DNA of 64,000 nt from Thiomicrorhabdus sediminis. Its GTDB lineage: Bacteria > Pseudomonadota > Gammaproteobacteria > Thiomicrospirales > Thiomicrospiraceae. The position numbers were made by a program, and so were the translations under genes. Numbering within the stretch: the first letter of the stretch is position 1; every line of letters starts with the position of its first letter. Positions 1-64,000 of this stretch are shown here, piece by piece. Under the pieces are notes generated by a model. It did not search any database. It worked only from the letters and a program-made list of their open reading frames with translations, and was not told the DNA's origin. The stretch spans positions 1,007,630-1,071,629 of the forward strand of contig NZ_CP040602.1 in assembly GCF_005885815.1 (NCBI RefSeq). The letters run 5' to 3'.

Positions 1-618
1 TTGGATAAAACGGGCCGCTGACCAGCTCCAGAGTAACCAAGTCAAACCGAGCATGACCATCAGCAAAGGTGTTGAAAGAACGCTTGCCTTAATCATCATA
101 AAAAAGTTCGGAAAGCCTGGTGTCGCCGTAGCGGCCAATACTGTGATGACCAATACGCCGGCAAAACGCGGCATATTTTGTGCTAAACCGCCAAATAAAC
201 CGGCATAAGCGGCACCGTAACGAGTGACCAGAGCGTGAGCCAATAGCGTTAACACCACTAGCGGAATACTCATGGTCAAAGCGATATAAATCGCTTGCTC
301 TGCCATTGCGGAGGCACTGAAAATCCATAGCAATGCCCAAGTGGATGTGGCCAGAAAGCTTGTCCATAAACCGACATCGCGGATTACCGTTAAACGGAAG
401 GCATAGAACATTGCTGTCGCAGCGGCCCAGATAATAATCCACTCAGGAATATCAATCTGGCTGCTGGCTAGAATCAGCAGGCCGATTTGCGGCCAGATGA
501 CAAACAAAGCCATTCGCAGGTAAGGTTGGCTGATTTTTGCCATGATGGCGTTAAACAGCATACTCATTGGAAACAGCGGTAAAAATACGGCTGCAAGAAG
601 AATCATTAGATTTGTCAT
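1..618 (-). CDS. Partial multi-pass membrane protein downstream of DabB (probable inorganic-carbon transport locus)
   Basis: The frame is open from an ATG at 618 to the window edge, giving at least 206 residues with no stop, so the C-terminus is missing. It begins MTNLMILLAAVFLPLFP and consists mostly of long hydrophobic segments, roughly six or seven visible membrane spans. A Pro-Gly-Phe-Pro turn follows an ATATPG stretch near residue 165, resembling NuoM/NuoL-type antiporter subunits. The dabB stop codon ends at 620 and this ATG begins at 618, so the two are almost certainly translationally coupled. Extra membrane genes are known beside dabA/dabB in some autotrophs. I infer that this is such a partner and that dabA (DUF2309) may lie just outside the window. 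The exact family is not certain. Confidence 0.7.
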   Translation of the reverse strand, partial: MTNLMILLAAVFLPLFPMSMLFNAIMAKISQPYLRMALFVIWPQIGLLILASSQIDIPEWIIIWAAATAMFYAFRLTVIRDVGLWTSFLATSTWALLWIFSASAMAEQAIYIALTMSIPLVVLTLLAHALVTRYGAAYAGLFGGLAQNMPRFAGVLVITVLAATATPGFPNFFMMIKASVLSTPLLMVMLGLTWLLWSWSAARFIQ

Positions 619-619
619 A

Positions 620-2299
620 TCAGCACCACTTGAACCATACATTGAGTTTTGCCGCTAATGCCAGCAGCTTTCGGTTTAGGCTGGCAAACAGGTCGGTCAT
701 ATAGAACTCACGAGAAACCAAAGCATAGAAATTCATCCAAACATGGCTCTGTTTCGAGCTCTTGTTGGCATAGGTGCTGTGAGTGTAATAGACACGCAGC
801 CAGCCAATAATAATGATGATTGCAAGTACACTGATTAGGGTGATAAACCATCCTAGATCGATACCGGCAGCGGCATATAGCTGATCACCGAATTGCTGAT
901 CAGGGTATAGGAATGAATCAAATGCATGACTGATTACCGTATAACCGATTACCACGACTATAAACGAGAACACGATCAGGGCAATCAAGCGCCATGGATT
1001 GCTGGAGCGCATGCTGTAGGTACTGAACAGCAATTGGGCACCGGTGACCCAGCCGAAGAACAATAGGATGATGGCACCTTGTTTCTGAATAAAGTCGGCA
1101 GAAACGAAATAGTGGGCGGCAAATAACACTACTACCGGAACTATTAAAGTGATCATCGCCATAATCAACCAAGGCTGGCGAACTTTAGGCGAGCGTCTTT
1201 CGACAATAAAGGTGTAGAGGTCGTCTTTTGGTATACCGTCGTTATTACGCGCTTCACCAATGACATTACCGGCACTTAAGAATAGCGTGCCTTTGAATAG
1301 ACCATGCGCAATCAGATGGAAAATCGCCAAAGAGAAAGCCCCCAAGCCAACTTCCATAATCATAAAGCCCATTTGTCCCATGGTTGAGTAGCCCAAAGCC
1401 TTTTTAATATCGCTTTGGCTCAACATCAATACAGAGCCGATAACGGCGGTAATCAAACCGACGATAAAGAGCCAGTGAAGGATATCGTTGGTGTGCACAA
1501 AAATCGGTGCGAAACGGTTGATAATAATCCCACCGGCATTAACAATACCGGCATGCATCAAGGCCGAAACCGGGGTTGGCCCTTCCATCGTATAAGGTAA
1601 CCAGATATGCAGGATAAATTGTGCGGAACGGGCAAATGCCGAGACCGCAATCAAAGAAGAAACGGTTTCGGTTAAAGAGAGTCCGAAGTAGGTGGTCGCA
1701 TCTGGGTTTTGCGCGACAAAATCAAAGATAACATTCAAAGACCAGCTGCCGGTCGCTTGGAACAACAGCACTGCCGCAATCACCATGGGTACATCACCGA
1801 AACGGTAGGTGATAAATGTCCAGAAGCTATAACGGAAAGCCGAGTGGCTGCGGTTATCATGACCGAGAAGAAAATACAGAATGACCCCGACCAAATGCCA
1901 GGCAACCAAAAGCATAATCAAATCACCGGCAGCAACCATCAATATCAGTGACGCGGCCATCAGATCAAGCAAGACAAAGAAACGGCCATAACCGGCTTCT
2001 TCGGCCATATAGCGCACTGAGTAGACACGGACAATCAAGCTGATCCCGGAAATCACCATTGCCATCAAGGTGCTTAAAGGGTCAAACATCATGCTGCCCC
2101 AGTTACTACCCCATGAATAAACGGCGTTTGGCGCGCCCGACACATTCAGCGCAAACAGCACAACAGCAATGACAAATGTCAGCGTCGCTATACCGATACT
2201 GATTTGAGAAACCGCTCTGCCCATATTCTGGCTCAGCAGGTGCGTGAGTATGGCAGAGACCAAGGGCAATGCCGGTAAATATTTGATTAACTCTTCCAA
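620..2299 (-). CDS. dabB: DabB-like proton-conducting subunit of an inorganic-carbon (DAB/DAC) transporter, NuoL-related
   Basis: This 559-residue polytopic membrane protein belongs to the NADH-quinone oxidoreductase subunit L / Mrp antiporter superfamily. It is shorter than true NuoL. The conserved signature reads GPTPVSALMHAGIVNAGG at about residues 240-257; the HAGIVNAGG ending is typical of DabB rather than of respiratory NuoL (HAATMV). A QSDIKKALGYST segment follows. No other nuo genes are nearby, which argues against complex I. In characterised DAB systems DabB couples cation flux to the DUF2309 protein DabA, which hydrates CO2 to bicarbonate. The start is a TTG at 2299 preceded at 14-16 nt by AAGGG; no in-frame ATG exists just upstream. 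The next gene starts 1 nt after the stop. Function is inferred from the family. Confidence 0.82.
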   Translation of the reverse strand: MEELIKYLPALPLVSAILTHLLSQNMGRAVSQISIGIATLTFVIAVVLFALNVSGAPNAVYSWGSNWGSMMFDPLSTLMAMVISGISLIVRVYSVRYMAEEAGYGRFFVLLDLMAASLILMVAAGDLIMLLVAWHLVGVILYFLLGHDNRSHSAFRYSFWTFITYRFGDVPMVIAAVLLFQATGSWSLNVIFDFVAQNPDATTYFGLSLTETVSSLIAVSAFARSAQFILHIWLPYTMEGPTPVSALMHAGIVNAGGIIINRFAPIFVHTNDILHWLFIVGLITAVIGSVLMLSQSDIKKALGYSTMGQMGFMIMEVGLGAFSLAIFHLIAHGLFKGTLFLSAGNVIGEARNNDGIPKDDLYTFIVERRSPKVRQPWLIMAMITLIVPVVVLFAAHYFVSADFIQKQGAIILLFFGWVTGAQLLFSTYSMRSSNPWRLIALIVFSFIVVVIGYTVISHAFDSFLYPDQQFGDQLYAAAGIDLGWFITLISVLAIIIIIGWLRVYYTHSTYANKSSKQSHVWMNFYALVSREFYMTDLFASLNRKLLALAAKLNVWFKWC

Positions 2300-2864
2300 G
2301 GTATGTAACCCTTTTCTAGTATTTATTTTATTAGTGGTTTAATCATTGAATTGGCCTAATTTTTTCGACGAATTAGGTTCAAAAATTAACAATCTCTAGA
2401 CAAAGATGACACGAAGATAATGGCTTTCAATAGTCATGTCAAGCCATAACTAAAAGGTTATGCACGGACTGGAAAAAACGCAAATAAGCAAAGAAAAAAA
2501 GCTTATGTGTCCATTAGTTTTTTACTGTAGAGAGGGTGCAGTTTGTACTCATGTTTTATAAGGTGTTTTCAAGGCCAAGAGTATTTTACAGTTATTGCAG
2601 ATATTCTGGTGTTTTGCGGCTTTGATCAAGCTGATAAGAAGTGAGTGGTTTTATTTTTTGCAAATATCAGGGGTTGGTTTGTCTAATTGTCCATGTATTG
2701 CAGTTCGCAGCCAATCTAAAAACGGTTTTTTGAGTAAGTCTAAGTTTGCTAGGTATAGGTGAGCCTTTATTCAATTTAACGGTTTTATCACACATTTTAA
2801 GAAAAAATGGTTTAATGAAAGCCAATCGTTTATTTCTACCTTCCAAAAGAAGGGGGTCAATATA
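2300..2864. other. Intergenic region between divergent dabB and the binding-protein gene
   Basis: This is about 565 bases of AT-rich DNA without a convincing ORF on either strand. It must hold the divergent promoters for the DAB locus (leftward) and for the lipoprotein/GGDEF-EAL pair (rightward). I found no box close enough to consensus to name. A clear Shine-Dalgarno, AAGGGGG at 2850-2856, serves the rightward gene. Confidence 0.6.
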
Positions 2865-3827
2865 GTGAGATATGTATTTGGAATTATTTTAATAGCGTTG
2901 ACTGTTAGTTCTTGTTCGAAAACAGAACAGACAATAAATATCGCTGGAAATAACTGGCTGGGTTATCAGCCATATTATGTCGCGAATGCCTTTCTGAGAA
3001 CAGCTCAAAATATCGATGCTCCGGAACCTGAGAGTGAAATTCAGGCGTTAAGAAGCAACTTTAATATCACCTCACTCAATTCTACCACTTCGGTAATGCG
3101 ACTGATGTCTAATGGTATGTTGGATGGAGCCCTGCTGACTCTGGATGAGGCGATTCGATTTATCGACGAGACTGACATGGAGCTATGTATTGCTCAGGTG
3201 GTTGATTACTCATCTGGTGGTGACGCAATGGTTTCCAAGCAGGGTCTTTTTGAGAACAATCATAACGGTAAAATAAGAATTGGCCATGAGTCTAGTGCTC
3301 TTGGAGGTTATATGTTGAGACGAGCAGTCGAGCATCTAGGGCTGTCATGGGACGATATCGAACCTGTCCTTGTCGAACCAGTTGATCATGTCATGATGTT
3401 TGAGAAGGGGCAAGTGGACGCAATTATCAGTTTCGAACCTTTTTTGACTAAGCTAGTTGATGCTGGGGGGGAAGTTTCTTTTTCCAGCCGACATATCGAA
3501 AAAGAAATTATAGATGTTTTCGCAGTGCTCAAGGATTCATGGAAAAGTAATCGTAATCAATATATCAGTTTCATTGAAGTCATGTGGGCTTATGGGATGG
3601 AGCATGTGCTGCAAAAAAAACCTAGTTCATTGAATTTAATTAGAAGTAATACAGGCATGGACAGTGAACAATTTGACAACGCTTTGCAAGGGATTCACTT
3701 GGTCTCTGTTGAAGAAAATAAAGTGATACTTGACAGTCAATTAAGTGACTCTATTGAGAAAATGAGTGACTATCTTATCGAATCAGGCATGATCAACAAT
3801 CGGGTTGAGCTAGGCAGGTGTGAGTAG
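2865..3827 (+). CDS. NitT/TauT-type periplasmic substrate-binding lipoprotein
   Basis: A 320-residue exported protein. The N-terminal hydrophobic stretch ends in a lipobox (VSSC, Cys17), so it is probably a lipoprotein. The mature part opens with NNWLGYQPYYVA, the ligand-pocket motif of the NitT/TauT/SsuA-like family (type 2 periplasmic binding fold). LGGYMLRRA and VDAIISFEPFLTKL are also family-typical. The start is GTG at 2865 with AAGGGGG 8 nt upstream. There is no ABC permease or ATPase gene alongside. The next gene encodes a membrane c-di-GMP enzyme and starts within about 10 nt. This suggests the protein is a ligand sensor feeding that enzyme rather than a transport component. The ligand cannot be told from sequence. 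Confidence 0.85.
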   Translation: MRYVFGIILIALTVSSCSKTEQTINIAGNNWLGYQPYYVANAFLRTAQNIDAPEPESEIQALRSNFNITSLNSTTSVMRLMSNGMLDGALLTLDEAIRFIDETDMELCIAQVVDYSSGGDAMVSKQGLFENNHNGKIRIGHESSALGGYMLRRAVEHLGLSWDDIEPVLVEPVDHVMMFEKGQVDAIISFEPFLTKLVDAGGEVSFSSRHIEKEIIDVFAVLKDSWKSNRNQYISFIEVMWAYGMEHVLQKKPSSLNLIRSNTGMDSEQFDNALQGIHLVSVEENKVILDSQLSDSIEKMSDYLIESGMINNRVELGRCE

Positions 3828-3837
3828 GAATAATAAT

Positions 3838-6800
3838 ATGCAGCAAAAACCTCTTTGGTTTCTGAAGAGTATTCGTAATCGCATAACTCTAGCAGTATTG
3901 ATCTTAACCATATCTCTTATGGCTTTGTTTACTTATGTCTTTGTGGATGATTTGCGTTCTGAATCAAGAGATAAAGCCTATAGTGAATTGGTGACCACGG
4001 GAACCCTTTTACAGGGCACTCTAAACCGAATGCTTAGACACGGCGGTCATAAATATGTCAATCAGGTGTTGTCTGAACTCTCTGTAAACCCTCATTTTAG
4101 TAATATCTCAATCACTGACAAAAAATGTAAATTATTATTCACGCCTCACTCTTACGATTTGGGAAGATGTCTCGGTGATATTCTTATTGGTGGAAGCACT
4201 TCCACCATTGAAAAAGTTGCTCGAAGTGGAGTCAGTGAATATGTTTTTCTTGATCAGTATGAAAAGTTCATAGTCTATGTGCCCTTGATTGCTCCAAAAG
4301 GCAATTTGTTAGACAAAGAAAGATATGTTTTGGTCATTGAATATGTACTTTTGGATCAGGGAATTCAGGCATTTTTGGATCATTCAAATGAATTGTTTGG
4401 TTTGATTTTAATAATGCTGTTTGTCAGTTTAATGCTTTGGCTTTATTTACACAACAGGCTTACTCAACCGTTAAAACACCTCTCCAATGCGGTAGAAATG
4501 ATGAGTAATGGAGACGTTGTTGAAAACATCCCTTTCAAAACCGCTGATGAAATTGGTTTATTAGCTCGGGCGCTTGAATCGATGTCTATTGAACGTTCTC
4601 TTAACGAGCGTAAACTCCAACGTCTTTCAATGGCTGTTGAACAAGGTTGGGACAGTATTATCGTAACCAACTTAGATGCAAAGATTGAGTTTGTGAATGC
4701 GGCTTTCACGCGAAATACAGGATATTTGGCAGAAGAAGTTGTGGGGCGAAACCCGCGTATTCTTCAAAGTGGCGAAACTCCCCAAGAAACTTATGATGAA
4801 ATGTGGCAAACCCTGATGAGAGGTGATGTCTGGAAAGGTGAATTAATAAATCAGAGAAAAAATGGTGATAAATTTATCGAGTATGCAACCATTAGCCCTG
4901 TTCGCGATAAGAATGGCGAGATATTTAGTTTTATTGGCATAAAACAAGATATTACGGAATTAAAGCAGCTTGAAAAACAAAGAACTGAGGCTGAACGCGC
5001 GGTCAATAGCTTTTTCAATCAAAGAATGTCGCTAAATATGATTGCTACCATGGATGGTAGGATTCAACGTGTAAACCCCGCTTGGGAACGGGTCTTGGGT
5101 TACAGCGTTGATGAGATGGAGGGGAAGCCTTTTATAAATTTTGTACACCCGGATGACAGGGAAAATACTGCAACCGAGCACCAGAACGTCATACTGGGTG
5201 AATCGACTTATGAATTTGAGAATCGATACAGAGATAAAGAAGGCAATTACCATACTTTTATTTGGACCTCGACGATATCTAAAGAAGACAACATAATATA
5301 TGCCGTAGCAAATGACATTACTGAACGAAAAAAAGTCGAAGACAAGCTGCGTGATATTGCTGAAGTATTCCACAGCTCTGGTGAAGGCGTAATGCTTACT
5401 GATGAAAACTGCCTGATCAAGGATGTTAATAATGCCTTCATCAATATCACCGGGTACAGCAAAGAAGAGGTAATCGGAAAAAACCCAAAAATTCTAAGTT
5501 CTGGCCATCATGATCGAGCTTTCTATCAGTCAATGTGGGAGGTTTTAAAGAAGAGTGGCCATTGGAGCGGCGAAATTTGGAATAGACGCTGTAACGGTGA
5601 AGTTTATCCAGAGCTTCTTACTATCAGCAGCGTACTTGATGAATTAGGGAGTCTAAAAGGTTTTGTCGGTGTATTTTCTGATATTACGAATATAAAAGAG
5701 TCAGAACGAAAAATCCGATTTTTAGCACATCATGATCCCTTGACAGAGCTGCCCAACAGACTGTTGCTTGACGCAAGGTTAGGTCACAGTATCAATCACG
5801 CTTCTCGTAATAAACGAAAGCTTGCTGTGATGTTTATTGATGTTGACCGTTTCAAGTATATTAACGACAGCATGGGGCACTCTGTTGGCGATGAATTACT
5901 TCGAGAGTTGGCTTCAAGGTTGATCGGTTTGGTGCGTTCTGAGGACACGGTGTCGCGCATCGGTGGTGATGAGTTTGTCATTATACTGGAGGATGTTTCA
6001 GGAGCGGAAAGCCTCGTTAATATTACTAATAAAATTATGTCGGAAATCAGTTCGCCATTTGAGCTTTCAGGTAACGAAATTCGAATTACAGCCAGTGTAG
6101 GTATCGCTTTTTATCCTGATGATGGAGCAGATAGTAGTCAATTGATGAAAAATGCCGATGCGGCAATGTACCGTGCAAAAGATGCTGGCCGAAATATGTA
6201 TCAGTTCTATACAGAAGATTTAACCAATATCGCATTTGAGCACATGTTTATCGAAAATGCTTTACGTGGGGCTATAGAGCGTGAAGAATTAAGATTGTTT
6301 TTCCAGCCTCAAATCGACTTACATAATAATGAATACGTAGGTATGGAGGTGTTGTTAAGATGGTTTCATCCTGATCAAGGTTTGATCTCCCCAGCACGCT
6401 TTATCCCAATTGCGGAGCAGACAGGAATTATTCGGCAAATAGGCTATTGGGTGTTGTTTAATGCGTGTAAACAAGGCAGGGAATGGCTTGATAGAGGTAT
6501 TGATTTTGGGCGTATTTCTGTAAATGTTGCTGGCCCCCAATTGCAGCACCATGACTGTGTGGCACGACTTATTGATGTTCTTGAACAAACCAGATTTCCA
6601 GCGGAGCTTCTTGAGATTGAGGTTACTGAGGGGTTTGTAATGCGCAACGCAGAGGAGGCAATTGAAAAGCTCAATGTTTTCAGAAAAATGGGTATCAAAA
6701 TCGCTATTGACGACTTTGGTACCGGTTATTCTTCTTTAAGTTACCTGAAAAGGTTGCCTATAGACAAGCTTAAGATAGATCAGTCGTTTGTCCGCGACAT

Positions 6801-6996
6801 TTTGGAGGATGAAAACGATTTGGCGATTGTGCAGTCTGTTATAGCTTTAGGAAAAGCCATGCAGATGAATGTAATAGCCGAGGGTGTAGAGTCTGAAGAA
6901 CAGGCAGAGCTTTTAAATAGTAAAGGGTGTGATCAGGCTCAAGGCTATTTATACGGTCACCCTGTTCCGCCGGAAAAACTTTGGTTTAATATCTGA
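3838..6996 (+). CDS. Membrane-bound PAS-GGDEF-EAL bifunctional c-di-GMP enzyme
   Basis: A 1052-residue protein that makes and/or degrades cyclic di-GMP. From the ATG at 3838 the order is TM1 (about 16-36), periplasmic sensor domain (37-185), TM2 (186-205), HAMP (206-255), three PAS domains (about 265-625), GGDEF (about 635-790) and EAL (about 805-1052). The cyclase site is canonical (RIGGDEF), with an RSED inhibitory-site motif five residues before it. The EAL site reads EVLLRW, an accepted variant, and DDFGTGYSSL, KLKIDQSF and AEGVE are intact, so both halves look catalytic. An upstream GTG at 3820 overlaps the preceding gene. I prefer ATG 3838 because AGGA (3826-3829) lies 8 nt before it. 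The gene is co-transcribed with the binding protein, which probably docks on its periplasmic domain. Confidence 0.93.
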   Translation: MQQKPLWFLKSIRNRITLAVLILTISLMALFTYVFVDDLRSESRDKAYSELVTTGTLLQGTLNRMLRHGGHKYVNQVLSELSVNPHFSNISITDKKCKLLFTPHSYDLGRCLGDILIGGSTSTIEKVARSGVSEYVFLDQYEKFIVYVPLIAPKGNLLDKERYVLVIEYVLLDQGIQAFLDHSNELFGLILIMLFVSLMLWLYLHNRLTQPLKHLSNAVEMMSNGDVVENIPFKTADEIGLLARALESMSIERSLNERKLQRLSMAVEQGWDSIIVTNLDAKIEFVNAAFTRNTGYLAEEVVGRNPRILQSGETPQETYDEMWQTLMRGDVWKGELINQRKNGDKFIEYATISPVRDKNGEIFSFIGIKQDITELKQLEKQRTEAERAVNSFFNQRMSLNMIATMDGRIQRVNPAWERVLGYSVDEMEGKPFINFVHPDDRENTATEHQNVILGESTYEFENRYRDKEGNYHTFIWTSTISKEDNIIYAVANDITERKKVEDKLRDIAEVFHSSGEGVMLTDENCLIKDVNNAFINITGYSKEEVIGKNPKILSSGHHDRAFYQSMWEVLKKSGHWSGEIWNRRCNGEVYPELLTISSVLDELGSLKGFVGVFSDITNIKESERKIRFLAHHDPLTELPNRLLLDARLGHSINHASRNKRKLAVMFIDVDRFKYINDSMGHSVGDELLRELASRLIGLVRSEDTVSRIGGDEFVIILEDVSGAESLVNITNKIMSEISSPFELSGNEIRITASVGIAFYPDDGADSSQLMKNADAAMYRAKDAGRNMYQFYTEDLTNIAFEHMFIENALRGAIEREELRLFFQPQIDLHNNEYVGMEVLLRWFHPDQGLISPARFIPIAEQTGIIRQIGYWVLFNACKQGREWLDRGIDFGRISVNVAGPQLQHHDCVARLIDVLEQTRFPAELLEIEVTEGFVMRNAEEAIEKLNVFRKMGIKIAIDDFGTGYSSLSYLKRLPIDKLKIDQSFVRDILEDENDLAIVQSVIALGKAMQMNVIAEGVESEEQAELLNSKGCDQAQGYLYGHPVPPEKLWFNI

Positions 6997-7187
6997 TTTG
7001 TGCAATGTTTTTTGCAGTAAATTGAGACGGTTTACAAGAACGTCGTTAACTCTTTTTACATTGGTTAGTCATGCAAGTTGTTAAGTAAATTGATCTTCAG
7101 ATTGAAGATATTACAACCAAGAAAACGGCCGGTTGAAAAAAAATGGCAGAGTCTGTTTCACATTTTATTGCTGAATTATTGAAAATT

Positions 7188-7544
7188 TGGTGGAGCTGGG
7201 AGGAGTCGAACCCCCGTCCGCGGAGCCTCCATCTAAAAATCTACATGTTTATTTGGTCTATTAATTTAACCTGAATGCTGCCCGACCAGCAGGGATCACA
7301 TTAGGCGAGTTTGTAAAGTTTAATGCCAACTACCCAAACACGCAGCGGACACGGTTCTGTGAGATATGATACAGCGTTAGGGGCCACAGACAGCTTTCCT
7401 AGGCTGCACCAGCGGGATTAAGCCGCTAGAGCGTAGTTATCGTCGTTTGCAACTATAACAAAATGAAATAAAGATTTACGTGCATCATTCAGGCACGACA
7501 TGCATTTTAAACTTTGTACTCCCCGTCGAAACCAGTGCAGCCCC
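7188..7544 (-). ncRNA. ssrA: tmRNA (ssrA)
   Basis: Transfer-messenger RNA that rescues stalled ribosomes with SmpB. On the minus strand the 5' end (7544) reads GGGGCTGCACTGGTTTCGAC and the 3' end (7188) reads GGTTCGACTCC...AGCTCCACCA. The two ends pair as an acceptor stem. The tag reading frame runs from GCA at 7450 to TAA ending at 7418 and encodes ANDDNYALAA, one residue different from the E. coli tag (ANDENYALAA). The mature length is about 357 nt, normal for a one-piece tmRNA. The smpB gene lies just upstream on the same strand. Confidence 0.97.
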
Positions 7545-7692
7545 GAATAGGAAAAGTTTGTTTGCAAAGATATACAAACCAGACTTTTAAAGAACGTTTA
7601 ATTCAGTGGGTATTATTGGGGCTAAGTCAGTAAAATTCAAGGGCAGGGTGCGATTATTGATGAAATAATTCGCCCTGAGGACGGGGATGCTT

Positions 7693-8169
7693 TTAGCGCG
7701 TCATTTTCATTAGGCGCTGTTTGTCACGATTCCAGTCGCGTTCTTTGATGGTGGCGCGTTTATCGTGCTGCTTTTTCCCTTTGGCGAGACCGATGGCCAG
7801 TTTGACCTTACCTTGTTTCCAGTATAGCTCTAGGGGTATAACGGTGGTTCCCTGAGTATCGACCAAACCACGCAGACGATTGATTTCACGGCGGTGCAGT
7901 AGCAATGGGCGAGTACGTAAAGGGTCGTTATTGGTATGAGTTGAGGCGGTAATCAACGGAGTAATCAAGGCGCCAAATAGAAACGCTTGATCGTCTTTGA
8001 AAATCACATAGCTTTCGCCGAGCTGTATTTTACCGGCCCTCAGGCTTTTCACTTCCCAGCCTTGAAGACTTAGTCCGGCTTCCAGAGTCTCTTCGATAAA
8101 ATAGTCGAAACGCGCTTTTTTATTGACTGCAATAGAATTTGGGTTTGCGCCTTTTTTCTTTTTTGCCAT
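7693..8169 (-). CDS. smpB: SsrA-binding protein SmpB
   Basis: A 158-residue protein matching SmpB in length and sequence. It has a lysine-rich N-terminus (MAKKKKG), an OB-fold core with [18 protein letters not shown] and [11 protein letters not shown], the KKQHDKR motif and a basic C-terminal tail ([11 protein letters not shown]) that reads the empty mRNA channel. It delivers alanyl-tmRNA to stalled ribosomes and is essential for trans-translation. The ssrA gene lies about 150 bases downstream on the same strand, a common linkage. The start is ATG at 8169. Confidence 0.97.
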
Positions 8170-8316
8170 GGTGTTCTTCTAAATCCTAAACTGAAATAAA
8201 ACGATACTTGATTGTTTTAGCCTGTTATTGCTCAATGCGCAGGCATTATAGCAAAGATATCGTTATGGATTGCTTTGTTAAACGCTCGGTTTCAGGCAAA
8301 TAACAGGTCGAGCCTT

Positions 8317-9060
8317 TTATTTGATTTTTCGTTTGGTCAGGCAAAACTCCATCACGTTTTGCGGTACCGCTTTTAGCATACGTTGGGTGTCTAAGTTGAA
8401 TTGGCGCTTATGGCCGTTATCGCTGATTAAAGTGATATCCAGGTTTTCTTGGTTGGCGATCGCTTCATTCAGCTGTTCAAAGAAATCCCTGGCCTCGTCA
8501 TTCGTTGTCGCTTGTCTAAAGCTGGGCATCTCTTCAAAGGTAAAAGAGAAGAATCCACTCATTCCCAGCAAACCTTCGCTTTGTTTGAGTTCCGTTTTAA
8601 ACAGCTTGCTTAGGTGGTTGGTTTGTCCGCCAATGGAAAGACGATAACTCTCCGAGCTTGATTCGCTTTTGACTTTTAATGTTTGTTTGCTGTCATAGAT
8701 ATAGCCGTGTTTGGCATATTTTGACGAGGCATTGGGCAGTTCGCCGTCTTCCATTAAGTTTTTTTGTTGTTCGGTGTATTGTATGCTGAAGTTGGTGAAG
8801 AAAGGGTTGCAGCGCAAGAAAAAGGCCGCTTCTTGACTGAAGTCAGCGGGAATAAACAACACCTTGGCGGTATCGAGTTTTTCGCTAAAATCATCGCCTT
8901 CATAATTAACCACCCAAGTATTCTTTAATGGCTTGTGGGCTGGGTTTTCGATTAACTTTTCCTCAAAGGCGAGGGTGTTACCACTAATCAATATGGCTGA
9001 GATCAATAAGCCAAAGCAGAACGGAGTGGTAAATTTTGTCTGATGAGTGTTAGCTGCCAT
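8317..9060 (-). CDS. Uncharacterised secreted protein
   Basis: About 247 residues beginning MAANTHQTKF. An N-terminal hydrophobic segment (CFGLLISAILISG) ends near NTLAFEE and looks like a Sec signal peptide, so the product is likely periplasmic. I do not recognise the family. The mature part is soluble, with two cysteines (in RCNPFF and EFCLTK) that could form a disulfide. I chose the ATG at 9060 because AGGA lies 7 nt upstream. A GTG at 9081 would add seven charged residues before the signal peptide and has no good ribosome binding site. It lies upstream of smpB on the same strand but about 150 bases away, so the two may be separate units. Confidence 0.75.
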   Translation of the reverse strand: MAANTHQTKFTTPFCFGLLISAILISGNTLAFEEKLIENPAHKPLKNTWVVNYEGDDFSEKLDTAKVLFIPADFSQEAAFFLRCNPFFTNFSIQYTEQQKNLMEDGELPNASSKYAKHGYIYDSKQTLKVKSESSSESYRLSIGGQTNHLSKLFKTELKQSEGLLGMSGFFSFTFEEMPSFRQATTNDEARDFFEQLNEAIANQENLDITLISDNGHKRQFNLDTQRMLKAVPQNVMEFCLTKRKIK

Positions 9061-9261
9061 TTTCTTTTCCTGTTTGATCACCGGTTACAAGTCATGTGCA
9101 AATGCTGATTCATTCTAACATTGTTAATCAATAGGTTTGCAGCGCTTAAATTTATTCTCTCTTTGCTGCTTTAATAACGGTTGAATCAACGGGTTTGTTA
9201 TAATGCCGCTAGTTTCAAATTGTTCAGCCCTATTGAGGCAATCAGATAATTTAGTTAAGTT

Positions 9262-9693
9262 ATGAAAAAAATCGCAAGAACGGCACTGCTACCTTATTCG
9301 GCGCAACAAATGTATGACTTGGTAAACGATGTGGCCGCTTATCCGGAGTTTTTGCCGTGGTGTGGCAATGCAAAAGTCGTGAGTCAAACTTCTATGACCA
9401 TGCAGGCTCAGGTGACCATCAGTAAAGCGGGTATCAAGCAGACGTTTGAGACCAAAAACCATTTGGTTCCGGCAGAAAGAATCGAGATGCATTTGGTGGA
9501 TGGTCCTTTTAAGCATTTACGTGGCGAGTGGGTGTTTAAACCTCTGGATATTGATGCCTGTAAGGTAATGTTTGAGATTGAGTTCGAGCTTAATAGCGGT
9601 TTGTTAAATGCGGCCATTGGGCCGATATTCGAAAATATCACGACAACCTTGGTTGACTCTTTTTGCGAACGCGCCAAACAGGTGTATGCTTAA
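9262..9693 (+). CDS. ratA: RatA family (COQ10/START-fold) protein
   Basis: A 143-residue SRPBCC/START-like protein of the RatA/COQ10 family. Motifs seen are YSAQQMYDLVNDVAAYPEFLPWC near the N-terminus and the C-terminal TTLVDSFCERAKQVY helix that covers the hydrophobic cavity. In E. coli RatA was described as a ribosome-association toxin. Relatives bind ubiquinone or polyketide-like lipids, so the physiological role is debated. The rnfH gene follows after 28 bases, and divergent smpB plus downstream bamE give the classic ratA-rnfH neighbourhood. A -10-like TATAAT lies at about 9200 but no good -35 was seen. Confidence 0.93.
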   Translation: MKKIARTALLPYSAQQMYDLVNDVAAYPEFLPWCGNAKVVSQTSMTMQAQVTISKAGIKQTFETKNHLVPAERIEMHLVDGPFKHLRGEWVFKPLDIDACKVMFEIEFELNSGLLNAAIGPIFENITTTLVDSFCERAKQVYA

Positions 9694-9721
9694 TTTATTG
9701 TTATAGGACGTCGGGAGAATC

Positions 9722-10039
9722 ATGTCAGAGCAAATCAATATTGAAGTCGCTTATGCTTTAAGGGATGAACAGTATCTTTTTACTGAAAAAGTCGCGCCCG
9801 GCACTACTATTGCCGAAGCCTTGGCGCAATCACGACTGCTGCATGAATTGCCTGATTTGAATATTGATAAGGTGGGGATTTTCGGTCGCTTGGAAAAGCC
9901 GGATACGGTTTTAAGAGAGGGCGATAGAATCGAGGTGTATCGTCCTTTAAAAGCCGATCCAAAGGATCGTCGCCGCAAACAGGTGGAGCAGGAACGCCAA
10001 GCGGAAAAACAATCGAAAGAAAACGCATCTAAAAAATAA
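9722..10039 (+). CDS. rnfH: RnfH/RatB family ubiquitin-like protein
   Basis: A 105-residue protein of the RnfH family, a beta-grasp (ubiquitin-like) fold. It has the conserved INIEVAYAL start, KVGIFGRLEKPDTVLREGDRIEVYRPL in the core and a highly charged tail (DPKDRRRKQVEQER). It is co-transcribed with ratA (28-base gap). The biochemical role is not established; despite the name it is not tied to the Rnf complex here, since no rnf genes are present. Confidence 0.92.
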   Translation: MSEQINIEVAYALRDEQYLFTEKVAPGTTIAEALAQSRLLHELPDLNIDKVGIFGRLEKPDTVLREGDRIEVYRPLKADPKDRRRKQVEQERQAEKQSKENASKK

Positions 10040-10050
10040 GTCTCTCTCCT

Positions 10051-10105
10051 GTTAACAAGCTATTGAGGCTATGAATTTTTTCATCGGTCTCAATAGCTCG
10101 TTAAT
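10051..10105 (+). repeat. Nested intergenic hairpin after rnfH
   Basis: A two-tier inverted repeat. The outer arms are AGCTATTGAG (10058-10067) and CTCAATAGCT (10089-10098), extended by GTTAAC / GTTAAT at 10051 and 10100. The inner arms are ATGAA / TTCAT with a TTTT loop. It lacks a 3' U-tract on either strand, so it is not a standard intrinsic terminator. It may stabilise the ratA-rnfH mRNA end or be a dispersed palindromic element. Confidence 0.75.
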
Positions 10106-10174
10106 CTCTGTTTATCGAAGTTAAATCCAGTCAAGCTTGAATGGTTATCAGTGACTTCAGGCCAAAGCTTTGCA

Positions 10175-10531
10175 CTAATTCAAGGTAAAGCTGTGTTTTA
10201 ACTGGTAGAGCATATAAAGCACTTCTTCTTGTTCTCGTTGCGCGACCTGGTTGCGTTCTAATGCAAGCAGAACATCGTCTAAAATACTGGTGAATTCAGC
10301 CTCTTCCATGGCTAAATCCTGCTTCGTTTGAGCCAGCGTATTGTTATTGAAACAGTGCGGGCCGCCGGTAATGGTGGTAAAGAAGTTGGTGGTTTCCCTT
10401 TCAACTGTCGGGATATGTTTTGCCGAATAGCGGTGATGGGTATAAGGGTGCTGATAATGAATAGCAACAACGTCCGACGCAATTTGCCTAATCACTGCTT
10501 TGCCGCCCAATCTTTGATACAAGGTTGTCAT
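10175..10531 (-). CDS. Truncated-haemoglobin-like (group 1) protein lacking haem ligands
   Basis: 118 residues with the group 1 truncated globin frame: LYQRLGG at the N-terminus, an ITGG turn near residues 54-57 and an EF helix-type segment after residue 70. Aligned without gaps to Synechocystis GlbN (recalled sequence), the first 73 residues correspond one to one. The haem-contacting positions are changed: B10 Tyr22 is Val, E10 His46 is Glu, and the proximal F8 His70 is Lys70. It therefore probably does not bind haem in the standard way, although a His-rich segment (residues 25-35) could offer other ligands. It is a single gene, convergent with rnfH. Function unknown. Confidence 0.8.
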   Translation of the reverse strand: MTTLYQRLGGKAVIRQIASDVVAIHYQHPYTHHRYSAKHIPTVERETTNFFTTITGGPHCFNNNTLAQTKQDLAMEEAEFTSILDDVLLALERNQVAQREQEEVLYMLYQLKHSFTLN

Positions 10532-10679
10532 ATCTTTCTCCTTTATAGATTGCCAAAGTAGAAAGTGAACGGTAACGCTGAAAAAGGGATTCTCAGAGTA
10601 CCGACGATTTCATTGTAGACCTCAACCAGTTGGTTGGATATGGCAGTTTGTCAGCCGAAGGGATCGCTAAAATGCCTAC

Positions 10680-10712
10680 AAAAAACCCGCATGATGCGGG
10701 CTTTTGTTTTTT
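10680..10712 (-). terminator. Intrinsic terminator of bamE
   Basis: A CCCGC / GCGGG stem with an ATCAT loop, followed on the minus strand by TTTTTTG. It sits 20 bases past the bamE stop. The opposite strand also carries a T-rich tail, so it may act in both directions. Confidence 0.9.
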
Positions 10713-10732
10713 GATGGTTTGCAGTATTACTG

Positions 10733-11161
10733 TTAAAACCAACCTAGACCTAACCAGGATTTATCTTCTTTTAGCTCAACCTGTAAATCTTGCTGTTTCC
10801 AGTTGCTGAGAAATTTATTCTGATCAAAATTCAGCACAAGATGTTTGCGCACACGTTTTTTGTTTTTGGTTTCCGCGGTGCTGTAGTAGATGTATTCCCA
10901 GTGTAACGGATTGAACGGGTTGCTCCCCATTGGGGGCCCGAGTAGTTCTCTAACTTGTCCTTGGGTCAAGCCTACTTGCAATAAGTTGACCGATTCCGGA
11001 GTCATGATATTGCCTTGCACGGTTGGCGCTTTATAAGGTTCAAGGTAAGAACATGCGCTTAGGCTGGCTAGTCCAGCAGTGACAAATGCACCAATAAATA
11101 GAGTGCGCAAGGTGGTTTTGCATTTAGCGGTAAAACGAGTCAATTGCGTGAATTTCGCCAT
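10733..11161 (-). CDS. bamE: Outer membrane assembly lipoprotein BamE
   Basis: A 142-residue lipoprotein of the SmpA/OmlA/BamE family, an accessory subunit of the beta-barrel assembly machine. A long N-terminal region leads to a lipobox (LSAC, Cys37). The BamE core then shows the QGNIMTPESVNLLQVGLTQ region, VRELLGPP and NPLHWEYIYY. The extended N-region before the lipobox suggests that the real start could be further in, but no better start with a ribosome binding site is obvious. It is divergent from fur, a conserved pairing in Gammaproteobacteria. Confidence 0.95.
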   Translation of the reverse strand: MAKFTQLTRFTAKCKTTLRTLFIGAFVTAGLASLSACSYLEPYKAPTVQGNIMTPESVNLLQVGLTQGQVRELLGPPMGSNPFNPLHWEYIYYSTAETKNKKRVRKHLVLNFDQNKFLSNWKQQDLQVELKEDKSWLGLGWF

Positions 11162-11418
11162 GGGTTCCTCAAGTTAACAAGCTCTTTTAGCGAGCTAGTG
11201 TAATATGTCTAGGAAATTTTGTGTAGTGATAAACGAATCTAAATTCTCGTTATCAGTGTTTTAAGGTATTATACACACTAAAATTCGTATAATGAGATTG
11301 GCTGAAGGGCTGATGGATTCCATTAAAGTGTCCATTCCCCGGTCATTTCTGGCAAGAATAAAATAATTAACGATAGAGCTTGTTTCAAGCGGCATAAATT
11401 AGGGCGTTAGAGGAATTT

Positions 11419-11829
11419 ATGAGCGGAGAAGAGTTAAAGAAAGTCGGCCTTAAGGTCACTTTGCCAAGACTGAAGATCTTAGAGATTTTGGAAACTCAGG
11501 GAGAAGATCACCATCTGAGTGCTGAAGATGTGTATAAGATTCTGCTTGACCAGGGAGAAGAGGTCGGCTTGGCAACAGTTTATCGAGTTTTAACTCAGTT
11601 TGAACAAGCTGGCATTGTGCGCCGCTTAAACTTTGAAAACAATATCTCGATTTTCGAATTGGATACCGGTGATAACCACGATCATTTGGTATGTTTGAAA
11701 ACCAGTCGAGTTAAAGAGTTTGTTGATCCGGTGATTGAAGAACGAATCAAAGAGATCGCTAAAGAAAACGGCTATGAGCTTTCAGGTCACAGTCTGGTGA
11801 TTTACGGAACCTTTAACGGCGAACAATAA
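11419..11829 (+). CDS. fur: Ferric uptake regulator Fur
   Basis: A 136-residue iron-responsive repressor. It has the N-terminal winged helix (KVTLPRLKILEIL, GLATVYRVLTQFEQAGIVRR) and the dimerisation domain with the HDHLVC metal site. The second cysteine of the E. coli CxxC structural zinc site is replaced (CLKT), as also occurs in Pseudomonas Fur, and the C-terminal His/Cys-rich tail is absent, so it follows the Pseudomonas-type layout. It controls iron uptake and oxidative-stress genes by binding Fe(II). It is divergent from bamE and ends at a strong terminator shared with recN. Confidence 0.97.
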   Translation: MSGEELKKVGLKVTLPRLKILEILETQGEDHHLSAEDVYKILLDQGEEVGLATVYRVLTQFEQAGIVRRLNFENNISIFELDTGDNHDHLVCLKTSRVKEFVDPVIEERIKEIAKENGYELSGHSLVIYGTFNGEQ

Positions 11830-11855
11830 CATACCGTTGTAAAAGACGATTAATA

Positions 11856-11899
11856 AGCCGGCAGAACTTACAGTTTGCGTCAAGTTCTGCCGGCTTTTT
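11856..11899. terminator. Bidirectional terminator between fur and recN
   Basis: A perfect 14-bp stem (AGCCGGCAGAACTT / AAGTTCTGCCGGCT) with a 12-nt loop and a TTTTT tail on the plus strand. It lies between two convergent genes. The minus-strand tail is weaker (TTATTAA). Confidence 0.93.
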
Positions 11900-11930
11900 G
11901 CTTTCTGGATTTTTCTTTGCAGTTGTTGGT

Positions 11931-13601
11931 TTAAGCCACTTTGCCCTGGGCGACTTCAAGCATCTCTTTGGCATGGTTAAGGGTTTGTTCGGTGACTTTC
12001 AATCCACCGAGCATGCGCGCCAACTCCTCAATGCGGTGGCTGTTACTTAGTTGCGTGACCTGAGTTGTCGTCGAATCGTTTTGTGTCTGTTTTTCAATAA
12101 ACAGGTGTTGATGCCCATGAGAAGCGACTTGCGCCAAGTGGGTGATCGATAATACCTGTTTGTGTTCGCCTAAGTTCTGCATTTTTTGCCCGACCACTTC
12201 GGCAATACCGCCACCGATGCCGACATCAACCTCATCGAAAATCAAAGTCGGCAGGCTGGCGACTTCGGCGGTGGCGACTTGAATAGCCAGACTGATTCGT
12301 GATAATTCGCCACCCGAGGCGACTTTGGCAAGCGGTTGCAATGGCTGACCTTTGTTAGCGGTGACCATAAACACGGCTTTATCAATTCCCAGTGCGGTCG
12401 CTTGTTCAGTGTTGTGCAATTCTATGGCAAATTGACCATTCGGCATACCTAGATTCTGCATGCCTTCGGTCACCAAATGAGCTAATTTTTTTGCCGCCTT
12501 AAGGCGTGAATCGCTTAGTTTTTTAGCCTCTTTTTGAAAGGCTTGCCAGGCATTGTTCAAGTCGATTTGCAGGCTTTCCAGAGAATCACTCGAGTGTTGT
12601 AATTGCGCTAGGTCATCATTGATCTGTTGATGCTTTTTCACCAGTTGGTCGGCATCCAAGTTGTATTTTTTGGCTAAGGCAAACAAGGATGAAAGTCGTT
12701 CTTCAACCGATTCAAGCTGCTGTGGGTCGAGTTCGATATGTTCGGCTTGGTGTTGGATTTCAGTGGCGGCTTCCTGCACTTCAATCAAGCTGCTATGGAG
12801 TTGCGCCAGTACCGATTCCAGTTTTGGGCTGAAATGGATAATGCTTTCCAAGCTGTGAATGGCTTGGTTGAGTTGATCGATGGAACCGTTTTCCCCTTCA
12901 ATCGCATCGTAGGCCTGTTGGCAGGCAAGTTTGATTTCGCTGGCGTGAGACAGTTGTGATTGTTCCTCTGAAAGCTGTTCAAACTCTTCAGCCTGTGGAT
13001 TGACCTGTTCAAATTCGTTTTGCTGGAAACTTAAAAGTTCCAATTTGCTCTGGTAATCGGCTTGGGCTTCTTCCAGAGTTTGCAGCTCTTTTTTAATGGC
13101 TTGCCAAGCTTGATAGCTTTGTCGGGTATTGGCCAATAAATCGTTGTGATTGGCATAAGCATCAAGCAGTTCCAGTTGATTGTTTGCCGTTAATAATCGC
13201 TGGTGTTCGTGTTGACCGTGAATGTCGATAAGAAAGCTGCCTAACGTTTTCAGCTGATTGGCGGCAACCGGGTAACCATTGATATAGGCTTTTGAGCGAC
13301 CTTCGGCGGTAACGGTACGGCGCAGATAACAGCTATCGTCATCTTCAAGATCATGCTCTTGCAGCCAAGCTTTAACCTGAGCCAATTGCTTCACATTGAA
13401 CTGCGCGGTGACATCGGCTTTAGGTGTGTTGTGACGAACCAGGGAGGTGTCTGCACGCTCACCTAAAGCGAGTCCTAAAGCATCCAATAAAATCGATTTA
13501 CCGGCACCGGTTTCACCGGTAAGAGTGGTGAAACCGCTTTCAAAGGACAGGTTTAATTTTTCGATGAGCGCGAGGTTTTGAATCGTCAGTTCTTGCAACA
13601 T
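11931..13601 (-). CDS. recN: DNA repair protein RecN
   Basis: A 556-residue SMC-like ATPase for recombinational repair of double-strand breaks. It shows Walker A GETGAGKS (about residues 29-36), a long coiled-coil middle rich in Gln/Glu/Leu, the signature ASGGELSR and Walker B LIFDEVDVGIGG, then HLAQVASHG. The length matches E. coli RecN (553). It is transcribed after nadK on the same strand with a 60-base gap, the standard gammaproteobacterial order. No LexA box was confirmed upstream. Confidence 0.97.
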   Translation of the reverse strand: MLQELTIQNLALIEKLNLSFESGFTTLTGETGAGKSILLDALGLALGERADTSLVRHNTPKADVTAQFNVKQLAQVKAWLQEHDLEDDDSCYLRRTVTAEGRSKAYINGYPVAANQLKTLGSFLIDIHGQHEHQRLLTANNQLELLDAYANHNDLLANTRQSYQAWQAIKKELQTLEEAQADYQSKLELLSFQQNEFEQVNPQAEEFEQLSEEQSQLSHASEIKLACQQAYDAIEGENGSIDQLNQAIHSLESIIHFSPKLESVLAQLHSSLIEVQEAATEIQHQAEHIELDPQQLESVEERLSSLFALAKKYNLDADQLVKKHQQINDDLAQLQHSSDSLESLQIDLNNAWQAFQKEAKKLSDSRLKAAKKLAHLVTEGMQNLGMPNGQFAIELHNTEQATALGIDKAVFMVTANKGQPLQPLAKVASGGELSRISLAIQVATAEVASLPTLIFDEVDVGIGGGIAEVVGQKMQNLGEHKQVLSITHLAQVASHGHQHLFIEKQTQNDSTTTQVTQLSNSHRIEELARMLGGLKVTEQTLNHAKEMLEVAQGKVA

Positions 13602-13661
13602 ATTTGAATACGCTTTGTTAAATTTCTCAATTCAGTGGTCTTTAATGGCCTCAAGTAGTCC

Positions 13662-14540
13662 TTAAGACAGTTTGTCGCCCCAGTGTAGCTTGGCTCGAAG
13701 CAGTTCAAAATGATCATGGCCTTTAGGGTGCAGCATTTTGACCATCTTTTTGTGACGCTTGACGGTGGTGCTGTATCCGAGGCTGATTTGGAACGACAAC
13801 TGACCGTCACAGATCACTTGGGCTTTACCGGCACAGTTTTCATGTGGTCGAACTTCCACCACACTGTTTCCCGGGACCACATAAGGGCGTGTGCTCATGG
13901 TATGAGGGTTGATCGAAACCAGACTCATAACATCGAGACGCGGGTCCAAAATAGGACCGCCGGCGGAAAGCGCATAGGCGGTCGAACCGGTAGGGGTGTT
14001 GATAATCATCCCGTCTGAACGCTGGCTATTAAGAAAACGCCCGTCGACAAAGGTTTCAAATTCGATCATGCGTGGCGAATCGGTTTTATGGATCACCACA
14101 TCATTAAAGGCGAATTCATTGAATAGTTCATTCTCGTCTTTACTGATTTTTACATGAATCAAATTACGTTCTTCGCACTCGTAATTGCCGGCTAATATAT
14201 CGTCCAGCGTGGTCAGCATCTCTTTCGGTGAGATGTCGGCAAGAAAACCGAGACGCCCCAGGTTGATCCCTAAAATGGGTGTTTCGGAATCAACAATGGA
14301 GCGAGCCACATCCAAAAAGGTACCGTCACCGCCGACAACAACAGCCAGATCGATCTGTTGTGCCAATTGCTGACGTTCGATGACTTCAACGCCATAGCGC
14401 TCAACCGGAAAATCATGACAGGAAGCATCGTCCAACATAACCGTTTTATTGCTGGAGATAAGGTGTTGCAATAATTTGTCGATACTTTCCCAGGACTCGA
14501 TGCCGGAGTATTTTCCAAAAATGCCGATGCGTGTAAACAT
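13662..14540 (-). CDS. nadK: NAD kinase
   Basis: 292 residues from ATG 14540. It phosphorylates NAD to NADP with ATP. It contains the GGDGT motif (VVVGGDGTFLDVAR), NLGRLGFL and the substrate motif NTPTGSTAYALSAGGP. A TTG at 14576 would extend the N-terminus by 12 residues (TQRRTQNTGRS), but it has no Shine-Dalgarno and the extension is not typical of the family, so MFTRIGIFGKY is preferred. It is followed by recN. Confidence 0.96.
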   Translation of the reverse strand: MFTRIGIFGKYSGIESWESIDKLLQHLISSNKTVMLDDASCHDFPVERYGVEVIERQQLAQQIDLAVVVGGDGTFLDVARSIVDSETPILGINLGRLGFLADISPKEMLTTLDDILAGNYECEERNLIHVKISKDENELFNEFAFNDVVIHKTDSPRMIEFETFVDGRFLNSQRSDGMIINTPTGSTAYALSAGGPILDPRLDVMSLVSINPHTMSTRPYVVPGNSVVEVRPHENCAGKAQVICDGQLSFQISLGYSTTVKRHKKMVKMLHPKGHDHFELLRAKLHWGDKLS

Positions 14541-14714
14541 AGATCTGCCTGTATTCTGGGTGCGCCGTTGCGTCAAAAATAAGTGGTTAAATTTAACCCA
14601 TTAGTTTGCTTAATAACTCGATTTTACGCAACCATTATTTCGCTGTCAGCTTAATTGACAAATAATTTTCAGTCACAAATTTGTAACCAGTCATAGGATT
14701 GTCGAATTTAGCGC

Positions 14715-14744
14715 TTGAATAAGCCGCTAAAGCCTATCTATAAT
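14715..14744 (+). promoter_or_regulatory. Sigma70 promoter of hrcA
   Basis: TTGAAT (14715-14720), an 18-nt spacer and a consensus TATAAT (14739-14744). The operator described next starts at the following base, so repressor binding would occlude the start site. Confidence 0.8.
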
Positions 14745-14771
14745 TTAGCACTCTAATTGTAAGAGTGCTGA
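14745..14771 (+). promoter_or_regulatory. CIRCE operator (HrcA binding site)
   Basis: TTAGCACTC - 9 nt (taattgtaa) - GAGTGCTGA. This is the classic CIRCE inverted repeat with a single mismatch in the last arm (GAGTGCTAA expected). It overlaps the start region of the promoter and lies 113 bases before hrcA, indicating autoregulation by HrcA. Confidence 0.95.
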
Positions 14772-14884
14772 TTTAGACTTGAAATGAATTGAATCGGCAC
14801 TATGTATTTTCCATGACATATTGAATTGAATGGCAGTCAAATCAGGCTGTCATTCGCAAACCACCCACAAGCCAGAGTGTTGCT

Positions 14885-15910
14885 ATGTTAAATGACCGTT
14901 CACAGTTGTTGTTTAAAAACTTAATGGGGTTATACCTTAATGACGGTAAACCGGTTGGTTCGAGCACCTTGGCAAAACTGCCGGAAATTGGCTTGAGCTC
15001 GGCCACGGTGCGCAATGTCATGGCCGATTTGGAACGTATGGGGTTGATTCATTCGCCGCACACTTCGGCGGGGCGAGTACCGACAGACCAGGGATATCGC
15101 CTGTTTCTCGATTCGATTCTTACCTACAAGCCTTTGTCTAATCAGCGTGTCGAGAGTATTCGCAGTGAGCTGACATTGGGGTTGAATCAGGATGAACTGC
15201 TGGAAAACGCCTCCAAAGTGTTATCGGATTTGACCGGTTTGACCAGTTTGGTCTTGATGCCCAATAAGGAGCGTGAAGTATTACGCCATATCGATTTTAT
15301 TGCCCTGAGCGACAAGCGTGTCTTGGTGGTATTGGTTTTTAATGATCAGGATGTACAGAACCGAATTATTGAACTGGATGGTGGTTTGTCGATTGATGAG
15401 TTGCAAAAAACCGCCAATTTCTTAAATGAGAATTGCCTGGGCAAAACCTTGTCCGAGGCCAAAGGCATGCTGGTATCGCGCATGGATAAGATTCGCGCCA
15501 CTGCGAATGAGTTTATGTCATCGATTGTTGAGGCCACCGATTTTATCCTCACAGAGCAGCTGGAGAAGAAAGTGCCGTTTCTGGTGTCGGGAAAAACCAA
15601 TTTATTGAATTACAAGGAACTTGCCGACTCGGAAAAGCTCAAAGCTTTGTTTAATGCTTTTGACCAGCATAATGAAGTGGTCAATTTGCTTGATAAAAGT
15701 ATGCAAGCGCAAGGTGTTCAGGTATTTGTCGGTGGCGAGTGTGGTAATCCGATTTATCAGGATTGCAGTATTGTGACCACGCCTTATATTTCCGATGGTG
15801 AGATTCTGGGCGTTCTGGGTGTGGTCGGGCCAAGCCGAATGAATTATGAAAAAGTGGTGCCAAATGTTGATGTGACGGCGAAAATTTTAGGTTCGCTCTT
15901 GAAAAAATAG
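14885..15910 (+). CDS. hrcA: Heat-inducible transcription repressor HrcA
   Basis: A 341-residue repressor of CIRCE-controlled chaperone genes. The N-terminal winged helix contains LYLNDGKPVGSSTLAK and LSSATVRNVMADLERMGLIHSPHTSAGRVPTDQGYR, followed by the central dimerisation and GAF-like domains. HrcA normally needs GroEL to fold and so senses chaperone load. It lies before grpE-dnaK-dnaJ. The only CIRCE visible in the window is upstream of hrcA itself; groESL, the other usual target, is not in this window. Confidence 0.96.
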   Translation: MLNDRSQLLFKNLMGLYLNDGKPVGSSTLAKLPEIGLSSATVRNVMADLERMGLIHSPHTSAGRVPTDQGYRLFLDSILTYKPLSNQRVESIRSELTLGLNQDELLENASKVLSDLTGLTSLVLMPNKEREVLRHIDFIALSDKRVLVVLVFNDQDVQNRIIELDGGLSIDELQKTANFLNENCLGKTLSEAKGMLVSRMDKIRATANEFMSSIVEATDFILTEQLEKKVPFLVSGKTNLLNYKELADSEKLKALFNAFDQHNEVVNLLDKSMQAQGVQVFVGGECGNPIYQDCSIVTTPYISDGEILGVLGVVGPSRMNYEKVVPNVDVTAKILGSLLKK

Positions 15911-16046
15911 TCAATCATCACCACTAAAATCAGCATTAGAAGTATTACATCGGCTGAAATTTTGAGTCAGCCATTAACCGTTTTTAATTTAAGTGTGGCG
16001 GATTTATTGTAAATTCCGTCAGGAAGTAAACAGATAGGGAAACCTT

Positions 16047-16607
16047 ATGAGTGAAGCAAAAAATCAAGAAACCGTAAACAATGAAAACGAAGCGGTGGTA
16101 CAACCGGAAGAAGAGACGCTGGAGCAAGCTCAAGAAGCGGTAGAACATGATGTAGAAGCGTTGTTGGAAGAAGCGCGTGCTGAAGCGGAAAAGCATAAGG
16201 ATATGGCGTTGCGTGTGCAGGCGGATATGGAAAACTTGCGTCGCCGTACCCGTATGGATGTGGAAAGCGCACATAAATTTGCATTGGAAAAATTCGTCAA
16301 TGCTTTGATTCCTGCATTGGATTCAATGGAGATGGGGATTGATGCGGCGAATAAGGAAGATGCCAGTATCGATAGTATCCGCGAAGGTTTGGATATGACT
16401 TTCAAGCAGCTATTGGATGTTTTAGGGGAATTCAATGTCGAGCGCGTCAACCCGACCGGTGAAAAGTTTGATCCGCAATTGCATGAAGCCATGACAATGG
16501 TGCCATCACCGGACCACGAATCGAATACGGTCATTGAAACCTTCCAAAAAGGTTATACCTTGAATGAACGTCTGGTTCGCGCCGCTCGCGTGGTAGTGGC
16601 TCAGTAA
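16047..16607 (+). CDS. grpE: Nucleotide exchange factor GrpE
   Basis: A 186-residue DnaK co-chaperone that speeds ADP release. An acidic, Gln/Glu-rich N-terminus leads to a long coiled-coil helix (RADMENLRRRTRMD-like) and the C-terminal beta-domain (GEKFDPQLHEAMTMVPSPDHESNTV). It follows hrcA with a 136-base gap. There is no CIRCE in that gap and no strong sigma32 box was seen, so it may be transcribed partly from the hrcA promoter. Confidence 0.97.
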   Translation: MSEAKNQETVNNENEAVVQPEEETLEQAQEAVEHDVEALLEEARAEAEKHKDMALRVQADMENLRRRTRMDVESAHKFALEKFVNALIPALDSMEMGIDAANKEDASIDSIREGLDMTFKQLLDVLGEFNVERVNPTGEKFDPQLHEAMTMVPSPDHESNTVIETFQKGYTLNERLVRAARVVVAQ

Positions 16608-16678
16608 GTTGATTGGGCTGTTGTTTGTCGATTAAAAGCGTTGCCAAGCAAAAAAATCCAAAAAAAATGTGGATTTTA

Positions 16679-16705
16679 CTTGAAAGACAAAATAGCACCC
16701 TTATA
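16679..16705 (+). promoter_or_regulatory. Sigma32-like heat-shock promoter of dnaK
   Basis: CTTGAAA (16679-16685), a 12-nt spacer and CCCTTATA (16698-16705), close to the RpoH consensus CTTGAAA / CCCCATNT. It lies about 137 bases before dnaK. Confidence 0.75.
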
Positions 16706-16841
16706 AAGAATTCAACTTATAAGAAACAGCATTTAAATAATTAAGAATTTAATCAATTTTAAAACGACTTTGACAGCATTGTATGTCAGCATCACAAACG
16801 CTTGTTTGAAAGTCCGTTAGCAATTTTGGAGAACTAGACAA

Positions 16842-18755
16842 ATGGCTAAGATTATTGGTATTGACTTAGGAACAACAAACTCTTGTGTTTCGGTCATGGA
16901 AGGTAAAGAAGTAAAAGTTATTCCTAACGCGGAAGGTGCGCGTACCACGCCATCTATCGTTGCTTACACAGATGACGAAATCCTGGTTGGTGATTCAGCC
17001 AAGCGTCAGGCGGTAACTAACCCTGAAAACACGTTATTCGCAATCAAGCGTTTGATCGGTCGTCGTGCAGATGACGCGGTTGTACAAAAAGATAAAGACA
17101 TGGTGCCTTATGCGATCGTGGCTGCCGATAACGGTGACGCTTGGGTATCGGTTAAAGACAAAAAATTGTCTCCACAGGAAGTTTCTGCGCGTACTTTGAT
17201 GAAAATGAAGAAGACTGCAGAAGATTACCTGGGGCACGAAGTCACAGAAGCGGTTATCACCGTTCCTGCATACTTCAACGATGCGCAGCGTCAGGCGACT
17301 AAAGATGCCGGTAAAATCGCTGGTCTAGAAGTTAAGCGTATTATCAACGAGCCGACAGCGGCGGCGTTGGCTTACGGTATGGATAAAGTGACTTCTGACA
17401 GCAAGATCGCGGTTTACGATTTAGGTGGTGGTACTTTCGATATCTCTATTATCGAAGTAGCTGACCTAGACGGTGAAAAGCAGATCGAAGTATTGTCGAC
17501 TAACGGTGATACTTTCCTAGGTGGTGAAGATTTCGATAACGTAATCGTTGAATACATCGCCGAAGAGTTCAAAAAAGATCAGAACGTTGATCTAAAGCTA
17601 GACAAACTGGCACTACAGCGTGTGCGTGAAGCGGCTGAGAAGGCGAAGATTGAATTGTCATCTCGTGAGCAGACAGATATTAATCTGCCTTACGTCACAG
17701 CGGATGCAACAGGTCCTAAGCACTTGAACATGAAGATCACTCGTGCCAAGTTTGAATCTTTGATTGACGATCTAGTTACGCGTTCAATCGAACCTTGTAA
17801 GGTGGCGTTGAAAGATGCGGGGCTGTCTGCATCTGAAATCGATGACGTTATCTTAGTTGGTGGTTCGACTCGTGTACCTATGGTTCAAGCGGCGGTTAAA
17901 GAGTTCTTCGGTAAAGAGCCACGTAAAGACGTTAACCCTGATGAAGCGGTAGCGATGGGTGCTGCGATTCAAGGTGGTGTATTGTCTGGTGATGTCAACG
18001 ACGTTCTTCTGCTTGACGTAACACCTTTGTCTCTAGGTATCGAGACAATGGGTGGTGTGATGACTAAGTTGATTGAGAAAAACACAACGATCCCGACTCG
18101 TAAGTCTCAGGTGTTCTCAACGGCTGAAGACAACCAGTCTGCGGTAACGATTCACGTTCTTCAAGGTGAGCGTGAAGTGGCAAGCGGCAACAAGTCTCTA
18201 GGTCAATTCAACCTGGATGAAATCGCCGCGGCACCACGTGGTACTCCGCAGATCGAAGTAACTTTCGATATCGATGCTAACGGTATCCTGAATGTTTCTG
18301 CGAAAGATAAGAACACTGGTAAAGAGCAGCACATCACTATCCAGGCATCTTCTGGTCTATCTGAAGAAGAAATCGAAGCAATGGTTAAGGATGCCGAAGC
18401 GAACGCTGAAGCCGATGCTAAGCTGAAAGAACTTGTTGAAGCGCGTAACCAGGCTGATGGTATGGTTCACGCAACCAACAAAATGATCAAAGATGCGGGT
18501 GACTCGGTGACAGCTGAAGAAAAAGCACCGGTTGAAGAAGCGATCAAAGCGGTTGAAGAGGCAATCAAAGGCGACGACAAAGCGGCAATCGACGAGTCTG
18601 TTCAGAAGTTGATGGAAGCGAGCCAAGGTATTGCTCAAAAAGCGCAAGCTCAGCAGCAGGCTGGTGGAGAAGCGCAACAGCAAAGTTCAGCAAAAGACGA
18701 TGACGATGACATCGTTGATGCGGAGTTTGAAGAAGTTAACGACGACAAGAAGTAA
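16842..18755 (+). CDS. dnaK: Chaperone DnaK (Hsp70)
   Basis: A 637-residue ATP-dependent chaperone. The ATPase domain starts [15 protein letters not shown] and contains [13 protein letters not shown] and [12 protein letters not shown]. The substrate-binding domain follows ([14 protein letters not shown]), then the helical lid and an acidic tail [19 protein letters not shown]. It works with DnaJ and GrpE, encoded on either side. The GC-rich wobble and uniform codon use fit high expression. Confidence 0.99.
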
Positions 18756-18772
18756 TTATTTTACGCGCTAGT

Positions 18773-18844
18773 CTTGCAGCCTCTGTGTTGGGAAATGGTC
18801 AGCTACTCATTGTAGCTTCACATTTCCCGCCTTGATTCTGCAAG
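18773..18844 (+). repeat. Three-tier nested hairpin between dnaK and dnaJ
   Basis: The arms are perfect at three levels: CTTGCAG / CTGCAAG (18773-18779 with 18838-18844), GGGAAATG / CATTTCCC (18790-18797 with 18821-18828) and AGCTAC / GTAGCT (18801-18806 with 18812-18817) around a TCATT loop. No U-run follows, so it is not an ordinary terminator. Possible roles are 3'-end protection of dnaK mRNA or a processing site that sets the dnaK:dnaJ ratio. Confidence 0.85.
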
Positions 18845-18922
18845 CTATCGCAAAAAATAAAAGAACTTCTTAAGTCCATATCAGAAGAGTTTTAGAAGTT
18901 GTTTTTAAAACTCGGTATAATT

Positions 18923-18957
18923 CGGGCGATTCCAAACAGGGTTGCCCGTTTTTCTTT
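18923..18957 (+). terminator. Intrinsic terminator after dnaK
   Basis: CGGGCGA / TTGCCCG stem (7 bp, one G-U pair) with a 12-nt loop, followed by TTTTTCTTT. It lies 167 bases past dnaK and 116 before dnaJ, so dnaJ would be reached by read-through or from its own promoter. Confidence 0.8.
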
Positions 18958-19072
18958 GTAAGAATTGATTGATAAAAGCTGAATGGCTATTTAAAAAACT
19001 GCTTGGTGAAGCGATTTTTTAAATAGTGATTTTAAGATTAAGTAAACGCGATAAAGCACAGATGAGAATTCA

Positions 19073-20239
19073 ATGAGTAAAGCTTGCTACTATGAAATTT
19101 TAGGCGTCGCCAAAACCGCCTCCGAGGGGGAAATCAAAAAAGCCTACCGTAAAATGGCCATGAAATATCACCCGGATCGTAACCCGGATGATGCTGAGGC
19201 GGAAAACAAATTCAAAGAAGCTTCGGAAGCTTATGAAATTCTTTCGGATTCACAAAAACGTTCGGTATACGATCAGTTTGGTCATGCAGGTCTAGACGGC
19301 CAATCCGGAGGTGGATTTGGCGGTGGCGGTTTCGGCGATGCCTTTGGTGATATCTTCGGCGATATCTTTGGCGGCGGTTTTGGTGGTCGTCGAGGTCCGC
19401 AACCGGGTGCCGATCTGCAATACGATCTGGAAATCTCGCTGGAAGATGCGGTTGCCGGTACTACGGTCGATATCCGTATTCCAACCAAGGATGTTTGTGA
19501 TGCCTGTGATGGAACAGGGGCAGAGTCTGGTAGTGATGTGGAAACCTGTCCAACTTGTCATGGTGCCGGTCAGGTTCGGATGCAACAAGGGTTCTTTGCG
19601 GTAAACCGTACTTGTCCAAGTTGTCACGGTAGCGGTAAGCTGATTAAGACACCTTGTAAGTCATGTCGTGGCGAAGGCTATACTCATAGCCATAAGACCT
19701 TGTCGGTTAAAATTCCCGCCGGTGTCGATACCGGTGATCGTATTCGTCTGCAAGGCGAGGGGGAAGCCGGTGAACCAGGTGCGCCACGTGGTGATTTGTA
19801 TGTCCGCATCCGCGTCAAGCAGCATTCCATTTTTGAGCGTGACGGTAATAACCTTTATTGTGAACTGCCAATCAGTTTTGCCAAGGCCGCTTTGGGTGGT
19901 TCGGTAGATGTGCCGACCTTGGGCGGTAAAGCCAGCTTGAAGATTCCGGCCGGTACTCAGTCCGGTCAGCGCTTTAAAATGAGCGGAAAAGGGGTCAAGT
20001 CGGTTCGTTCATCAATGGTTGGTGATATGATTGTTCTGGTTCATATCGAAACACCGGTTAAACTCACCGCTCGTCAAAAAGAGTTGTTGGAAGAGTTTGA
20101 ACAAAGCCTGCAGGGCAAGCACTATAAACAGCACAGCCCGAAATCGCACAGTTTTTTTGATTCGGTAAAAGCTTTTTTTACCGGTGATGATGACGATACG
20201 AAAAAAGACAAAAATAACAAGGATGAGCCTTGGAATTAA
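19073..20239 (+). CDS. dnaJ: Chaperone DnaJ (Hsp40)
   Basis: 388 residues. The J domain carries the HPD motif (KYHPDRNP) that stimulates DnaK. A Gly/Phe-rich linker follows, then four zinc-binding repeats ([32 protein letters not shown]) and the two beta-sandwich substrate domains. It is slightly longer than E. coli DnaJ because of a charged C-terminal tail ([21 protein letters not shown]). The gene follows dnaK by 317 bases containing a nested hairpin and a terminator. Confidence 0.98.
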
Positions 20240-20274
20240 ATTTCCGTTTATCTATTATTGCCAGGATCAACTAA

Positions 20275-21087
<813 letters not shown>

Positions 21088-21108
21088 GGCTTTTCTTATT
21101 CAAAACAA

Positions 21109-21136
21109 AAAAAAGGCGCTTTATGGCGCCTTTTTT
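21109..21136. terminator. Bidirectional terminator between dapB and the diguanylate cyclase gene
   Basis: An A-rich run, a GGCGC / GCGCC stem and TTTTTT; symmetric, with U-runs on both strands. It lies between convergent genes. Confidence 0.93.
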
Positions 21137-21157
21137 ATTGGTCGATGATTCTCGCAG

Positions 21158-22198
21158 TTAAGTCATCATCTGTTCATGGACAACTTGATTGCGACCGAAT
21201 TCTTTGGCGCGGTACAAGCTTTTATCGGCACGGTTGATAAATTCATCCAGCGATTCAATTTTTCCTTTAAACAGGGCGACACCAAATGAAGCGGTAATTG
21301 GCTTGATCGGTTTTTTCTCACCTTTTAAAGTTAAACGGCAGCTGGCGATTTTCTGACGAATCTGTTCTGCGCGCCGAGTAGCTTGTTCAATGCTGGTGTT
21401 TTTCATTAAAATGGCGAACTCTTCGCCACCATAGCGACAAACTGTTTCATTTTCCTCTGCTTCTTGGGTCATGATCTTGGCAAAGTAGCGAAGTACACTG
21501 TCGCCAACCGGATGGCCATAGGTATCGTTAAAGCTTTTAAAGTGATCAATGTCGGTCATAATCAAGCATAACGGCTGTTCGGTTTCGCTTTGCTCGATGC
21601 TTAAGTATTGTAGCGCCTTGTTAAAGGCTTTACGGTTGCCCACTTGAGTCAAGTCATCGGTATGCGCTTCGGCACGAGCTTGTTCAAGCTGTTTACGCAA
21701 CAACTTAACCTGTTGGCTACTGCTTTGCAGGTCATCACAGATCTTATTGGTGTCGCTTTCCATCAGCTCTGTAACACTGCGGATATTCTGCGCCAGGTTT
21801 TCAATGTCATTGCCTTGCAGGTTAGGTACCGTTAAGTTGTCGGCATAGCTTTGCATGGTTTTCGAGTGTTGCGCCATGTTCTGTTTCAATACGTCCATTT
21901 GATGGGAAGTTTGTTGAACATGAGAGGCCACTGCCGCATCATATTGAGTTTGCGCGTGAGGTTCGTCTTTTTCAATATACTGTTCGTATAGACGTAAGCC
22001 TAATCTGTCAGGAAAGTGTTTACTGTTTCTGAGAAGGTCATTGATTTCCGCATTCAAATCGAGATTGCTGCCAAGAAAATATTCGTACCAGACTGTGTAG
22101 TTAATCGGTGTCGGGTTGATTTTGATTTGACTGAATTTTTCAGTGATGCTTTGATAGATATCACGAGATTTGTTTACAGGCTGACTGTATTGAATCAT
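21158..22198 (-). CDS. Soluble diguanylate cyclase (GGDEF protein)
   Basis: 346 residues with no membrane segment. The N-terminal half (about 1-170) is helical and Gln-rich with a likely coiled coil leading into the GGDEF domain. The catalytic motif is RYGGEEFAIL, an active GGEEF form, preceded by DDLTQVGNRKAF and DIDHFKSFNDTYGHPVGD. The RxxD inhibitory site is absent (ENET at that position), so product feedback is probably weak. It should synthesise c-di-GMP from two GTP in the cytoplasm. A single gene, convergent with dapB. Confidence 0.94.
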   Translation of the reverse strand: MIQYSQPVNKSRDIYQSITEKFSQIKINPTPINYTVWYEYFLGSNLDLNAEINDLLRNSKHFPDRLGLRLYEQYIEKDEPHAQTQYDAAVASHVQQTSHQMDVLKQNMAQHSKTMQSYADNLTVPNLQGNDIENLAQNIRSVTELMESDTNKICDDLQSSSQQVKLLRKQLEQARAEAHTDDLTQVGNRKAFNKALQYLSIEQSETEQPLCLIMTDIDHFKSFNDTYGHPVGDSVLRYFAKIMTQEAEENETVCRYGGEEFAILMKNTSIEQATRRAEQIRQKIASCRLTLKGEKKPIKPITASFGVALFKGKIESLDEFINRADKSLYRAKEFGRNQVVHEQMMT

Positions 22199-22381
22199 GC
22201 GGTAACCTCTGTTCAGGCTTAAAGAGTGTAATCCTGATGATGAATGAGAATTACATAATGCTTATATTATAAAGTATTCGAGGCAAGTTTTGATATAGGC
22301 ATTTATCTAAATAATGTGAAAAAACGGGTAAAAATTCGGGTCTAAACGCTATATGTTGGGTTTGGTGTTTAAAATTAATTT

Positions 22382-22903
22382 ATGGTGATATATTTGTCGA
22401 ATGCATTAAGACATCTATGGTTGCTAAGTCTTTTAGTTAGCCTGATTGGCTGTAGTTCAACCACTGAGAGAAGTGAAAGCGCATCATTTGCGTTGCAATT
22501 GAAATCGACTGGTATTGATTTACAAGATTCTCAGCAAGTCCGAAATGAACTTTTGGCACAGTTTGATCTATGGCGGGGCGCGCCATATCAGTATGGCGGC
22601 ACAAGTCTGCACGGCGTGGACTGTTCCGCCTATGTGCAAAATACCTTTGCCAACCGTTTGGGATTGATGTTGCCCAGGACTACCAGAACACAGATCAAGT
22701 TTGGGGTGCCTGTCGACAAAACCCAGCTGGAAGTGGGTGATGTGGTCTTTTTTAAGGTATCGAGAAATACTCTGCACAATGGTATTTATTTGGGGAAGGG
22801 AAAGTTTATGCATGCGTCTTCAAGCAAGGGAGTGACGATTTCATATCTGTCCAATCCTTATTGGCAAAAAACGTATCTGCATGCACGACGCTATTTTAAC
22901 TAA
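22382..22903 (+). CDS. NlpC/P60 family lipoprotein (probable peptidoglycan endopeptidase)
   Basis: A 173-residue protein with a lipobox (LIGC, Cys24), so probably anchored in the outer membrane. The NlpC/P60 catalytic domain shows Cys81 (GVDCSAYV), His132 (LHNGIYLG) and His144 (FMHAS). It resembles Spr/MepS and YafL, which cut the D-Glu-mDAP bond of peptidoglycan. It stands alone before carAB; no operon partner is evident. Confidence 0.93.
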   Translation: MVIYLSNALRHLWLLSLLVSLIGCSSTTERSESASFALQLKSTGIDLQDSQQVRNELLAQFDLWRGAPYQYGGTSLHGVDCSAYVQNTFANRLGLMLPRTTRTQIKFGVPVDKTQLEVGDVVFFKVSRNTLHNGIYLGKGKFMHASSSKGVTISYLSNPYWQKTYLHARRYFN

Positions 22904-23048
22904 ACGGGATGTATCTTATCGACCGCATTGGTTTTAACTTGTCCAAACTGTTTTGGTCACCTTGTGGTTCTTGGGTAGTTTAATCAGTGGCTTTATTGCC
23001 CAGCGCGAATAAATCCGCTATTTGCCTGAATTTAAGCGCCATTTAATA

Positions 23049-23077
23049 TAGACACGCTTGGCGAAATACAGTACAAT
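23049..23077 (+). promoter_or_regulatory. Sigma70 promoter of carAB
   Basis: TAGACA (23049-23054), an exact 17-nt spacer and TACAAT (23072-23077). Five of six consensus bases match in each box. Confidence 0.72.
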
Positions 23078-23170
23078 CCGCGTATTAAATTTTTGCGACT
23101 GAAATTAAGCAGTTATTGGCAATTAACGGGGATTTTAGCGGGATGACACGGGTCATTTAGCATATTGGAA

Positions 23171-23210
23171 AACGGAGTGAGTTCTTTAACGGGACTGGCT
23201 CCGTTTTTTT
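23171..23210 (+). promoter_or_regulatory. Terminator-like hairpin in the carA leader (candidate attenuator)
   Basis: AACGGAG (23171-23177) pairs with CTCCGTT (23199-23205) and is followed directly by a T-run (23204-23210). It lies between the promoter and the carA start, about 80 bases before the ATG, so full-length mRNA requires read-through. Confidence 0.72.
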
Positions 23211-23290
23211 ATATACGCCCTTTAAAAAAATCGCCTCTTAGCTGTGATCCAGCATACTGCTTAATACTAGATTCATTGGATGGACATTAC

Positions 23291-24424
23291 ATGACACAGG
23301 CTTTGCTAGCATTAGAAGACGGTACATTATTTTGGGGTACCTCTCTGGGTGCGCAAGGGGAAACTGTTGGTGAGGTAGTATTTAATACCTCTTTGACAGG
23401 CTATCAGGAAATTCTGACAGACCCTTCGTACTTCAAACAAATCGTTACATTAACTTATCCGCATATCGGTAATGTTGGTGTTAATGAGGAAGATGAAGAA
23501 TCGCCGCGTATTATGGCTCAGGGTCTGGTCATAAAAGATTGTCCTCCACTGATGAGCAACTTCCGCGCCCAGAAAACGCTACCGGATTATTTAACCGAAC
23601 AGGGTGTGATTGCGATTGCCGATATCGATACCCGTAAGTTGACTCGAATCTTGCGTGACAAGGGGGCGCAATCCGGTGTGATTGTTGCCGGTGATAATAT
23701 CGATGCAGAAGATGCAGTAGCCAAAGCCAAAGCATTCAGCGGTTTGAAAGGCATGGATCTTGCCAAGGAAGTCACCACGGCGGAAACCTATGAATGGACA
23801 GAAGGTTCTTGGCAGCTTGGTCAAGGCCACAAGGATTGCTCTGCAAACCAGCCCTATCATGTTGTAGCATTCGATTACGGTGTTAAACGTAATATCCTAC
23901 GCATGCTGGCCGATCGTGGTTGTAAGTTGACGGTTGTACCCGCGAAAACGCCGGCTAAAGATGTGCTCGCACTGAACCCTGATGGTGTTTTCTTATCAAA
24001 CGGTCCGGGTGATCCGGAACCATGTGATTATGCGATCAATGCAATTAAAGAAATTCTAGAAACAGATATCCCTGTGTTCGGTATCTGTTTAGGGCACCAG
24101 TTATTGGCTTTGGCCAGCGGTGCCAAAACGGTGAAAATGAAATTCGGTCATCACGGTGCTAACCATCCAGTACAGGATAGCGAATCTCAACAGGTCATGA
24201 TTACTTCTCAGAACCACGGTTTTGCGGTAGATGAAGCCAGCTTGCCAGCGACTTTGAAAGCCACTCATAAATCATTGTTTGATGGTTCCCTACAGGGAAT
24301 CTCACGTACCGATAAATCGGCATTCAGCTTCCAGGGGCATCCAGAAGCGAGCCCAGGTCCTCATGATGTTGCGCCATTGTTCGATCAGTTTATCGACAAT
24401 ATCAAAAGCGCCAAGAAAGCTTAA
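23291..24424 (+). CDS. carA: Carbamoyl phosphate synthase small subunit
   Basis: 377 residues from ATG 23291. It hydrolyses glutamine and channels ammonia to CarB for carbamoyl phosphate, the precursor of pyrimidines and arginine. The N-terminal domain starts [13 protein letters not shown]. The class I amidotransferase domain has the nucleophile motif FGICLGHQ and the HPE dyad ([11 protein letters not shown]). A longer frame back to 23165 runs through the leader hairpin and is not family-like, so the internal ATG is used; its length then matches E. coli (382). The carB gene follows after 15 bases. Confidence 0.98.
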
Positions 24425-24439
24425 TAATAGGAATTAGCA

Positions 24440-27400
24440 ATGCCAAAAAGAACAGACTTAAAAAGTATTATGATTATTGGTGCCGGTCCTATTATTATCG
24501 GGCAGGCATGTGAATTTGACTATTCTGGTGTTCAGGCCTGTAAGGCACTGAAAGAAGAGGGTTACCGTGTTATTTTGGTGAACTCTAACCCAGCGACCAT
24601 TATGACCGATCCAGAACTGGCCGATGCCACTTATATCGAGCCAATCGAGTGGAAAACCGTTGCCTCTATCATCGCCAAGGAAAAGCCGGATGCGATCCTG
24701 CCGACCATGGGGGGGCAGACGGCACTGAACTGTGCGTTGGATCTACACGATAATGGCGTTTTGGCAGAACATGGTGTTGAGCTGATCGGTGCCAATGCCG
24801 ATGCGATCGATAAAGCTGAAAACCGTGACCGTTTCCGTCAGGCAATGACCAAGATCGGTTTGGATATGCCGGTTTCTGATGTGGCTTCAAATATGGAAGA
24901 AGCTTGGGCGATTCAAGAACGTGTCGGTTTCCCGACTATTATCCGTCCATCATTCACCTTGGGGGGATCCGGTGGTGGTATCGCCTATAACAAAGCCGAA
25001 TTCGAACAGATCTGTAAGTTTGGTCTAGATCTTTCACCAACTAATGAGTTATTGATTGAAGAATCGATTCTGGGTTGGAAAGAGTATGAAATGGAAGTTA
25101 TCCGTGATAAGAAAGATAACGCCATTATTATTTGCTCGATTGAAAACCTTGACCCAATGGGTGTGCATACCGGTGACTCTATCACTGTGGCGCCGGCACA
25201 GACATTGACTGATAAAGAATATCAAATCATGCGTAACGCCTCCTTGGCGGTATTGCGTGAAATCGGTGTCGAAACCGGTGGTTCGAATGTACAGTTCTCG
25301 GTAAACCCTGAGACCGGTCGTATGATCATTATCGAGATGAATCCGCGAGTATCGCGTTCATCGGCCTTAGCTTCAAAAGCGACAGGTTTCCCGATTGCCA
25401 AGGTCGCTGCAAAATTGGCAGTAGGTTATACCCTGGATGAATTGAAAAACGATATTACTAACGGTGCGACACCTGCATCGTTTGAACCGACGATCGACTA
25501 TGTTGTCACTAAGATTCCTCGTTTCACATTCGAGAAATTCCCGCAAGCACAGCAGCGTCTGTCGACTCAGATGAAGTCGGTCGGTGAGGTGATGGCGATG
25601 GGTCGTAATTTCCAGGAATCTTTGCAAAAAGCGTTGCGTGGACTGGAAACGGACAAGAACGGTTTTGATGAAATCATCCCTGTTGAGATGGATGAAAAAG
25701 ACATCAAGGATACTTTACGTCGTGAATTGCGCGATGTTGGGCCTGAGCGTCTATGGTATGTGGCGGATGCGTTCCGTGCCGGTTGGGATATCGAAGCGGT
25801 ATTTGATGCATCGAAAATCGATCCTTGGTTCCTGGCGCAGATTAAAGAGCTTATCGACATGGAAGATGAGCTGAAACAGCGTGGTTTGGATGCCTTGGAT
25901 GAAACTTATCTGCGTCAGTTGAAGCGCAAAGGTTTCTCAGATAACCGTCTTGCCAAACTGTTGAATACCGATGCGGCGTTTATCCGCAAGTTCCGTCATA
26001 CCTTGAATGTACGCCCGGTGTTCAAGCGTGTTGATACCTGTGCGGCGGAATTCGAGACATCGACTGCTTATATGTATTCATCATACGATGAAGAGTGTGA
26101 AGCGAATCCGTCGGATAAAGACAAGATCATGGTATTGGGTGGTGGTCCAAACCGTATCGGTCAAGGTATCGAGTTTGATTACTGTTGTGTTCACGCTGCC
26201 ATGGCGATGCGTGAAGACGGTTATGAAACCATTATGGTTAACTGTAACCCGGAAACGGTTTCTACCGATTACGATATTTCGGATCGTCTTTATTTCGAGC
26301 CGTTAACGCTGGAAGACGTATTGGAAATCGTTGAAGTCGAACAGCCAAAAGGTGTGATCGTCCAGTACGGTGGGCAAACGCCGTTGAAACTGGCTGAAGA
26401 TCTTGAAGCGGCGGGTGTACCGATTGTCGGTACTTCACCGGAGTCAATCGATTTGGCGGAAGACCGTGAGCGTTTCCAGAAAATTCTGCAAGACAATGAT
26501 TTGTTGCAGCCACCTAACCGCACGGCAACCAGTGTTGAGCAGGCGGTAACGCTGGCTAACGAAATCGGTTATCCGCTAGTGGTACGCCCATCTTATGTAT
26601 TGGGTGGTCGTGGTATGGAAATCGTTTACGGTGAAGCGGATCTGGTTCGCTACATGAAAGCGGCGATTGGTGTATCGAATGATTCTCCTGTATTGCTGGA
26701 TCGTTTCCTGGATGATGCGGTTGAGCTGGATGTCGATGCGGTTTGCGACGGTGAACAGGTGGTTATCGGCGGGATTATGGAACACATCGAACAGGCCGGT
26801 ATCCATTCGGGTGACTCGGCCTGTTCATTGCCTCCTTACAGTATTTCTGCCGATGTACAGGATCGTGTCCGTGTTCAGGTTGAGAAAATGGCGAAGGCGT
26901 TGGGTGTTGTCGGTTTGATGAACACTCAGTTCGCGATCAAAGGTGATGATATTTACGTGCTAGAGGTTAACCCTCGTGCTTCACGTACCGTACCGTTTGT
27001 CTCTAAAGCGATCGGTCAGCCGTTGGCGAAAATCGCGGCGCGTTGCATGGTTGGGCAGAAGTTGGCGGATCAAGGCTTTACTGCGGAAGTTAAGCCGGAA
27101 CATTTTTCGGTAAAAGAAGCGGTATTCCCGTTCATCAAGTTCCTGGGTGTTGACCCGATTCTTGGGCCGGAAATGAAGTCGACCGGTGAGGTGATGGGTA
27201 TTGGTGAAAACTTTGCCCAAGCTTATGCCAAAGCGCAGTTGGCGGGTGGCACTGTATTGCCTCGTTCAGGTAAAGCGTTCTTATCGGTGCGTAAAGCAGA
27301 CAGAGTACGTGTCGTCGATCTGGCCAAGCAGCTGATTGCTCGCGGTTTCGAAATCGTGGCAACTCGTGGTACCGCCACTTCGTTAATTGAAGCCGGCATT

Positions 27401-27652
27401 GAATGTGAAACGGTGAACAAGGTGACGGAAGGGCGTCCGAATATTGTCGACTCAATCGTCAATGAAGAGATTGCGTTGATTGTCAACACTTCTGACGGTT
27501 CGGTCAGTATTCAGGATTCATCGAGCATCCGTCGAGAAGCTTTGATGCATAAGACCTGTTATACCACAACCATTGCAGCCGGTTTCGCGATGGTTGCAGC
27601 AATGGATTATCTTGATGACCAGCCAGTGAATTGTTTGCAAAACGTTCACTAA
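24440..27652 (+). CDS. carB: Carbamoyl phosphate synthase large subunit
   Basis: A 1070-residue subunit with two homologous ATP-grasp halves (one forms carboxyphosphate/carbamate, the other carbamoyl phosphate) and a C-terminal MGS-like allosteric domain. Motifs are [18 protein letters not shown] near the start, its repeat [17 protein letters not shown] in the second half, [12 protein letters not shown] and [12 protein letters not shown]. The length matches E. coli CarB (1073). It is the second gene of the carAB operon and ends at a clear terminator. Confidence 0.99.
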
Positions 27653-27674
27653 AATTGGTACATTGAGTAAAAAG

Positions 27675-27705
27675 CGCCAAAGTTCATTCTGAGCTTTGGC
27701 GTTTT
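27675..27705 (+). terminator. Intrinsic terminator after carB
   Basis: CGCCAAAG / CTTTGGCG stem with an 11-nt loop and a TTTT tail, 22 bases past carB. It separates carAB from greA. Confidence 0.85.
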
Positions 27706-27800
27706 GATTTCTGATAGAAAAAATATAAAAGCGCTAGGTACTATGCAGGGTCATAGTGCTGGCTATGTTTGAGTTAGCGACACAACAAAGGTTGAAGTGT

Positions 27801-28277
27801 ATGCAAAAACATCCAATGACAAAAGAAGGTGCTGATGCACTGCAAGCGGAATTGAATAAACTAAAAAAAGAAGAGCGCCCGCGTATTTCCGAAGCAATTG
27901 CCGTCGCCCGTGACCACGGTGATTTGAAAGAAAATGCCGAGTATCATGCTGCGCGTGAAGAGCAGGGCTTAGTTGAAGCGCGTATTAATCAGATTGAGCA
28001 CATTTTATCGTTGGCGCAAGTGATTGATATCACCAAGTTACCGCAAACCGGAAAGATCGTATTTGGTTCTACGGTAACGGTGGTTAACTTGGATACCGAT
28101 GATGAAATCACCTATAAGATTGTCGGTAATGAAGAATCTGATATCAAAGCCAATAAGATCTCGGTCAACTCTCCAATTGCGCGTGCTTTGGTCGGCAAGG
28201 AAGAGGGCGACGAGGTTGTGGTCCAGGCGCCAGGCGGAAATATTGACTATGAGATTGTTGAGGTTCAATATATCTGA
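27801..28277 (+). CDS. greA: Transcription elongation factor GreA
   Basis: 158 residues from ATG 27801, identical in length to E. coli GreA. The N-terminal coiled-coil hairpin ([35 protein letters not shown]) enters the RNA polymerase secondary channel and triggers cleavage of backtracked RNA. The C-terminal FKBP-like domain has [16 protein letters not shown] and [15 protein letters not shown]. The acidic tip D-x-x-E residues are present. An upstream start at 27756 would add 15 residues foreign to the family. carAB-greA is a conserved order. Confidence 0.98.
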
Positions 28278-28290
28278 TAGTCGATAACAG

Positions 28291-28322
28291 AGAGCCAAGC
28301 GTTTAGAGAGCTAGGCTCTTTT
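28291..28322 (+). terminator. Terminator 1 after greA
   Basis: AGAGCC-A-AGC / GCT-A-GGCTCT stem with one A-A mismatch, then TTT. It is moderately strong and is followed at once by a second terminator. Confidence 0.75.
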
Positions 28323-28338
28323 GATATGGCGGTCAAAT

Positions 28339-28365
28339 AAGCCGAAGTTTAGCTTCGGCTTTTTT
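28339..28365 (+). terminator. Terminator 2 after greA
   Basis: AAGCCGAAG / CTTCGGCTT with a TTTAG loop and a T-run. A perfect 9-bp stem, in tandem with the previous one. Confidence 0.9.
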
Positions 28366-28407
28366 GTTTCTGGTGATCATAAGCTAACAGATGGCAAGGT
28401 GATACGG

Positions 28408-28878
28408 ATGATAAAAAATACCTGTTTTTATTGGCAAGCGCAGTTTAAAGTCTCTCTGATTTTAGCGCTGCTATTGATGGTGCTCGGTTATGTGGTTACG
28501 CCGATTTTATTTGCCAGTTTTAATGAACGCCAGGCCGGTGAGTTTGCCGCTGTTTTGTTTAATCTGATAGCAGTGGTGACTGTCCTGCTATTGTTAGGAT
28601 TGTTGGTTATCGCCTTTAAGCTTCGATTGGTTTCACTTAAAACGCATTGGTCTGCGGGGTTGGCTTTTATGCTAATGCTCAGCTTACTGTTTTATTTTGC
28701 GCCGGAAATGGCTTCGATCAAAGTACAAAATTCCATGCAAAATTTAAGGGAATCGCTTGACTGGCCTAGGTTTGCCGCTTTGCATGGAATTTACCAGTTA
28801 GGCTATCTTGTTGTTATTGCTATGTTAATTTTGCAAACCTGGCAAAGTCGTAAAATGATTGAAAAAAGCTGTGCCTAG
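28408..28878 (+). CDS. DUF4149 family membrane protein
   Basis: 156 residues from ATG 28408 with four hydrophobic segments (FKVSLILALLLMVLGYVV, LFNLIAVVTVLLLLGLLVI, AGLAFMLMLSLLFYF, YLVVIAMLIL). The pattern TPILFASFNERQAGEFAAVLF and a late FAALHGIYQLGYL segment match the DUF4149 (TMEM205-like) family, common beside greA or carB in Gammaproteobacteria. The biochemical role is unknown. The longer frame from 28321 would read through the greA terminator and is rejected. Confidence 0.85.
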   Translation: MIKNTCFYWQAQFKVSLILALLLMVLGYVVTPILFASFNERQAGEFAAVLFNLIAVVTVLLLLGLLVIAFKLRLVSLKTHWSAGLAFMLMLSLLFYFAPEMASIKVQNSMQNLRESLDWPRFAALHGIYQLGYLVVIAMLILQTWQSRKMIEKSCA

Positions 28879-28998
28879 GGATAAAAAATATTTATAAGCA
28901 TTTGCTTATTTTCTAACCCCTTTAGGCTTGCAATTTGTTGCGAAAAACGTCAGAATTGAATGGTTAAACGACAAATTAAAACCTCGGAGTTTATTTTA

Positions 28999-29355
28999 AT
29001 GAAACAGTTAACACTAAAAGCATTATTCATTTCTGCTATCGCGGCAATGTCTATGAACACACAAGCAGCAGACGATGTATACGGTCAGTGTATCGCTGAT
29101 GCTGAAACAGTAATTTCAGTAGCTAAGAAAGATGGCGGTACAGCTGCACGTGAAGTTGAGCAGAAAACAGATGTAGCTCAATGTATGGCTGAGCTAGCTA
29201 AGATTGAAGCTAAATACGGTGACAAAACTGTTGCTAGAAACCCATCTTCAGTAATGACTCCAGAAGATCGTGCAGCTTGGGCTAAGCTTTTCGACGCTAT
29301 CGATGCTAAGCAGTACAAAGGTGTTCCATACCTACAGGCTGTATACTACCGTTAA
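28999..29355 (+). CDS. Small secreted protein of unknown function, probably highly expressed
   Basis: 118 residues from ATG 28999, with GGAG 10 nt upstream. The signal peptide (KALFISAIAAMSMNTQA) is probably cleaved at AQA-ADD, leaving about 95 residues. The mature chain has two cysteines (YGQCIADAE, AQCMAELAK) about 40 residues apart that could pair, and is otherwise alanine/lysine-rich and helical. Codon use is strongly biased to GCT/GAT/AAA/GTA, unlike the neighbours and more like dnaK, and a strong terminator follows directly. I do not recognise the family. Confidence 0.82.
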   Translation: MKQLTLKALFISAIAAMSMNTQAADDVYGQCIADAETVISVAKKDGGTAAREVEQKTDVAQCMAELAKIEAKYGDKTVARNPSSVMTPEDRAAWAKLFDAIDAKQYKGVPYLQAVYYR

Positions 29356-29376
29356 TTGGTGGCTATTTAGTCTAAG

Positions 29377-29404
29377 AAAAAACCGGCTCTTAGCCGGTTT
29401 TTTT
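29377..29404 (+). terminator. Intrinsic terminator after the small secreted protein gene
   Basis: AACCGGCT / AGCCGGTT stem with a CTT loop, flanked by A and T runs. The T-run overlaps the region just before the DUF455 gene. Confidence 0.92.
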
Positions 29405-29423
29405 GTTTATAAGGAATTTTATT

Positions 29424-30221
29424 ATGACGCACAATCTTTTTCAGTCTGTTTATGACTGCTTGATGGAACCGGATATTGACCGCAAAATGCAACAGCTATC
29501 GGAACTGTTGAATCTCTGGTCGGAGCAACAATTCAGTTTCGATAAGCTCGATGTGATTCATCGCATTGCCGAACCTGGCAGACCGGAAAAGCCGATTTTG
29601 GTGTCGCCAAAAGATTTACCGCGCCGTCGCTTAGGCTCCGAGGAAGGCCATGCGGCTTTAATGCATTCGATTGCGCATATCGAATTCAACGCCATCAATC
29701 TCGCGCTTGATGCGGTTTATCGTTTTCAGGATATGCCTGAACGGTATTATGGTGATTGGTTGGGCGTGGCTGGTGAGGAATCGTTTCATTTTCAGATGAT
29801 TCGTGAACATCTGGCGCATCTTGGCTATGAATACGGAGATTTTCCGGCCCATAACGGGCTTTGGCAAACCACCTATGAAACCGATCATGACCCGCTGGTA
29901 CGCATGGCGTTAGTGCCCAGAACATTGGAAGCGCGAGGTTTGGATGTGACGCCGCCAATGATCAATAAATTACGTTCTATCGGTGATAAGCGCGGCGTGG
30001 AAATTCTAAAAATTCTGCTGCGAGATGAAATCGGTCATGTCGAAGTCGGTACTCGCTGGTTCCGCTATCTATGCGAGCAACAGAACCTGAATCCTTTTCA
30101 GCAGTTCCAGCATATTATCGAGCACTATTATCATGGTGATCTGAATGGCCCTTTTAATTATGAGGCGCGTCAGCAGGCCGGTTTTTCCGATGATGAAATT
30201 GCCTGGTTGAAAACACTGTAA
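29424..30221 (+). CDS. DUF455 ferritin-like protein
   Basis: 265 residues from ATG 29424 (AAGGA 8-10 nt upstream). The family is DUF455, a ferritin-like four-helix fold. Metal-type motifs are seen: ALMHSIAHIEFNAINLALDA (Glu/His), GVAGEESFHFQMI (EExxxH-like) and LLRDEIGHVEVG (ExxH). These suggest a di-iron or related metal site. The physiological reaction is not established for the family. Its stop codon overlaps the start of the following methyltransferase gene (TAATG), so the two are translationally coupled. Confidence 0.9.
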   Translation: MTHNLFQSVYDCLMEPDIDRKMQQLSELLNLWSEQQFSFDKLDVIHRIAEPGRPEKPILVSPKDLPRRRLGSEEGHAALMHSIAHIEFNAINLALDAVYRFQDMPERYYGDWLGVAGEESFHFQMIREHLAHLGYEYGDFPAHNGLWQTTYETDHDPLVRMALVPRTLEARGLDVTPPMINKLRSIGDKRGVEILKILLRDEIGHVEVGTRWFRYLCEQQNLNPFQQFQHIIEHYYHGDLNGPFNYEARQQAGFSDDEIAWLKTL

Positions 30222-30889
30222 TGAGAGAGAGTCAAAGCTCAACCTTACTGAGCGATAAGCAGCGACAACGTATTCAATTGCGCCATAAGCATTCAATCGA
30301 ACGCTTTGGTTATAGTGCGCAGGCGTTGCTTTGGAGCAGTAAAGAGGTGCAGTTCAAGCGCTTTGAGGTGTTGTCTCAGGTCTTGGCAGAGGGTGGCGAT
30401 ACCGTTTCCGTACTCGATGTCGGTTGTGGTTTTGCCGATCTGTATGATTATTTGCTTGCGCAAGGATTCGCAATCGATTATCAAGGCATAGATTTATCGG
30501 CGGATATGGTACAAAGCGCCAAGTTCCAGCATAAAACCATCAAGGTCGAGCAGGGCGACCTATTCGATTTCAATCCTGCAGAGCAAAGTTACGATTATAT
30601 ATTGCTATCCGGTGCTTTGAATGAGGTGGTTGAATCCACAACTGAACAAGAGACCGAATCAAGCGGTGAATATGCCAAAGCGGTGATTAAGCGAATGTAC
30701 CAGAGCTGTCGCAAAGCGGTAGCGTTTAATCTGTTGGATGCTCGCCATGAATGGATTAGGTCACGCGTTGATCTACAAAGTTTTAAACCGGAAGAAATTG
30801 TCGAGTATTGCCGGATTTTTGCTGATAAAGTCACTTGGCAGGACGATTATCTGGATAATGATTTTACGGTATTTCTTTATAAGGATTGA
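30221..30889 (+). CDS. Class I SAM-dependent methyltransferase
   Basis: 222 residues. The Rossmann-type SAM motif I reads VLDVGCGFADLYDYL. Motif II-like IDLSADMV and an acidic QGDLFDF follow, and then YDYILLSGALNEV. The substrate is unknown. The gene overlaps the DUF455 gene by one base (TAATG) and is 6 bases before the ROK kinase gene, so the three form an operon. Orthologous pairs of DUF455 and methyltransferase are not something I can confirm from sequence alone. Confidence 0.88.
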   Translation: MRESQSSTLLSDKQRQRIQLRHKHSIERFGYSAQALLWSSKEVQFKRFEVLSQVLAEGGDTVSVLDVGCGFADLYDYLLAQGFAIDYQGIDLSADMVQSAKFQHKTIKVEQGDLFDFNPAEQSYDYILLSGALNEVVESTTEQETESSGEYAKAVIKRMYQSCRKAVAFNLLDARHEWIRSRVDLQSFKPEEIVEYCRIFADKVTWQDDYLDNDFTVFLYKD

Positions 30890-30895
30890 ATCACT

Positions 30896-31831
30896 ATGAT
30901 ACGTTTGGGTGTGGATTTAGGCGGCACTAAAATAGAAATCATCGCTTTATTAGTCGATGAATCGCAGCCATTGCACAAAGCCCAAGAGGTGTATCGCAAA
31001 CGTATCGATACGCCGCAAGGTGATTATCGGGCAACGCTGAACGCCATTACTCAACTGGTTTTGCAAGCCGAACGTGATCTGCATAACCATGATGAGTTCG
31101 ATATGAAAGGGATGCAGACGCGAATCGGTATCGGTATTCCCGGAGCCATCTCATCGAAAACCGGTCTGATTAAAAACGCCAACTCGGTCTGTTTGATTGG
31201 TCAGGATTTACAGGGCGATTTGCAACGAAGTTTGCGCCAGACGGTACGCCTGGCGAATGATGCCAACTGTTTTACCCTATCAGAGGCCACCGATGGTGCC
31301 GCGCAAGGGTTTAATAGTGTATTCGGTGTCATTATAGGTACCGGTTGCGGTGGTGGCATGGTGCTCAATGGTGAGATTCTCAATGGTGCCAATGCCATCG
31401 GTGGAGAATGGGGGCATAACCCGTTGCCTTGGGCAACAGCAGACGATACTCCTTTAGAGTGTTACTGTGGGCTCAAGGGCTGTTTGGAGACCTATGTGTC
31501 CGGCTCGGGTTTGCAACGTCATTACCAACAGCGTCAAAACCAGTCTTTAAATGCCAAGCAGATCGAGCAATTGGCTCTGGATGGTGATGAGCACGCCAAT
31601 CAGCTGTTAGAGGACTATTGCGTTTGGCTGGCAAAAGGTCTGGCGAGCGTGGTCAATATTTATGATCCGGAAGTTATTGTACTTGGCGGCGGCATGTCGA
31701 ATCTGGATCTGATTTATCAGCGTGTGCCGCATATCTGGCAGCAGTGGATATTTAGTGATGAGGTCAATACTTTATTGAAGCCGCCGATGTATGGCGACTC
31801 CAGTGGTGTCAGGGGAGCCGCCTGGTTGTAG
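30896..31831 (+). CDS. ROK family sugar kinase
   Basis: A 311-residue ATP-dependent kinase of the ROK family, likely acting on a hexose (fructokinase/Mak or N-acetylglucosamine kinase type). The N-terminus has the phosphate motif GVDLGGTKIE. ROK zinc-site residues are present (GEWGHNPLPW followed by CYCGLKGCLE), and a DPEVIVLGGGMS nucleotide motif is near the end. Specificity cannot be fixed. It is the last gene of the DUF455-methyltransferase-ROK operon and is convergent with the cytochrome b gene 6 bases beyond. Confidence 0.93.
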   Translation: MIRLGVDLGGTKIEIIALLVDESQPLHKAQEVYRKRIDTPQGDYRATLNAITQLVLQAERDLHNHDEFDMKGMQTRIGIGIPGAISSKTGLIKNANSVCLIGQDLQGDLQRSLRQTVRLANDANCFTLSEATDGAAQGFNSVFGVIIGTGCGGGMVLNGEILNGANAIGGEWGHNPLPWATADDTPLECYCGLKGCLETYVSGSGLQRHYQQRQNQSLNAKQIEQLALDGDEHANQLLEDYCVWLAKGLASVVNIYDPEVIVLGGGMSNLDLIYQRVPHIWQQWIFSDEVNTLLKPPMYGDSSGVRGAAWL

Positions 31832-31837
31832 AGCGGA

Positions 31838-32497
31838 TTACTGTTTTTCGCTATCGGCAGTATTATCACTGCGCTTGTAACCGTAAATCATCGCTCTGGG
31901 CAGGTTCTGTTTTTCATGTACGCTGCTAAATAGCACTCCAGCAATATGCAGCAATACCAGAAATACGCTGAAGTTGGCAAACAACTCGTGGATTTCTTCG
32001 AGCCATTCGTTTTCATCGTCTTCTTTGCCCTTATGTTCTTCATGCTCATCGTCATCCGCTTGCGCATCGCTGATCAGGTTCGGCGCTTGTAATTCGAGAG
32101 TTTTAATCGAAGCCAAAGGCCCGTGACCTTGTTCTCCGTAAACCATTAACCCGGTCACCCCCGTTACGCTAATGCTGCTTAATAGAGCAATGACCATCCA
32201 ACCCCCCAGCGGGTTATGTCCTATGTAGTGTTTGGCTGTGCCCCCAAGTACACTTTTGGCGTAATTGATGGTGGTTGTTGGAGAATAGATAAATTGACTG
32301 AAACGGGCATATTTCGAACCGATGAGCCCCCAAATAAGCCGTAATGTGATTAAGCTCAAAATCACATAACCGGAATAAGCATGAATCTCGTCCCATTCGT
32401 CACCACTGAGGTAGGAGATTACAAAAAATGTCACTAGGGACCAGTGAAAGGTTCTCACAAATAGATCCCAAACCTTAACTTGATTGTCAGCTGTCAT
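31838..32497 (-). CDS. Cytochrome b561-type (Ni-Fe hydrogenase cytochrome b-like) membrane protein
   Basis: 219 residues from ATG 32497 (AAAGGAG upstream); four membrane spans. Candidate haem ligands are His in RTFHWSL (TM1), EIHAYSGY (TM2) and LLHIAGV (last TM), as in cytochrome b561/b6-like proteins. An unusual feature is a loop between TM3 and TM4 rich in acids and His (DAQADDDEHEEHKGKEDDE), which could bind metal. It follows the VIT transporter gene on the same strand with a 31-base gap. I infer a redox role tied to metal handling; a role with hydrogenase or other partners is possible. Confidence 0.85.
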   Translation of the reverse strand: MTADNQVKVWDLFVRTFHWSLVTFFVISYLSGDEWDEIHAYSGYVILSLITLRLIWGLIGSKYARFSQFIYSPTTTINYAKSVLGGTAKHYIGHNPLGGWMVIALLSSISVTGVTGLMVYGEQGHGPLASIKTLELQAPNLISDAQADDDEHEEHKGKEDDENEWLEEIHELFANFSVFLVLLHIAGVLFSSVHEKQNLPRAMIYGYKRSDNTADSEKQ

Positions 32498-32528
32498 TTC
32501 AGTTCTCCTTTTAACAAAGACGGTTGGC

Positions 32529-33290
32529 CTAACCCGCAGATAATAGATAGTTTTGTAGAACATAGCCGGTTAAAAAAGCCAAGCTGGCAGCACTGCCACC
32601 GGTCAGCAAGGTTTTGATACCGGATTTGAAGATTGGTTGGTGGACATAAAAGCCTTTGACGCTGCCAATCATAAAAAACATCATTGCCGCCAATAAGGAG
32701 CTGTAGAGAAATTGCATATGGATATTTAAACTGGTGATAAACAGCGGTATAAGTGGAATGGTTCCGACCATGACAAACGCGATGAAAGTCGCCAGGGCGG
32801 CTTGTCTGGGGGATTTATCAACGGCTTGTAAGCCATACTCTTCGCGCAGCATGGTTTCGATCCAAAGGTTATCATCGGCGGTAATGGTTGCGACAATTTC
32901 TTCCAATTGATTGCCACTAAAACCTTTTTGCGCGTAAATCTGGCGAACCTCTTCTTTTTCGCCTTCGGGAATCAGTTTGATGTGTTGGGCTTCGGTTTTT
33001 TTCAGATGTTCACGGTATTGCTGTTTGGCCTGATGGGCCTCATAGTTACTGACCGCCATACTAAAGCCATCGGCGATTAAATTGGCAAAACCGAGGATAA
33101 TCGCGACTGTTGCGGAAAACCCGGCACCCACGGCTGCGGAAACTATGGCGAAAGTGGTGACACAGCCGTCAATCCCACCTAATACCGCATCAGAAAACAC
33201 ATTGTCCGCAGAGGTGTTTTGCAGACGTTGAGCCACCGCTTCGGGTTTGTGGCTATGTTCCAATTCGGGTGTTCGTTTTTTATCATTCAT
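32529..33290 (-). CDS. VIT1/CCC1 family Fe2+/Mn2+ transporter
   Basis: A 253-residue membrane protein. The family signature is clear: VLGGIDGCVTTFAIVSAAVGAG in TM1, then LGFANLIADGFSMAVSNYEA in TM2, a Glu-rich cytoplasmic segment (HLKKTEAQHIKLIPEGEKEEVRQIY) that in plant VIT1 binds metal, then three more spans starting ALATFIAFVMVGTIPL. VIT1/CCC1 proteins export Fe2+ or Mn2+ from the cytosol. The gene precedes the cytochrome b gene in an operon. Its upstream DNA has one Fur-like half site (GATAATGAG) that is too weak to call. Confidence 0.94.
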   Translation of the reverse strand: MNDKKRTPELEHSHKPEAVAQRLQNTSADNVFSDAVLGGIDGCVTTFAIVSAAVGAGFSATVAIILGFANLIADGFSMAVSNYEAHQAKQQYREHLKKTEAQHIKLIPEGEKEEVRQIYAQKGFSGNQLEEIVATITADDNLWIETMLREEYGLQAVDKSPRQAALATFIAFVMVGTIPLIPLFITSLNIHMQFLYSSLLAAMMFFMIGSVKGFYVHQPIFKSGIKTLLTGGSAASLAFLTGYVLQNYLLSAG

Positions 33291-33489
33291 AAAATACGCT
33301 CACGGATAATGAGTTGTCTTTAAACCGATAACACATAAGGTTTCGTGTCAGTTTATATAAAAAACGTTTAAAAAACCCGACAACCTAATTTATTAAATTG
33401 CGTTTAATCAATAAAACCGGTTTTTGTTTCGTAACTTTAGCGCGATTGTTAGAATACGGCTTTAATTTTTGAATCGGTCGAGAATAGAT

Positions 33490-33819
33490 ATGAAAGACGT
33501 GCATACGCTGGAAGAGCTGGAAACGCTTAAATATGAGCAGGACGCTTTATTGGTGTTATATGGCGGTAAAGAGTGCGGTGTTTGCCACACGATTAAGCCC
33601 AAGTTGATTGAGTTGGTCAGTGAGCATTATCCGAAGATTCAGATGGTCTATATCGACTGTCATGCCGATACCGGTATCTGTTCTCAGAATTCAGTTTTCA
33701 CCTTGCCGGTGGTGCAGGTGTTTTTTGGCGGGCAGCGTTTTATTGAAGAAGTGCGAAGCTTTAGCGTGCAGAAATTGGTCGATGATATCCAACGACCTTA
33801 TTCTATGATGTTCGATTAA
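33490..33819 (+). CDS. Thioredoxin-fold protein with a CGVC site
   Basis: 109 residues from ATG 33490. The thioredoxin fold is shown by LVLYGGKECGVCHTIKPKL with the redox pair CGVC, and a cis-Pro in FTLPVVQVFFGG. This site differs from the classic WCGPC, so it is more likely a dedicated reductase or disulfide sensor than general thioredoxin. The longer ORF from 33469 starts at TTG and is rejected. A single gene, convergent with the SDR. Confidence 0.88.
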   Translation: MKDVHTLEELETLKYEQDALLVLYGGKECGVCHTIKPKLIELVSEHYPKIQMVYIDCHADTGICSQNSVFTLPVVQVFFGGQRFIEEVRSFSVQKLVDDIQRPYSMMFD

Positions 33820-33833
33820 AGCCTTTTGACGAT

Positions 33834-34703
33834 TTAGCGTTTGCCATCACCACCGGCTTTGATTAATAAAGTATCCAGCCAGCGGGTCGGTAATATACGC
33901 TTGAGAACAGCAAAGACTTTGGTGGGGACGGTGACTCTGTAACGGATTTTCGCTTTGGGTTTTTGCAGTCCGTGTATTAAGCAATCACATACCGCATCGG
34001 GACCGAGGGTAAAAGGAGCGCTCGGGCCAACCGTTTCCAAGCGCTCAATCATCGTCTGATAATTGTTGGCGTGAGCTGACTTGCGCCAGCTAATCCACTG
34101 TTTGAATTGCGCATAGGCGTTTTTTCTAAAATCTGACAGTATCGGACCCGGTTCAATCAAACTTACCTGGATATTGTCTTGTTTCACCTCTATTCGTAAG
34201 GTGTCGGCAAAGCCTTCAATGGCAAATTTACTGGCATTATAAGCACCGCGATACTGCATGGCGGCAAAGCCGAGAATGGACGAGTTATAAAAAATCTTAC
34301 CGAAGCCTTGTTCGCGCATTTGCGCCACCGCCAGATTGGTCAGCTCCTGAGTACCGAATACATTGGTTTCAAATTGGTGGCGCATCGCATCACGGCTTAA
34401 ATCTTCCACGGCACCGGGCAAGCCGAAAGCGCCATTATTGAAGAGCGCATCTAAGTGTCCATCGGCCAATGCTAAAGCGGCTTGAAAACCCTGCTGAATC
34501 GAATCGCTACTGGCCAGATTAATCTCTACCGCTTGCAGGCCTTGTTGCTGAAGTTTTTCTACATCCGCCGGACGGCGACAGCTGGCTATGACTTGATAAC
34601 CGAGTGTTTGCAGGTGCTGGGCGCAATACAATCCAATCCCCGAAGAGCAGCCAGTGATTAAAATGGAACTGGGCGGCATTAAGCGGTGATTGATCTGGCT
34701 CAT
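33834..34703 (-). CDS. Short-chain dehydrogenase/reductase
   Basis: A 289-residue classical SDR. The cofactor motif is TGCSSGIG; NNGAFG replaces NNAG; the catalytic Ser is in NSSILGF and the catalytic pair is YNASK. The C-terminal LKRILPTRWLDTLLIKA segment is membrane-surface-like. It resembles proteins annotated as SDR family oxidoreductases acting on lipids or retinoid-like substrates, but the substrate is unknown. A single gene. Confidence 0.92.
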   Translation of the reverse strand: MSQINHRLMPPSSILITGCSSGIGLYCAQHLQTLGYQVIASCRRPADVEKLQQQGLQAVEINLASSDSIQQGFQAALALADGHLDALFNNGAFGLPGAVEDLSRDAMRHQFETNVFGTQELTNLAVAQMREQGFGKIFYNSSILGFAAMQYRGAYNASKFAIEGFADTLRIEVKQDNIQVSLIEPGPILSDFRKNAYAQFKQWISWRKSAHANNYQTMIERLETVGPSAPFTLGPDAVCDCLIHGLQKPKAKIRYRVTVPTKVFAVLKRILPTRWLDTLLIKAGGDGKR

Positions 34704-34905
34704 ATAAAATCCTGTCTACAAAGTGATAAATGAATGACTGAGATTATAACTTAGTTGCTGGAATACTGAGTTAAACAGCGCTGTAAATTTGCAGTAGGAA
34801 TAAAATTGATGGGTAAGGGCAGAGGGGGATTCGCTTCAAACCTTTGTCAGAAGTGACGGCTAAGGTATTGAAGCGAAAAGAAATGGTATCAAATCAGCCG
34901 TTGAA

Positions 34906-35280
34906 TTAGCTTTGTTGTTCAGCTTGAGCGGCAGCTAGATCCGCGTGAACTTTTTCCATATCCAGTTTGATTAATTCGCCAATTGCTTCTTCAAATGCAT
35001 TGCCAGGAATTGCGCCTGGGTTTGAGAAAACCACGACTTTTTCACGCATAAATACCAAGGTAGGAATTGAACGAACCTGGAACATATTGGCCAGTTGTTC
35101 TTCTTCTTCAACATTGACTTTGCAGAACGCAATCTCTGGGAATTTTTCTGAAACTTCTTCAAAGACTGGGCCAAACTGTTTACAAGGACCACACCATTCA
35201 GCCCAAAAGTCGAAAATGACGATGTCATTGTTGTTAATTGTATCTTCGAATTGTTCAGTTTTTAGATTGATGACAGCCAT
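34906..35280 (-). CDS. trxA: Thioredoxin
   Basis: 124 residues with the classic active site FWAEWCGPCKQF and the cis-Pro loop RSIPTLVFM. It reduces protein disulfides with thioredoxin reductase. Compared with E. coli Trx (about 108 residues) it has a short C-terminal extension (KVHADLAAAQAEQQS) that is Ala/Gln-rich and helical. It lies 103 bases after fumC on the same strand and may be read from its own promoter. Several bacteria have more than one thioredoxin, so trxA is a best guess. Confidence 0.92.
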   Translation of the reverse strand: MAVINLKTEQFEDTINNNDIVIFDFWAEWCGPCKQFGPVFEEVSEKFPEIAFCKVNVEEEEQLANMFQVRSIPTLVFMREKVVVFSNPGAIPGNAFEEAIGELIKLDMEKVHADLAAAQAEQQS

Positions 35281-35383
35281 TTGTCTTCCTTTGTTGATTT
35301 TTGGGTTGTTGGTTTATTGCACTGCTATTGCCGGGATAACGGCAGGCTTCCAATGATTTTATCGAAAGCCTGTGAGATAGATA

Positions 35384-36784
35384 TCAGACCGAAGGATTGC
35401 CGCCTTCGGTTAATAGCGCCGGGTTCAGGTATTGTTTTAGGGTATCTTCATCAAGATCGGTCATCTCCAATGCCACCTCTAAAACAGGTCGACCACTGGC
35501 ATAGGCCTCTTTGGCAATGGCAGCGCCTTTCTCATAGCCTACCACAGTGTTAAGGGCGGTTACCAATATTGGGTTAACATCAAGTGCTTTTTTGATATTG
35601 TCCTGATTGACGCTAAAGCCTTTGATTGCCAAGTCGGCCAGCTGAACCGCGCTGGTTGAGGCAATGTGCAGGCTTTGCGACAGGTTATAAGCAACCATTG
35701 GCAGCATAACATTCAACTGGAAGTTACCCGCCTGAGCACCCACCGTGATTGCGGTGTGGTTACCCATGATCTGTGCCGCAACCATGGCAACCGCTTCCGG
35801 AATTACCGGATTGACTTTACCGGGCATAATCGAGCTGCCAGGCTGTAGTGCCGGTAATTGAATTTCACCAAGACCGGCAAGCGGGCCAGAATTCATCCAA
35901 CGCAGATCGTTGGCGATTTTCATTAAGCTGGCAGCCAAGACATTTAATTGTCCACTTAATTCCAAAGCGCTGTCTTGCGAGCTTAAACCGATATAGAGGT
36001 TATTCATCGGTTTAAAATCGATATCGGTGGCCTGTTTCAAGAATTCGGCAACCTTCGGTCCAAACTCGGCTTCAGCATTGATGCCGGTACCGACGGCGGT
36101 TCCACCCTGCGGTAGCTTTTGAATACGTTTCTGACACTCCAGCAGGCGCTCGATATTGTCATCGATTTGCGCGCGCCAAGCGGAAAGTTCCTGGCTGAAT
36201 TGAATCGGCATCGCATCCATCAGGTGGGTACGTCCGGTTTTCACAATGCCTGCCAGTTCCTGTTCTTTATCAGCCAGGGTAGAGCTCAGATGTTTTAGTG
36301 CCGGAAGCAATTGATTTTCTATCGCCAGTGCCGACGCCACGTGAATCGCCGTTGGAATGACATCATTCGAACTTTGGCTCATATTGATGTCGTCATTCGG
36401 GTGCACTTTGGTGCCGGTAAGCTGTTCGGCCAGATGAGACAGCACTTCATTGGCATTCATATTGGTACTGGTACCGGAACCGGTTTGAAACACATCGACA
36501 GGGAAGTGTTTCAGGTAATCACCATCAATCACCGCCTGCGACGCTTTTTCTATGGCCTCGGCCCGATCCTCGGACATTAGGCCTAATGCTTGGTTGGCTT
36601 GGGCGCAGGCTTTTTTAACATGACATAACGCCTTGATAAAACTTTCCGGCATCGGCATGCCGCTGATGGGAAAGTTATTGACCGCTCTTTGGGTTTGCGC
36701 GCCATATAAAGCATCGGCAGGTACTTCCAAGGTGCCCATGCTGTCTTTTTCAATTCTAAATTCTGTAGCTGTATTTTGAGACAT
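35384..36784 (-). CDS. fumC: Class II fumarate hydratase
   Basis: A 466-residue iron-independent fumarase that interconverts fumarate and malate in the TCA cycle. Motifs are SGTSTNMNANEVL near residue 98, a HLMDAMP segment containing the catalytic His, and the superfamily signature GSSIMPGKVNP. The length equals E. coli FumC (467). In an autotroph of this group it may serve a partial TCA cycle for biosynthesis. The trxA gene follows on the same strand. Confidence 0.97.
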   Translation of the reverse strand: MSQNTATEFRIEKDSMGTLEVPADALYGAQTQRAVNNFPISGMPMPESFIKALCHVKKACAQANQALGLMSEDRAEAIEKASQAVIDGDYLKHFPVDVFQTGSGTSTNMNANEVLSHLAEQLTGTKVHPNDDINMSQSSNDVIPTAIHVASALAIENQLLPALKHLSSTLADKEQELAGIVKTGRTHLMDAMPIQFSQELSAWRAQIDDNIERLLECQKRIQKLPQGGTAVGTGINAEAEFGPKVAEFLKQATDIDFKPMNNLYIGLSSQDSALELSGQLNVLAASLMKIANDLRWMNSGPLAGLGEIQLPALQPGSSIMPGKVNPVIPEAVAMVAAQIMGNHTAITVGAQAGNFQLNVMLPMVAYNLSQSLHIASTSAVQLADLAIKGFSVNQDNIKKALDVNPILVTALNTVVGYEKGAAIAKEAYASGRPVLEVALEMTDLDEDTLKQYLNPALLTEGGNPSV

Positions 36785-36950
36785 AACCGCTGTATTCTTT
36801 TAATTGTGTCCGTCGAGTCAATCGAGGAAAGGAGTGCTAAATACGCCTGTGCAGAGTTAAATCATGGTTAAATAAACTCAGGCAAAAATTTTAGAGATAT
36901 TTTACGCACTTTTGGGATAAAAATACAGGGATCAATCCAACCTATCAGCT

Positions 36951-39020
36951 ATGAGAATTCCACGTAATATTTTGGCAAATCAGGTGTTTCACCATAGTTA
37001 CTGGTGGACCTATTGTGTTCGAGACGGTAAGGAAGAGTTTGAAGTCTCTGAGCCGTTCACCGCTCTGATTCAGCAAAAGCCGCATACTTTAGAGCAGTTT
37101 TTCAATGTCTTGGAATGGCCGATGGTGCGCCATAAATTAAGCGAAGCCTTGCAAAAAAAGAATAAAAGCGAACTAGATATTCGTTTTATGACCACCTTCG
37201 ATATTGGGGTTGAGCAGCGATTTTTCCAGAATTCCTTGCATATTATCGAGCAGAATGGTGTCGATGTGATTTGGGCGCAAGCCGTGGAAATCACCGAAAT
37301 GGCGCGTTTTGAGAAAGAGATGGTTGATGCGCAGGGACGCTTGAGTGTGCAGCAGATTCAAGAGCAGCAAAACTTCCTGCAAGAGCAGAACAACCTGATC
37401 AGTTCATCTTACGATAAGCAGTCGCGTTTTTTAGGTTTACTCAGTCATGAATTGCGTTCTCCATTGTTAGGAATTCGCAGCCTGGTTAAACGTATCAAAG
37501 ACAATCATCAGGTTTCCGATGACGTTCTTTTGATGCTTGCAACCATCAATATGACCGCCGAGCAGGCAAATTATCTGGTCAATGATATTTTGACCTATTC
37601 ACAGACCCAGTTCGGCGCGGTAAGTCTCAGGCCTGTGAAAACCTCACTGGCGGAGTTGTTAAGCAATGTTAAGCGCCTGACCCAATCAATCGGTGCGGAT
37701 AAGGGACTGATGATTGCATTGACGCAAATCAATCGTCACAACTGGGTCTATGTTGATAGTGTGCGCTTGACTCAGGTACTTATCAATCTGATTATCAATG
37801 CGATTAAATTCACCCAGTATGGCGGCGTCAATATCGAAGTCAGTGAACCGCATACAGGTGTGTTCCATTTTAAAGTGACCGACTCGGGAGAGGGGATCTC
37901 CGCAGAGGTTCAGCAGTCTATTTTTGAGCCTTTTGCGCAGATAGAAAGCAATGTCGGAGAAAGCAATACACGCTCTCTTGGCGCCGGTTTGGGGTTGTTT
38001 GTGGTCAAAGAGCTGGTTGCTTTGATGGGAGGGGATATTCGCGTTTCCTCAAAACCGGAAGTCGGCACCAGTTTCGAATTTGACCTAAAACTCGAATTGA
38101 TGGATTCAGCCGAAATCGAATTGTTAGAGCAAGCCGAGCAAGATAAGCCGGTTGAGACTGAAACCTTGTCTGCTAAAGTGAAACCGATTGCGGCTTTCAA
38201 GCCACAGCAAAGTTCGGCGCAATCGCCATCTGAACCAACCGGCAAACAACAAAGGCCTCCCAAGACAAAAATCCTGATTGCCGATGATTCCGGTATCAAC
38301 CGCATGGTATTGGCAGGTTATCTACACGATCTGCATTGTGATGTTTATGAAGCGGCCGATGGACGTCAGGCTTGGGATCTGTTCCAGCAAGGTGAGTTTG
38401 ATTATGTGTTGTTGGATATTCAAATGCCGATTATGGACGGTTTACAGGTCGGGCAAAAAATTCTCCATGCAGATAAATCACTGAAAAAACGTCTCAAAGG
38501 GGTTTTTGCGATTACAGCAGGTGGCGAGACATCGGCTTTTGGCGATGAAGCCAAAAGCCCAAGTGAATACGGGTTTGACCGATGGTTAATCAAGCCGGTA
38601 GGAAAAGAACAGATCATTGAATTGATCAGCGAGAATTTCCGTAAAAAAGGTTCCAAGACAATCATCAAGCGGAGTGACTCTGAACTTAAAGCTTCTGGAG
38701 CATCTAATCAAGACTTGATTTATCACCCTAGCGATATTCCGCGGCAGTTTGAAAGCCTGATTCCTCGATTTATTGATGAGATGAAGCAAAGCCTTGAATT
38801 GCTATTGCAGTATAACGCGCAGAACGAAACAGAAAGCATAAAAAAAATGGCGCACTACCTGAAGGGTAATTGCATGCTGTTTCAGCTGGAAAACTGGAGT
38901 ATGCAATTAAAAACATTAGAAAATTTGCAATCAAAGCAAGCAAAAACGCGGGTAAAAACAGGTGAAGAAATTATCACTAATCTGCTTGAAGCGGTGAAAT
39001 TTCTTGAGAAGTCGTTATGA
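36951..39020 (+). CDS. Hybrid sensor histidine kinase with receiver and Hpt domains
   Basis: A 689-residue soluble kinase with no clear membrane span. The order is an N-terminal sensing region (1-120, with PAS-like features), a coiled coil (120-155), HisKA with phospho-His166 (LSHELRSP), HATPase (NLIINAIKF, DSGEGIS, GAGLGLFVVKE, about 270-380), a receiver with acceptor Asp489 (VLLDIQMP) and a C-terminal Hpt with His635 (MAHYLKGNC). This is a complete His-Asp-His relay, ready to pass the phosphate on. A LuxR-type response regulator is encoded 78 bases downstream on the same strand and is the likely output. Confidence 0.95.
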   Translation: MRIPRNILANQVFHHSYWWTYCVRDGKEEFEVSEPFTALIQQKPHTLEQFFNVLEWPMVRHKLSEALQKKNKSELDIRFMTTFDIGVEQRFFQNSLHIIEQNGVDVIWAQAVEITEMARFEKEMVDAQGRLSVQQIQEQQNFLQEQNNLISSSYDKQSRFLGLLSHELRSPLLGIRSLVKRIKDNHQVSDDVLLMLATINMTAEQANYLVNDILTYSQTQFGAVSLRPVKTSLAELLSNVKRLTQSIGADKGLMIALTQINRHNWVYVDSVRLTQVLINLIINAIKFTQYGGVNIEVSEPHTGVFHFKVTDSGEGISAEVQQSIFEPFAQIESNVGESNTRSLGAGLGLFVVKELVALMGGDIRVSSKPEVGTSFEFDLKLELMDSAEIELLEQAEQDKPVETETLSAKVKPIAAFKPQQSSAQSPSEPTGKQQRPPKTKILIADDSGINRMVLAGYLHDLHCDVYEAADGRQAWDLFQQGEFDYVLLDIQMPIMDGLQVGQKILHADKSLKKRLKGVFAITAGGETSAFGDEAKSPSEYGFDRWLIKPVGKEQIIELISENFRKKGSKTIIKRSDSELKASGASNQDLIYHPSDIPRQFESLIPRFIDEMKQSLELLLQYNAQNETESIKKMAHYLKGNCMLFQLENWSMQLKTLENLQSKQAKTRVKTGEEIITNLLEAVKFLEKSL

Positions 39021-39098
39021 ATTAGTCATAATATGTGTAGGGATAAATTACAACTCCTTATTTTATAAGTAAAATTAACAGGTTAGGTGGCGACGAAT

Positions 39099-39746
39099 AT
39101 GTCAGAAAAAATCACTGTACTATTGGCTGAAGACCATGCGCTTGTTCGCGCAGGTTTCAAATCTATTCTTGAAAATGATAGCGACTTTGAAGTTGTTGCT
39201 GAAGCAGAAGATGGCCTTGAGTGTTTAGAGCTTATTCGTGCTAAGTCGCCAAATGTGGTGTTACTTGACTTGTCTATGCCCAAGCTAAGTGGCCTAAACG
39301 CCATTACGCACATTCAAAAACGTTATTCTGAAACCAAGGTTATTGTTTTAACCGCGGCGGAAACTTTGAATGTTTGGCGAGAAGTGTTGGATATGGGAAT
39401 TGATGGTCTAGCAATGAAATCGGTTTCACCAGATGAGTTGGTAGCCGGTATTAAAAAGGTCATGGCTGGTGAGACCTTTATCCACTCTGAAATCAAACCG
39501 ATTTTGGATGCGGAAAGCGATCTTAATAGCAAACGTCTGTCTGTTCGTGAAAAGCAGGTGGTGAAGCTGGTCGCGGAAGGTTATAAGACCAAAGAGATTG
39601 CAGAAATGCTCGATATTAGTGATCGTACCGTTTCAAAACACCGTGAAAACCTAATGACCAAAATGGGCATTACTTCAACAGCTGAGTTGACCAACTATGC
39701 GAATGAGTCTGGTTTAACTAAGGTAGGATTGGAAGAGATTGAATAA
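39099..39746 (+). CDS. LuxR/NarL-type response regulator
   Basis: 215 residues. The receiver domain (VLLAEDHALVRAGF, VVLLDLSMPKLSG) carries the acceptor Asp in DLSMP. The C-terminal GerE/LuxR helix-turn-helix reads LSVREKQVVKLVAEGYKTKEIAEMLDISDRTVSKHR. It is a DNA-binding activator or repressor controlled by phosphorylation, probably from the hybrid kinase encoded just upstream. The ATG at 39099 is used because AGGTGG lies 8 nt before it; the GTG at 39087 would add only four residues. It ends at a terminator. Confidence 0.95.
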   Translation: MSEKITVLLAEDHALVRAGFKSILENDSDFEVVAEAEDGLECLELIRAKSPNVVLLDLSMPKLSGLNAITHIQKRYSETKVIVLTAAETLNVWREVLDMGIDGLAMKSVSPDELVAGIKKVMAGETFIHSEIKPILDAESDLNSKRLSVREKQVVKLVAEGYKTKEIAEMLDISDRTVSKHRENLMTKMGITSTAELTNYANESGLTKVGLEEIE

Positions 39747-39766
39747 CTCTTAAAGTTCAGAGTCAG

Positions 39767-39793
39767 AAAAAGGCGCCAATTGGCGCCTTTTTT
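39767..39793. terminator. Bidirectional terminator after the response regulator gene
   Basis: AAAAAGGCGCC-AATT-GGCGCCTTTTTT, a perfect symmetric hairpin between convergent genes (regulator and DUF5610). Confidence 0.95.
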
Positions 39794-39823
39794 GTTTTTA
39801 ATCCACTCTGTCTTAAGCAATGA

Positions 39824-40567
39824 CTAGGATTTATCTTCCGTTGTTGCAACCGATTCTGTTTCAGTCGCTACGGTTGTCTCTGCACTATTGTCTAGTGTGG
39901 GTTCAATTCCTAAAAACTGGTTTCTAAAAATCGTCAATCGATCCTGTAGTAAGCCATAGGTTCTGTCGATATTATTGGCGACTTCGCCTTCGAGTACATT
40001 TAAGTCTCCGAGAATATCACGTGCTTCGTCAAACCCGGAGGTTAGGCCGCCACCGACCACATCCAAAAAGTGGTTGATCAACTCTTCTCCTTCCAGTTCC
40101 GGGTTGGCTCTTTGAAAGCCCGGTAAAAACGCAATCGCACCATCGGCGATACGCTTAGCGGTATTTTCCGGAGTCCAGTAATCCAAGCCACCCTGTGACT
40201 TCAAGGCCTCTTCACTAATAGGAGCCGGTTGATTTTCATTCGGTGTAATCTGCATCTGTTCGGAAAGAATTTCATTAAGCTTTTCAATGGCTGCTTGATA
40301 GGTAATCTTTAAGGTGTTTTGCTGGGTTAGCGTGCCATCTCCGAATAAATGGGCAACCAAGCTGGCTTGACGCTCATTGCGAATTTCCATCTGACTGGCT
40401 TTGATTGAGGCCTGTTCAGGCAGTTCGCGGTTTTGCTGGGCATTACTGTGAATAGCCGCTTGCTCACTGCGTTTGTTGAGAGCATGTTGCGATGGGTGAG
40501 AATAATCGTTTTGATTTTTCAGGGCGTTTAACACCCCCAATGCTTTGTTATCAATAGCCATCATCAA
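39824..40567 (-). CDS. DUF5610 domain protein
   Basis: About 247 residues, no signal peptide. An N-terminal Gln/Asn-rich, low-complexity half (SHPSQHALNKRSEQ) precedes the domain at about 90-220 with DYWTPENTAKRIADGAIAFLPGF, NPELEGEELINHFLDVVGGGLTSGFDEARDIL and NNIDRTYGLLQDRL. This pattern matches the DUF5610 family of unknown role. Three ATG codons in a row occur at the start; the second (40564) has the best spacing to AAGGA. It is encoded opposite the two-component pair. Function unknown. Confidence 0.85.
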   Translation of the reverse strand: MMMAIDNKALGVLNALKNQNDYSHPSQHALNKRSEQAAIHSNAQQNRELPEQASIKASQMEIRNERQASLVAHLFGDGTLTQQNTLKITYQAAIEKLNEILSEQMQITPNENQPAPISEEALKSQGGLDYWTPENTAKRIADGAIAFLPGFQRANPELEGEELINHFLDVVGGGLTSGFDEARDILGDLNVLEGEVANNIDRTYGLLQDRLTIFRNQFLGIEPTLDNSAETTVATETESVATTEDKS

Positions 40568-40879
40568 TTCCTTTTGCTGGTCGTTATGCTCTAGCGCATT
40601 GATATTTATAGTTTTATGCTAACATGTTTAACACTGTTTTTTTCATTGTTAAAGCAAATATAGAGCTGGTAATGAGTTTATCGGCAGGATGACTGAAAAG
40701 TTAATAGCTGGATTGAAAATAATTTTCGCCTAATTTGACGACGATAGATTCAGTGCTCTTAAATACTGTCGTTTTGCCTGCCCAATAAAGCCTGTTTTTA
40801 TTAGATAAATTAAGCAGAAATGGACGTTTCCTGTTATTATGCGCACTAAATTTTTTAAGCTTAACAAACGGATGGTTAG
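40568..40879. other. Intergenic region between DUF5610 and prfB
   Basis: 312 AT-rich bases with no ORF of note. It holds the divergent promoters; a TATTAT -10-like box lies near 40837. A short inverted repeat TTTAACA / TGTTAAA is seen around 40627-40653; its role is unclear. Confidence 0.5.
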
Positions 40880-41975
40880 ATGGAACTGAATCCAATTTAC
40901 AGTCGTATTGAAGATTACCAGGCACGCAGTGATGTGCTTAGGGGGTATCTTTGACTATGAGAGCAAGGCAGAACGTTTAGAAGAGGTCTCCAAGGAGCTT
41001 GAAGACCCAAATATCTGGAACGATCCAGAAAAAGCCCAAGCTTTGGGTAAAGAGAAGTCTCAGCTGGAAAATATCGTCAATACTCTGCAAGAGTTGGCCG
41101 ACGGTACCGAAGCCACCAAAGAGTTGTTGGAAATGGCAGAGATGGACGAAGACCAGGAAATGGTCGATGAAGTGGTTTCTGAATTGGACCGTTTGGGTGA
41201 AAGCCTCGATAAACTTGAGTTCCAGCGTATGTTCTCTGGCGAAATGGATGCCAATAACGCCTACTTGGAAATTCAGTCCGGTTCAGGTGGAACCGAGGCG
41301 CAAGACTGGGCCAATATGATCCTGCGTATGTATTTACGTTGGGCGGACGGTCACGGTTTTAAAGCGGAAATCACTGAAATTTCGGATGGTGATGTCGCCG
41401 GTATCAAAGGGGCAACCATCCATGTTCAGGGGGATTACGCCTATGGTTGGTTAAGAACCGAATTGGGTGTGCATCGTCTGGTGCGTAAATCGCCGTTTGA
41501 TTCCAATGCCAAACGCCATACTTCGTTTGCATCGGTGTTTGTTTCGCCGGAAATCGATGACAGTTTCGAAATCGATATCAACCCGGCCGATTTGCGAATC
41601 GATGTGTACCGCGCCAGTGGTGCCGGTGGTCAGCACGTTAACCGAACCGAGTCAGCGGTGCGTATTACCCACTTGCCGACCAATACGGTTACTCAGTGTC
41701 AGAACGGTCGTTCCCAGCATCAGAACAAAGCCGAGGCGATGAAACAGTTACGCGCCAAGCTTTATGAGTTGGAAATGTTAAACCGCAGTGCGGAAAAACA
41801 AGCGTTGGAAGATTCCAAGTCGGATATCGGTTGGGGCAGTCAGATTCGTTCTTATGTATTGGATTCAGGACGAATCAAGGATTTGCGTACCGGTGTCGAA
41901 ACCGGTAATACTCAGGCGGTGCTTGATGGTGCTTTGGACCAGTTTATTGTCGCCAGTCTAAAAGCCGGTATTTAA
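40880..41975 (+). CDS. prfB: Peptide chain release factor 2, with programmed +1 frameshift
   Basis: RF2 (364 residues) terminates at UGA and UAA. The gene is split by the conserved autoregulatory frameshift. Frame 0 starts at ATG 40880 ([24 protein letters not shown]) and meets an in-frame TGA at 40952-40954. The slip sequence CTT-TGA-C is preceded by an internal Shine-Dalgarno AGGGGG (40940-40945). After a +1 shift translation resumes with GAC (40953) as DYESKAERL and continues to 41975. The release motif is [14 protein letters not shown], and SPF (codon recognition) is present. Low RF2 favours shifting and so raises its own synthesis. The lysS gene follows. Confidence 0.98.
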
Positions 41976-42099
41976 TTGGCTTTTAGGCTAGAGTTTCACT
42001 AGCGAAAGCCGTAAAATATCGGCTTTAATTTCAACCGTTGGTCAGCTCAAAAAGCCAGCGGTGTGCTACAAAATTTACAGAATTTAAGAGAGAAAGTTC

Positions 42100-43611
42100 A
42101 TGTCGGAAACACAAAATACTGTGCCTGAAGTTGATGAGAATAAAATTATTGCCGAACGTCGGGCGAAATTGACTTCACTAAGAGAAGAAGGGCACTCTTA
42201 CCCTAACAGTTTCCGTCGTGAGAACAGTGCCGCCGATTTACAGGCTGAATACAGTGGTTTTGAGAAAGAGGCGTTGGCTGAGATGGAGCCGGTACGTGTT
42301 AAGGTTGCCGGTCGTATGATGTTGCGTCGTATTATGGGTAAGGCCAGTTTTGCGACTTTGCAAGACCACACAGGCCGTATCCAGGTCTATGTGACTCGTG
42401 ATGAATTGCCGGAAGGTTTCTATAACACTCAATTCAAGAAATGGGATTTGGGTGATATTATCGGTGCCGAAGGTTACCTGTTCAAAACCAATACTGGTGA
42501 GCTGTCTATCCATGTTGAAAGCATCGAGTTGATTACCAAATCGATCCGTCCATTACCGGATAAGTTTCACGGTCTGCAAGACCAGGAAATGCGATACCGC
42601 CAGCGTTATGTGGATTTGATCGTTAACCAGGAAAGCCGCGAAACGTTCATGCTGCGTTCAAAAATCGTCCAGCACGTGCGTAACTTCCTAATCCGTAAAG
42701 AGTTTATGGAAGTGGAAACGCCGATGATGCATGTTATCCCCGGGGGGGCCACAGCCAAGCCGTTTGCCACACACCACAATGCTTTGGATATGCCATTGTT
42801 CTTGCGTATCGCGCCGGAACTTTATCTAAAGCGTCTGGTTGTTGGTGGCTTTGAGCGTGTTTTCGAAATCAACCGTTCTTTCCGTAACGAAGGGCTATCG
42901 ACGCGTCACAATCCGGAGTTCACTATGGTTGAATTCTACGCGGCCTATACCGATTACCACCAGTTGATGGACTACACCGAAGAACTGTTGAAAGAATTGG
43001 CAGAACTGGCTCTGGGTTCAACCAAGGTGCCATACCAAGGTCAGGAGTTCGATTTCGGTAAGCCGTTCGCACGTTTAACCATGAAAGATGCGATCATGCA
43101 GTACAACCCAGATATCACTGCTGAGCAGTTGGATTCACTTGAGTCTGCAACGGCAATCGCACAGTCTTTGCATATTAAGCTACCGGAAGGTGCTGGCCTT
43201 GGCAAGGTAATGACCGAGATCTTTGAGGAGACCGTTGAAGAAAAACTGATGGATCCGACTTTCATTACCGAGTATCCGGCGGAAGTTTCTCCATTGGCGC
43301 GTCGTAATGATGAAAACCCGTTTATCACCGACCGTTTCGAACTGTTTATCGGAGGTCGTGAATTGGCTAACGGTTTCAACGAGTTGAACGATGCTGAAGA
43401 TCAGGCAGAGCGTTTCAAGGCTCAGGTAGAAGCTAAAGATGCCGGTGATGATGAAGCGATGCACTTCGATGAAGACTACATCACCGCGCTAGAGCACGGT
43501 ATGCCACCAACAGCGGGTGAAGGTATCGGTATCGACCGTTTGGTGATGCTATTCACCGATTCGGCCTCTATCCGTGATGTTCTATTGTTCCCGCATATGC
43601 GTCAAAACTAA
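42100..43611 (+). CDS. lysS: Lysyl-tRNA synthetase (class II)
   Basis: 503 residues. It charges tRNA-Lys. The N-terminal OB-fold anticodon-binding domain includes [23 protein letters not shown]. The class II catalytic domain has motif 1 ([22 protein letters not shown]), motif 2 ([15 protein letters not shown]) and motif 3 ([24 protein letters not shown]). The length is that of E. coli LysS (505). It follows prfB by 124 bases, the same pairing as in E. coli, and ends with a strong terminator. Confidence 0.99.
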
Positions 43612-43635
43612 TTTCCTCGCCGATTTAGTTTACAC

Positions 43636-43673
43636 AAAAGCCACTTTCTTAAAGTTAGGAAAGTGGCTTTTTT
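43636..43673 (+). terminator. Intrinsic terminator after lysS
   Basis: AAGCCACTTTC / GAAAGTGGCTT stem of 11 bp with a TTAAAGTTAG loop and a T-run. Confidence 0.95.
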
Positions 43674-43706
43674 ATTTGTAAATGCAGAGAGTTATAAGAG
43701 CTTGTT

Positions 43707-44126
43707 ATGTTGCAGATTGTATTAACCGATTATCAAGAACCGAATCGTTCATTGATGAATCAAATCCGCTTTACGGTTTTCTGTGACGAGCAGGGCGTTG
43801 ATCCGGCTTTAGAGTTGGATGAGTTTGATGAAGTGTCTATTCATGCCTTGGCTTTTGTCGATGGTAAGCCAGTCGCTACAGGGCGAATGCAAGACGACGG
43901 ACATATAGGTCGTATTGCGGTATTGAAGGCGTATCGTGGTCAGAACATTGGTTCGGCGGTGATGAATGCTTTAATTGATCAGGCTAAGAAAAAAGGACTT
44001 GATAGAGTCTATCTTGGTTCGCAATTAACTGCCATACCATTTTACCAAAAGCTTGGTTTTGCAGAGTATGGTGATATTTTTCTGGATGCGGATATTGAGC
44101 ATAAGCATATGGAACTGGTTTTCTAA
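43707..44126 (+). CDS. GNAT family N-acetyltransferase
   Basis: A 139-residue acetyl-CoA-dependent N-acetyltransferase of the small GNAT type (ElaA/YjcF-like). The acetyl-CoA loop reads RIAVLKAYRGQNIGSAVM with the Q/R-x-x-G-x-G/A pattern. The N-terminal IRFTVFCDEQGV resembles ElaA-type proteins. The C-terminal AIPFYQKLGF is family-standard. The acceptor is unknown. A single gene between two terminators. Confidence 0.93.
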   Translation: MLQIVLTDYQEPNRSLMNQIRFTVFCDEQGVDPALELDEFDEVSIHALAFVDGKPVATGRMQDDGHIGRIAVLKAYRGQNIGSAVMNALIDQAKKKGLDRVYLGSQLTAIPFYQKLGFAEYGDIFLDADIEHKHMELVF

Positions 44127-44133
44127 AGCCAAT

Positions 44134-44160
44134 AAAAAACCCGCATTAAGCGGGTTTTTT
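44134..44160. terminator. Terminator between the GNAT gene and ygfZ
   Basis: An A-run, CCCGC / GCGGG stem with an ATTAA loop, and a T-run; it serves both convergent genes. Confidence 0.94.
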
Positions 44161-44180
44161 ATTTATCTGTTGAAAAAGAA

Positions 44181-45266
44181 TTATTCTTCTTCTGTCACCA
44201 GATAAGGTAAGGGTTCAATACTGACTTTAGCGCCGTTTTCGCTTGTTAAGTCACCGGTCGCACCTTCCAGTGATTTTAAGGTGCCAACCGCCAAGCATAG
44301 GGTGCCGGTGAAGATGTCGCTGCTGGCGTTTAAAACGGTCAGCTTGTGAGTCTTGTCGGCTTCATCCTTAAGCTCCAAGCTATCGCCCGGATTTAGGTCT
44401 AGGTTTTCTGCCAGATGAAGGCGTAAAGTACGTTTGGTGACCTTGCCGCGGTAGTGAATACGGGCAATAATCTCTTGTCCCGGGAAACAGCCTTTCTGGA
44501 AGTTGATGGCATCCAATTTATCCAGGTTGAGGAACTGTGCAGTGAATTGCCCTGTAGTGGCTTCGGTGATGTGAGCGACACCGCTGGCGATATCGAGTAA
44601 ACGCCAGTCATAGCTATTGGTGACATCACTGTTATCGCGGATTTTTTTCCACGCTTCTTTCATCTGCTCAGCAGGGCCGAATAGCGCATATTTGTGGTAA
44701 GGACCCGGTACCTTGATAACCAAAACATCTTTCATATGACGGCTTGAGATAAAGCCGGATTCGAAGTCGTGCTTAACCTTGGTGTTTAAGCGGCGCTGGA
44801 TATCCAGGTCACCAAACTCTCCGGCAAAACCGATGTGGATCAGCTCCTGTGAAACTTCAGTCAGTTGCACATCGGAACGCAAGACAAACATCTGCAGGCG
44901 CTTGAGAATCGGTTCACGCAAAGAGCCGTCAAAGCTTAGATAAAAATCACCTTGGTATTTAAATACCAAAAAGTCTGCCAGCACATTACCTTGCGGATCG
45001 CAGTAAGCGGAAATCTGTGCGTGGTGATCATCGACCTTGTTAATGTCACTGGTTAACTGCGCCTGCAAAAACTGTTGCGCTTCAGAACCTGCCACCTTGA
45101 TCAAGGCTTGGTGGGTCAGGCTGGTAACCACAGGCCCGTTTTTAATGAGAATACGCTCTAGTTCGGCATGACCAAAAGTGGTGATTTTGCCGTGTTCGTC
45201 AAATTGTGCATTTTGTTCGGCCAGATGTTCTGCCCAGATTGGATCTAGTTGCGTATTTGCTGTCAT
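44181..45266 (-). CDS. ygfZ: YgfZ/GcvT-like folate-dependent Fe-S maintenance protein
   Basis: 361 residues from ATG 45266 (AAGG 9 nt upstream). It belongs to the YgfZ family, tetrahydrofolate-binding relatives of GcvT that help repair or assemble Fe-S clusters. The family hallmark K-G-C-F-P-G-Q-E appears as KGCFPGQEIIARIHYRGKV. The N-terminal ISAYCDPQGNVLADFLVF region and a C-terminal barrel follow. A longer frame to 45290 is possible. A single gene convergent with the GNAT gene. Confidence 0.93.
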   Translation of the reverse strand: MTANTQLDPIWAEHLAEQNAQFDEHGKITTFGHAELERILIKNGPVVTSLTHQALIKVAGSEAQQFLQAQLTSDINKVDDHHAQISAYCDPQGNVLADFLVFKYQGDFYLSFDGSLREPILKRLQMFVLRSDVQLTEVSQELIHIGFAGEFGDLDIQRRLNTKVKHDFESGFISSRHMKDVLVIKVPGPYHKYALFGPAEQMKEAWKKIRDNSDVTNSYDWRLLDIASGVAHITEATTGQFTAQFLNLDKLDAINFQKGCFPGQEIIARIHYRGKVTKRTLRLHLAENLDLNPGDSLELKDEADKTHKLTVLNASSDIFTGTLCLAVGTLKSLEGATGDLTSENGAKVSIEPLPYLVTEEE

Positions 45267-45591
45267 GTTTGTAGACCTTTTGAAGACCATTAGGATTACG
45301 ATTTTTTAATTTGTGCGTGATGATACCTAACTGACGTTAAATAACAAGTTATCTATCTTTAAGTCGTTGCCGTTTCATCATTTTGTAGAATTTTTTATAG
45401 GGATAAAATATTTTTTCTCAAGAGTTTGAAGGCATTTAGTTGTCATGTCGGTTTAAATTTCATTGAATTTAATGGGTGTACTCAGTAATATGGATAAATA
45501 TTATTTGACGGCTTTGCCAAACAGAAAACTAGCCCTAGGCTTAATTGGACAATAGTGGCGTCAAGTTCTGGTTTTATTATGGAGAATGCTT
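45267..45591. other. Intergenic region upstream of cheW
   Basis: 325 bases, AT-rich, between divergent ygfZ and cheW. A TTGACG box at 45517 has no convincing -10 partner, and no clear flagellar (sigma28) promoter was recognised. No ORF or strong hairpin seen. Confidence 0.5.
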
Positions 45592-46152
45592 GTGGCAACG
45601 ACTAAGCAAGAGTTTTTGACCTTTATCTTGGGTAAAGAAGAGTTCGGTGTAGAGATTCAGCGAGTTCAGGAAATCCGTGGCTGGGAAAAGCCGAGACCTT
45701 TACCTAATGTACCGGTTTATGTAAAAGGGGTGATCGACCTGCGCGGTACGGTTGTTCCGATTATCGATTTGCGTGAACGTTTTAAGTTACCTGCCAGTTA
45801 TGGCGGTACCACGGTTGTTATCGTTGTCCATGTGATTACCTCTTTGGGAGAGCGTATTGTCGGTTTGGTGGTTGATGCCGTTTCTGATGTGCACAGCTTC
45901 GATATGAGCAGTCTGCAGCCGCCACCGGATATCTCAGCGTCATTGGATAACCAGTTTATGTTGGGGTTAACCTCGATTAAGCCGGAAGAAGCGCAAAGTG
46001 CCGCCGGCAATGTCAATTCCAATGCCGAAGATAAGCCGACCAAGTCAAGAATGGTGATTCTGGTTGATTTGGATAAGTTGGCATCGGATGGTCTGATTGA
46101 AAAGATCGACGAGAATGAAGAGGATGAGAATCTGCCGGTTAGAAACGGCTAA
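45592..46152 (+). CDS. cheW: Chemotaxis coupling protein CheW
   Basis: About 186 residues with the CheW SH3-like fold: FLTFILGKEEFGVEIQRVQEIRGW, PNVPVYVKGVIDLRGTVVPIIDLRERF and GLVVDAVSDVHSF. It links receptors to the CheA kinase. Compared with E. coli CheW (167) there is an acidic insertion and tail (NVNSNAEDKPTKSR; KIDENEEDENLPVRN). The start is GTG 45592, 7 nt after GGAG; the ATG at 45586 sits one base after the same GGAG. No other che genes adjoin it, so it is an orphan. Confidence 0.95.
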   Translation: MATTKQEFLTFILGKEEFGVEIQRVQEIRGWEKPRPLPNVPVYVKGVIDLRGTVVPIIDLRERFKLPASYGGTTVVIVVHVITSLGERIVGLVVDAVSDVHSFDMSSLQPPPDISASLDNQFMLGLTSIKPEEAQSAAGNVNSNAEDKPTKSRMVILVDLDKLASDGLIEKIDENEEDENLPVRNG

Positions 46153-46173
46153 AGTTGTTTTCTTATTCAATAC

Positions 46174-46201
46174 AAAAAAACCGGCTTATGCCGGTTTTTT
46201 T
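46174..46201. terminator. Bidirectional terminator between cheW and queD
   Basis: ACCGGC / GCCGGT with a TTAT loop, flanked by seven As and a long T-run, between convergent genes. Confidence 0.95.
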
Positions 46202-46222
46202 GTCTGTCGATTGGCTTGTTGC

Positions 46223-46603
46223 CTAATCGTTTGAGTAGGTAACGCAGTTACGGTCGTTTTCCCAAACGGTAATGCTGTGCATGGCAACCGCGTCTGTACT
46301 GATGCGTTTATTGATTTCATCAAACAGGTAAACCGCGATGTTCTCAGCGGTAGGGTTAACTTCTTGGAAGTGCTCATGATCATTTAAAAAGCTATGATCG
46401 AGTTCTTTGATCACTTCTTTGGCGTGGCGTTTGATCTCTTTAAAATCGATAACCATACCGATCTCGTTCAGTTTTTCACCTCTGACCTGAACTTCGATTT
46501 TCCAGTTATGTCCATGCAGTTTTGCACAATCACCCGGATAACCTCTTAGGCTATGGGCGGAAGCAAAATCTAACAAGGTTTTTAAAACAAAGCGTTGAGC
46601 CAT
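46223..46603 (-). CDS. queD: 6-carboxytetrahydropterin synthase QueD
   Basis: 126 residues. It converts dihydroneopterin triphosphate to 6-carboxytetrahydropterin in queuosine (preQ0) synthesis. It shows the zinc-binding His pattern in SAHSLRGYPGDCAKLHGHNW, with the catalytic Cys in GDCAKLHGH, and the acidic/His residues ELDHSFLND and NPTAENIA. It is at the typical length for QueD (about 120). The other que genes are not in the window. Confidence 0.95.
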   Translation of the reverse strand: MAQRFVLKTLLDFASAHSLRGYPGDCAKLHGHNWKIEVQVRGEKLNEIGMVIDFKEIKRHAKEVIKELDHSFLNDHEHFQEVNPTAENIAVYLFDEINKRISTDAVAMHSITVWENDRNCVTYSND

Positions 46604-46859
46604 AACTGTTTCTATCTCTTAAGTAAGTCAAGCAAGCCGATTAATTTGCCAGCTTAGAATATTTAGCGCCTTATTCAACGGTTTTGCAAATGTATTGATT
46701 GGCAAGCTCTCGTCGATTGGAGTACTAAAGCATGTGTTGTCATTAAAGGCCACGGATTATAATGAAATCCACGGGGGATGCAAGTTTAAACTCCCTAAGT
46801 GGCTGAAAAATTTATTGTTTTATCGTGGTTTTTACGCTTTATTTCAAGCATCTAGCCGA

Positions 46860-47747
46860 TCAATGATCGCGCGAGCCGATATAGTCGATCAGATCGGCAA
46901 TAAATGGATGTTTGAAAGCGCTGTTGCTCAATAAGTTTTTCGCTTCATTAAGCAGCTCATCACGATACTGCTTGGCCTTGTCTAAGCCCATCAGTTTTGG
47001 ATAGGTCGATTTATCGTTGAGCTGGTCGCTGCCTTGCGGTTTGCCAAGGGTTTCGGTGCTTGATTCAATGTCGATAATATCGTCGTGTACCTGAAAGGCC
47101 AGACCAATCAGCTCGCCGAGCTGCCATAAAGCCGGTTTCAGGGTCGCATAATCTTGATGATGAATGGCACCAATCAGTAAAGCACACTGGATGAGGCGGG
47201 CGGTTTTCAAAATATGCAGCGTTTTCAGCTGCTGCAGATCAACAGGCTGTTCTTCGGCACGAAGATCGAGCATCTGCCCGCCAATCATACCTAAGGGGCC
47301 ACTGGTCGCGCTGAGTAGATGCAGGATTTCAACCTTGTGTTCCGCATCGAGTGTTTCATCCTCGCTGACCAATTGGAAAGCCAGGCTCTGCTGCGCATCA
47401 CCAACCAATATCGCCGTGGCTTCGTCAAACTGAATATGGCAGGTTGGTTGACCTCTGCGCAGATCATCGTCATCCATCGCCGGCAAGTCGTCATGAACCA
47501 AAGAGTAGCTATGAATCAGTTCCAAAGCGGCGGCGGCACTATCGATGTATTGCAATTCAATCTGTAAAGCGTCGGCAATAGCATAAGCCAAAGCGGGTCT
47601 GACACGTTTACCATTGTTCATGGTGGCGTAACGAATCGCATCAAACAGCGGGTGTCGGTCACCGATTTGGCGTTCTGAGAATTGGCTGATGGCTCTTTCC
47701 AGAACCAGATTGATACGCATTTGATAGGCGCTTAATTGTGTTTGCAA
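46860..47747 (-). CDS. ispA: Farnesyl (polyprenyl) diphosphate synthase
   Basis: A 295-residue prenyltransferase joining IPP to DMAPP/GPP to make FPP for quinones and cell-wall carriers. The first aspartate-rich motif is DDLPAMDDDDLRRGQ and the second is HDDIIDIE, with NNGKRVRPAL near the N-terminus. The start is TTG 47747, with GGAG 7 nt upstream. An ATG at 47760 is out of frame. On the same strand a terminator hairpin sits only 21 bases upstream of the start, so initiation must come from read-through of, or after, that hairpin. The usual partners xseB and dxs are not adjacent here. Confidence 0.96.
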   Translation of the reverse strand: MQTQLSAYQMRINLVLERAISQFSERQIGDRHPLFDAIRYATMNNGKRVRPALAYAIADALQIELQYIDSAAAALELIHSYSLVHDDLPAMDDDDLRRGQPTCHIQFDEATAILVGDAQQSLAFQLVSEDETLDAEHKVEILHLLSATSGPLGMIGGQMLDLRAEEQPVDLQQLKTLHILKTARLIQCALLIGAIHHQDYATLKPALWQLGELIGLAFQVHDDIIDIESSTETLGKPQGSDQLNDKSTYPKLMGLDKAKQYRDELLNEAKNLLSNSAFKHPFIADLIDYIGSRDH

Positions 47748-48095
47748 CGCTAAACTCCATTTACAATAAAAAAGGCCGTCAAAGACGGCCTTTTAAATCC
47801 AGTCAGCAATGCTGACCTGTGGGCAGATAGCATTATTTTAGCCTTTAAAGCGAGCTAAATAAATAGCCGTGGGTTGAGCGCATTGATGTAAGCTTTATAG
47901 CGCGGTTTGTGTCAGGGTTTAAAAAACAAATTTGACTATCAAGTTATTCGACTATCATTATGAAAATTAAAGCTTTAGCATTTTCTAGCCGATAATACTA
48001 ATATGGTATGGTGAATATATGGGTTATCGAACGTTTTTCGATGAACGCTCTATAACCGTTGCTAAAATTGGTCATTTATTTCGGCAGGTAAGCGA
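47748..48095. other. Intergenic region between ispA and the CBS-domain gene
   Basis: 348 bases. It carries a short GTCAGC / GCTGAC hairpin and a terminator hairpin in the ispA leader (47768-47817), then AT-rich DNA that must contain the divergent promoter of the CBS-domain gene. A TAAAAT -10-like element lies on the minus strand near 47840. Confidence 0.6.
47768..47817 (-). promoter_or_regulatory. Hairpin plus terminator in the ispA leader (candidate attenuator or sRNA end)
   Basis: On the minus strand: GTCAGC-ATT-GCTGAC (47817-47803), then GGCCGTC-TTT-GACGGCC followed by TTTTTT (47790-47768). It ends only about 21 bases upstream of the ispA start codon, on the coding strand of ispA. This is a complete intrinsic terminator in the position of an attenuator. 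It could instead end a small RNA made upstream. Confidence 0.75.
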
Positions 48096-48725
48096 ATGTT
48101 TATGGTTTATAGCCCAGAAGGGCAAAGCTTTATTGGCGCAGCGCAAAATCTGCCGGTATTGAAGGTGGATCCCGCTAAGCGCATTAACCGGGTGGAAGAC
48201 ACTGAACTGGGGGGCGTCAAGGTCGATGTTAAGGGTTCTAATAGCAGCCAGAAAAAAGAAGCCTTGAACGCCTATAAAAAGAATCAGCAAAACAGCGGTG
48301 AGCGCCGTGTCATTGTCAGAGTGGCTGAGATCATGAGCACGCCTGTCATTAGCGTTCAATCCAATGCTAGCCTGGAGAATGCTTGGGCATTGATGCAAAA
48401 GCACAATATTAAACATTTACCGGTATTGGATGTCGATTCACTGGTCGGGATTTGTTCGCAGACCGATTTGCTGGCGCGTATGCTGGTCGATCGAGACGGG
48501 CAGATAGAAGGGGTCAAACGAGAGACGGTGGCGCAGGTTATGCATCCGCAGGTCATTACCACCACTGCAGAAACCGAAATTCGCCATGTCGCCCAGGTGT
48601 TGACCGAGTTTGATGTCGATTCACTGGTGATTTTGAATGACTATCAAAAGTTACTGGGAATTGTCACCGAAAAGGATTTGATCACCCGACTGGCACAAGA
48701 ACCACCCATTGAAATCTATACCTAG
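48096..48725 (+). CDS. CBS-domain pair protein
   Basis: 209 residues. The N-terminal 70 residues are polar and unassigned (VYSPEGQSFIGAAQNLPVLKV). The rest is two tandem CBS domains (about 75-135 and 140-205) with VAEIMSTPVISV and VAQVMHPQVITT starts and GICSQTDLLARML / GIVTEKDLITRL ends, forming a Bateman module that binds adenosine nucleotides. No catalytic domain is fused, so it probably regulates a partner by interaction. It is convergent with nadB. The AGG 7 nt before ATG 48096 supports the start. Confidence 0.92.
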   Translation: MFMVYSPEGQSFIGAAQNLPVLKVDPAKRINRVEDTELGGVKVDVKGSNSSQKKEALNAYKKNQQNSGERRVIVRVAEIMSTPVISVQSNASLENAWALMQKHNIKHLPVLDVDSLVGICSQTDLLARMLVDRDGQIEGVKRETVAQVMHPQVITTTAETEIRHVAQVLTEFDVDSLVILNDYQKLLGIVTEKDLITRLAQEPPIEIYT

Positions 48726-48746
48726 GATGACGCCAAAGCGCCAATA

Positions 48747-50372
48747 TCAGCGTGCGGAGTTGTTCTTTAAAATGGTTGGGCGAGGGTTTTTCTGCAGGTG
48801 CGGATAATCCAGGTTGTAGTGTAAACCACGGCTTTCTTTACGGCGTTGTGCACTCATTACCATTAATTCGGCAACCAATACCAGGTTACGCAGTTCGAGA
48901 AGGTCACGGGTCAAGGTGTGCTGGCGAAAATATTCGTGTACTTCCTTGTGCAGGTTGCGGATACGCTGACGCGCTCTTTTCAAACGGGTATTGGTTCTGA
49001 CAATACCAACATAGTCCCACATCACACGGCGCAACTCATCCCAGTCGTGGCTAACCAGAATCTTTTCCCGCGGATCGGTGATTCGGCTGGTATCCCAGGC
49101 ACGAATGGGCAGGTGTTTATATTGGTTTTCCGCCAAGTCGTTATGCGCCAAGGTGTTTTCAATGCTTTTGTGCGCCATTTTGGCAAACACCAAGCCTTCG
49201 GCCAACGAGTTGCTTGCCAAACGGTTGGCACCGTGTAAACCGGTGTAAGCCGCTTCACCGATTGCATAAAGGCCGTCTAAAGTGGTTTTGCCTTCCAGGT
49301 CGGTAAGAATGCCCCCACAGGTGTAGTGCGCGGCTGGCACTACCGGGATCTGCTCTTTACTGATGTCGATGCCAACGTTTTTACAGCGCTGATAGATGGT
49401 CGGAAAGTGTGCTTTAATGAATTTGGCAGGTTTATGGCTGATATCCAAATAGACGCAGTCGATACCGTGCTTTTTCATTTCCTGGTCAATCGCGCGGGCC
49501 ACAATGTCTCTCGGTGCCAAATCGGCACGTTCATCATAATCCTGCATAAAGGCGTAGCCGTTTGGTAAGCGCAAGATACCGCCTTCGCCGCGCACCGCTT
49601 CACTGATCAAAAAGGAACGGTCTTTTGGGTGAAATAGACAGGTCGGGTGGAATTGATTGAATTCCATATTGGCGACACTACAACCGGCACGCCATGCCAT
49701 GGCAATACCATCACCGGTAGAGGTGTCCGGGTTGCTGGTATAAAGATAGGCCTTACTGGCGCCACCGGTTGCCAAAACGGTAAACAGAGATGAAATGGCA
49801 TAGACCTGTTTTTCAGTCTGGTTCAGTGCATAGGCGCCAATACAACGGTTGCCTTTGGCGTTTTTAACCAAATCGATGCTGATATGATCGGGTAATAGGG
49901 TGATGTTTGGGTGTTCACTGACGCGTTGCACCAGTGTGCTCAGTACCGATTGGCCGGTATGATCGGCTGCGTGGATAATGCGTCGGTGACTGTGACCGCC
50001 TTCCTTGGTCAAGTGAAACGGGAATTTTTCGGCATTATCTTCATTGTATTCTTTACTGAAAGGCACACCCAGTTCAATCAGCTCTTGAATGGTCTCGGCG
50101 GCATGAGAGGCCACTACTGCAACCGCTTTCGGGTCGCACAGGCCTGCCCCGGCGGTTTGCGTATCGTCGATATGCGCTTCGATACTGTCGAACGGATCGA
50201 GCACTCCGGCAATACCGCCTTGTGCATAATTGGTGCTGCCATCGGTCAAAGAGCCTTTAGCAAGGATGGTGATTTGATGGTTTTTGGCCAATTTCAGGGC
50301 GATCGATAAGCCGGCAATGCCACTGCCAATAACAAGAATATCGGTCTGAATATGGTGCTGGTTATCTTTCAA
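48747..50372 (-). CDS. nadB: L-aspartate oxidase
   Basis: A 541-residue flavoprotein that oxidises aspartate to iminoaspartate, the first step of NAD synthesis. It has the N-terminal FAD motif VIGSGIAGLSIALKLAKN, the STNYAQGGIAGV region and the active-site segment EFNQFHPTCLF. The C-terminal domain has GARRESRGLHYNLDYP-type residues (QRRKESRGLHYNLD). The gene stands divergent from rseC; nadA and nadC are elsewhere. Size matches E. coli NadB (540). Confidence 0.97.
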   Translation of the reverse strand: MKDNQHHIQTDILVIGSGIAGLSIALKLAKNHQITILAKGSLTDGSTNYAQGGIAGVLDPFDSIEAHIDDTQTAGAGLCDPKAVAVVASHAAETIQELIELGVPFSKEYNEDNAEKFPFHLTKEGGHSHRRIIHAADHTGQSVLSTLVQRVSEHPNITLLPDHISIDLVKNAKGNRCIGAYALNQTEKQVYAISSLFTVLATGGASKAYLYTSNPDTSTGDGIAMAWRAGCSVANMEFNQFHPTCLFHPKDRSFLISEAVRGEGGILRLPNGYAFMQDYDERADLAPRDIVARAIDQEMKKHGIDCVYLDISHKPAKFIKAHFPTIYQRCKNVGIDISKEQIPVVPAAHYTCGGILTDLEGKTTLDGLYAIGEAAYTGLHGANRLASNSLAEGLVFAKMAHKSIENTLAHNDLAENQYKHLPIRAWDTSRITDPREKILVSHDWDELRRVMWDYVGIVRTNTRLKRARQRIRNLHKEVHEYFRQHTLTRDLLELRNLVLVAELMVMSAQRRKESRGLHYNLDYPHLQKNPRPTILKNNSAR

Positions 50373-50636
50373 GGTGGTGTCCTAAAATGCTAAGTCAATG
50401 AATTAGAAGAATTTGCGTGAGTGAATATCGGGTTGCCGTCTGCTGTGCAGCTGACTATCGTCAAACTTTATTCAGGTTTTTTCAATATCTATTCAGCTTC
50501 TTGGCTTGAAACTTCGTCTGAATAGTACCATATTATAAGCCATATTTAATGAAATCCCCCTGATAAATAAAGGGCTGTTGCTTTAAATTCGACCGTTTTA
50601 GCGCCAGCGGCTAACAAAACTTAACTGGAGATGACT

Positions 50637-51125
50637 TTGTCAGAATTGGATTCCAAAAACAGCCCAGAGTCTGCTGCGGAAAATCACGCCAATCTTTTGA
50701 TTGAATCGGGCGTTGTGCTTGCGGTCGATGAAAGCCATGTTTGGGTGCAGACGCAAAGAGCCTCGGCGTGCGGCGGTTGTGCCAATAAATCTTGCGGCAC
50801 TTCGGCGCTTTCACAGCTGTTTGGCGGTACAACCAAACCGATTCAGGTGGAAAAAAACACGGCTTGCCATGTGGGTGACCGAGTAGAGTTGATCCTGGAT
50901 GAATCACAACTGCTTAAACATACCTTTATGGCTTATGGTTTGCCATTATTGGGAATGTTTGTCGGGGCTATATTGTTAAGTTGGATTTTTAAACAGCAGT
51001 TCAGTGAAGACCTGTTGGCGGTTGTGGGCGGCGGAGCAGGTTTGTTAGTAGGCTGGTGGTTTACCCGCAGGTTCTATCGGCCGGCTCGACCTAAACTGGG
51101 TCGGGTTTGGCCAGCAGGTGAGTAA
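50637..51125 (+). CDS. rseC: RseC/MucC-type SoxR-reducing system protein
   Basis: About 162 residues. The N-terminal cytoplasmic part has a cysteine cluster (ACGGCANKSCGTSAL) typical of RseC, and two membrane spans follow (FMAYGLPLLGMFVGAILLSW; LLAVVGGGAGLLVGWWF). RseC helps reduce SoxR and sits in the sigmaE operon in E. coli. Here rpoE, rseA and rseB are not upstream. I use TTG 50637, 6 nt after GGAG. The ATG at 50631 abuts that GGAG and would give 164 residues. A degP-type protease follows. Confidence 0.92.
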   Translation: MSELDSKNSPESAAENHANLLIESGVVLAVDESHVWVQTQRASACGGCANKSCGTSALSQLFGGTTKPIQVEKNTACHVGDRVELILDESQLLKHTFMAYGLPLLGMFVGAILLSWIFKQQFSEDLLAVVGGGAGLLVGWWFTRRFYRPARPKLGRVWPAGE

Positions 51126-51268
51126 AGGCTCGGTGACCGTGTAGAGCATTGCCTTGAATTGAAATGTGCAAAACCCTATAAACCGATACAAATCGATACA
51201 AATTCTGATCAAGTTTATAAAGCGATAGTTATTCATAATATATCTAAATATCTAAGGAGTAGACGACC

Positions 51269-52684
51269 ATGAAAAAAGCGGTGTTAATTACAAGCTTGTT
51301 GCTAAGTGCTTGGCTGTTGTATCCGCTCAATGCCTATGCGGCTCAGCCTAATAAGTATGGCTTGCCCGATTTCAGCGCGCTGGTGGAACAGACCAATCCG
51401 ATTGTCGTCAATATCAGTACTACCAAAAACATTGATGCACAACAGCAGATTCCGCCGCAGTTCAGAGGCATGCCGGAAGAGATGTTGCGTTACTTCTTCG
51501 GCATTCCGCAACCTCGGAGTGGTGAAGGCGAAACTAAGCAACAGCACTCGCTTGGCTCGGGGTTCATTATCAGTGAGGACGGGTATATTTTGACTAATAA
51601 CCACGTGGTTGAAGGCGCTGATGAAGTGATTGTGCGTTTACGCAATCGCAAAGAAATGGTCGCCCAAGTGGTTGGTTCGGACAAAAGAACCGATGTCGCT
51701 CTATTGAAGATTGACGGTGAAGATTTACCCTATGCCAAAATCGGCAGTTCCGCTGATTTAAAGGTCGGGCAGTGGGTATTGGCAATCGGGGAACCTTTCG
51801 GACTCGATTTTACCGCGACCCACGGCATTATCTCCGCACTGGGGCGTGCTTTGCCGGATGATACCTATGTCCCGTTTATCCAATCGGATGTGCCGATCAA
51901 TCCGGGGAATTCGGGGGGGCCTTTGTTTAACCTAGATGGTGAAGTGGTTGGTATCAACTCGCAGATTTACAGCAAAAGCGGTGGCTCAATGGGCTTGTCG
52001 TTCTCGATTCCAATCGATATCGCCATGACCGTTGCCAACCAGATCAAGGCCGACGGTAAGGTGACCCGTGGTTATCTAGGGGTACAGATTCAAGAGGTGA
52101 CTAGCGATTTGGCGCAGTCGTTTGGTTTGGATAAGCCTTATGGTGCGTTGGTGGGGGAAACCTATCCCGATACGGCTGCACAGGAGGCGGGCATTGAAGC
52201 CGGTGATATTATTCTTGAATTCAATGGTCAAAAAGTCGAGAAGTCGACCGACTTACCGCCAATGGTAGGGGTTGCGCCAATTGATAAGCCCATCGCGTTG
52301 AAGATTCTTCGTCAAGGCAAAACCAAGCGTATCAAGGTGCGTTTGAAGTCACTGGATGAAGCCAATCAAGTAGCCAGCTCAGGTGGTTCGGATAGTGGCT
52401 CGGCTGGCAACCGTTTAGGTGCTTATGTGCAGACCTTGGACAAGGAGGCTCTGCAAGCGCTTGATCTACCATTTGGTGTGGCGATTACCAAAGTGTTTGG
52501 CGGACCGGCTAAAAAGGCCGGTTTGAGACAGGGGGATGTCATCGTCAGTATCGATTTCAAACCGGTGAAGGATGTCGCCAGTTTGAAAAAGCTATTGAAG
52601 AAGTTACCCGAAGGGCGTTCGTTACCGCTGCGAATTATTCGTAATAAACGTTCCATGTTTATACCGATTACTTTGGAAGATTAA
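51269..52684 (+). CDS. degP: Periplasmic DegP/MucD-type serine protease
   Basis: A 471-residue HtrA protease. A signal peptide (LLLSAWLLYPLNAYAA) precedes the trypsin-like domain with the triad in NNHVVEG (His), KRTDVALL (Asp) and GNSGGPLF (Ser), followed by two PDZ domains (about 270-365 and 390-470). It cleaves misfolded envelope proteins. It follows rseC, matching the mucABCD / rse layout in which degP (mucD) is the last gene. The name degQ or mucD would be equally acceptable. Confidence 0.96.
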   Translation: MKKAVLITSLLLSAWLLYPLNAYAAQPNKYGLPDFSALVEQTNPIVVNISTTKNIDAQQQIPPQFRGMPEEMLRYFFGIPQPRSGEGETKQQHSLGSGFIISEDGYILTNNHVVEGADEVIVRLRNRKEMVAQVVGSDKRTDVALLKIDGEDLPYAKIGSSADLKVGQWVLAIGEPFGLDFTATHGIISALGRALPDDTYVPFIQSDVPINPGNSGGPLFNLDGEVVGINSQIYSKSGGSMGLSFSIPIDIAMTVANQIKADGKVTRGYLGVQIQEVTSDLAQSFGLDKPYGALVGETYPDTAAQEAGIEAGDIILEFNGQKVEKSTDLPPMVGVAPIDKPIALKILRQGKTKRIKVRLKSLDEANQVASSGGSDSGSAGNRLGAYVQTLDKEALQALDLPFGVAITKVFGGPAKKAGLRQGDVIVSIDFKPVKDVASLKKLLKKLPEGRSLPLRIIRNKRSMFIPITLED

Positions 52685-52786
52685 ATTGTTCGCTGAATGG
52701 GGCGGATTCAATGCTTTTAAAATCACTAATTTGCAATGCGAAATCTGACAAATTAGCGTAGAATAAGCGCCATTCATTGATAACCA

Positions 52787-52872
52787 ATACAACTTGCTAT
52801 GCAGGTGAGCGAAAACGCCGCAAAGAAAGTCAAAAACAAGTTGTATAAAAAGGGGCAGTGGCCCCTTTTTTT
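52787..52872 (+). ncRNA. Candidate small structured RNA or attenuator in the lepA leader
   Basis: A perfect 10-bp inverted repeat ATACAACTTG (52787-52796) / CAAGTTGTAT (52837-52846) closes a 40-nt internal segment with a GGTG...CGCC stem. Directly after it comes an intrinsic terminator: AAAAGGGGC-AGTG-GCCCCTTTTTTT (52847-52872). A -10-like TAGAAT lies at 52759-52764, without a good -35. The compact layout suggests a short terminated transcript upstream of lepA. It matches no riboswitch or sRNA class that I can name. Confidence 0.6.
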
Positions 52873-52961
52873 ATGGTGGTTTTTTGACTACTTTTTTGCA
52901 GCAGATTGCCGGAAAAAAGCAAGCCAAATACCACCAAACTGCTAACGGATTTGGAGCTGAA

Positions 52962-54767
52962 ATGTCAGACAGTTTAAAAAATATTCGAAATTTTTCGATT
53001 ATTGCCCACATCGACCATGGTAAATCGACTATTGCCGACCGCTTTATTCAACACTGCGGTGGTTTGACCGACCGAGAAATGGCCGCACAGGTTTTGGATT
53101 CAATGGATCTGGAACGTGAGCGTGGTATTACCATCAAGGCGCAAAGTGTGACTTTGAACTATAAGGCTGACGACGGTGAAACCTACCAGCTGAACTTTAT
53201 CGATACTCCGGGACATGTTGACTTCTCCTATGAAGTCTCTCGTTCTTTGGCGGCTTGTGAAGGGGCGCTATTAGTAGTCGATGCGTCTCAGGGGGTTGAG
53301 GCGCAAACGGTTGCTAACTGTTATACCGCGATCGAGCAGGGGCTCGAAGTCTTGGCTGTCTTGAACAAGATCGACCTGCCGGCGGCGGATCCGGAGCGCG
53401 TTATCGAAGAAGTCGAAGATATTATCGGTATCGAAGCCACCGATGCGGTGCGCGCTTCGGCCAAATCGGGTATCGGTATCAAAGAGACCTTGGAAGATAT
53501 CGTGAATAAGATTCCACCACCAGAAGGTGATCCGGATGCGCCGTTAAAAGCCCTGATTATCGACTCATGGTTCGATAATTACCTGGGTGTTGTCTCGTTG
53601 GTACGAGTGATAGACGGTAAAATCGGCAAAAAGACCAAAATGAAAGTGATGTCGACCAAGGAAGAATATTTGGTTGACGATGTAGGGATCTTCTCGCCAA
53701 AGCGTACCTCCAAGCCGTTTTTGCAAGCCGGTGAAGTCGGGTATGTTATTTCCGGTATCAAAGATATTGACGGTGCGCCGGTTGGTGATACCTTGGCCGA
53801 TGCAACCAAACCTGAAATCGAGGCTTTGCCAGGATTCAAGCCGGCACAACCGCGCGTATTTGCCGGGTTATTCCCAATCTCCTCGGAAGACTATGAAGAT
53901 CTGCGTGAGTCATTACGTAAACTGCGTCTGAACGATGCGGCGCTGCATTTTGAGCCGGAAACTTCGGAAGCCTTAGGTTTCGGTTTCCGTTGTGGTTTCC
54001 TGGGTATGTTGCATATGGAAATCATTCAGGAGCGTCTTGAGCGTGAATACAATCTGGACTTGATCACCACTGCACCGACCGTTGTCTATGAGGTGGAAAC
54101 CAAGGCCGGTGATGTGATTAAGATCGACAACCCTTCGGAATTGCCCGATCCGGCGACCATTGCAGAGGTGCGTGAGCCGATTATTCAGGCCAATATCCTA
54201 GTGCCGAACGAGTATGTCGGTGCGGTAATGAAGCTGTGTATTGAAAAGCGCGGTGTGCAAAAAGATATGCAGTATTCCGGTGGTCAGGTTTCAATCAACT
54301 ATGAAATGCCGCTTAACGAAGTGGTATTGGACTTCTTCGACCGTCTGAAATCTTGCAGTCGTGGTTATGCATCGATGGATTATGAGTTCAAACGTTTCCA
54401 GGCTGATGATTTGATTCGCGTCGACTTCTTGGTCAACGGTGAAAAAGTCGATGCATTGGCGTTGATTGTGCACAGAAGTTTTGCGGTACAGCGTGCTAAG
54501 GTGATTATCGAAAAATTGCGAGAAGTCATTCCTCGCCAAATGTTTGATGTTGCCATTCAGGCCGCTATCGGTGGTAAGATTATCGGACGTTCGAATGTCA
54601 AAGCCTTGCGTAAGAACGTAACAGCCAAATGTTACGGTGGTGACGTTTCTCGTAAGAAGAAACTGTTGCAGAAACAGAAAGAAGGTAAAAAGCGTATGAA
54701 GTCGATTGGTAGCGTTGAACTGCCGCAAGAGGCTTTCTTGGCAATTCTAGATACAGGAGAGTCCTAA
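52962..54767 (+). CDS. lepA: Elongation factor 4 (LepA)
   Basis: 601 residues from ATG 52962 (GGAG 6-8 nt upstream). A ribosomal GTPase that promotes back-translocation or initiation fidelity. The G domain has [30 protein letters not shown] and NKIDLP. Domain II and the LepA-specific C-terminus ([33 protein letters not shown]) follow. A frame from 52884 would add 26 residues overlapping the leader hairpin and is not family-like. The lepB gene starts 3 bases after the stop. Confidence 0.98.
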
Positions 54768-54770
54768 TCC

Positions 54771-55541
54771 ATGAGTTTTGAATTAATCTTGGTAATGGTC
54801 ACCGCTATTACCGGTGTGATTTATTTTGTTGACCGCATTGTTTGGCGCCCAAAACGTGAAGCCGCGATGATGCCGGATAAAGAACCGATCATTATCGAAT
54901 ATGCGCGCTCGTTGTTTCCGGTTTTTCTGGTGGTTTTGATTCTACGTTCGTTTATTATCGAACCCTTTAGAATCCCATCGGGATCGATGTATCCGACTTT
55001 GGAAATCGGTGATTTCATCGCCGTAAACAAGTTCTCATACGGGGTCAAGCTGCCGGTAACACAAACCAAGATTCTGCCGATCTCGTTACCGCAACGCGGT
55101 GATGTCGTTGTATTCAAATATCCTGATGATCCGGATGTCGATTATATTAAACGTGTTGTCGGTTTACCGGGGGACCGTATCACCTATATCGGCCGTACCC
55201 TGTTTATCAACGACAAGCCTGTTAGCCAGACTTATCTGGGTAAATATAAGGGCGTTGAGTCCGGTGCCATTATGAATGGTGCTTCGGTGGTAGAAGAGAC
55301 TTTCCCGGATGGTCAGGCTCATCAGGTTTTACTGGATATGGAAAAAGGTTCTAAAGACATGGATACGGTCGTGGTTCCGGATGGCCACTATTTTATGATG
55401 GGTGATAACCGAGACCACAGTAATGACAGCCGTTTTTGGGGCTTTGTGCCGGAGCGTAACCTGAAAGGTAAAGCATTCGGTATCTGGATGAACTGGGACA
55501 ATGGTTTACATTTTGATCGAATCGGAAAAGGGATCGATTAG
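54771..55541 (+). CDS. lepB: Signal peptidase I
   Basis: 256 residues (shorter than E. coli LepB, 324). Two N-terminal membrane segments: FELILVMVTAITGVIYFV and FPVFLVVLILRSFII. The catalytic Ser is in IPSGSMYPTLEIGD and the general base Lys is in DVDYIKRVVGLPGD, with the box E GDNRDHSNDSRFWG. It removes Sec signal peptides. It is coupled to lepA (3 bases) and rnc (2 bases). Confidence 0.98.
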   Translation: MSFELILVMVTAITGVIYFVDRIVWRPKREAAMMPDKEPIIIEYARSLFPVFLVVLILRSFIIEPFRIPSGSMYPTLEIGDFIAVNKFSYGVKLPVTQTKILPISLPQRGDVVVFKYPDDPDVDYIKRVVGLPGDRITYIGRTLFINDKPVSQTYLGKYKGVESGAIMNGASVVEETFPDGQAHQVLLDMEKGSKDMDTVVVPDGHYFMMGDNRDHSNDSRFWGFVPERNLKGKAFGIWMNWDNGLHFDRIGKGID

Positions 55542-55543
55542 TC

Positions 55544-56251
55544 ATGGCTAAGGCGACTAAATTGACACAGGAACGTATCGCAAAACTGCAACAGTTGGCT
55601 AACAAACTGGGTTATCAATATCAGGATATCGGTTTTCTGCAGCACGCTTTAACGCACCGCAGTATGGGGGCGAGAAACAATGAGCGTCTTGAATTCCTCG
55701 GCGATAGCCTGGTTAACTTCGTGATTGCCGATGTCCTGTTCCATCAGTTTGCCAAGTTGCCCGAAGGTGATATGAGCCGTGTTCGCGCCCATTTGGTCAA
55801 GGGTGATACGCTGGCGGTAATCGGCCGAGAATATGATTTAAGCGATTATTTGGTATTGGGGCCGGGCGAGCTGAAAAGCGGTGGTTACCGTCGTGATTCC
55901 ATTATTGCCGATGCGGTCGAAGCGATTATCGCCTCGGTTTATGAAGACGGTGGTCTGGAAGCTTGCCGTGCCATGGTTATGCGTTTTTACGATAAACGCT
56001 TGCAAGAGCTTGATCCGAAAAAAGTCGGTAAGGACCCTAAAACCCGTTTGCAGGAGTTCCTACAATCGCGCAATGAGGCTTTACCGGAATACTCCATTAT
56101 CAGTGTCAATGGTGCCGCACATGCGCAGGAGTTTACCGTGTCATGTTTTGTCGCCAAATTAAACAGTAAGTTTGAAGCGGTTGCTTCAAGCCGTCGTAAA
56201 GCCGAACAAAAAGCCGCCGAAATTGCCTTGGAAGCATTGGACCAGTTATAA
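55544..56251 (+). CDS. rnc: Ribonuclease III
   Basis: A 235-residue double-strand-specific RNase that processes rRNA and mRNA. The catalytic helix is NERLEFLGDSLVNFVIADVLF; a second acidic motif is DSIIADAVEAIIASVYEDGG. The C-terminal dsRNA-binding domain starts DPKTRLQEFLQSRN and ends RRKAEQKAAEIAL. Starts 3 bases after lepB, and era follows after 62 bases, in the standard lep-rnc-era operon. Confidence 0.98.
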   Translation: MAKATKLTQERIAKLQQLANKLGYQYQDIGFLQHALTHRSMGARNNERLEFLGDSLVNFVIADVLFHQFAKLPEGDMSRVRAHLVKGDTLAVIGREYDLSDYLVLGPGELKSGGYRRDSIIADAVEAIIASVYEDGGLEACRAMVMRFYDKRLQELDPKKVGKDPKTRLQEFLQSRNEALPEYSIISVNGAAHAQEFTVSCFVAKLNSKFEAVASSRRKAEQKAAEIALEALDQL

Positions 56252-56313
56252 AAGCGGTCAGTCGCACTTGTGCTCGACAGGGCTTGTTCGGCATATGCAA
56301 TTAAGAGAAATCT

Positions 56314-57288
56314 ATGTCAGATAAAGAATTATCATTAGAAGAGATTCTAGCTGCCGGGCAAGACGAACAGTCTGCTGTCAGTAGCGATTACCAATCCGGT
56401 TTTGCGGCGGTTATCGGTCGCCCCAATGTCGGTAAATCCACCATTATGAATGAGATGCTTGGGCAGAAGCTGAGCATCACCTCGCCTAAACCGCAAACCA
56501 CTCGTCACCGTATTCACGGTATTCATACCACCGACAGTCATCAGATTATTTTTGTCGATACACCGGGTATGCACCTGGGAGGACAGAAATCCATCAACAC
56601 CTATATGAACCGTACTGCCAACAGCGCTTTTGCCGATGTCGATGTGGTGTTGTTTGTGGTGGAAGCCGGGCGTTGGACCAAAGAAGATCAGGCGGTTGCC
56701 AAAAAACTGCAGCACCTTGAGCTGCCGGTGATTGTTTTGGTCAATAAGGTGGATAAGTTCAAAGACAAGCAGGAGCTGTTTCCGTTTATTCAACAGCTTT
56801 CCGAAGAAGTTAAAATGGATGCGTTAATTCCGGTTTCCGCCTATAAGAAAATCGGCCTGAGCGATATTGAAGCCGAAGTACTGAAGTACCTGCCAAAGCA
56901 GCCGCCGATTTTCGCCGATGATTATATTACCGACCGTTCGACCCGTTTTCTGGCGGCGGAAATCATTCGTGAAAAATTGATGCGTACCTTGGGTGAAGAA
57001 GTGCCTTACGGCTCTACCGTTGAAATCGAACGCTTCGAGTTTGATGAAGAAGAAGGGCGTTGGTTGATCAACGCTTTGATTTTGGTTGAACGCGCTGGTC
57101 AAAAACAGATCGTCATCGGTAAAAAAGGCGAATTGATTAAAAAAATGGGGACGCAGGCACGTAAAGACCTGATCCATCTATTGGATGCCCGTGTTCACCT
57201 TGAACTTTGGGTTAAGGTCAAAGAAAACTGGTCGGATGATGCACGTGCTTTAGCCAGTCTGGGATATGACGACAACCATAGCCGTTAA
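56314..57288 (+). CDS. era: GTPase Era
   Basis: 324 residues. A ribosome-associated GTPase for 16S rRNA maturation. G1 is GRPNVGKSTIMNE; G3 is VDTPGMH, G4 is NKVDK. The C-terminal KH domain includes GQKQIVIGKKGELIKKMGTQARKDL. The N-terminus carries about 20 extra residues before the G domain (MSDKELSLEEILAAGQDEQSAVSSD), somewhat longer than E. coli Era (301). Followed by recO. Confidence 0.98.
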   Translation: MSDKELSLEEILAAGQDEQSAVSSDYQSGFAAVIGRPNVGKSTIMNEMLGQKLSITSPKPQTTRHRIHGIHTTDSHQIIFVDTPGMHLGGQKSINTYMNRTANSAFADVDVVLFVVEAGRWTKEDQAVAKKLQHLELPVIVLVNKVDKFKDKQELFPFIQQLSEEVKMDALIPVSAYKKIGLSDIEAEVLKYLPKQPPIFADDYITDRSTRFLAAEIIREKLMRTLGEEVPYGSTVEIERFEFDEEEGRWLINALILVERAGQKQIVIGKKGELIKKMGTQARKDLIHLLDARVHLELWVKVKENWSDDARALASLGYDDNHSR

Positions 57289-57371
57289 TTTTATGGCCAT
57301 GCTGGATTAGCGCCGGCAAACGCCAATGAAACGCTGTGTAAAGTCGAAAAGAGGTGACAGGTTTTTTAGCT

Positions 57372-58097
57372 ATGCAGATACAACAAAGCGCCTATGTATT
57401 GCATTCACGACCTTATAAGGAAACCAGTGCCTTGGTGACTTTTTTGACCGAGGACTACGGCAAAATCAATGCGGTGGTTCGCGGTGTTCGCGGCGGACGC
57501 AAGCCGAGCGCTCAGAAAATGGCGATGTTACAACCGTTTCAGCAAGTCGTGATTCAGTGGCGCGAGCGTAATCAAGCCAGTGACCTTTTCAGTATCCAAG
57601 AGTTGGAAATGGCGGCACTGCGTTTTCCCCTGCAGGGCGAAGCCAATATCTGCGGACTCTATCTGAATGAACTGTTATATCGTTTATTGTTTCCGCAAGT
57701 GGCTATTGAGGGACTGGTTGATGATTATCAGCAGGCGCTTTACCAATTGAGCCGTACACCGCAACGCGAACAGCAGGCCTGGGCGTTACGCCAGTTTGAA
57801 TATCAATTATTGCAGTATATGGGTGAAGGTTTGCAGTGTGAACTGGATTACTATCAACAGCCTATAGATGAAGATTCAGAATATTTTTATTATCCTCAAC
57901 AGGGTGCGATTTTGGCGTCGCAAGATAAATTAAGAAACGGCATAGCGCTGCAGGGCAAATGTTTATTGGCGCTGGCGCGAATGCATTATGAACCGGACTG
58001 TTTAAGCAGTCTGAAACGCCTTTTTCGTCAGGTTTTGGCGCTATATTTAGGCAATAAACCGATTATGGCCAGAGAGTTATTTGCAAAAGGTCGTTAA
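57372..58097 (+). CDS. recO: DNA repair protein RecO
   Basis: 241 residues from ATG 57372. It acts with RecR and RecF to load RecA on SSB-coated DNA. The N-terminal OB-fold (QQSAYVLHSRPYKETSALVTFLTEDYGKINAVVRG) and the C-terminal domain (NICGLYLNELLYRLL) fit the family. A GTG at 57354 would add six residues but overlaps its only possible Shine-Dalgarno. The cysteine zinc motif of some RecO proteins is not complete here. Confidence 0.93.
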   Translation: MQIQQSAYVLHSRPYKETSALVTFLTEDYGKINAVVRGVRGGRKPSAQKMAMLQPFQQVVIQWRERNQASDLFSIQELEMAALRFPLQGEANICGLYLNELLYRLLFPQVAIEGLVDDYQQALYQLSRTPQREQQAWALRQFEYQLLQYMGEGLQCELDYYQQPIDEDSEYFYYPQQGAILASQDKLRNGIALQGKCLLALARMHYEPDCLSSLKRLFRQVLALYLGNKPIMARELFAKGR

Positions 58098-58175
58098 ACC
58101 CTCACGGTGAAACGACTATTTTGTGAAGACTTTCATTAAACATTAATTTGCTTTTATCACTAAAGGACACAAGCA

Positions 58176-58979
58176 ATGAATCCGATTTTTTTAGGTTTGA
58201 ATATTGATCACGTCGCCACTTTACGTCAGGCTCGCGGAACACGTTATCCGGATCCGATCAAAGCGGCGTTGGATGCTGAAATGGCCGGAGCCGACAGCAT
58301 TACCTTGCACTTGCGAGAAGATCGTCGTCATATTCAGGATGAAGATGTGCTGCGTATCGCACAGGTTCGTCAAACCAAAGTGAATCTGGAAATGGCCGCC
58401 ACTGAAGAGATGGTGCAGATTGCTTGTGCGGTTCAGCCGGAAGATATCTGCCTGGTGCCGGAAAAACGAGAAGAGCTGACCACCGAAGGCGGTTTGGATG
58501 TACTAGGACAAAAAGAGTGGTTGACCAAGGTTTGTGCACGATTGGCAGAAGCTGGATGTCGAGTCTCTTTGTTTATTGATCCGGATGAAGCGCAGATTGA
58601 AGCGGCCAAAGAAGTTGGGGCGCCTGTGATTGAGTTGCATACCGGTACCTATGCCGAATTGGAAAAGCCAGCTGAAGTGGCCGCCGAGCTTGAACGCATT
58701 CGTCATGCGGCCGAATATGCTCATCGTTTGGGACTTGTGGTCAATGCCGGTCACGGTCTGCATTATCACAATGTACAGCCGATTGCCGCGATTAAGGTAA
58801 TCGAAGAGCTCAATATCGGTCATGCCATTATCGCGCAAGCCATCTATTCCGGACTGCCGGAAGCGGTCAAAGAGATGAAACGTCTAATGGTTGAAGCGCG
58901 TCAGCAGGCCTATCTGCAAGATTGCTGTTCGACGCAATCTGAGGATTGTTGTTCAACAGATAAATCATCTTGTTGCTGA
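58176..58979 (+). CDS. pdxJ: Pyridoxine 5'-phosphate synthase with a cysteine-rich tail
   Basis: A 267-residue enzyme for the last step of de novo vitamin B6 synthesis (TIM barrel). Motifs are [40 protein letters not shown] and [11 protein letters not shown]. The usual length is about 240-250. The extra C-terminus has three CC pairs, [20 protein letters not shown], not part of the barrel. Such clustered cysteines could bind metal or act as a redox patch. The acpS gene starts 10 bases after the stop. Confidence 0.96.
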
Positions 58980-58989
58980 GGTAGTCGAT

Positions 58990-59370
58990 ATGATTGTCGG
59001 TATCGGTACGGATATTGTCGATGTCGAGCGCATCGCCAAAGTTTATCAAAAGCAATCACAAGCCTTTGCAGAACGTTTGCTGTCCGAAACGGAATTGCTG
59101 GAATTTCAACACCAGTTGCATCCGGAAAATTATCTCTCGAAGCGTTGGGCGTTAAAAGAAGCGGTTTCCAAAGCTTTGGGTACCGGTATTGCTCAAGGCG
59201 TGCGGTTTAAAGATATGACCATCGCCCATAAAGACAGTGGTCAACCCTATCTGGTTTTAGCCGGCACCACCCTGGATAAGTCCAATGAACTGGGCATTAG
59301 CGACTGGGCGATAAGTGTCAGTGATGAGAAACACCACACGGTAGCATTCGTAATCGCTGAGTCTCGATAG
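58990..59370 (+). CDS. acpS: Holo-acyl-carrier-protein synthase
   Basis: 126 residues from ATG 58990. It transfers phosphopantetheine from CoA to ACP. The motif GIGTDIVDVERI (Mg-binding Asp) and KRWALKEAVSKALGTGI are diagnostic. An internal start is preferred to the longer frame from 58891, which overlaps the pdxJ tail; GAGG lies about 8-10 nt before the ATG. Last gene of the rnc-era-recO-pdxJ-acpS run. Confidence 0.97.
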   Translation: MIVGIGTDIVDVERIAKVYQKQSQAFAERLLSETELLEFQHQLHPENYLSKRWALKEAVSKALGTGIAQGVRFKDMTIAHKDSGQPYLVLAGTTLDKSNELGISDWAISVSDEKHHTVAFVIAESR

Positions 59371-59389
59371 GGCTACTGCGAAACTCTGC

Positions 59390-59530
59390 AGCGTTGTTAA
59401 AACCTTGTTCAAAGGAATCATTTACTATCAGTAAATTCATCCTTTTCACAAGCTTTTTGCCTAGCTACCGAACTTCTCGCTACGCTCTGAAATATCAACA
59501 AAATGAGGCACGTAAGCTGTTTTTAACTTT
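59390..59530. repeat. Palindromic intergenic element after acpS
   Basis: The core is an imperfect palindrome centred at 59428: CTTGTTCAAAGGA...TTTACT-atc-AGTAAA...TCCTTTTCACAAG (59404-59452). Weak outer repeats GTTAAAAC / GTTTTTAAC lie near 59396 and 59519. A GC-poor CTACCGAACTTCTCGCTACG segment fills the right half. No ORF. The layout resembles a dispersed intergenic repeat or MITE-like element, but only one copy is seen in this window. Confidence 0.55.
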
Positions 59531-59544
59531 CATGGATTAAAAAA

Positions 59545-60255
59545 ATGAATAAATCTCAATTAACGAATCTTTTATCTCTGGCTCTATTGGCAGTTGGTGT
59601 TGCGATAGAAAACGATATTGTTTTAATGGTTGGTCTATTCGCGTTATCCGGTGCCTTAACCAACTGGCTGGCCGTGCACATGTTGTTTGAAAAGGTGCCG
59701 GGCCTGGTCGGTTCCGGTGTGATTCCTGCGCGTTTTGAAGAATTCAAAAATGCGATTCAAAACTTGATGATGGAACAGTTTTTCAATCAGGAAAATATCG
59801 ACCGGTTTGTTGCCAATTCTACCGAAAAATCGCATTTTAATTTGCAGCCTGTGATTGAAAAGGTCGATCTGTCTCCGGCTTATGACCGTTTGGTGGAAGT
59901 GATTATGAACTCTTCTTTCGGTTCCATGCTCGGTATGTTTGGTGGTGCCGGGGCGTTGGAGCCTTTAAAAGAGCCGTTTATCGAGAATATGCAGGCCTCA
60001 TTGATTGAAATGACGCAGCAGGATTCTTTTCATCAATTGTTGCAGGATGAAATCGACCAGCCGGATGTGATGGCGGATATTCGATCTCAAGTCGAACAGA
60101 TTGTCGAAGCTCGTTTAGAGGAATTGACACCGCAATTGGTCAAGCAAATGGTACAACAGATGATCAGTGAGCATTTGGGCTGGCTGGTCGTCTGGGGTGG
60201 TGTATTCGGTGGTTTGATCGGTCTGATTTCCGCTCTAGTCATTCCTCTGGTGTAA
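59545..60255 (+). CDS. DUF445 family membrane protein
   Basis: 236 residues. Two membrane segments near the N-terminus (LLSLALLAVGVAIENDIVLMVGLFALSGALTNWLAVHMLFE) carry the DUF445 hallmark GALTNWLAVHMLF, and another lies at the C-terminal end (LVVWGGVFGGLIGLISALVIPLV). The middle is a helical cytoplasmic or periplasmic region. Function of the family is unknown. The BASS transporter gene follows after 9 bases. Confidence 0.88.
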   Translation: MNKSQLTNLLSLALLAVGVAIENDIVLMVGLFALSGALTNWLAVHMLFEKVPGLVGSGVIPARFEEFKNAIQNLMMEQFFNQENIDRFVANSTEKSHFNLQPVIEKVDLSPAYDRLVEVIMNSSFGSMLGMFGGAGALEPLKEPFIENMQASLIEMTQQDSFHQLLQDEIDQPDVMADIRSQVEQIVEARLEELTPQLVKQMVQQMISEHLGWLVVWGGVFGGLIGLISALVIPLV

Positions 60256-60264
60256 CTCGACTTT

Positions 60265-61185
60265 ATGCTTATTGTGCGCAGTTTTCCCATTTTAGCGTTG
60301 CTTGCTGCGGTGCTCGGTTTTTGGTTTGCCGAACTGTTTGCCGCTTTAAAGTCTTGGATTGTACCATTGCTGACGCTGGTCATGCTCGGCATGGGGCTAA
60401 GTCTGAAATGGCACGACTTTGTCGCCGTCTGGCAGAAAAAACAGCTGGTTGCAATCGGTGTCGGTTTGCAGTTTGTGATTATGCCTTTATCCGCTTGGTT
60501 GTTGTCGCTAGCGTTCAATCTATCGACTGAATGGATGATCGGCATGATTCTGGTCGGTGCGACAGCAGGCGGCACCGCATCCAATGTGATGGCGTATCTG
60601 GCCAAAGGTGATGTCGCCTTATCGGTGAGTATGACCTTGATTTCCACTTTGGCCGCAGTGGTATTGTTACCTATGCTGACATGGCTTTATCTCGATCAGA
60701 CGGTCGATGTTCCGGCAGGTTCGATGCTCTGGATGATGGTGAAAATCGTATTGTTGCCACTGATTATCGGTATGATCATCAACCGCTTTTTCCATAGGCA
60801 GAGTGAAGTCGCCTTGAAGCTGTTCCCCTTGATTTCGGTGGCAACGATCCTATTGATCATCGCCATAGTCGTGGCATTGAATGCCAACAATATGGCGAAT
60901 ATCGGTATCGCTCTGCTATTGGCGGTAATGCTGCATAATCTGATCGGTTTGGCAGCGGGGTATTTTGTCAGTATCCAACTAGGCTATGATTCGGTGGTTG
61001 CCAGAACCGTGGCGATAGAAGTGGCAATGCAAAACTCCGGTTTAAGTGTCGCGCTAGCGATTAAATATTTCGGTGCCGCCAGTGCCTTGCCGGGAGCAAT
61101 ATTCAGCGTTTGGCACAATATCTCAGGTTCGATTTTTGCCGCCTTTTGGCAAAGGTACTCGCAAAGGCACTCGCAAAACCCTTAG
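60265..61185 (+). CDS. Bile acid:sodium symporter (BASS) family transporter
   Basis: A 306-residue transporter with about nine or ten hydrophobic spans. Family features include a GLSLKWHDF loop, MILVGATAGGTASNVMAYLAKGDVALS (the crossover region with GxxSN-like pattern) and VAIEVAMQNSGLSVALAIKYF. Relatives carry organic anions such as pyruvate or pantothenate using Na+. It directly follows the DUF445 gene. The substrate cannot be inferred. Confidence 0.93.
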   Translation: MLIVRSFPILALLAAVLGFWFAELFAALKSWIVPLLTLVMLGMGLSLKWHDFVAVWQKKQLVAIGVGLQFVIMPLSAWLLSLAFNLSTEWMIGMILVGATAGGTASNVMAYLAKGDVALSVSMTLISTLAAVVLLPMLTWLYLDQTVDVPAGSMLWMMVKIVLLPLIIGMIINRFFHRQSEVALKLFPLISVATILLIIAIVVALNANNMANIGIALLLAVMLHNLIGLAAGYFVSIQLGYDSVVARTVAIEVAMQNSGLSVALAIKYFGAASALPGAIFSVWHNISGSIFAAFWQRYSQRHSQNP

Positions 61186-61231
61186 CAAGATTTAGCGACT
61201 CGTTCCAAATAACGCAAGCAAAGGATTCTTT

Positions 61232-62389
61232 ATGTTCTTCAACCGTGCTTTCCGTTCGTTTTTCTTAGCAGGTGGCCTGTTCTCGGCTTTGGCAATGTTT
61301 TTCTGGTGGCTGAGTTATCAGCAGCAGGTGAGTTTTTCCGGTATCGACAGCATGATTTGGCATGGTCATGAAATGATTTATGGTTATGCATTAGCGACCA
61401 TCACAGGTTTTTTACTGACCGCAGTGATGAATTGGACCGGATTAAACTCTGCCTCGGGAATCAGATTGGCAGCACTGTTTCTGCTTTGGCTGGCTGCTCG
61501 TATAGGCTATTTTTTCGATGTTGATTTGTTTGCGCTCATGCTGATTGATATCGCTTTCAATATCGGTCTTTGGCTACACTTCTCCATACCGATTATTAAA
61601 ACCAAGCAATGGCAGCAGAGCGGCTTGTCGATTAAGTTTTTGTTATTGATTCTGACCAATGCTCTGTTCTATGGCAGTGCCTTGGGTTATTTGCAGATTG
61701 ATGTGTTGACTAGCCTAGTTGCCGGACTGTTTTTGATTTTAGCCATTAACCTGACGATGATGCGCCGTCTGATGCCATTTTTTACCGAAAAGGCCTTTGC
61801 TCTAGCAGAGTTTAAAAACCCGAAATGGTTGGATCGTTTGGCGATTGCCGGTTTTCTTTTATTGATGGTTGCGTTGTTACTGCAAAGCTGGCTGCCTGCT
61901 TGGATGGTTTCTGTAATTGCGTTTCCGTTGGCTGTCTTTCATTCACTGCGCTGGTATAACTGGTATCACGCTAAAATTTGGACGGTATTGCTGATCTGGC
62001 CGTTGTATCTGTCCTATGGTTTTATGATTATCGGCATGCTGTTATTCGGTTTCTATGGCTTAGGTATGGTTACCTTGTCATTAGCGATTCACGCGCTGGC
62101 GGCAGGAGGCATCGGTTTGCTATGCTCATCCATTATGGCCAGAATCTCTTTAGGCCATACCAACCGTAATGTGTTTGAACCGCCGCGCGCTTTGTTGCTC
62201 GTATTTGTGTTGTTGGTTGTTGCTGCCCTTTTTAGAGTGTTGTTGCCATTGCTAGATGCTGCGAATTATTCACTCTGGATTCAGGTTAGCCAGTGGGGTT
62301 GGATACTGGGCTTCTTGTTACTGTCGGTAATTTATTGGCCGATTCTAACTCGAGTTAATCCGCTTAAAGACCACGGCATTCGTTTATGA
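61232..62389 (+). CDS. nnrS: NnrS family protein
   Basis: A 385-residue polytopic membrane protein. The NnrS hallmark appears as MIWHGHEMIYGYALATITGFLLTAV, and later a MMRRLMPFFTEKAF loop matches the family. NnrS is a haem-copper protein linked to nitric oxide and denitrification stress; no nir/nor genes adjoin it here, so its role may be NO tolerance. It is convergent with the CDF transporter gene. Confidence 0.92.
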   Translation: MFFNRAFRSFFLAGGLFSALAMFFWWLSYQQQVSFSGIDSMIWHGHEMIYGYALATITGFLLTAVMNWTGLNSASGIRLAALFLLWLAARIGYFFDVDLFALMLIDIAFNIGLWLHFSIPIIKTKQWQQSGLSIKFLLLILTNALFYGSALGYLQIDVLTSLVAGLFLILAINLTMMRRLMPFFTEKAFALAEFKNPKWLDRLAIAGFLLLMVALLLQSWLPAWMVSVIAFPLAVFHSLRWYNWYHAKIWTVLLIWPLYLSYGFMIIGMLLFGFYGLGMVTLSLAIHALAAGGIGLLCSSIMARISLGHTNRNVFEPPRALLLVFVLLVVAALFRVLLPLLDAANYSLWIQVSQWGWILGFLLLSVIYWPILTRVNPLKDHGIRL

Positions 62390-62421
62390 TTTTGCCGCGC
62401 TAGGGATCGAGAGTGTCTCGA

Positions 62422-63042
62422 TTAAGAGCTACAGCAACTGGTTTTCATTTGTGATTTAGTATTTTTCGCTTCTGCCAGAATTCTAAAGCCACCGCGAATT
62501 ACCAGCGCGGCGATAATGCCGCCGATAATCAAATCCGGATAACGGCTGGCAAACAGGGCCACCAATGCACCGGAAACCATGACGCCCAGGTTGGCGATGA
62601 CATCGTTGGTGGAGAATATCCATGAAGCACGCATATGCACCTCGCCATTGCGATGTTTGGCAATCAATGCCATACAAGTAAGGTTGGCAAGTAGGGCGAT
62701 AAAGGCGACAATCATAATCAGGTCGCTTTGCGGCTCGCTACCAAACCACCAGCGGCGCAATACTTCTAATATCACTCCAAGGCCCAATAATATTTGCAGA
62801 TAACCGCTGAGTTGTGCTGCATTGGCTTTCATGGTCAGGCTTTTGCCGACAGCATAGAGCGACAGGCCATAGACCATGGCATCGGCAAGCATATCCAAGG
62901 AGTCGGCGATCAAACCGGTAGATTGGGCATACCAGCCCAAACCCAGTTCAACGACAAACATGACGGCGTTGATAGCCAATAACCACAGTAAAGTGTGGCG
63001 TTCCAAACTATCCGATTGTTCACTGCCGCAATTGCAAGACAT
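62422..63042 (-). CDS. Short cation diffusion facilitator (CDF) transporter
   Basis: 206 residues from ATG 63042 (GAGGA 6 nt upstream; a second ATG lies at 63048). Six membrane spans, lacking the usual cytoplasmic C-terminal domain, as in the short CDF family. Metal-site motif TM2 is ADSLDMLADAMVYG (D-x-x-x-D); the TM5 motif is FSTNDVIANLGV. Cysteines cluster at both ends (MSCNCGSE, and TSCCSS at the tail). It is expressed after the efflux adaptor gene on the same strand (40-base gap). Likely substrate is a divalent metal, not determined. Confidence 0.93.
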   Translation of the reverse strand: MSCNCGSEQSDSLERHTLLWLLAINAVMFVVELGLGWYAQSTGLIADSLDMLADAMVYGLSLYAVGKSLTMKANAAQLSGYLQILLGLGVILEVLRRWWFGSEPQSDLIMIVAFIALLANLTCMALIAKHRNGEVHMRASWIFSTNDVIANLGVMVSGALVALFASRYPDLIIGGIIAALVIRGGFRILAEAKNTKSQMKTSCCSS

Positions 63043-63082
63043 AATCATTCCTCAGAGTTTTGTCCTCTTTAATCGATGCGTA

Positions 63083-64000
63083 TTAATTCGTTAATCTGAT
63101 CTGGATAGCCGTACCGTCTTCGATGGCTTCACTTGGGTGGTTGATAATGGTTTGATTTTCATTTAAGCCCTCAAGTATTTGCACACTTAAGCCATTACGT
63201 TGACCAATGCTGACAACTTGGCGTTTTGCCGTATTGTTATCGATGGCAAATACCGCCCAACCGTCTTGGTAACGGAACAGGGCGCTTGATGGCACCTGTA
63301 AAACTTCATCATCCTGCCAAAGAATGAATTTAGCCTCGACACTGTAGCCATCACCCAAACTTTGCCATTGTTCGGCAGGCGAGATGAAATCGGAAATCAC
63401 CAACACGCGCTGCTCTTCAACACCCAAAGCGGAGACTTTGGTGAAGCCGATCGGTTCTACCTGACGAACTACCGCTTCAAGTGTATTCTCTCCTCCCCAG
63501 CGTTCCAGTAATACTTTCATGCCCGGATGAATTTTCACCGCATCGGCGGATAAAACATCGACGACGATTTCCAATGCTTGCGGATTGCCGACTTCAAGCA
63601 AGGCTTCACCTGTGGCAACCGGACCTTCGCATTCACGTGAGACCTTCAAAATCTTGCCGTTAATCGGTGATTTGATTGCCAGCTTTTCATTGCTATCGGT
63701 GGTTTTGTTGCTGCCTGAATATTGCAATGAGGTCAACGCCGATTGCAATTCGTAATTAGCAACCTCTACCTGAAAATCTGCCGAGCGCTGTTGTGCCTGA
63801 GCGGTTTGCGATTGGGTCTTGGCGCGATCAAAGCTGTCTTGAGAGACCAGACCTTTTTGTAATAAAGACTGATAACGTTGAAATTCGGCAAACGCCAATT
63901 CGGCATTGGCTTTGGCGGCTTGGGCTTGCTGTTTGCTGGATTTTAAGGCCGCTTTTGCCGCCGCCACCTGAGCCTCGGCCTGAGCGCGACTGCGTGAATC
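63083..64000 (-). CDS. Partial RND/HlyD-type efflux periplasmic adaptor subunit
   Basis: The frame is open through the window edge (N-terminus missing); 305 residues are visible. An alpha-helical hairpin rich in Ala, Gln and Glu (63820-64000) is followed by a barrel-sandwich/lipoyl-like segment (KSPINGKILKVSRECEGPVATGEALLEVG), a beta-barrel (VVDVLSADAVKIHPGMKVLLERWGG) and the membrane-proximal domain. This is the adaptor of a tripartite efflux pump (CzcB/AcrA type). The CDF gene follows, suggesting heavy-metal export. The pump and outer membrane genes lie beyond the window. Confidence 0.93.
   Translation of the reverse strand, partial: DSRSRAQAEAQVAAAKAALKSSKQQAQAAKANAELAFAEFQRYQSLLQKGLVSQDSFDRAKTQSQTAQAQQRSADFQVEVANYELQSALTSLQYSGSNKTTDSNEKLAIKSPINGKILKVSRECEGPVATGEALLEVGNPQALEIVVDVLSADAVKIHPGMKVLLERWGGENTLEAVVRQVEPIGFTKVSALGVEEQRVLVISDFISPAEQWQSLGDGYSVEAKFILWQDDEVLQVPSSALFRYQDGWAVFAIDNNTAKRQVVSIGQRNGLSVQILEGLNENQTIINHPSEAIEDGTAIQIRLTN

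Follow-up and report, generated by a model that had tools for sequence, protein, structure and literature searches.

The lepA gene of Thiomicrorhabdus sediminis is preceded by a promoter-like core and a predicted intrinsic terminator, and comparison of related genomes shows these sequence elements, and the order in which they occur, to be conserved. We consider it probable (about 0.65) that the element is a premature terminator in the 5'-UTR of the lepA-lepB-rnc-era operon, an attenuator in the broad sense, that yields a terminated RNA of ~100 nt.

According to this model, RNA polymerase would start at ~52771 (a predicted start site) from the conserved TTAGCGTARAATA promoter and the nascent RNA would comprise a short unpaired start, a hairpin (P1) and then a GGGGC/GCCCC-U7 terminator. 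Part of the transcripts would be expected to stop at the terminator as the ~100-nt RNA, with the remainder continuing beyond it into lepA and the ribosome-assembly genes that follow. The extent of termination would be under regulation, for which the probable agent is a protein that acts on RNA polymerase during elongation, either a termination factor or a product of the operon itself, and P1 would probably serve as a structural spacer, or as a contact for a protein or RNase III, rather than as an aptamer. If correct, the operon encoding LepA, signal peptidase, RNase III and Era is controlled by early termination in the family around Thiomicrorhabdus, and the control of lepA would run parallel to that of the rimP-nusA-infB operon. 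The leader would also represent a type of element overlooked by sequence-based RNA-family searches, which miss it because it is mainly layout and pairing that are conserved.

Organisation of the lepA leader

The window analysed here is a stretch of 64,000 nt from a genome comprising a single 2.37-Mb contig; coordinates below are those of the window and features lie on the + strand unless stated otherwise. The intergenic region of interest (52685-52961) separates a gene for a degP/htrA-type protease, which ends at 52684, from lepA (52962-54767, ATG at 52962; NCBIfam TIGR01393), which encodes elongation factor 4, a 30S assembly factor, and is the first gene past the terminator. A likely lepA ribosome-binding site, GGAG, can be seen by eye at 52953-52956. 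The original prediction had the order lepA-lepB-rnc-era downstream of the element and this is borne out by NCBIfam matches to lepB (54771-55541), rnc (55544-56251) and era (56314-57288). Beyond era lie an ORF at the place of recO (57354-58097), without an NCBIfam match, and pdxJ (58176-58979; NCBIfam). On the basis of spacing, we infer that lepA through pdxJ (up to 58979) are co-transcribed. Elsewhere in the window, a terminator at 18923-18948 lies 168 nt past the stop of a 637-aa ORF (16842-18755) and ahead of a 388-aa ORF (19073-20239); the sizes of these two ORFs would suit dnaK and dnaJ.

The conserved promoter core, TTAGCGTAGAATA, occupies positions 52753-52765; its -10 hexamer, TAGAAT, lies at 52759-52764, and a GC-rich discriminator comes next. 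Direct reading of this hexamer agrees with the earlier placing of a -10-like box 22 nt ahead of the first repeat arm. The -35-like hexamer TGCGAA (52737-52742), 16 nt ahead of the -10, is weak and does not conform to the sigma-70 consensus; a sigma-70 scan made no call there, and of the 26 same-genus rows extending this far, 20 have TGCG at this position. The predicted 5' end of the RNA and its unpaired start span 52771-52786, with the start site placed by its spacing from the -10.

Hairpin P1 (52787-52846) consists of the arms ATACAACTTG (52787-52796) and CAAGTTGTAT (52837-52846) plus an inner stem. The arms are the perfect 10-bp repeat that was originally said to adjoin an intrinsic terminator, and it does so exactly, the A-run of the terminator beginning at the next base (52847). 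The terminator itself (52847-52872) is made up of this A-run, GGGGC (52852-52856), an AGTG loop, GCCCC (52861-52865) and seven T residues (52866-52872), and ends 89 nt ahead of the lepA ATG. A simple consensus scan listed neither the leader promoter nor the leader terminator, because the -35 is poor and because A-U pairs of the stem consume most of the T-run; hairpin/U-run scans recover the terminator. The motif AGGGGC-N3-7-GCCCCTTTTT is found at one place in the T. sediminis genome, the leader terminator. Folding of a 100-nt stretch predicts two adjacent hairpins with an energy of -32.3 kcal/mol, compared to -18.4 (sd 3.0) for shuffled sequences (z -4.6), and none of 200 dinucleotide shuffles folds as well. 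A possible third hairpin, GGTGGT...ACCACC (52875-52935), lies in the gap between the terminator and lepA; it is weak and not universal, the terminator-lepA stretch folding at p<0.05 in 10 of the 27 leaders tested.

That the element belongs to no nameable RNA class, as first suggested, agrees with an Rfam search of the window, in which only tmRNA reaches its gathering score (the tmRNA gene, with the tag ANDDNYALAA, lies at 7188-7544 on the - strand). At E-values up to 10, the 24 matches within 52600-53000 are all below their gathering scores, and a scan of 20 related lepA loci (19 of them outside genus g1 or not of the window's clade) gave no Rfam match above gathering. The riboswitch-like internal loop of the original prediction, AGCGAAAACGCCGCAAAG, is present in the window but has no counterpart in relatives, as judged by eye, and the stretch from -10 to terminator varies between 28 and 180 nt; with neither loop nor leader length conserved, we reject a riboswitch. 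A leader peptide is likewise rejected: inspection of near relatives by eye revealed no equivalent of the window's 46-codon frame, which begins at 52799.

Conservation of the layout among relatives

Searches with LepA covered 62 genomes of the family, with genera labelled g1-g28, and gave 57 readable lepA leaders; the start of lepA was unreadable in five genomes (G005, G022, G029, G074, G079). The order promoter, leader, terminator, lepA is found in 48 of the 57 (28 from g1, one from g3, eight from g5 and 11 from g6), with the terminators located by a hairpin/U-run scan that imposes no sequence requirement. One further g1 leader, L027, is counted among the 57 but outside the 48: its contig ends 147 nt upstream, so that the terminator is seen and the promoter is not. 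The promoter pattern was drawn up after viewing the rows and was widened by hand for two g6, two g28 and two class-level leaders. As this pattern fixes the GTA and AAT positions of the core, their conservation carries no weight; the second T and the C are present in 48/48 leaders and the third base is A in 44/48.

The terminator is conserved in its pairing. Since MAFFT aligned P1, and the terminators of g6, poorly, pairs were counted per stem position from individual folds. Pairs 1-3 at the base of the terminator stem (GGG...CCC) are G-C in all 48 leaders, whilst at pairs 4-6 both sides change and pairing is kept; the terminators were cut out for these counts by a G...C pattern, and a pattern-free scan gives the same stems.

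The sequence of P1 is almost wholly different between species, with folding retained in many relatives. In an alignment-free comparison, leader bodies beat their shuffles at p<0.05 in 21/31 cases (mean z -2.5), compared to 1/31 for an upstream control stretch (mean z 0.0; the control for L035 was mis-cut). Under a second definition of the body the count is 25/47 (g1 15/28, g3 1/1, g5 7/8, g6 2/10), L104 being too short for the test. Native P1 arms pair better than cross-species chimeras, again at p<0.05, in 9/21 g1 leaders (mean z -1.9) and in 0/17 leaders from other genera (mean z -0.8). In all of these counts related species are entered singly and are hence not independent. As a check on covariation, then, alignment-free folding supports P1 in most genera but not in all. 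P1 is a frequent, not a universal, component of the leader, and comparison of the predicted folds shows folding to be kept in most of the genus and in g5.

A stem that is kept without its sequence would suit RNase III, and rnc is a member of the operon. By analogy with E. coli, where according to a review (PMC10582724) the rnc-era 5'-UTR contains a long stem-loop that RNase III cleaves, P1 might be cut by the operon's own rnc product in an autoregulatory loop. P1 is short, however, having a small inner stem in addition to its 10 bp, and is undetectable in some relatives, and cleavage would leave the terminator unexplained; we consider this account highly improbable.

Not all members of the family have the full layout. 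Four leaders (three from g28, one from g4) have a -10 box before lepA without a terminator: two of these, L038 and L100, retain the core CGTAAAATA immediately ahead of lepA and the other two have a looser box. A further four leaders, from g2, lack the leader promoter, with a terminator between the genes found in two by scan and in two by eye. Outside the family, box and terminator occur together in one of 17 leaders (drawn from 16 other families of the class and E. coli), and a hairpin without a recognised promoter in two more (L059, L066); the hairpin/U-run scan found no terminator in the E. coli lepA leader. In the single case with both, L058 (genome G038, from another family of the class), the box is TAAAAT, the hairpin, CGGCCGGAAC, is strong and the T-run lies 23 nt ahead of lepA; the layout is alike, the sequence is unrelated and the origin is perhaps independent.

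These distributions bear on the possibility that the element is an independent small-RNA gene, with its own promoter, 5' seed, hairpin and terminator, whose product would act in trans by base pairing, lepA being reached by leakage. The architecture fits an sRNA of ~100 nt, and the 5' stretch (52771-52786) is alike within the clade whilst P1 varies. There is also a precedent in E. coli, where GraL, made from the greA leader, acts both in cis and in trans (PMC6829880). Between genera, however, neither the body nor the 5' stretch is conserved, and no such small RNA would be made in the four relatives that have a -10 box and no terminator. All instances, moreover, lie at lepA with no second copy, the search elsewhere having covered the T. 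sediminis genome. Allowing one mismatch, the promoter core matches 10 places in that genome and its reversed control 20, which gives no sign of extra copies; allowing three mismatches, the 5' stretch matches 68 places and the control 30. We regard a separate small-RNA gene as unlikely. The original prediction left the choice between a small RNA and an attenuator open: the attenuator is now the better supported, by the order seen in 48/57 leaders and by the short gaps to lepA in 10/48 described below, and an independent small-RNA gene is the less likely of the two. As the ~100-nt terminated RNA is the expected product of the attenuator, both descriptions may hold.

Distances to the flanking genes and possible control of read-through

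The distance from the T-run to the first aligned lepA codon is 15-30 nt in 10 of the 48 leaders and 15-105 nt in 46 of the 48, the start codon being up to 12 nt nearer in L037, L036 and L050. A gap of 15-30 nt is too small to hold a further promoter and a ribosome-binding site, and in those leaders lepA can therefore be reached only by read-through. We infer that lepA transcripts also pass the terminator in the window, where a scan flagged no sigma-70-like site on the + strand of the 89-nt gap. L022 and L025 have gaps of ~300 nt, probably due to an insertion, and intact leaders.

Distances on the other side speak to a simpler account, that the terminator is the ordinary one of the upstream protease gene, lying by chance past the lepA promoter and without regulatory consequence. 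It is consistent with this that in 45/48 leaders no other hairpin/U-run was flagged in the interval from the upstream stop to the promoter, and that the g2 relatives have an intergenic terminator without the leader promoter. The leader terminator, however, lies far from the upstream stop, at a median of 148 nt (65-286 nt; measured in 45 of the 48), whereas 10 of 17 other terminators in the window lie 13-62 nt from theirs; the remaining seven are 168-3682 nt from a stop, mostly through opposite-strand reading of a palindromic hairpin, and the comparison set (the leader terminator and the 17 others) was hand-picked as 18 of the 34 hairpins in the window. The terminator also stands behind the promoter in 48/48 leaders, including three that have an additional hairpin/U-run located after the upstream stop but ahead of the promoter (strong in L037, weak in L036 and L050) and still keep the leader terminator; upstream hairpins were flagged in eight of the 48, and the five that fall inside the upstream reading frame were set aside. 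Such an order would cost lepA expression for no gain, and we think it decidedly unlikely that the terminator merely serves the protease gene. The leader is assigned to lepA because of the short gaps in 10/48 leaders, because a similar box (the exact core in two of four leaders) is found right before lepA where the terminator is absent and because of the long distance from the upstream stop.

How read-through might be controlled is constrained by what the folds reveal. A classical attenuator with mutually exclusive folds was rejected, there being no antiterminator signal: pairing of the leader with an arm of the terminator beats shuffles (p<0.05) in only 2/48 leaders (Fisher 0.94). Pairing of the leader with the terminator-lepA gap gave the same count (2/48; Fisher 0.06). 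As we found neither an antiterminator fold nor any conserved loop or leader peptide, premature termination ahead of lepA would, if it is controlled at all, most likely be set by a factor that acts on RNA polymerase during elongation.

Comparison with other leaders

The literature matches listed in our searches included no paper on the lepA leader, and within those matches promoter-proximal termination, known at other genes, looks new for lepA, although an earlier listing in the supplement of PMC2965389 is possible. The available part of that paper (Naville and Gautheret 2010) describes rimP-leader, a predicted attenuator family with a promoter-proximal terminator (GGGc...gCCC) 4-130 nt from rimP and no antiterminator, for which the authors suggested NusA; they could not find the motif at other terminators. 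In E. coli, two terminators are located upstream of rimP (PMC6511841, in the portion available), and the corresponding portion of PMC8060035 makes no mention of ylxS or of a leader. The lepA leader resembles rimP-leader in that a promoter-proximal terminator, with a G-rich 5' arm and a C-rich 3' arm, precedes the genes of a 30S-maturation operon, in having no visible antiterminator, and in its distance from the gene (15-105 nt in 46/48, compared to 4-130 nt). Unlike rimP-leader, it is found before lepA, and whilst the GGG/CCC base is present in 48/48 stems, the full GGGC...GCCC is present in only 24/48, all of them from g1. As it is located before another gene, we have not filed it as rimP-leader.

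A similar layout precedes rimP in the same genomes: it is present in all 50 leaders examined, out of 59 matching genomes (loci L116-L145 and L146-L165 are among them), with TTGACA/TATAAT-like promoters identified by eye only. Their terminator is strongly conserved in 50/50 genomes, as judged by a pattern written after viewing the sequences: it has the inverse stem, CCCCG...CGGGG, mostly CCCCGTTTTTACGGGG with six T residues. Ahead of it lies a fast-evolving hairpin, the stretch being significantly folded in 39 of the 44 leaders in which folding was measured. For locus L130 the rimP distance is 67. Among the 20 rimP loci scanned there was no Rfam match above gathering. This layout resembles that of the lepA leader and is thus common to two ribosome-assembly operons of the family. 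It could be imagined that the lepA-lepB-rnc-era and rimP-nusA-infB leaders form a single regulon in the family, in which promoter-proximal terminators, each with a fast-evolving hairpin ahead of it, would respond to one termination factor or one signal from 30S assembly, and ribosome assembly would be tuned through premature termination; this is speculative, and we rate it improbable.

GraL, in the greA leader of E. coli, is the best-studied system that we found to work in the manner predicted for lepA, to judge from the available text of PMC6829880. There, an intrinsic terminator in the 5'-UTR is read through by approximately one third of transcripts, giving short RNAs of 37-59 nt, with ~19 nt before the terminator. 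The lepA leader is alike in carrying its terminator inside the 5'-UTR of a housekeeping gene and in its predicted output of a short terminated RNA and a read-through mRNA. The lepA RNA would be longer (~100 nt), and for GraL regulation by GreA has been measured. None of the Nus factors tested mattered at the greA leader (same excerpt), which makes the argument by analogy for NusA at lepA a weak one. The E. coli rnc-era leader is similar to that of lepA in placing a hairpin ahead of an operon that contains rnc and era, and differs in being a site of RNase III cleavage, where the lepA leader has a terminator (PMC10582724).

Two further genes were examined as controls in genomes of the family. 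Upstream of greA, a gene-end terminator lies 14-21 nt past the upstream stop in 9/14 valid loci (L180 and L192, which were mis-cut, were excluded), and these terminators are of the ordinary gene-end type. Upstream of recA, a terminator-like hairpin was flagged in 8/16 genomes of the genus, and five of these hairpins are strong and lie no more than 140 nt from recA. The layout is thus not special to ribosome-assembly genes, and any claim of specificity is weakened. The five strong recA leaders (L205, L206, L216, L217 and L218) have a hairpin and U-run with a TATAAT-like box upstream, seen by eye, and possibly represent a recA attenuator. In genome G015, inspection by eye revealed similar stretches ending GCAAAGGTCTC or ACAAAGGTCTC in several intergenic regions, before lepA (L022), greA (L185) and recA (L214); these repeated stretches are perhaps a MITE.
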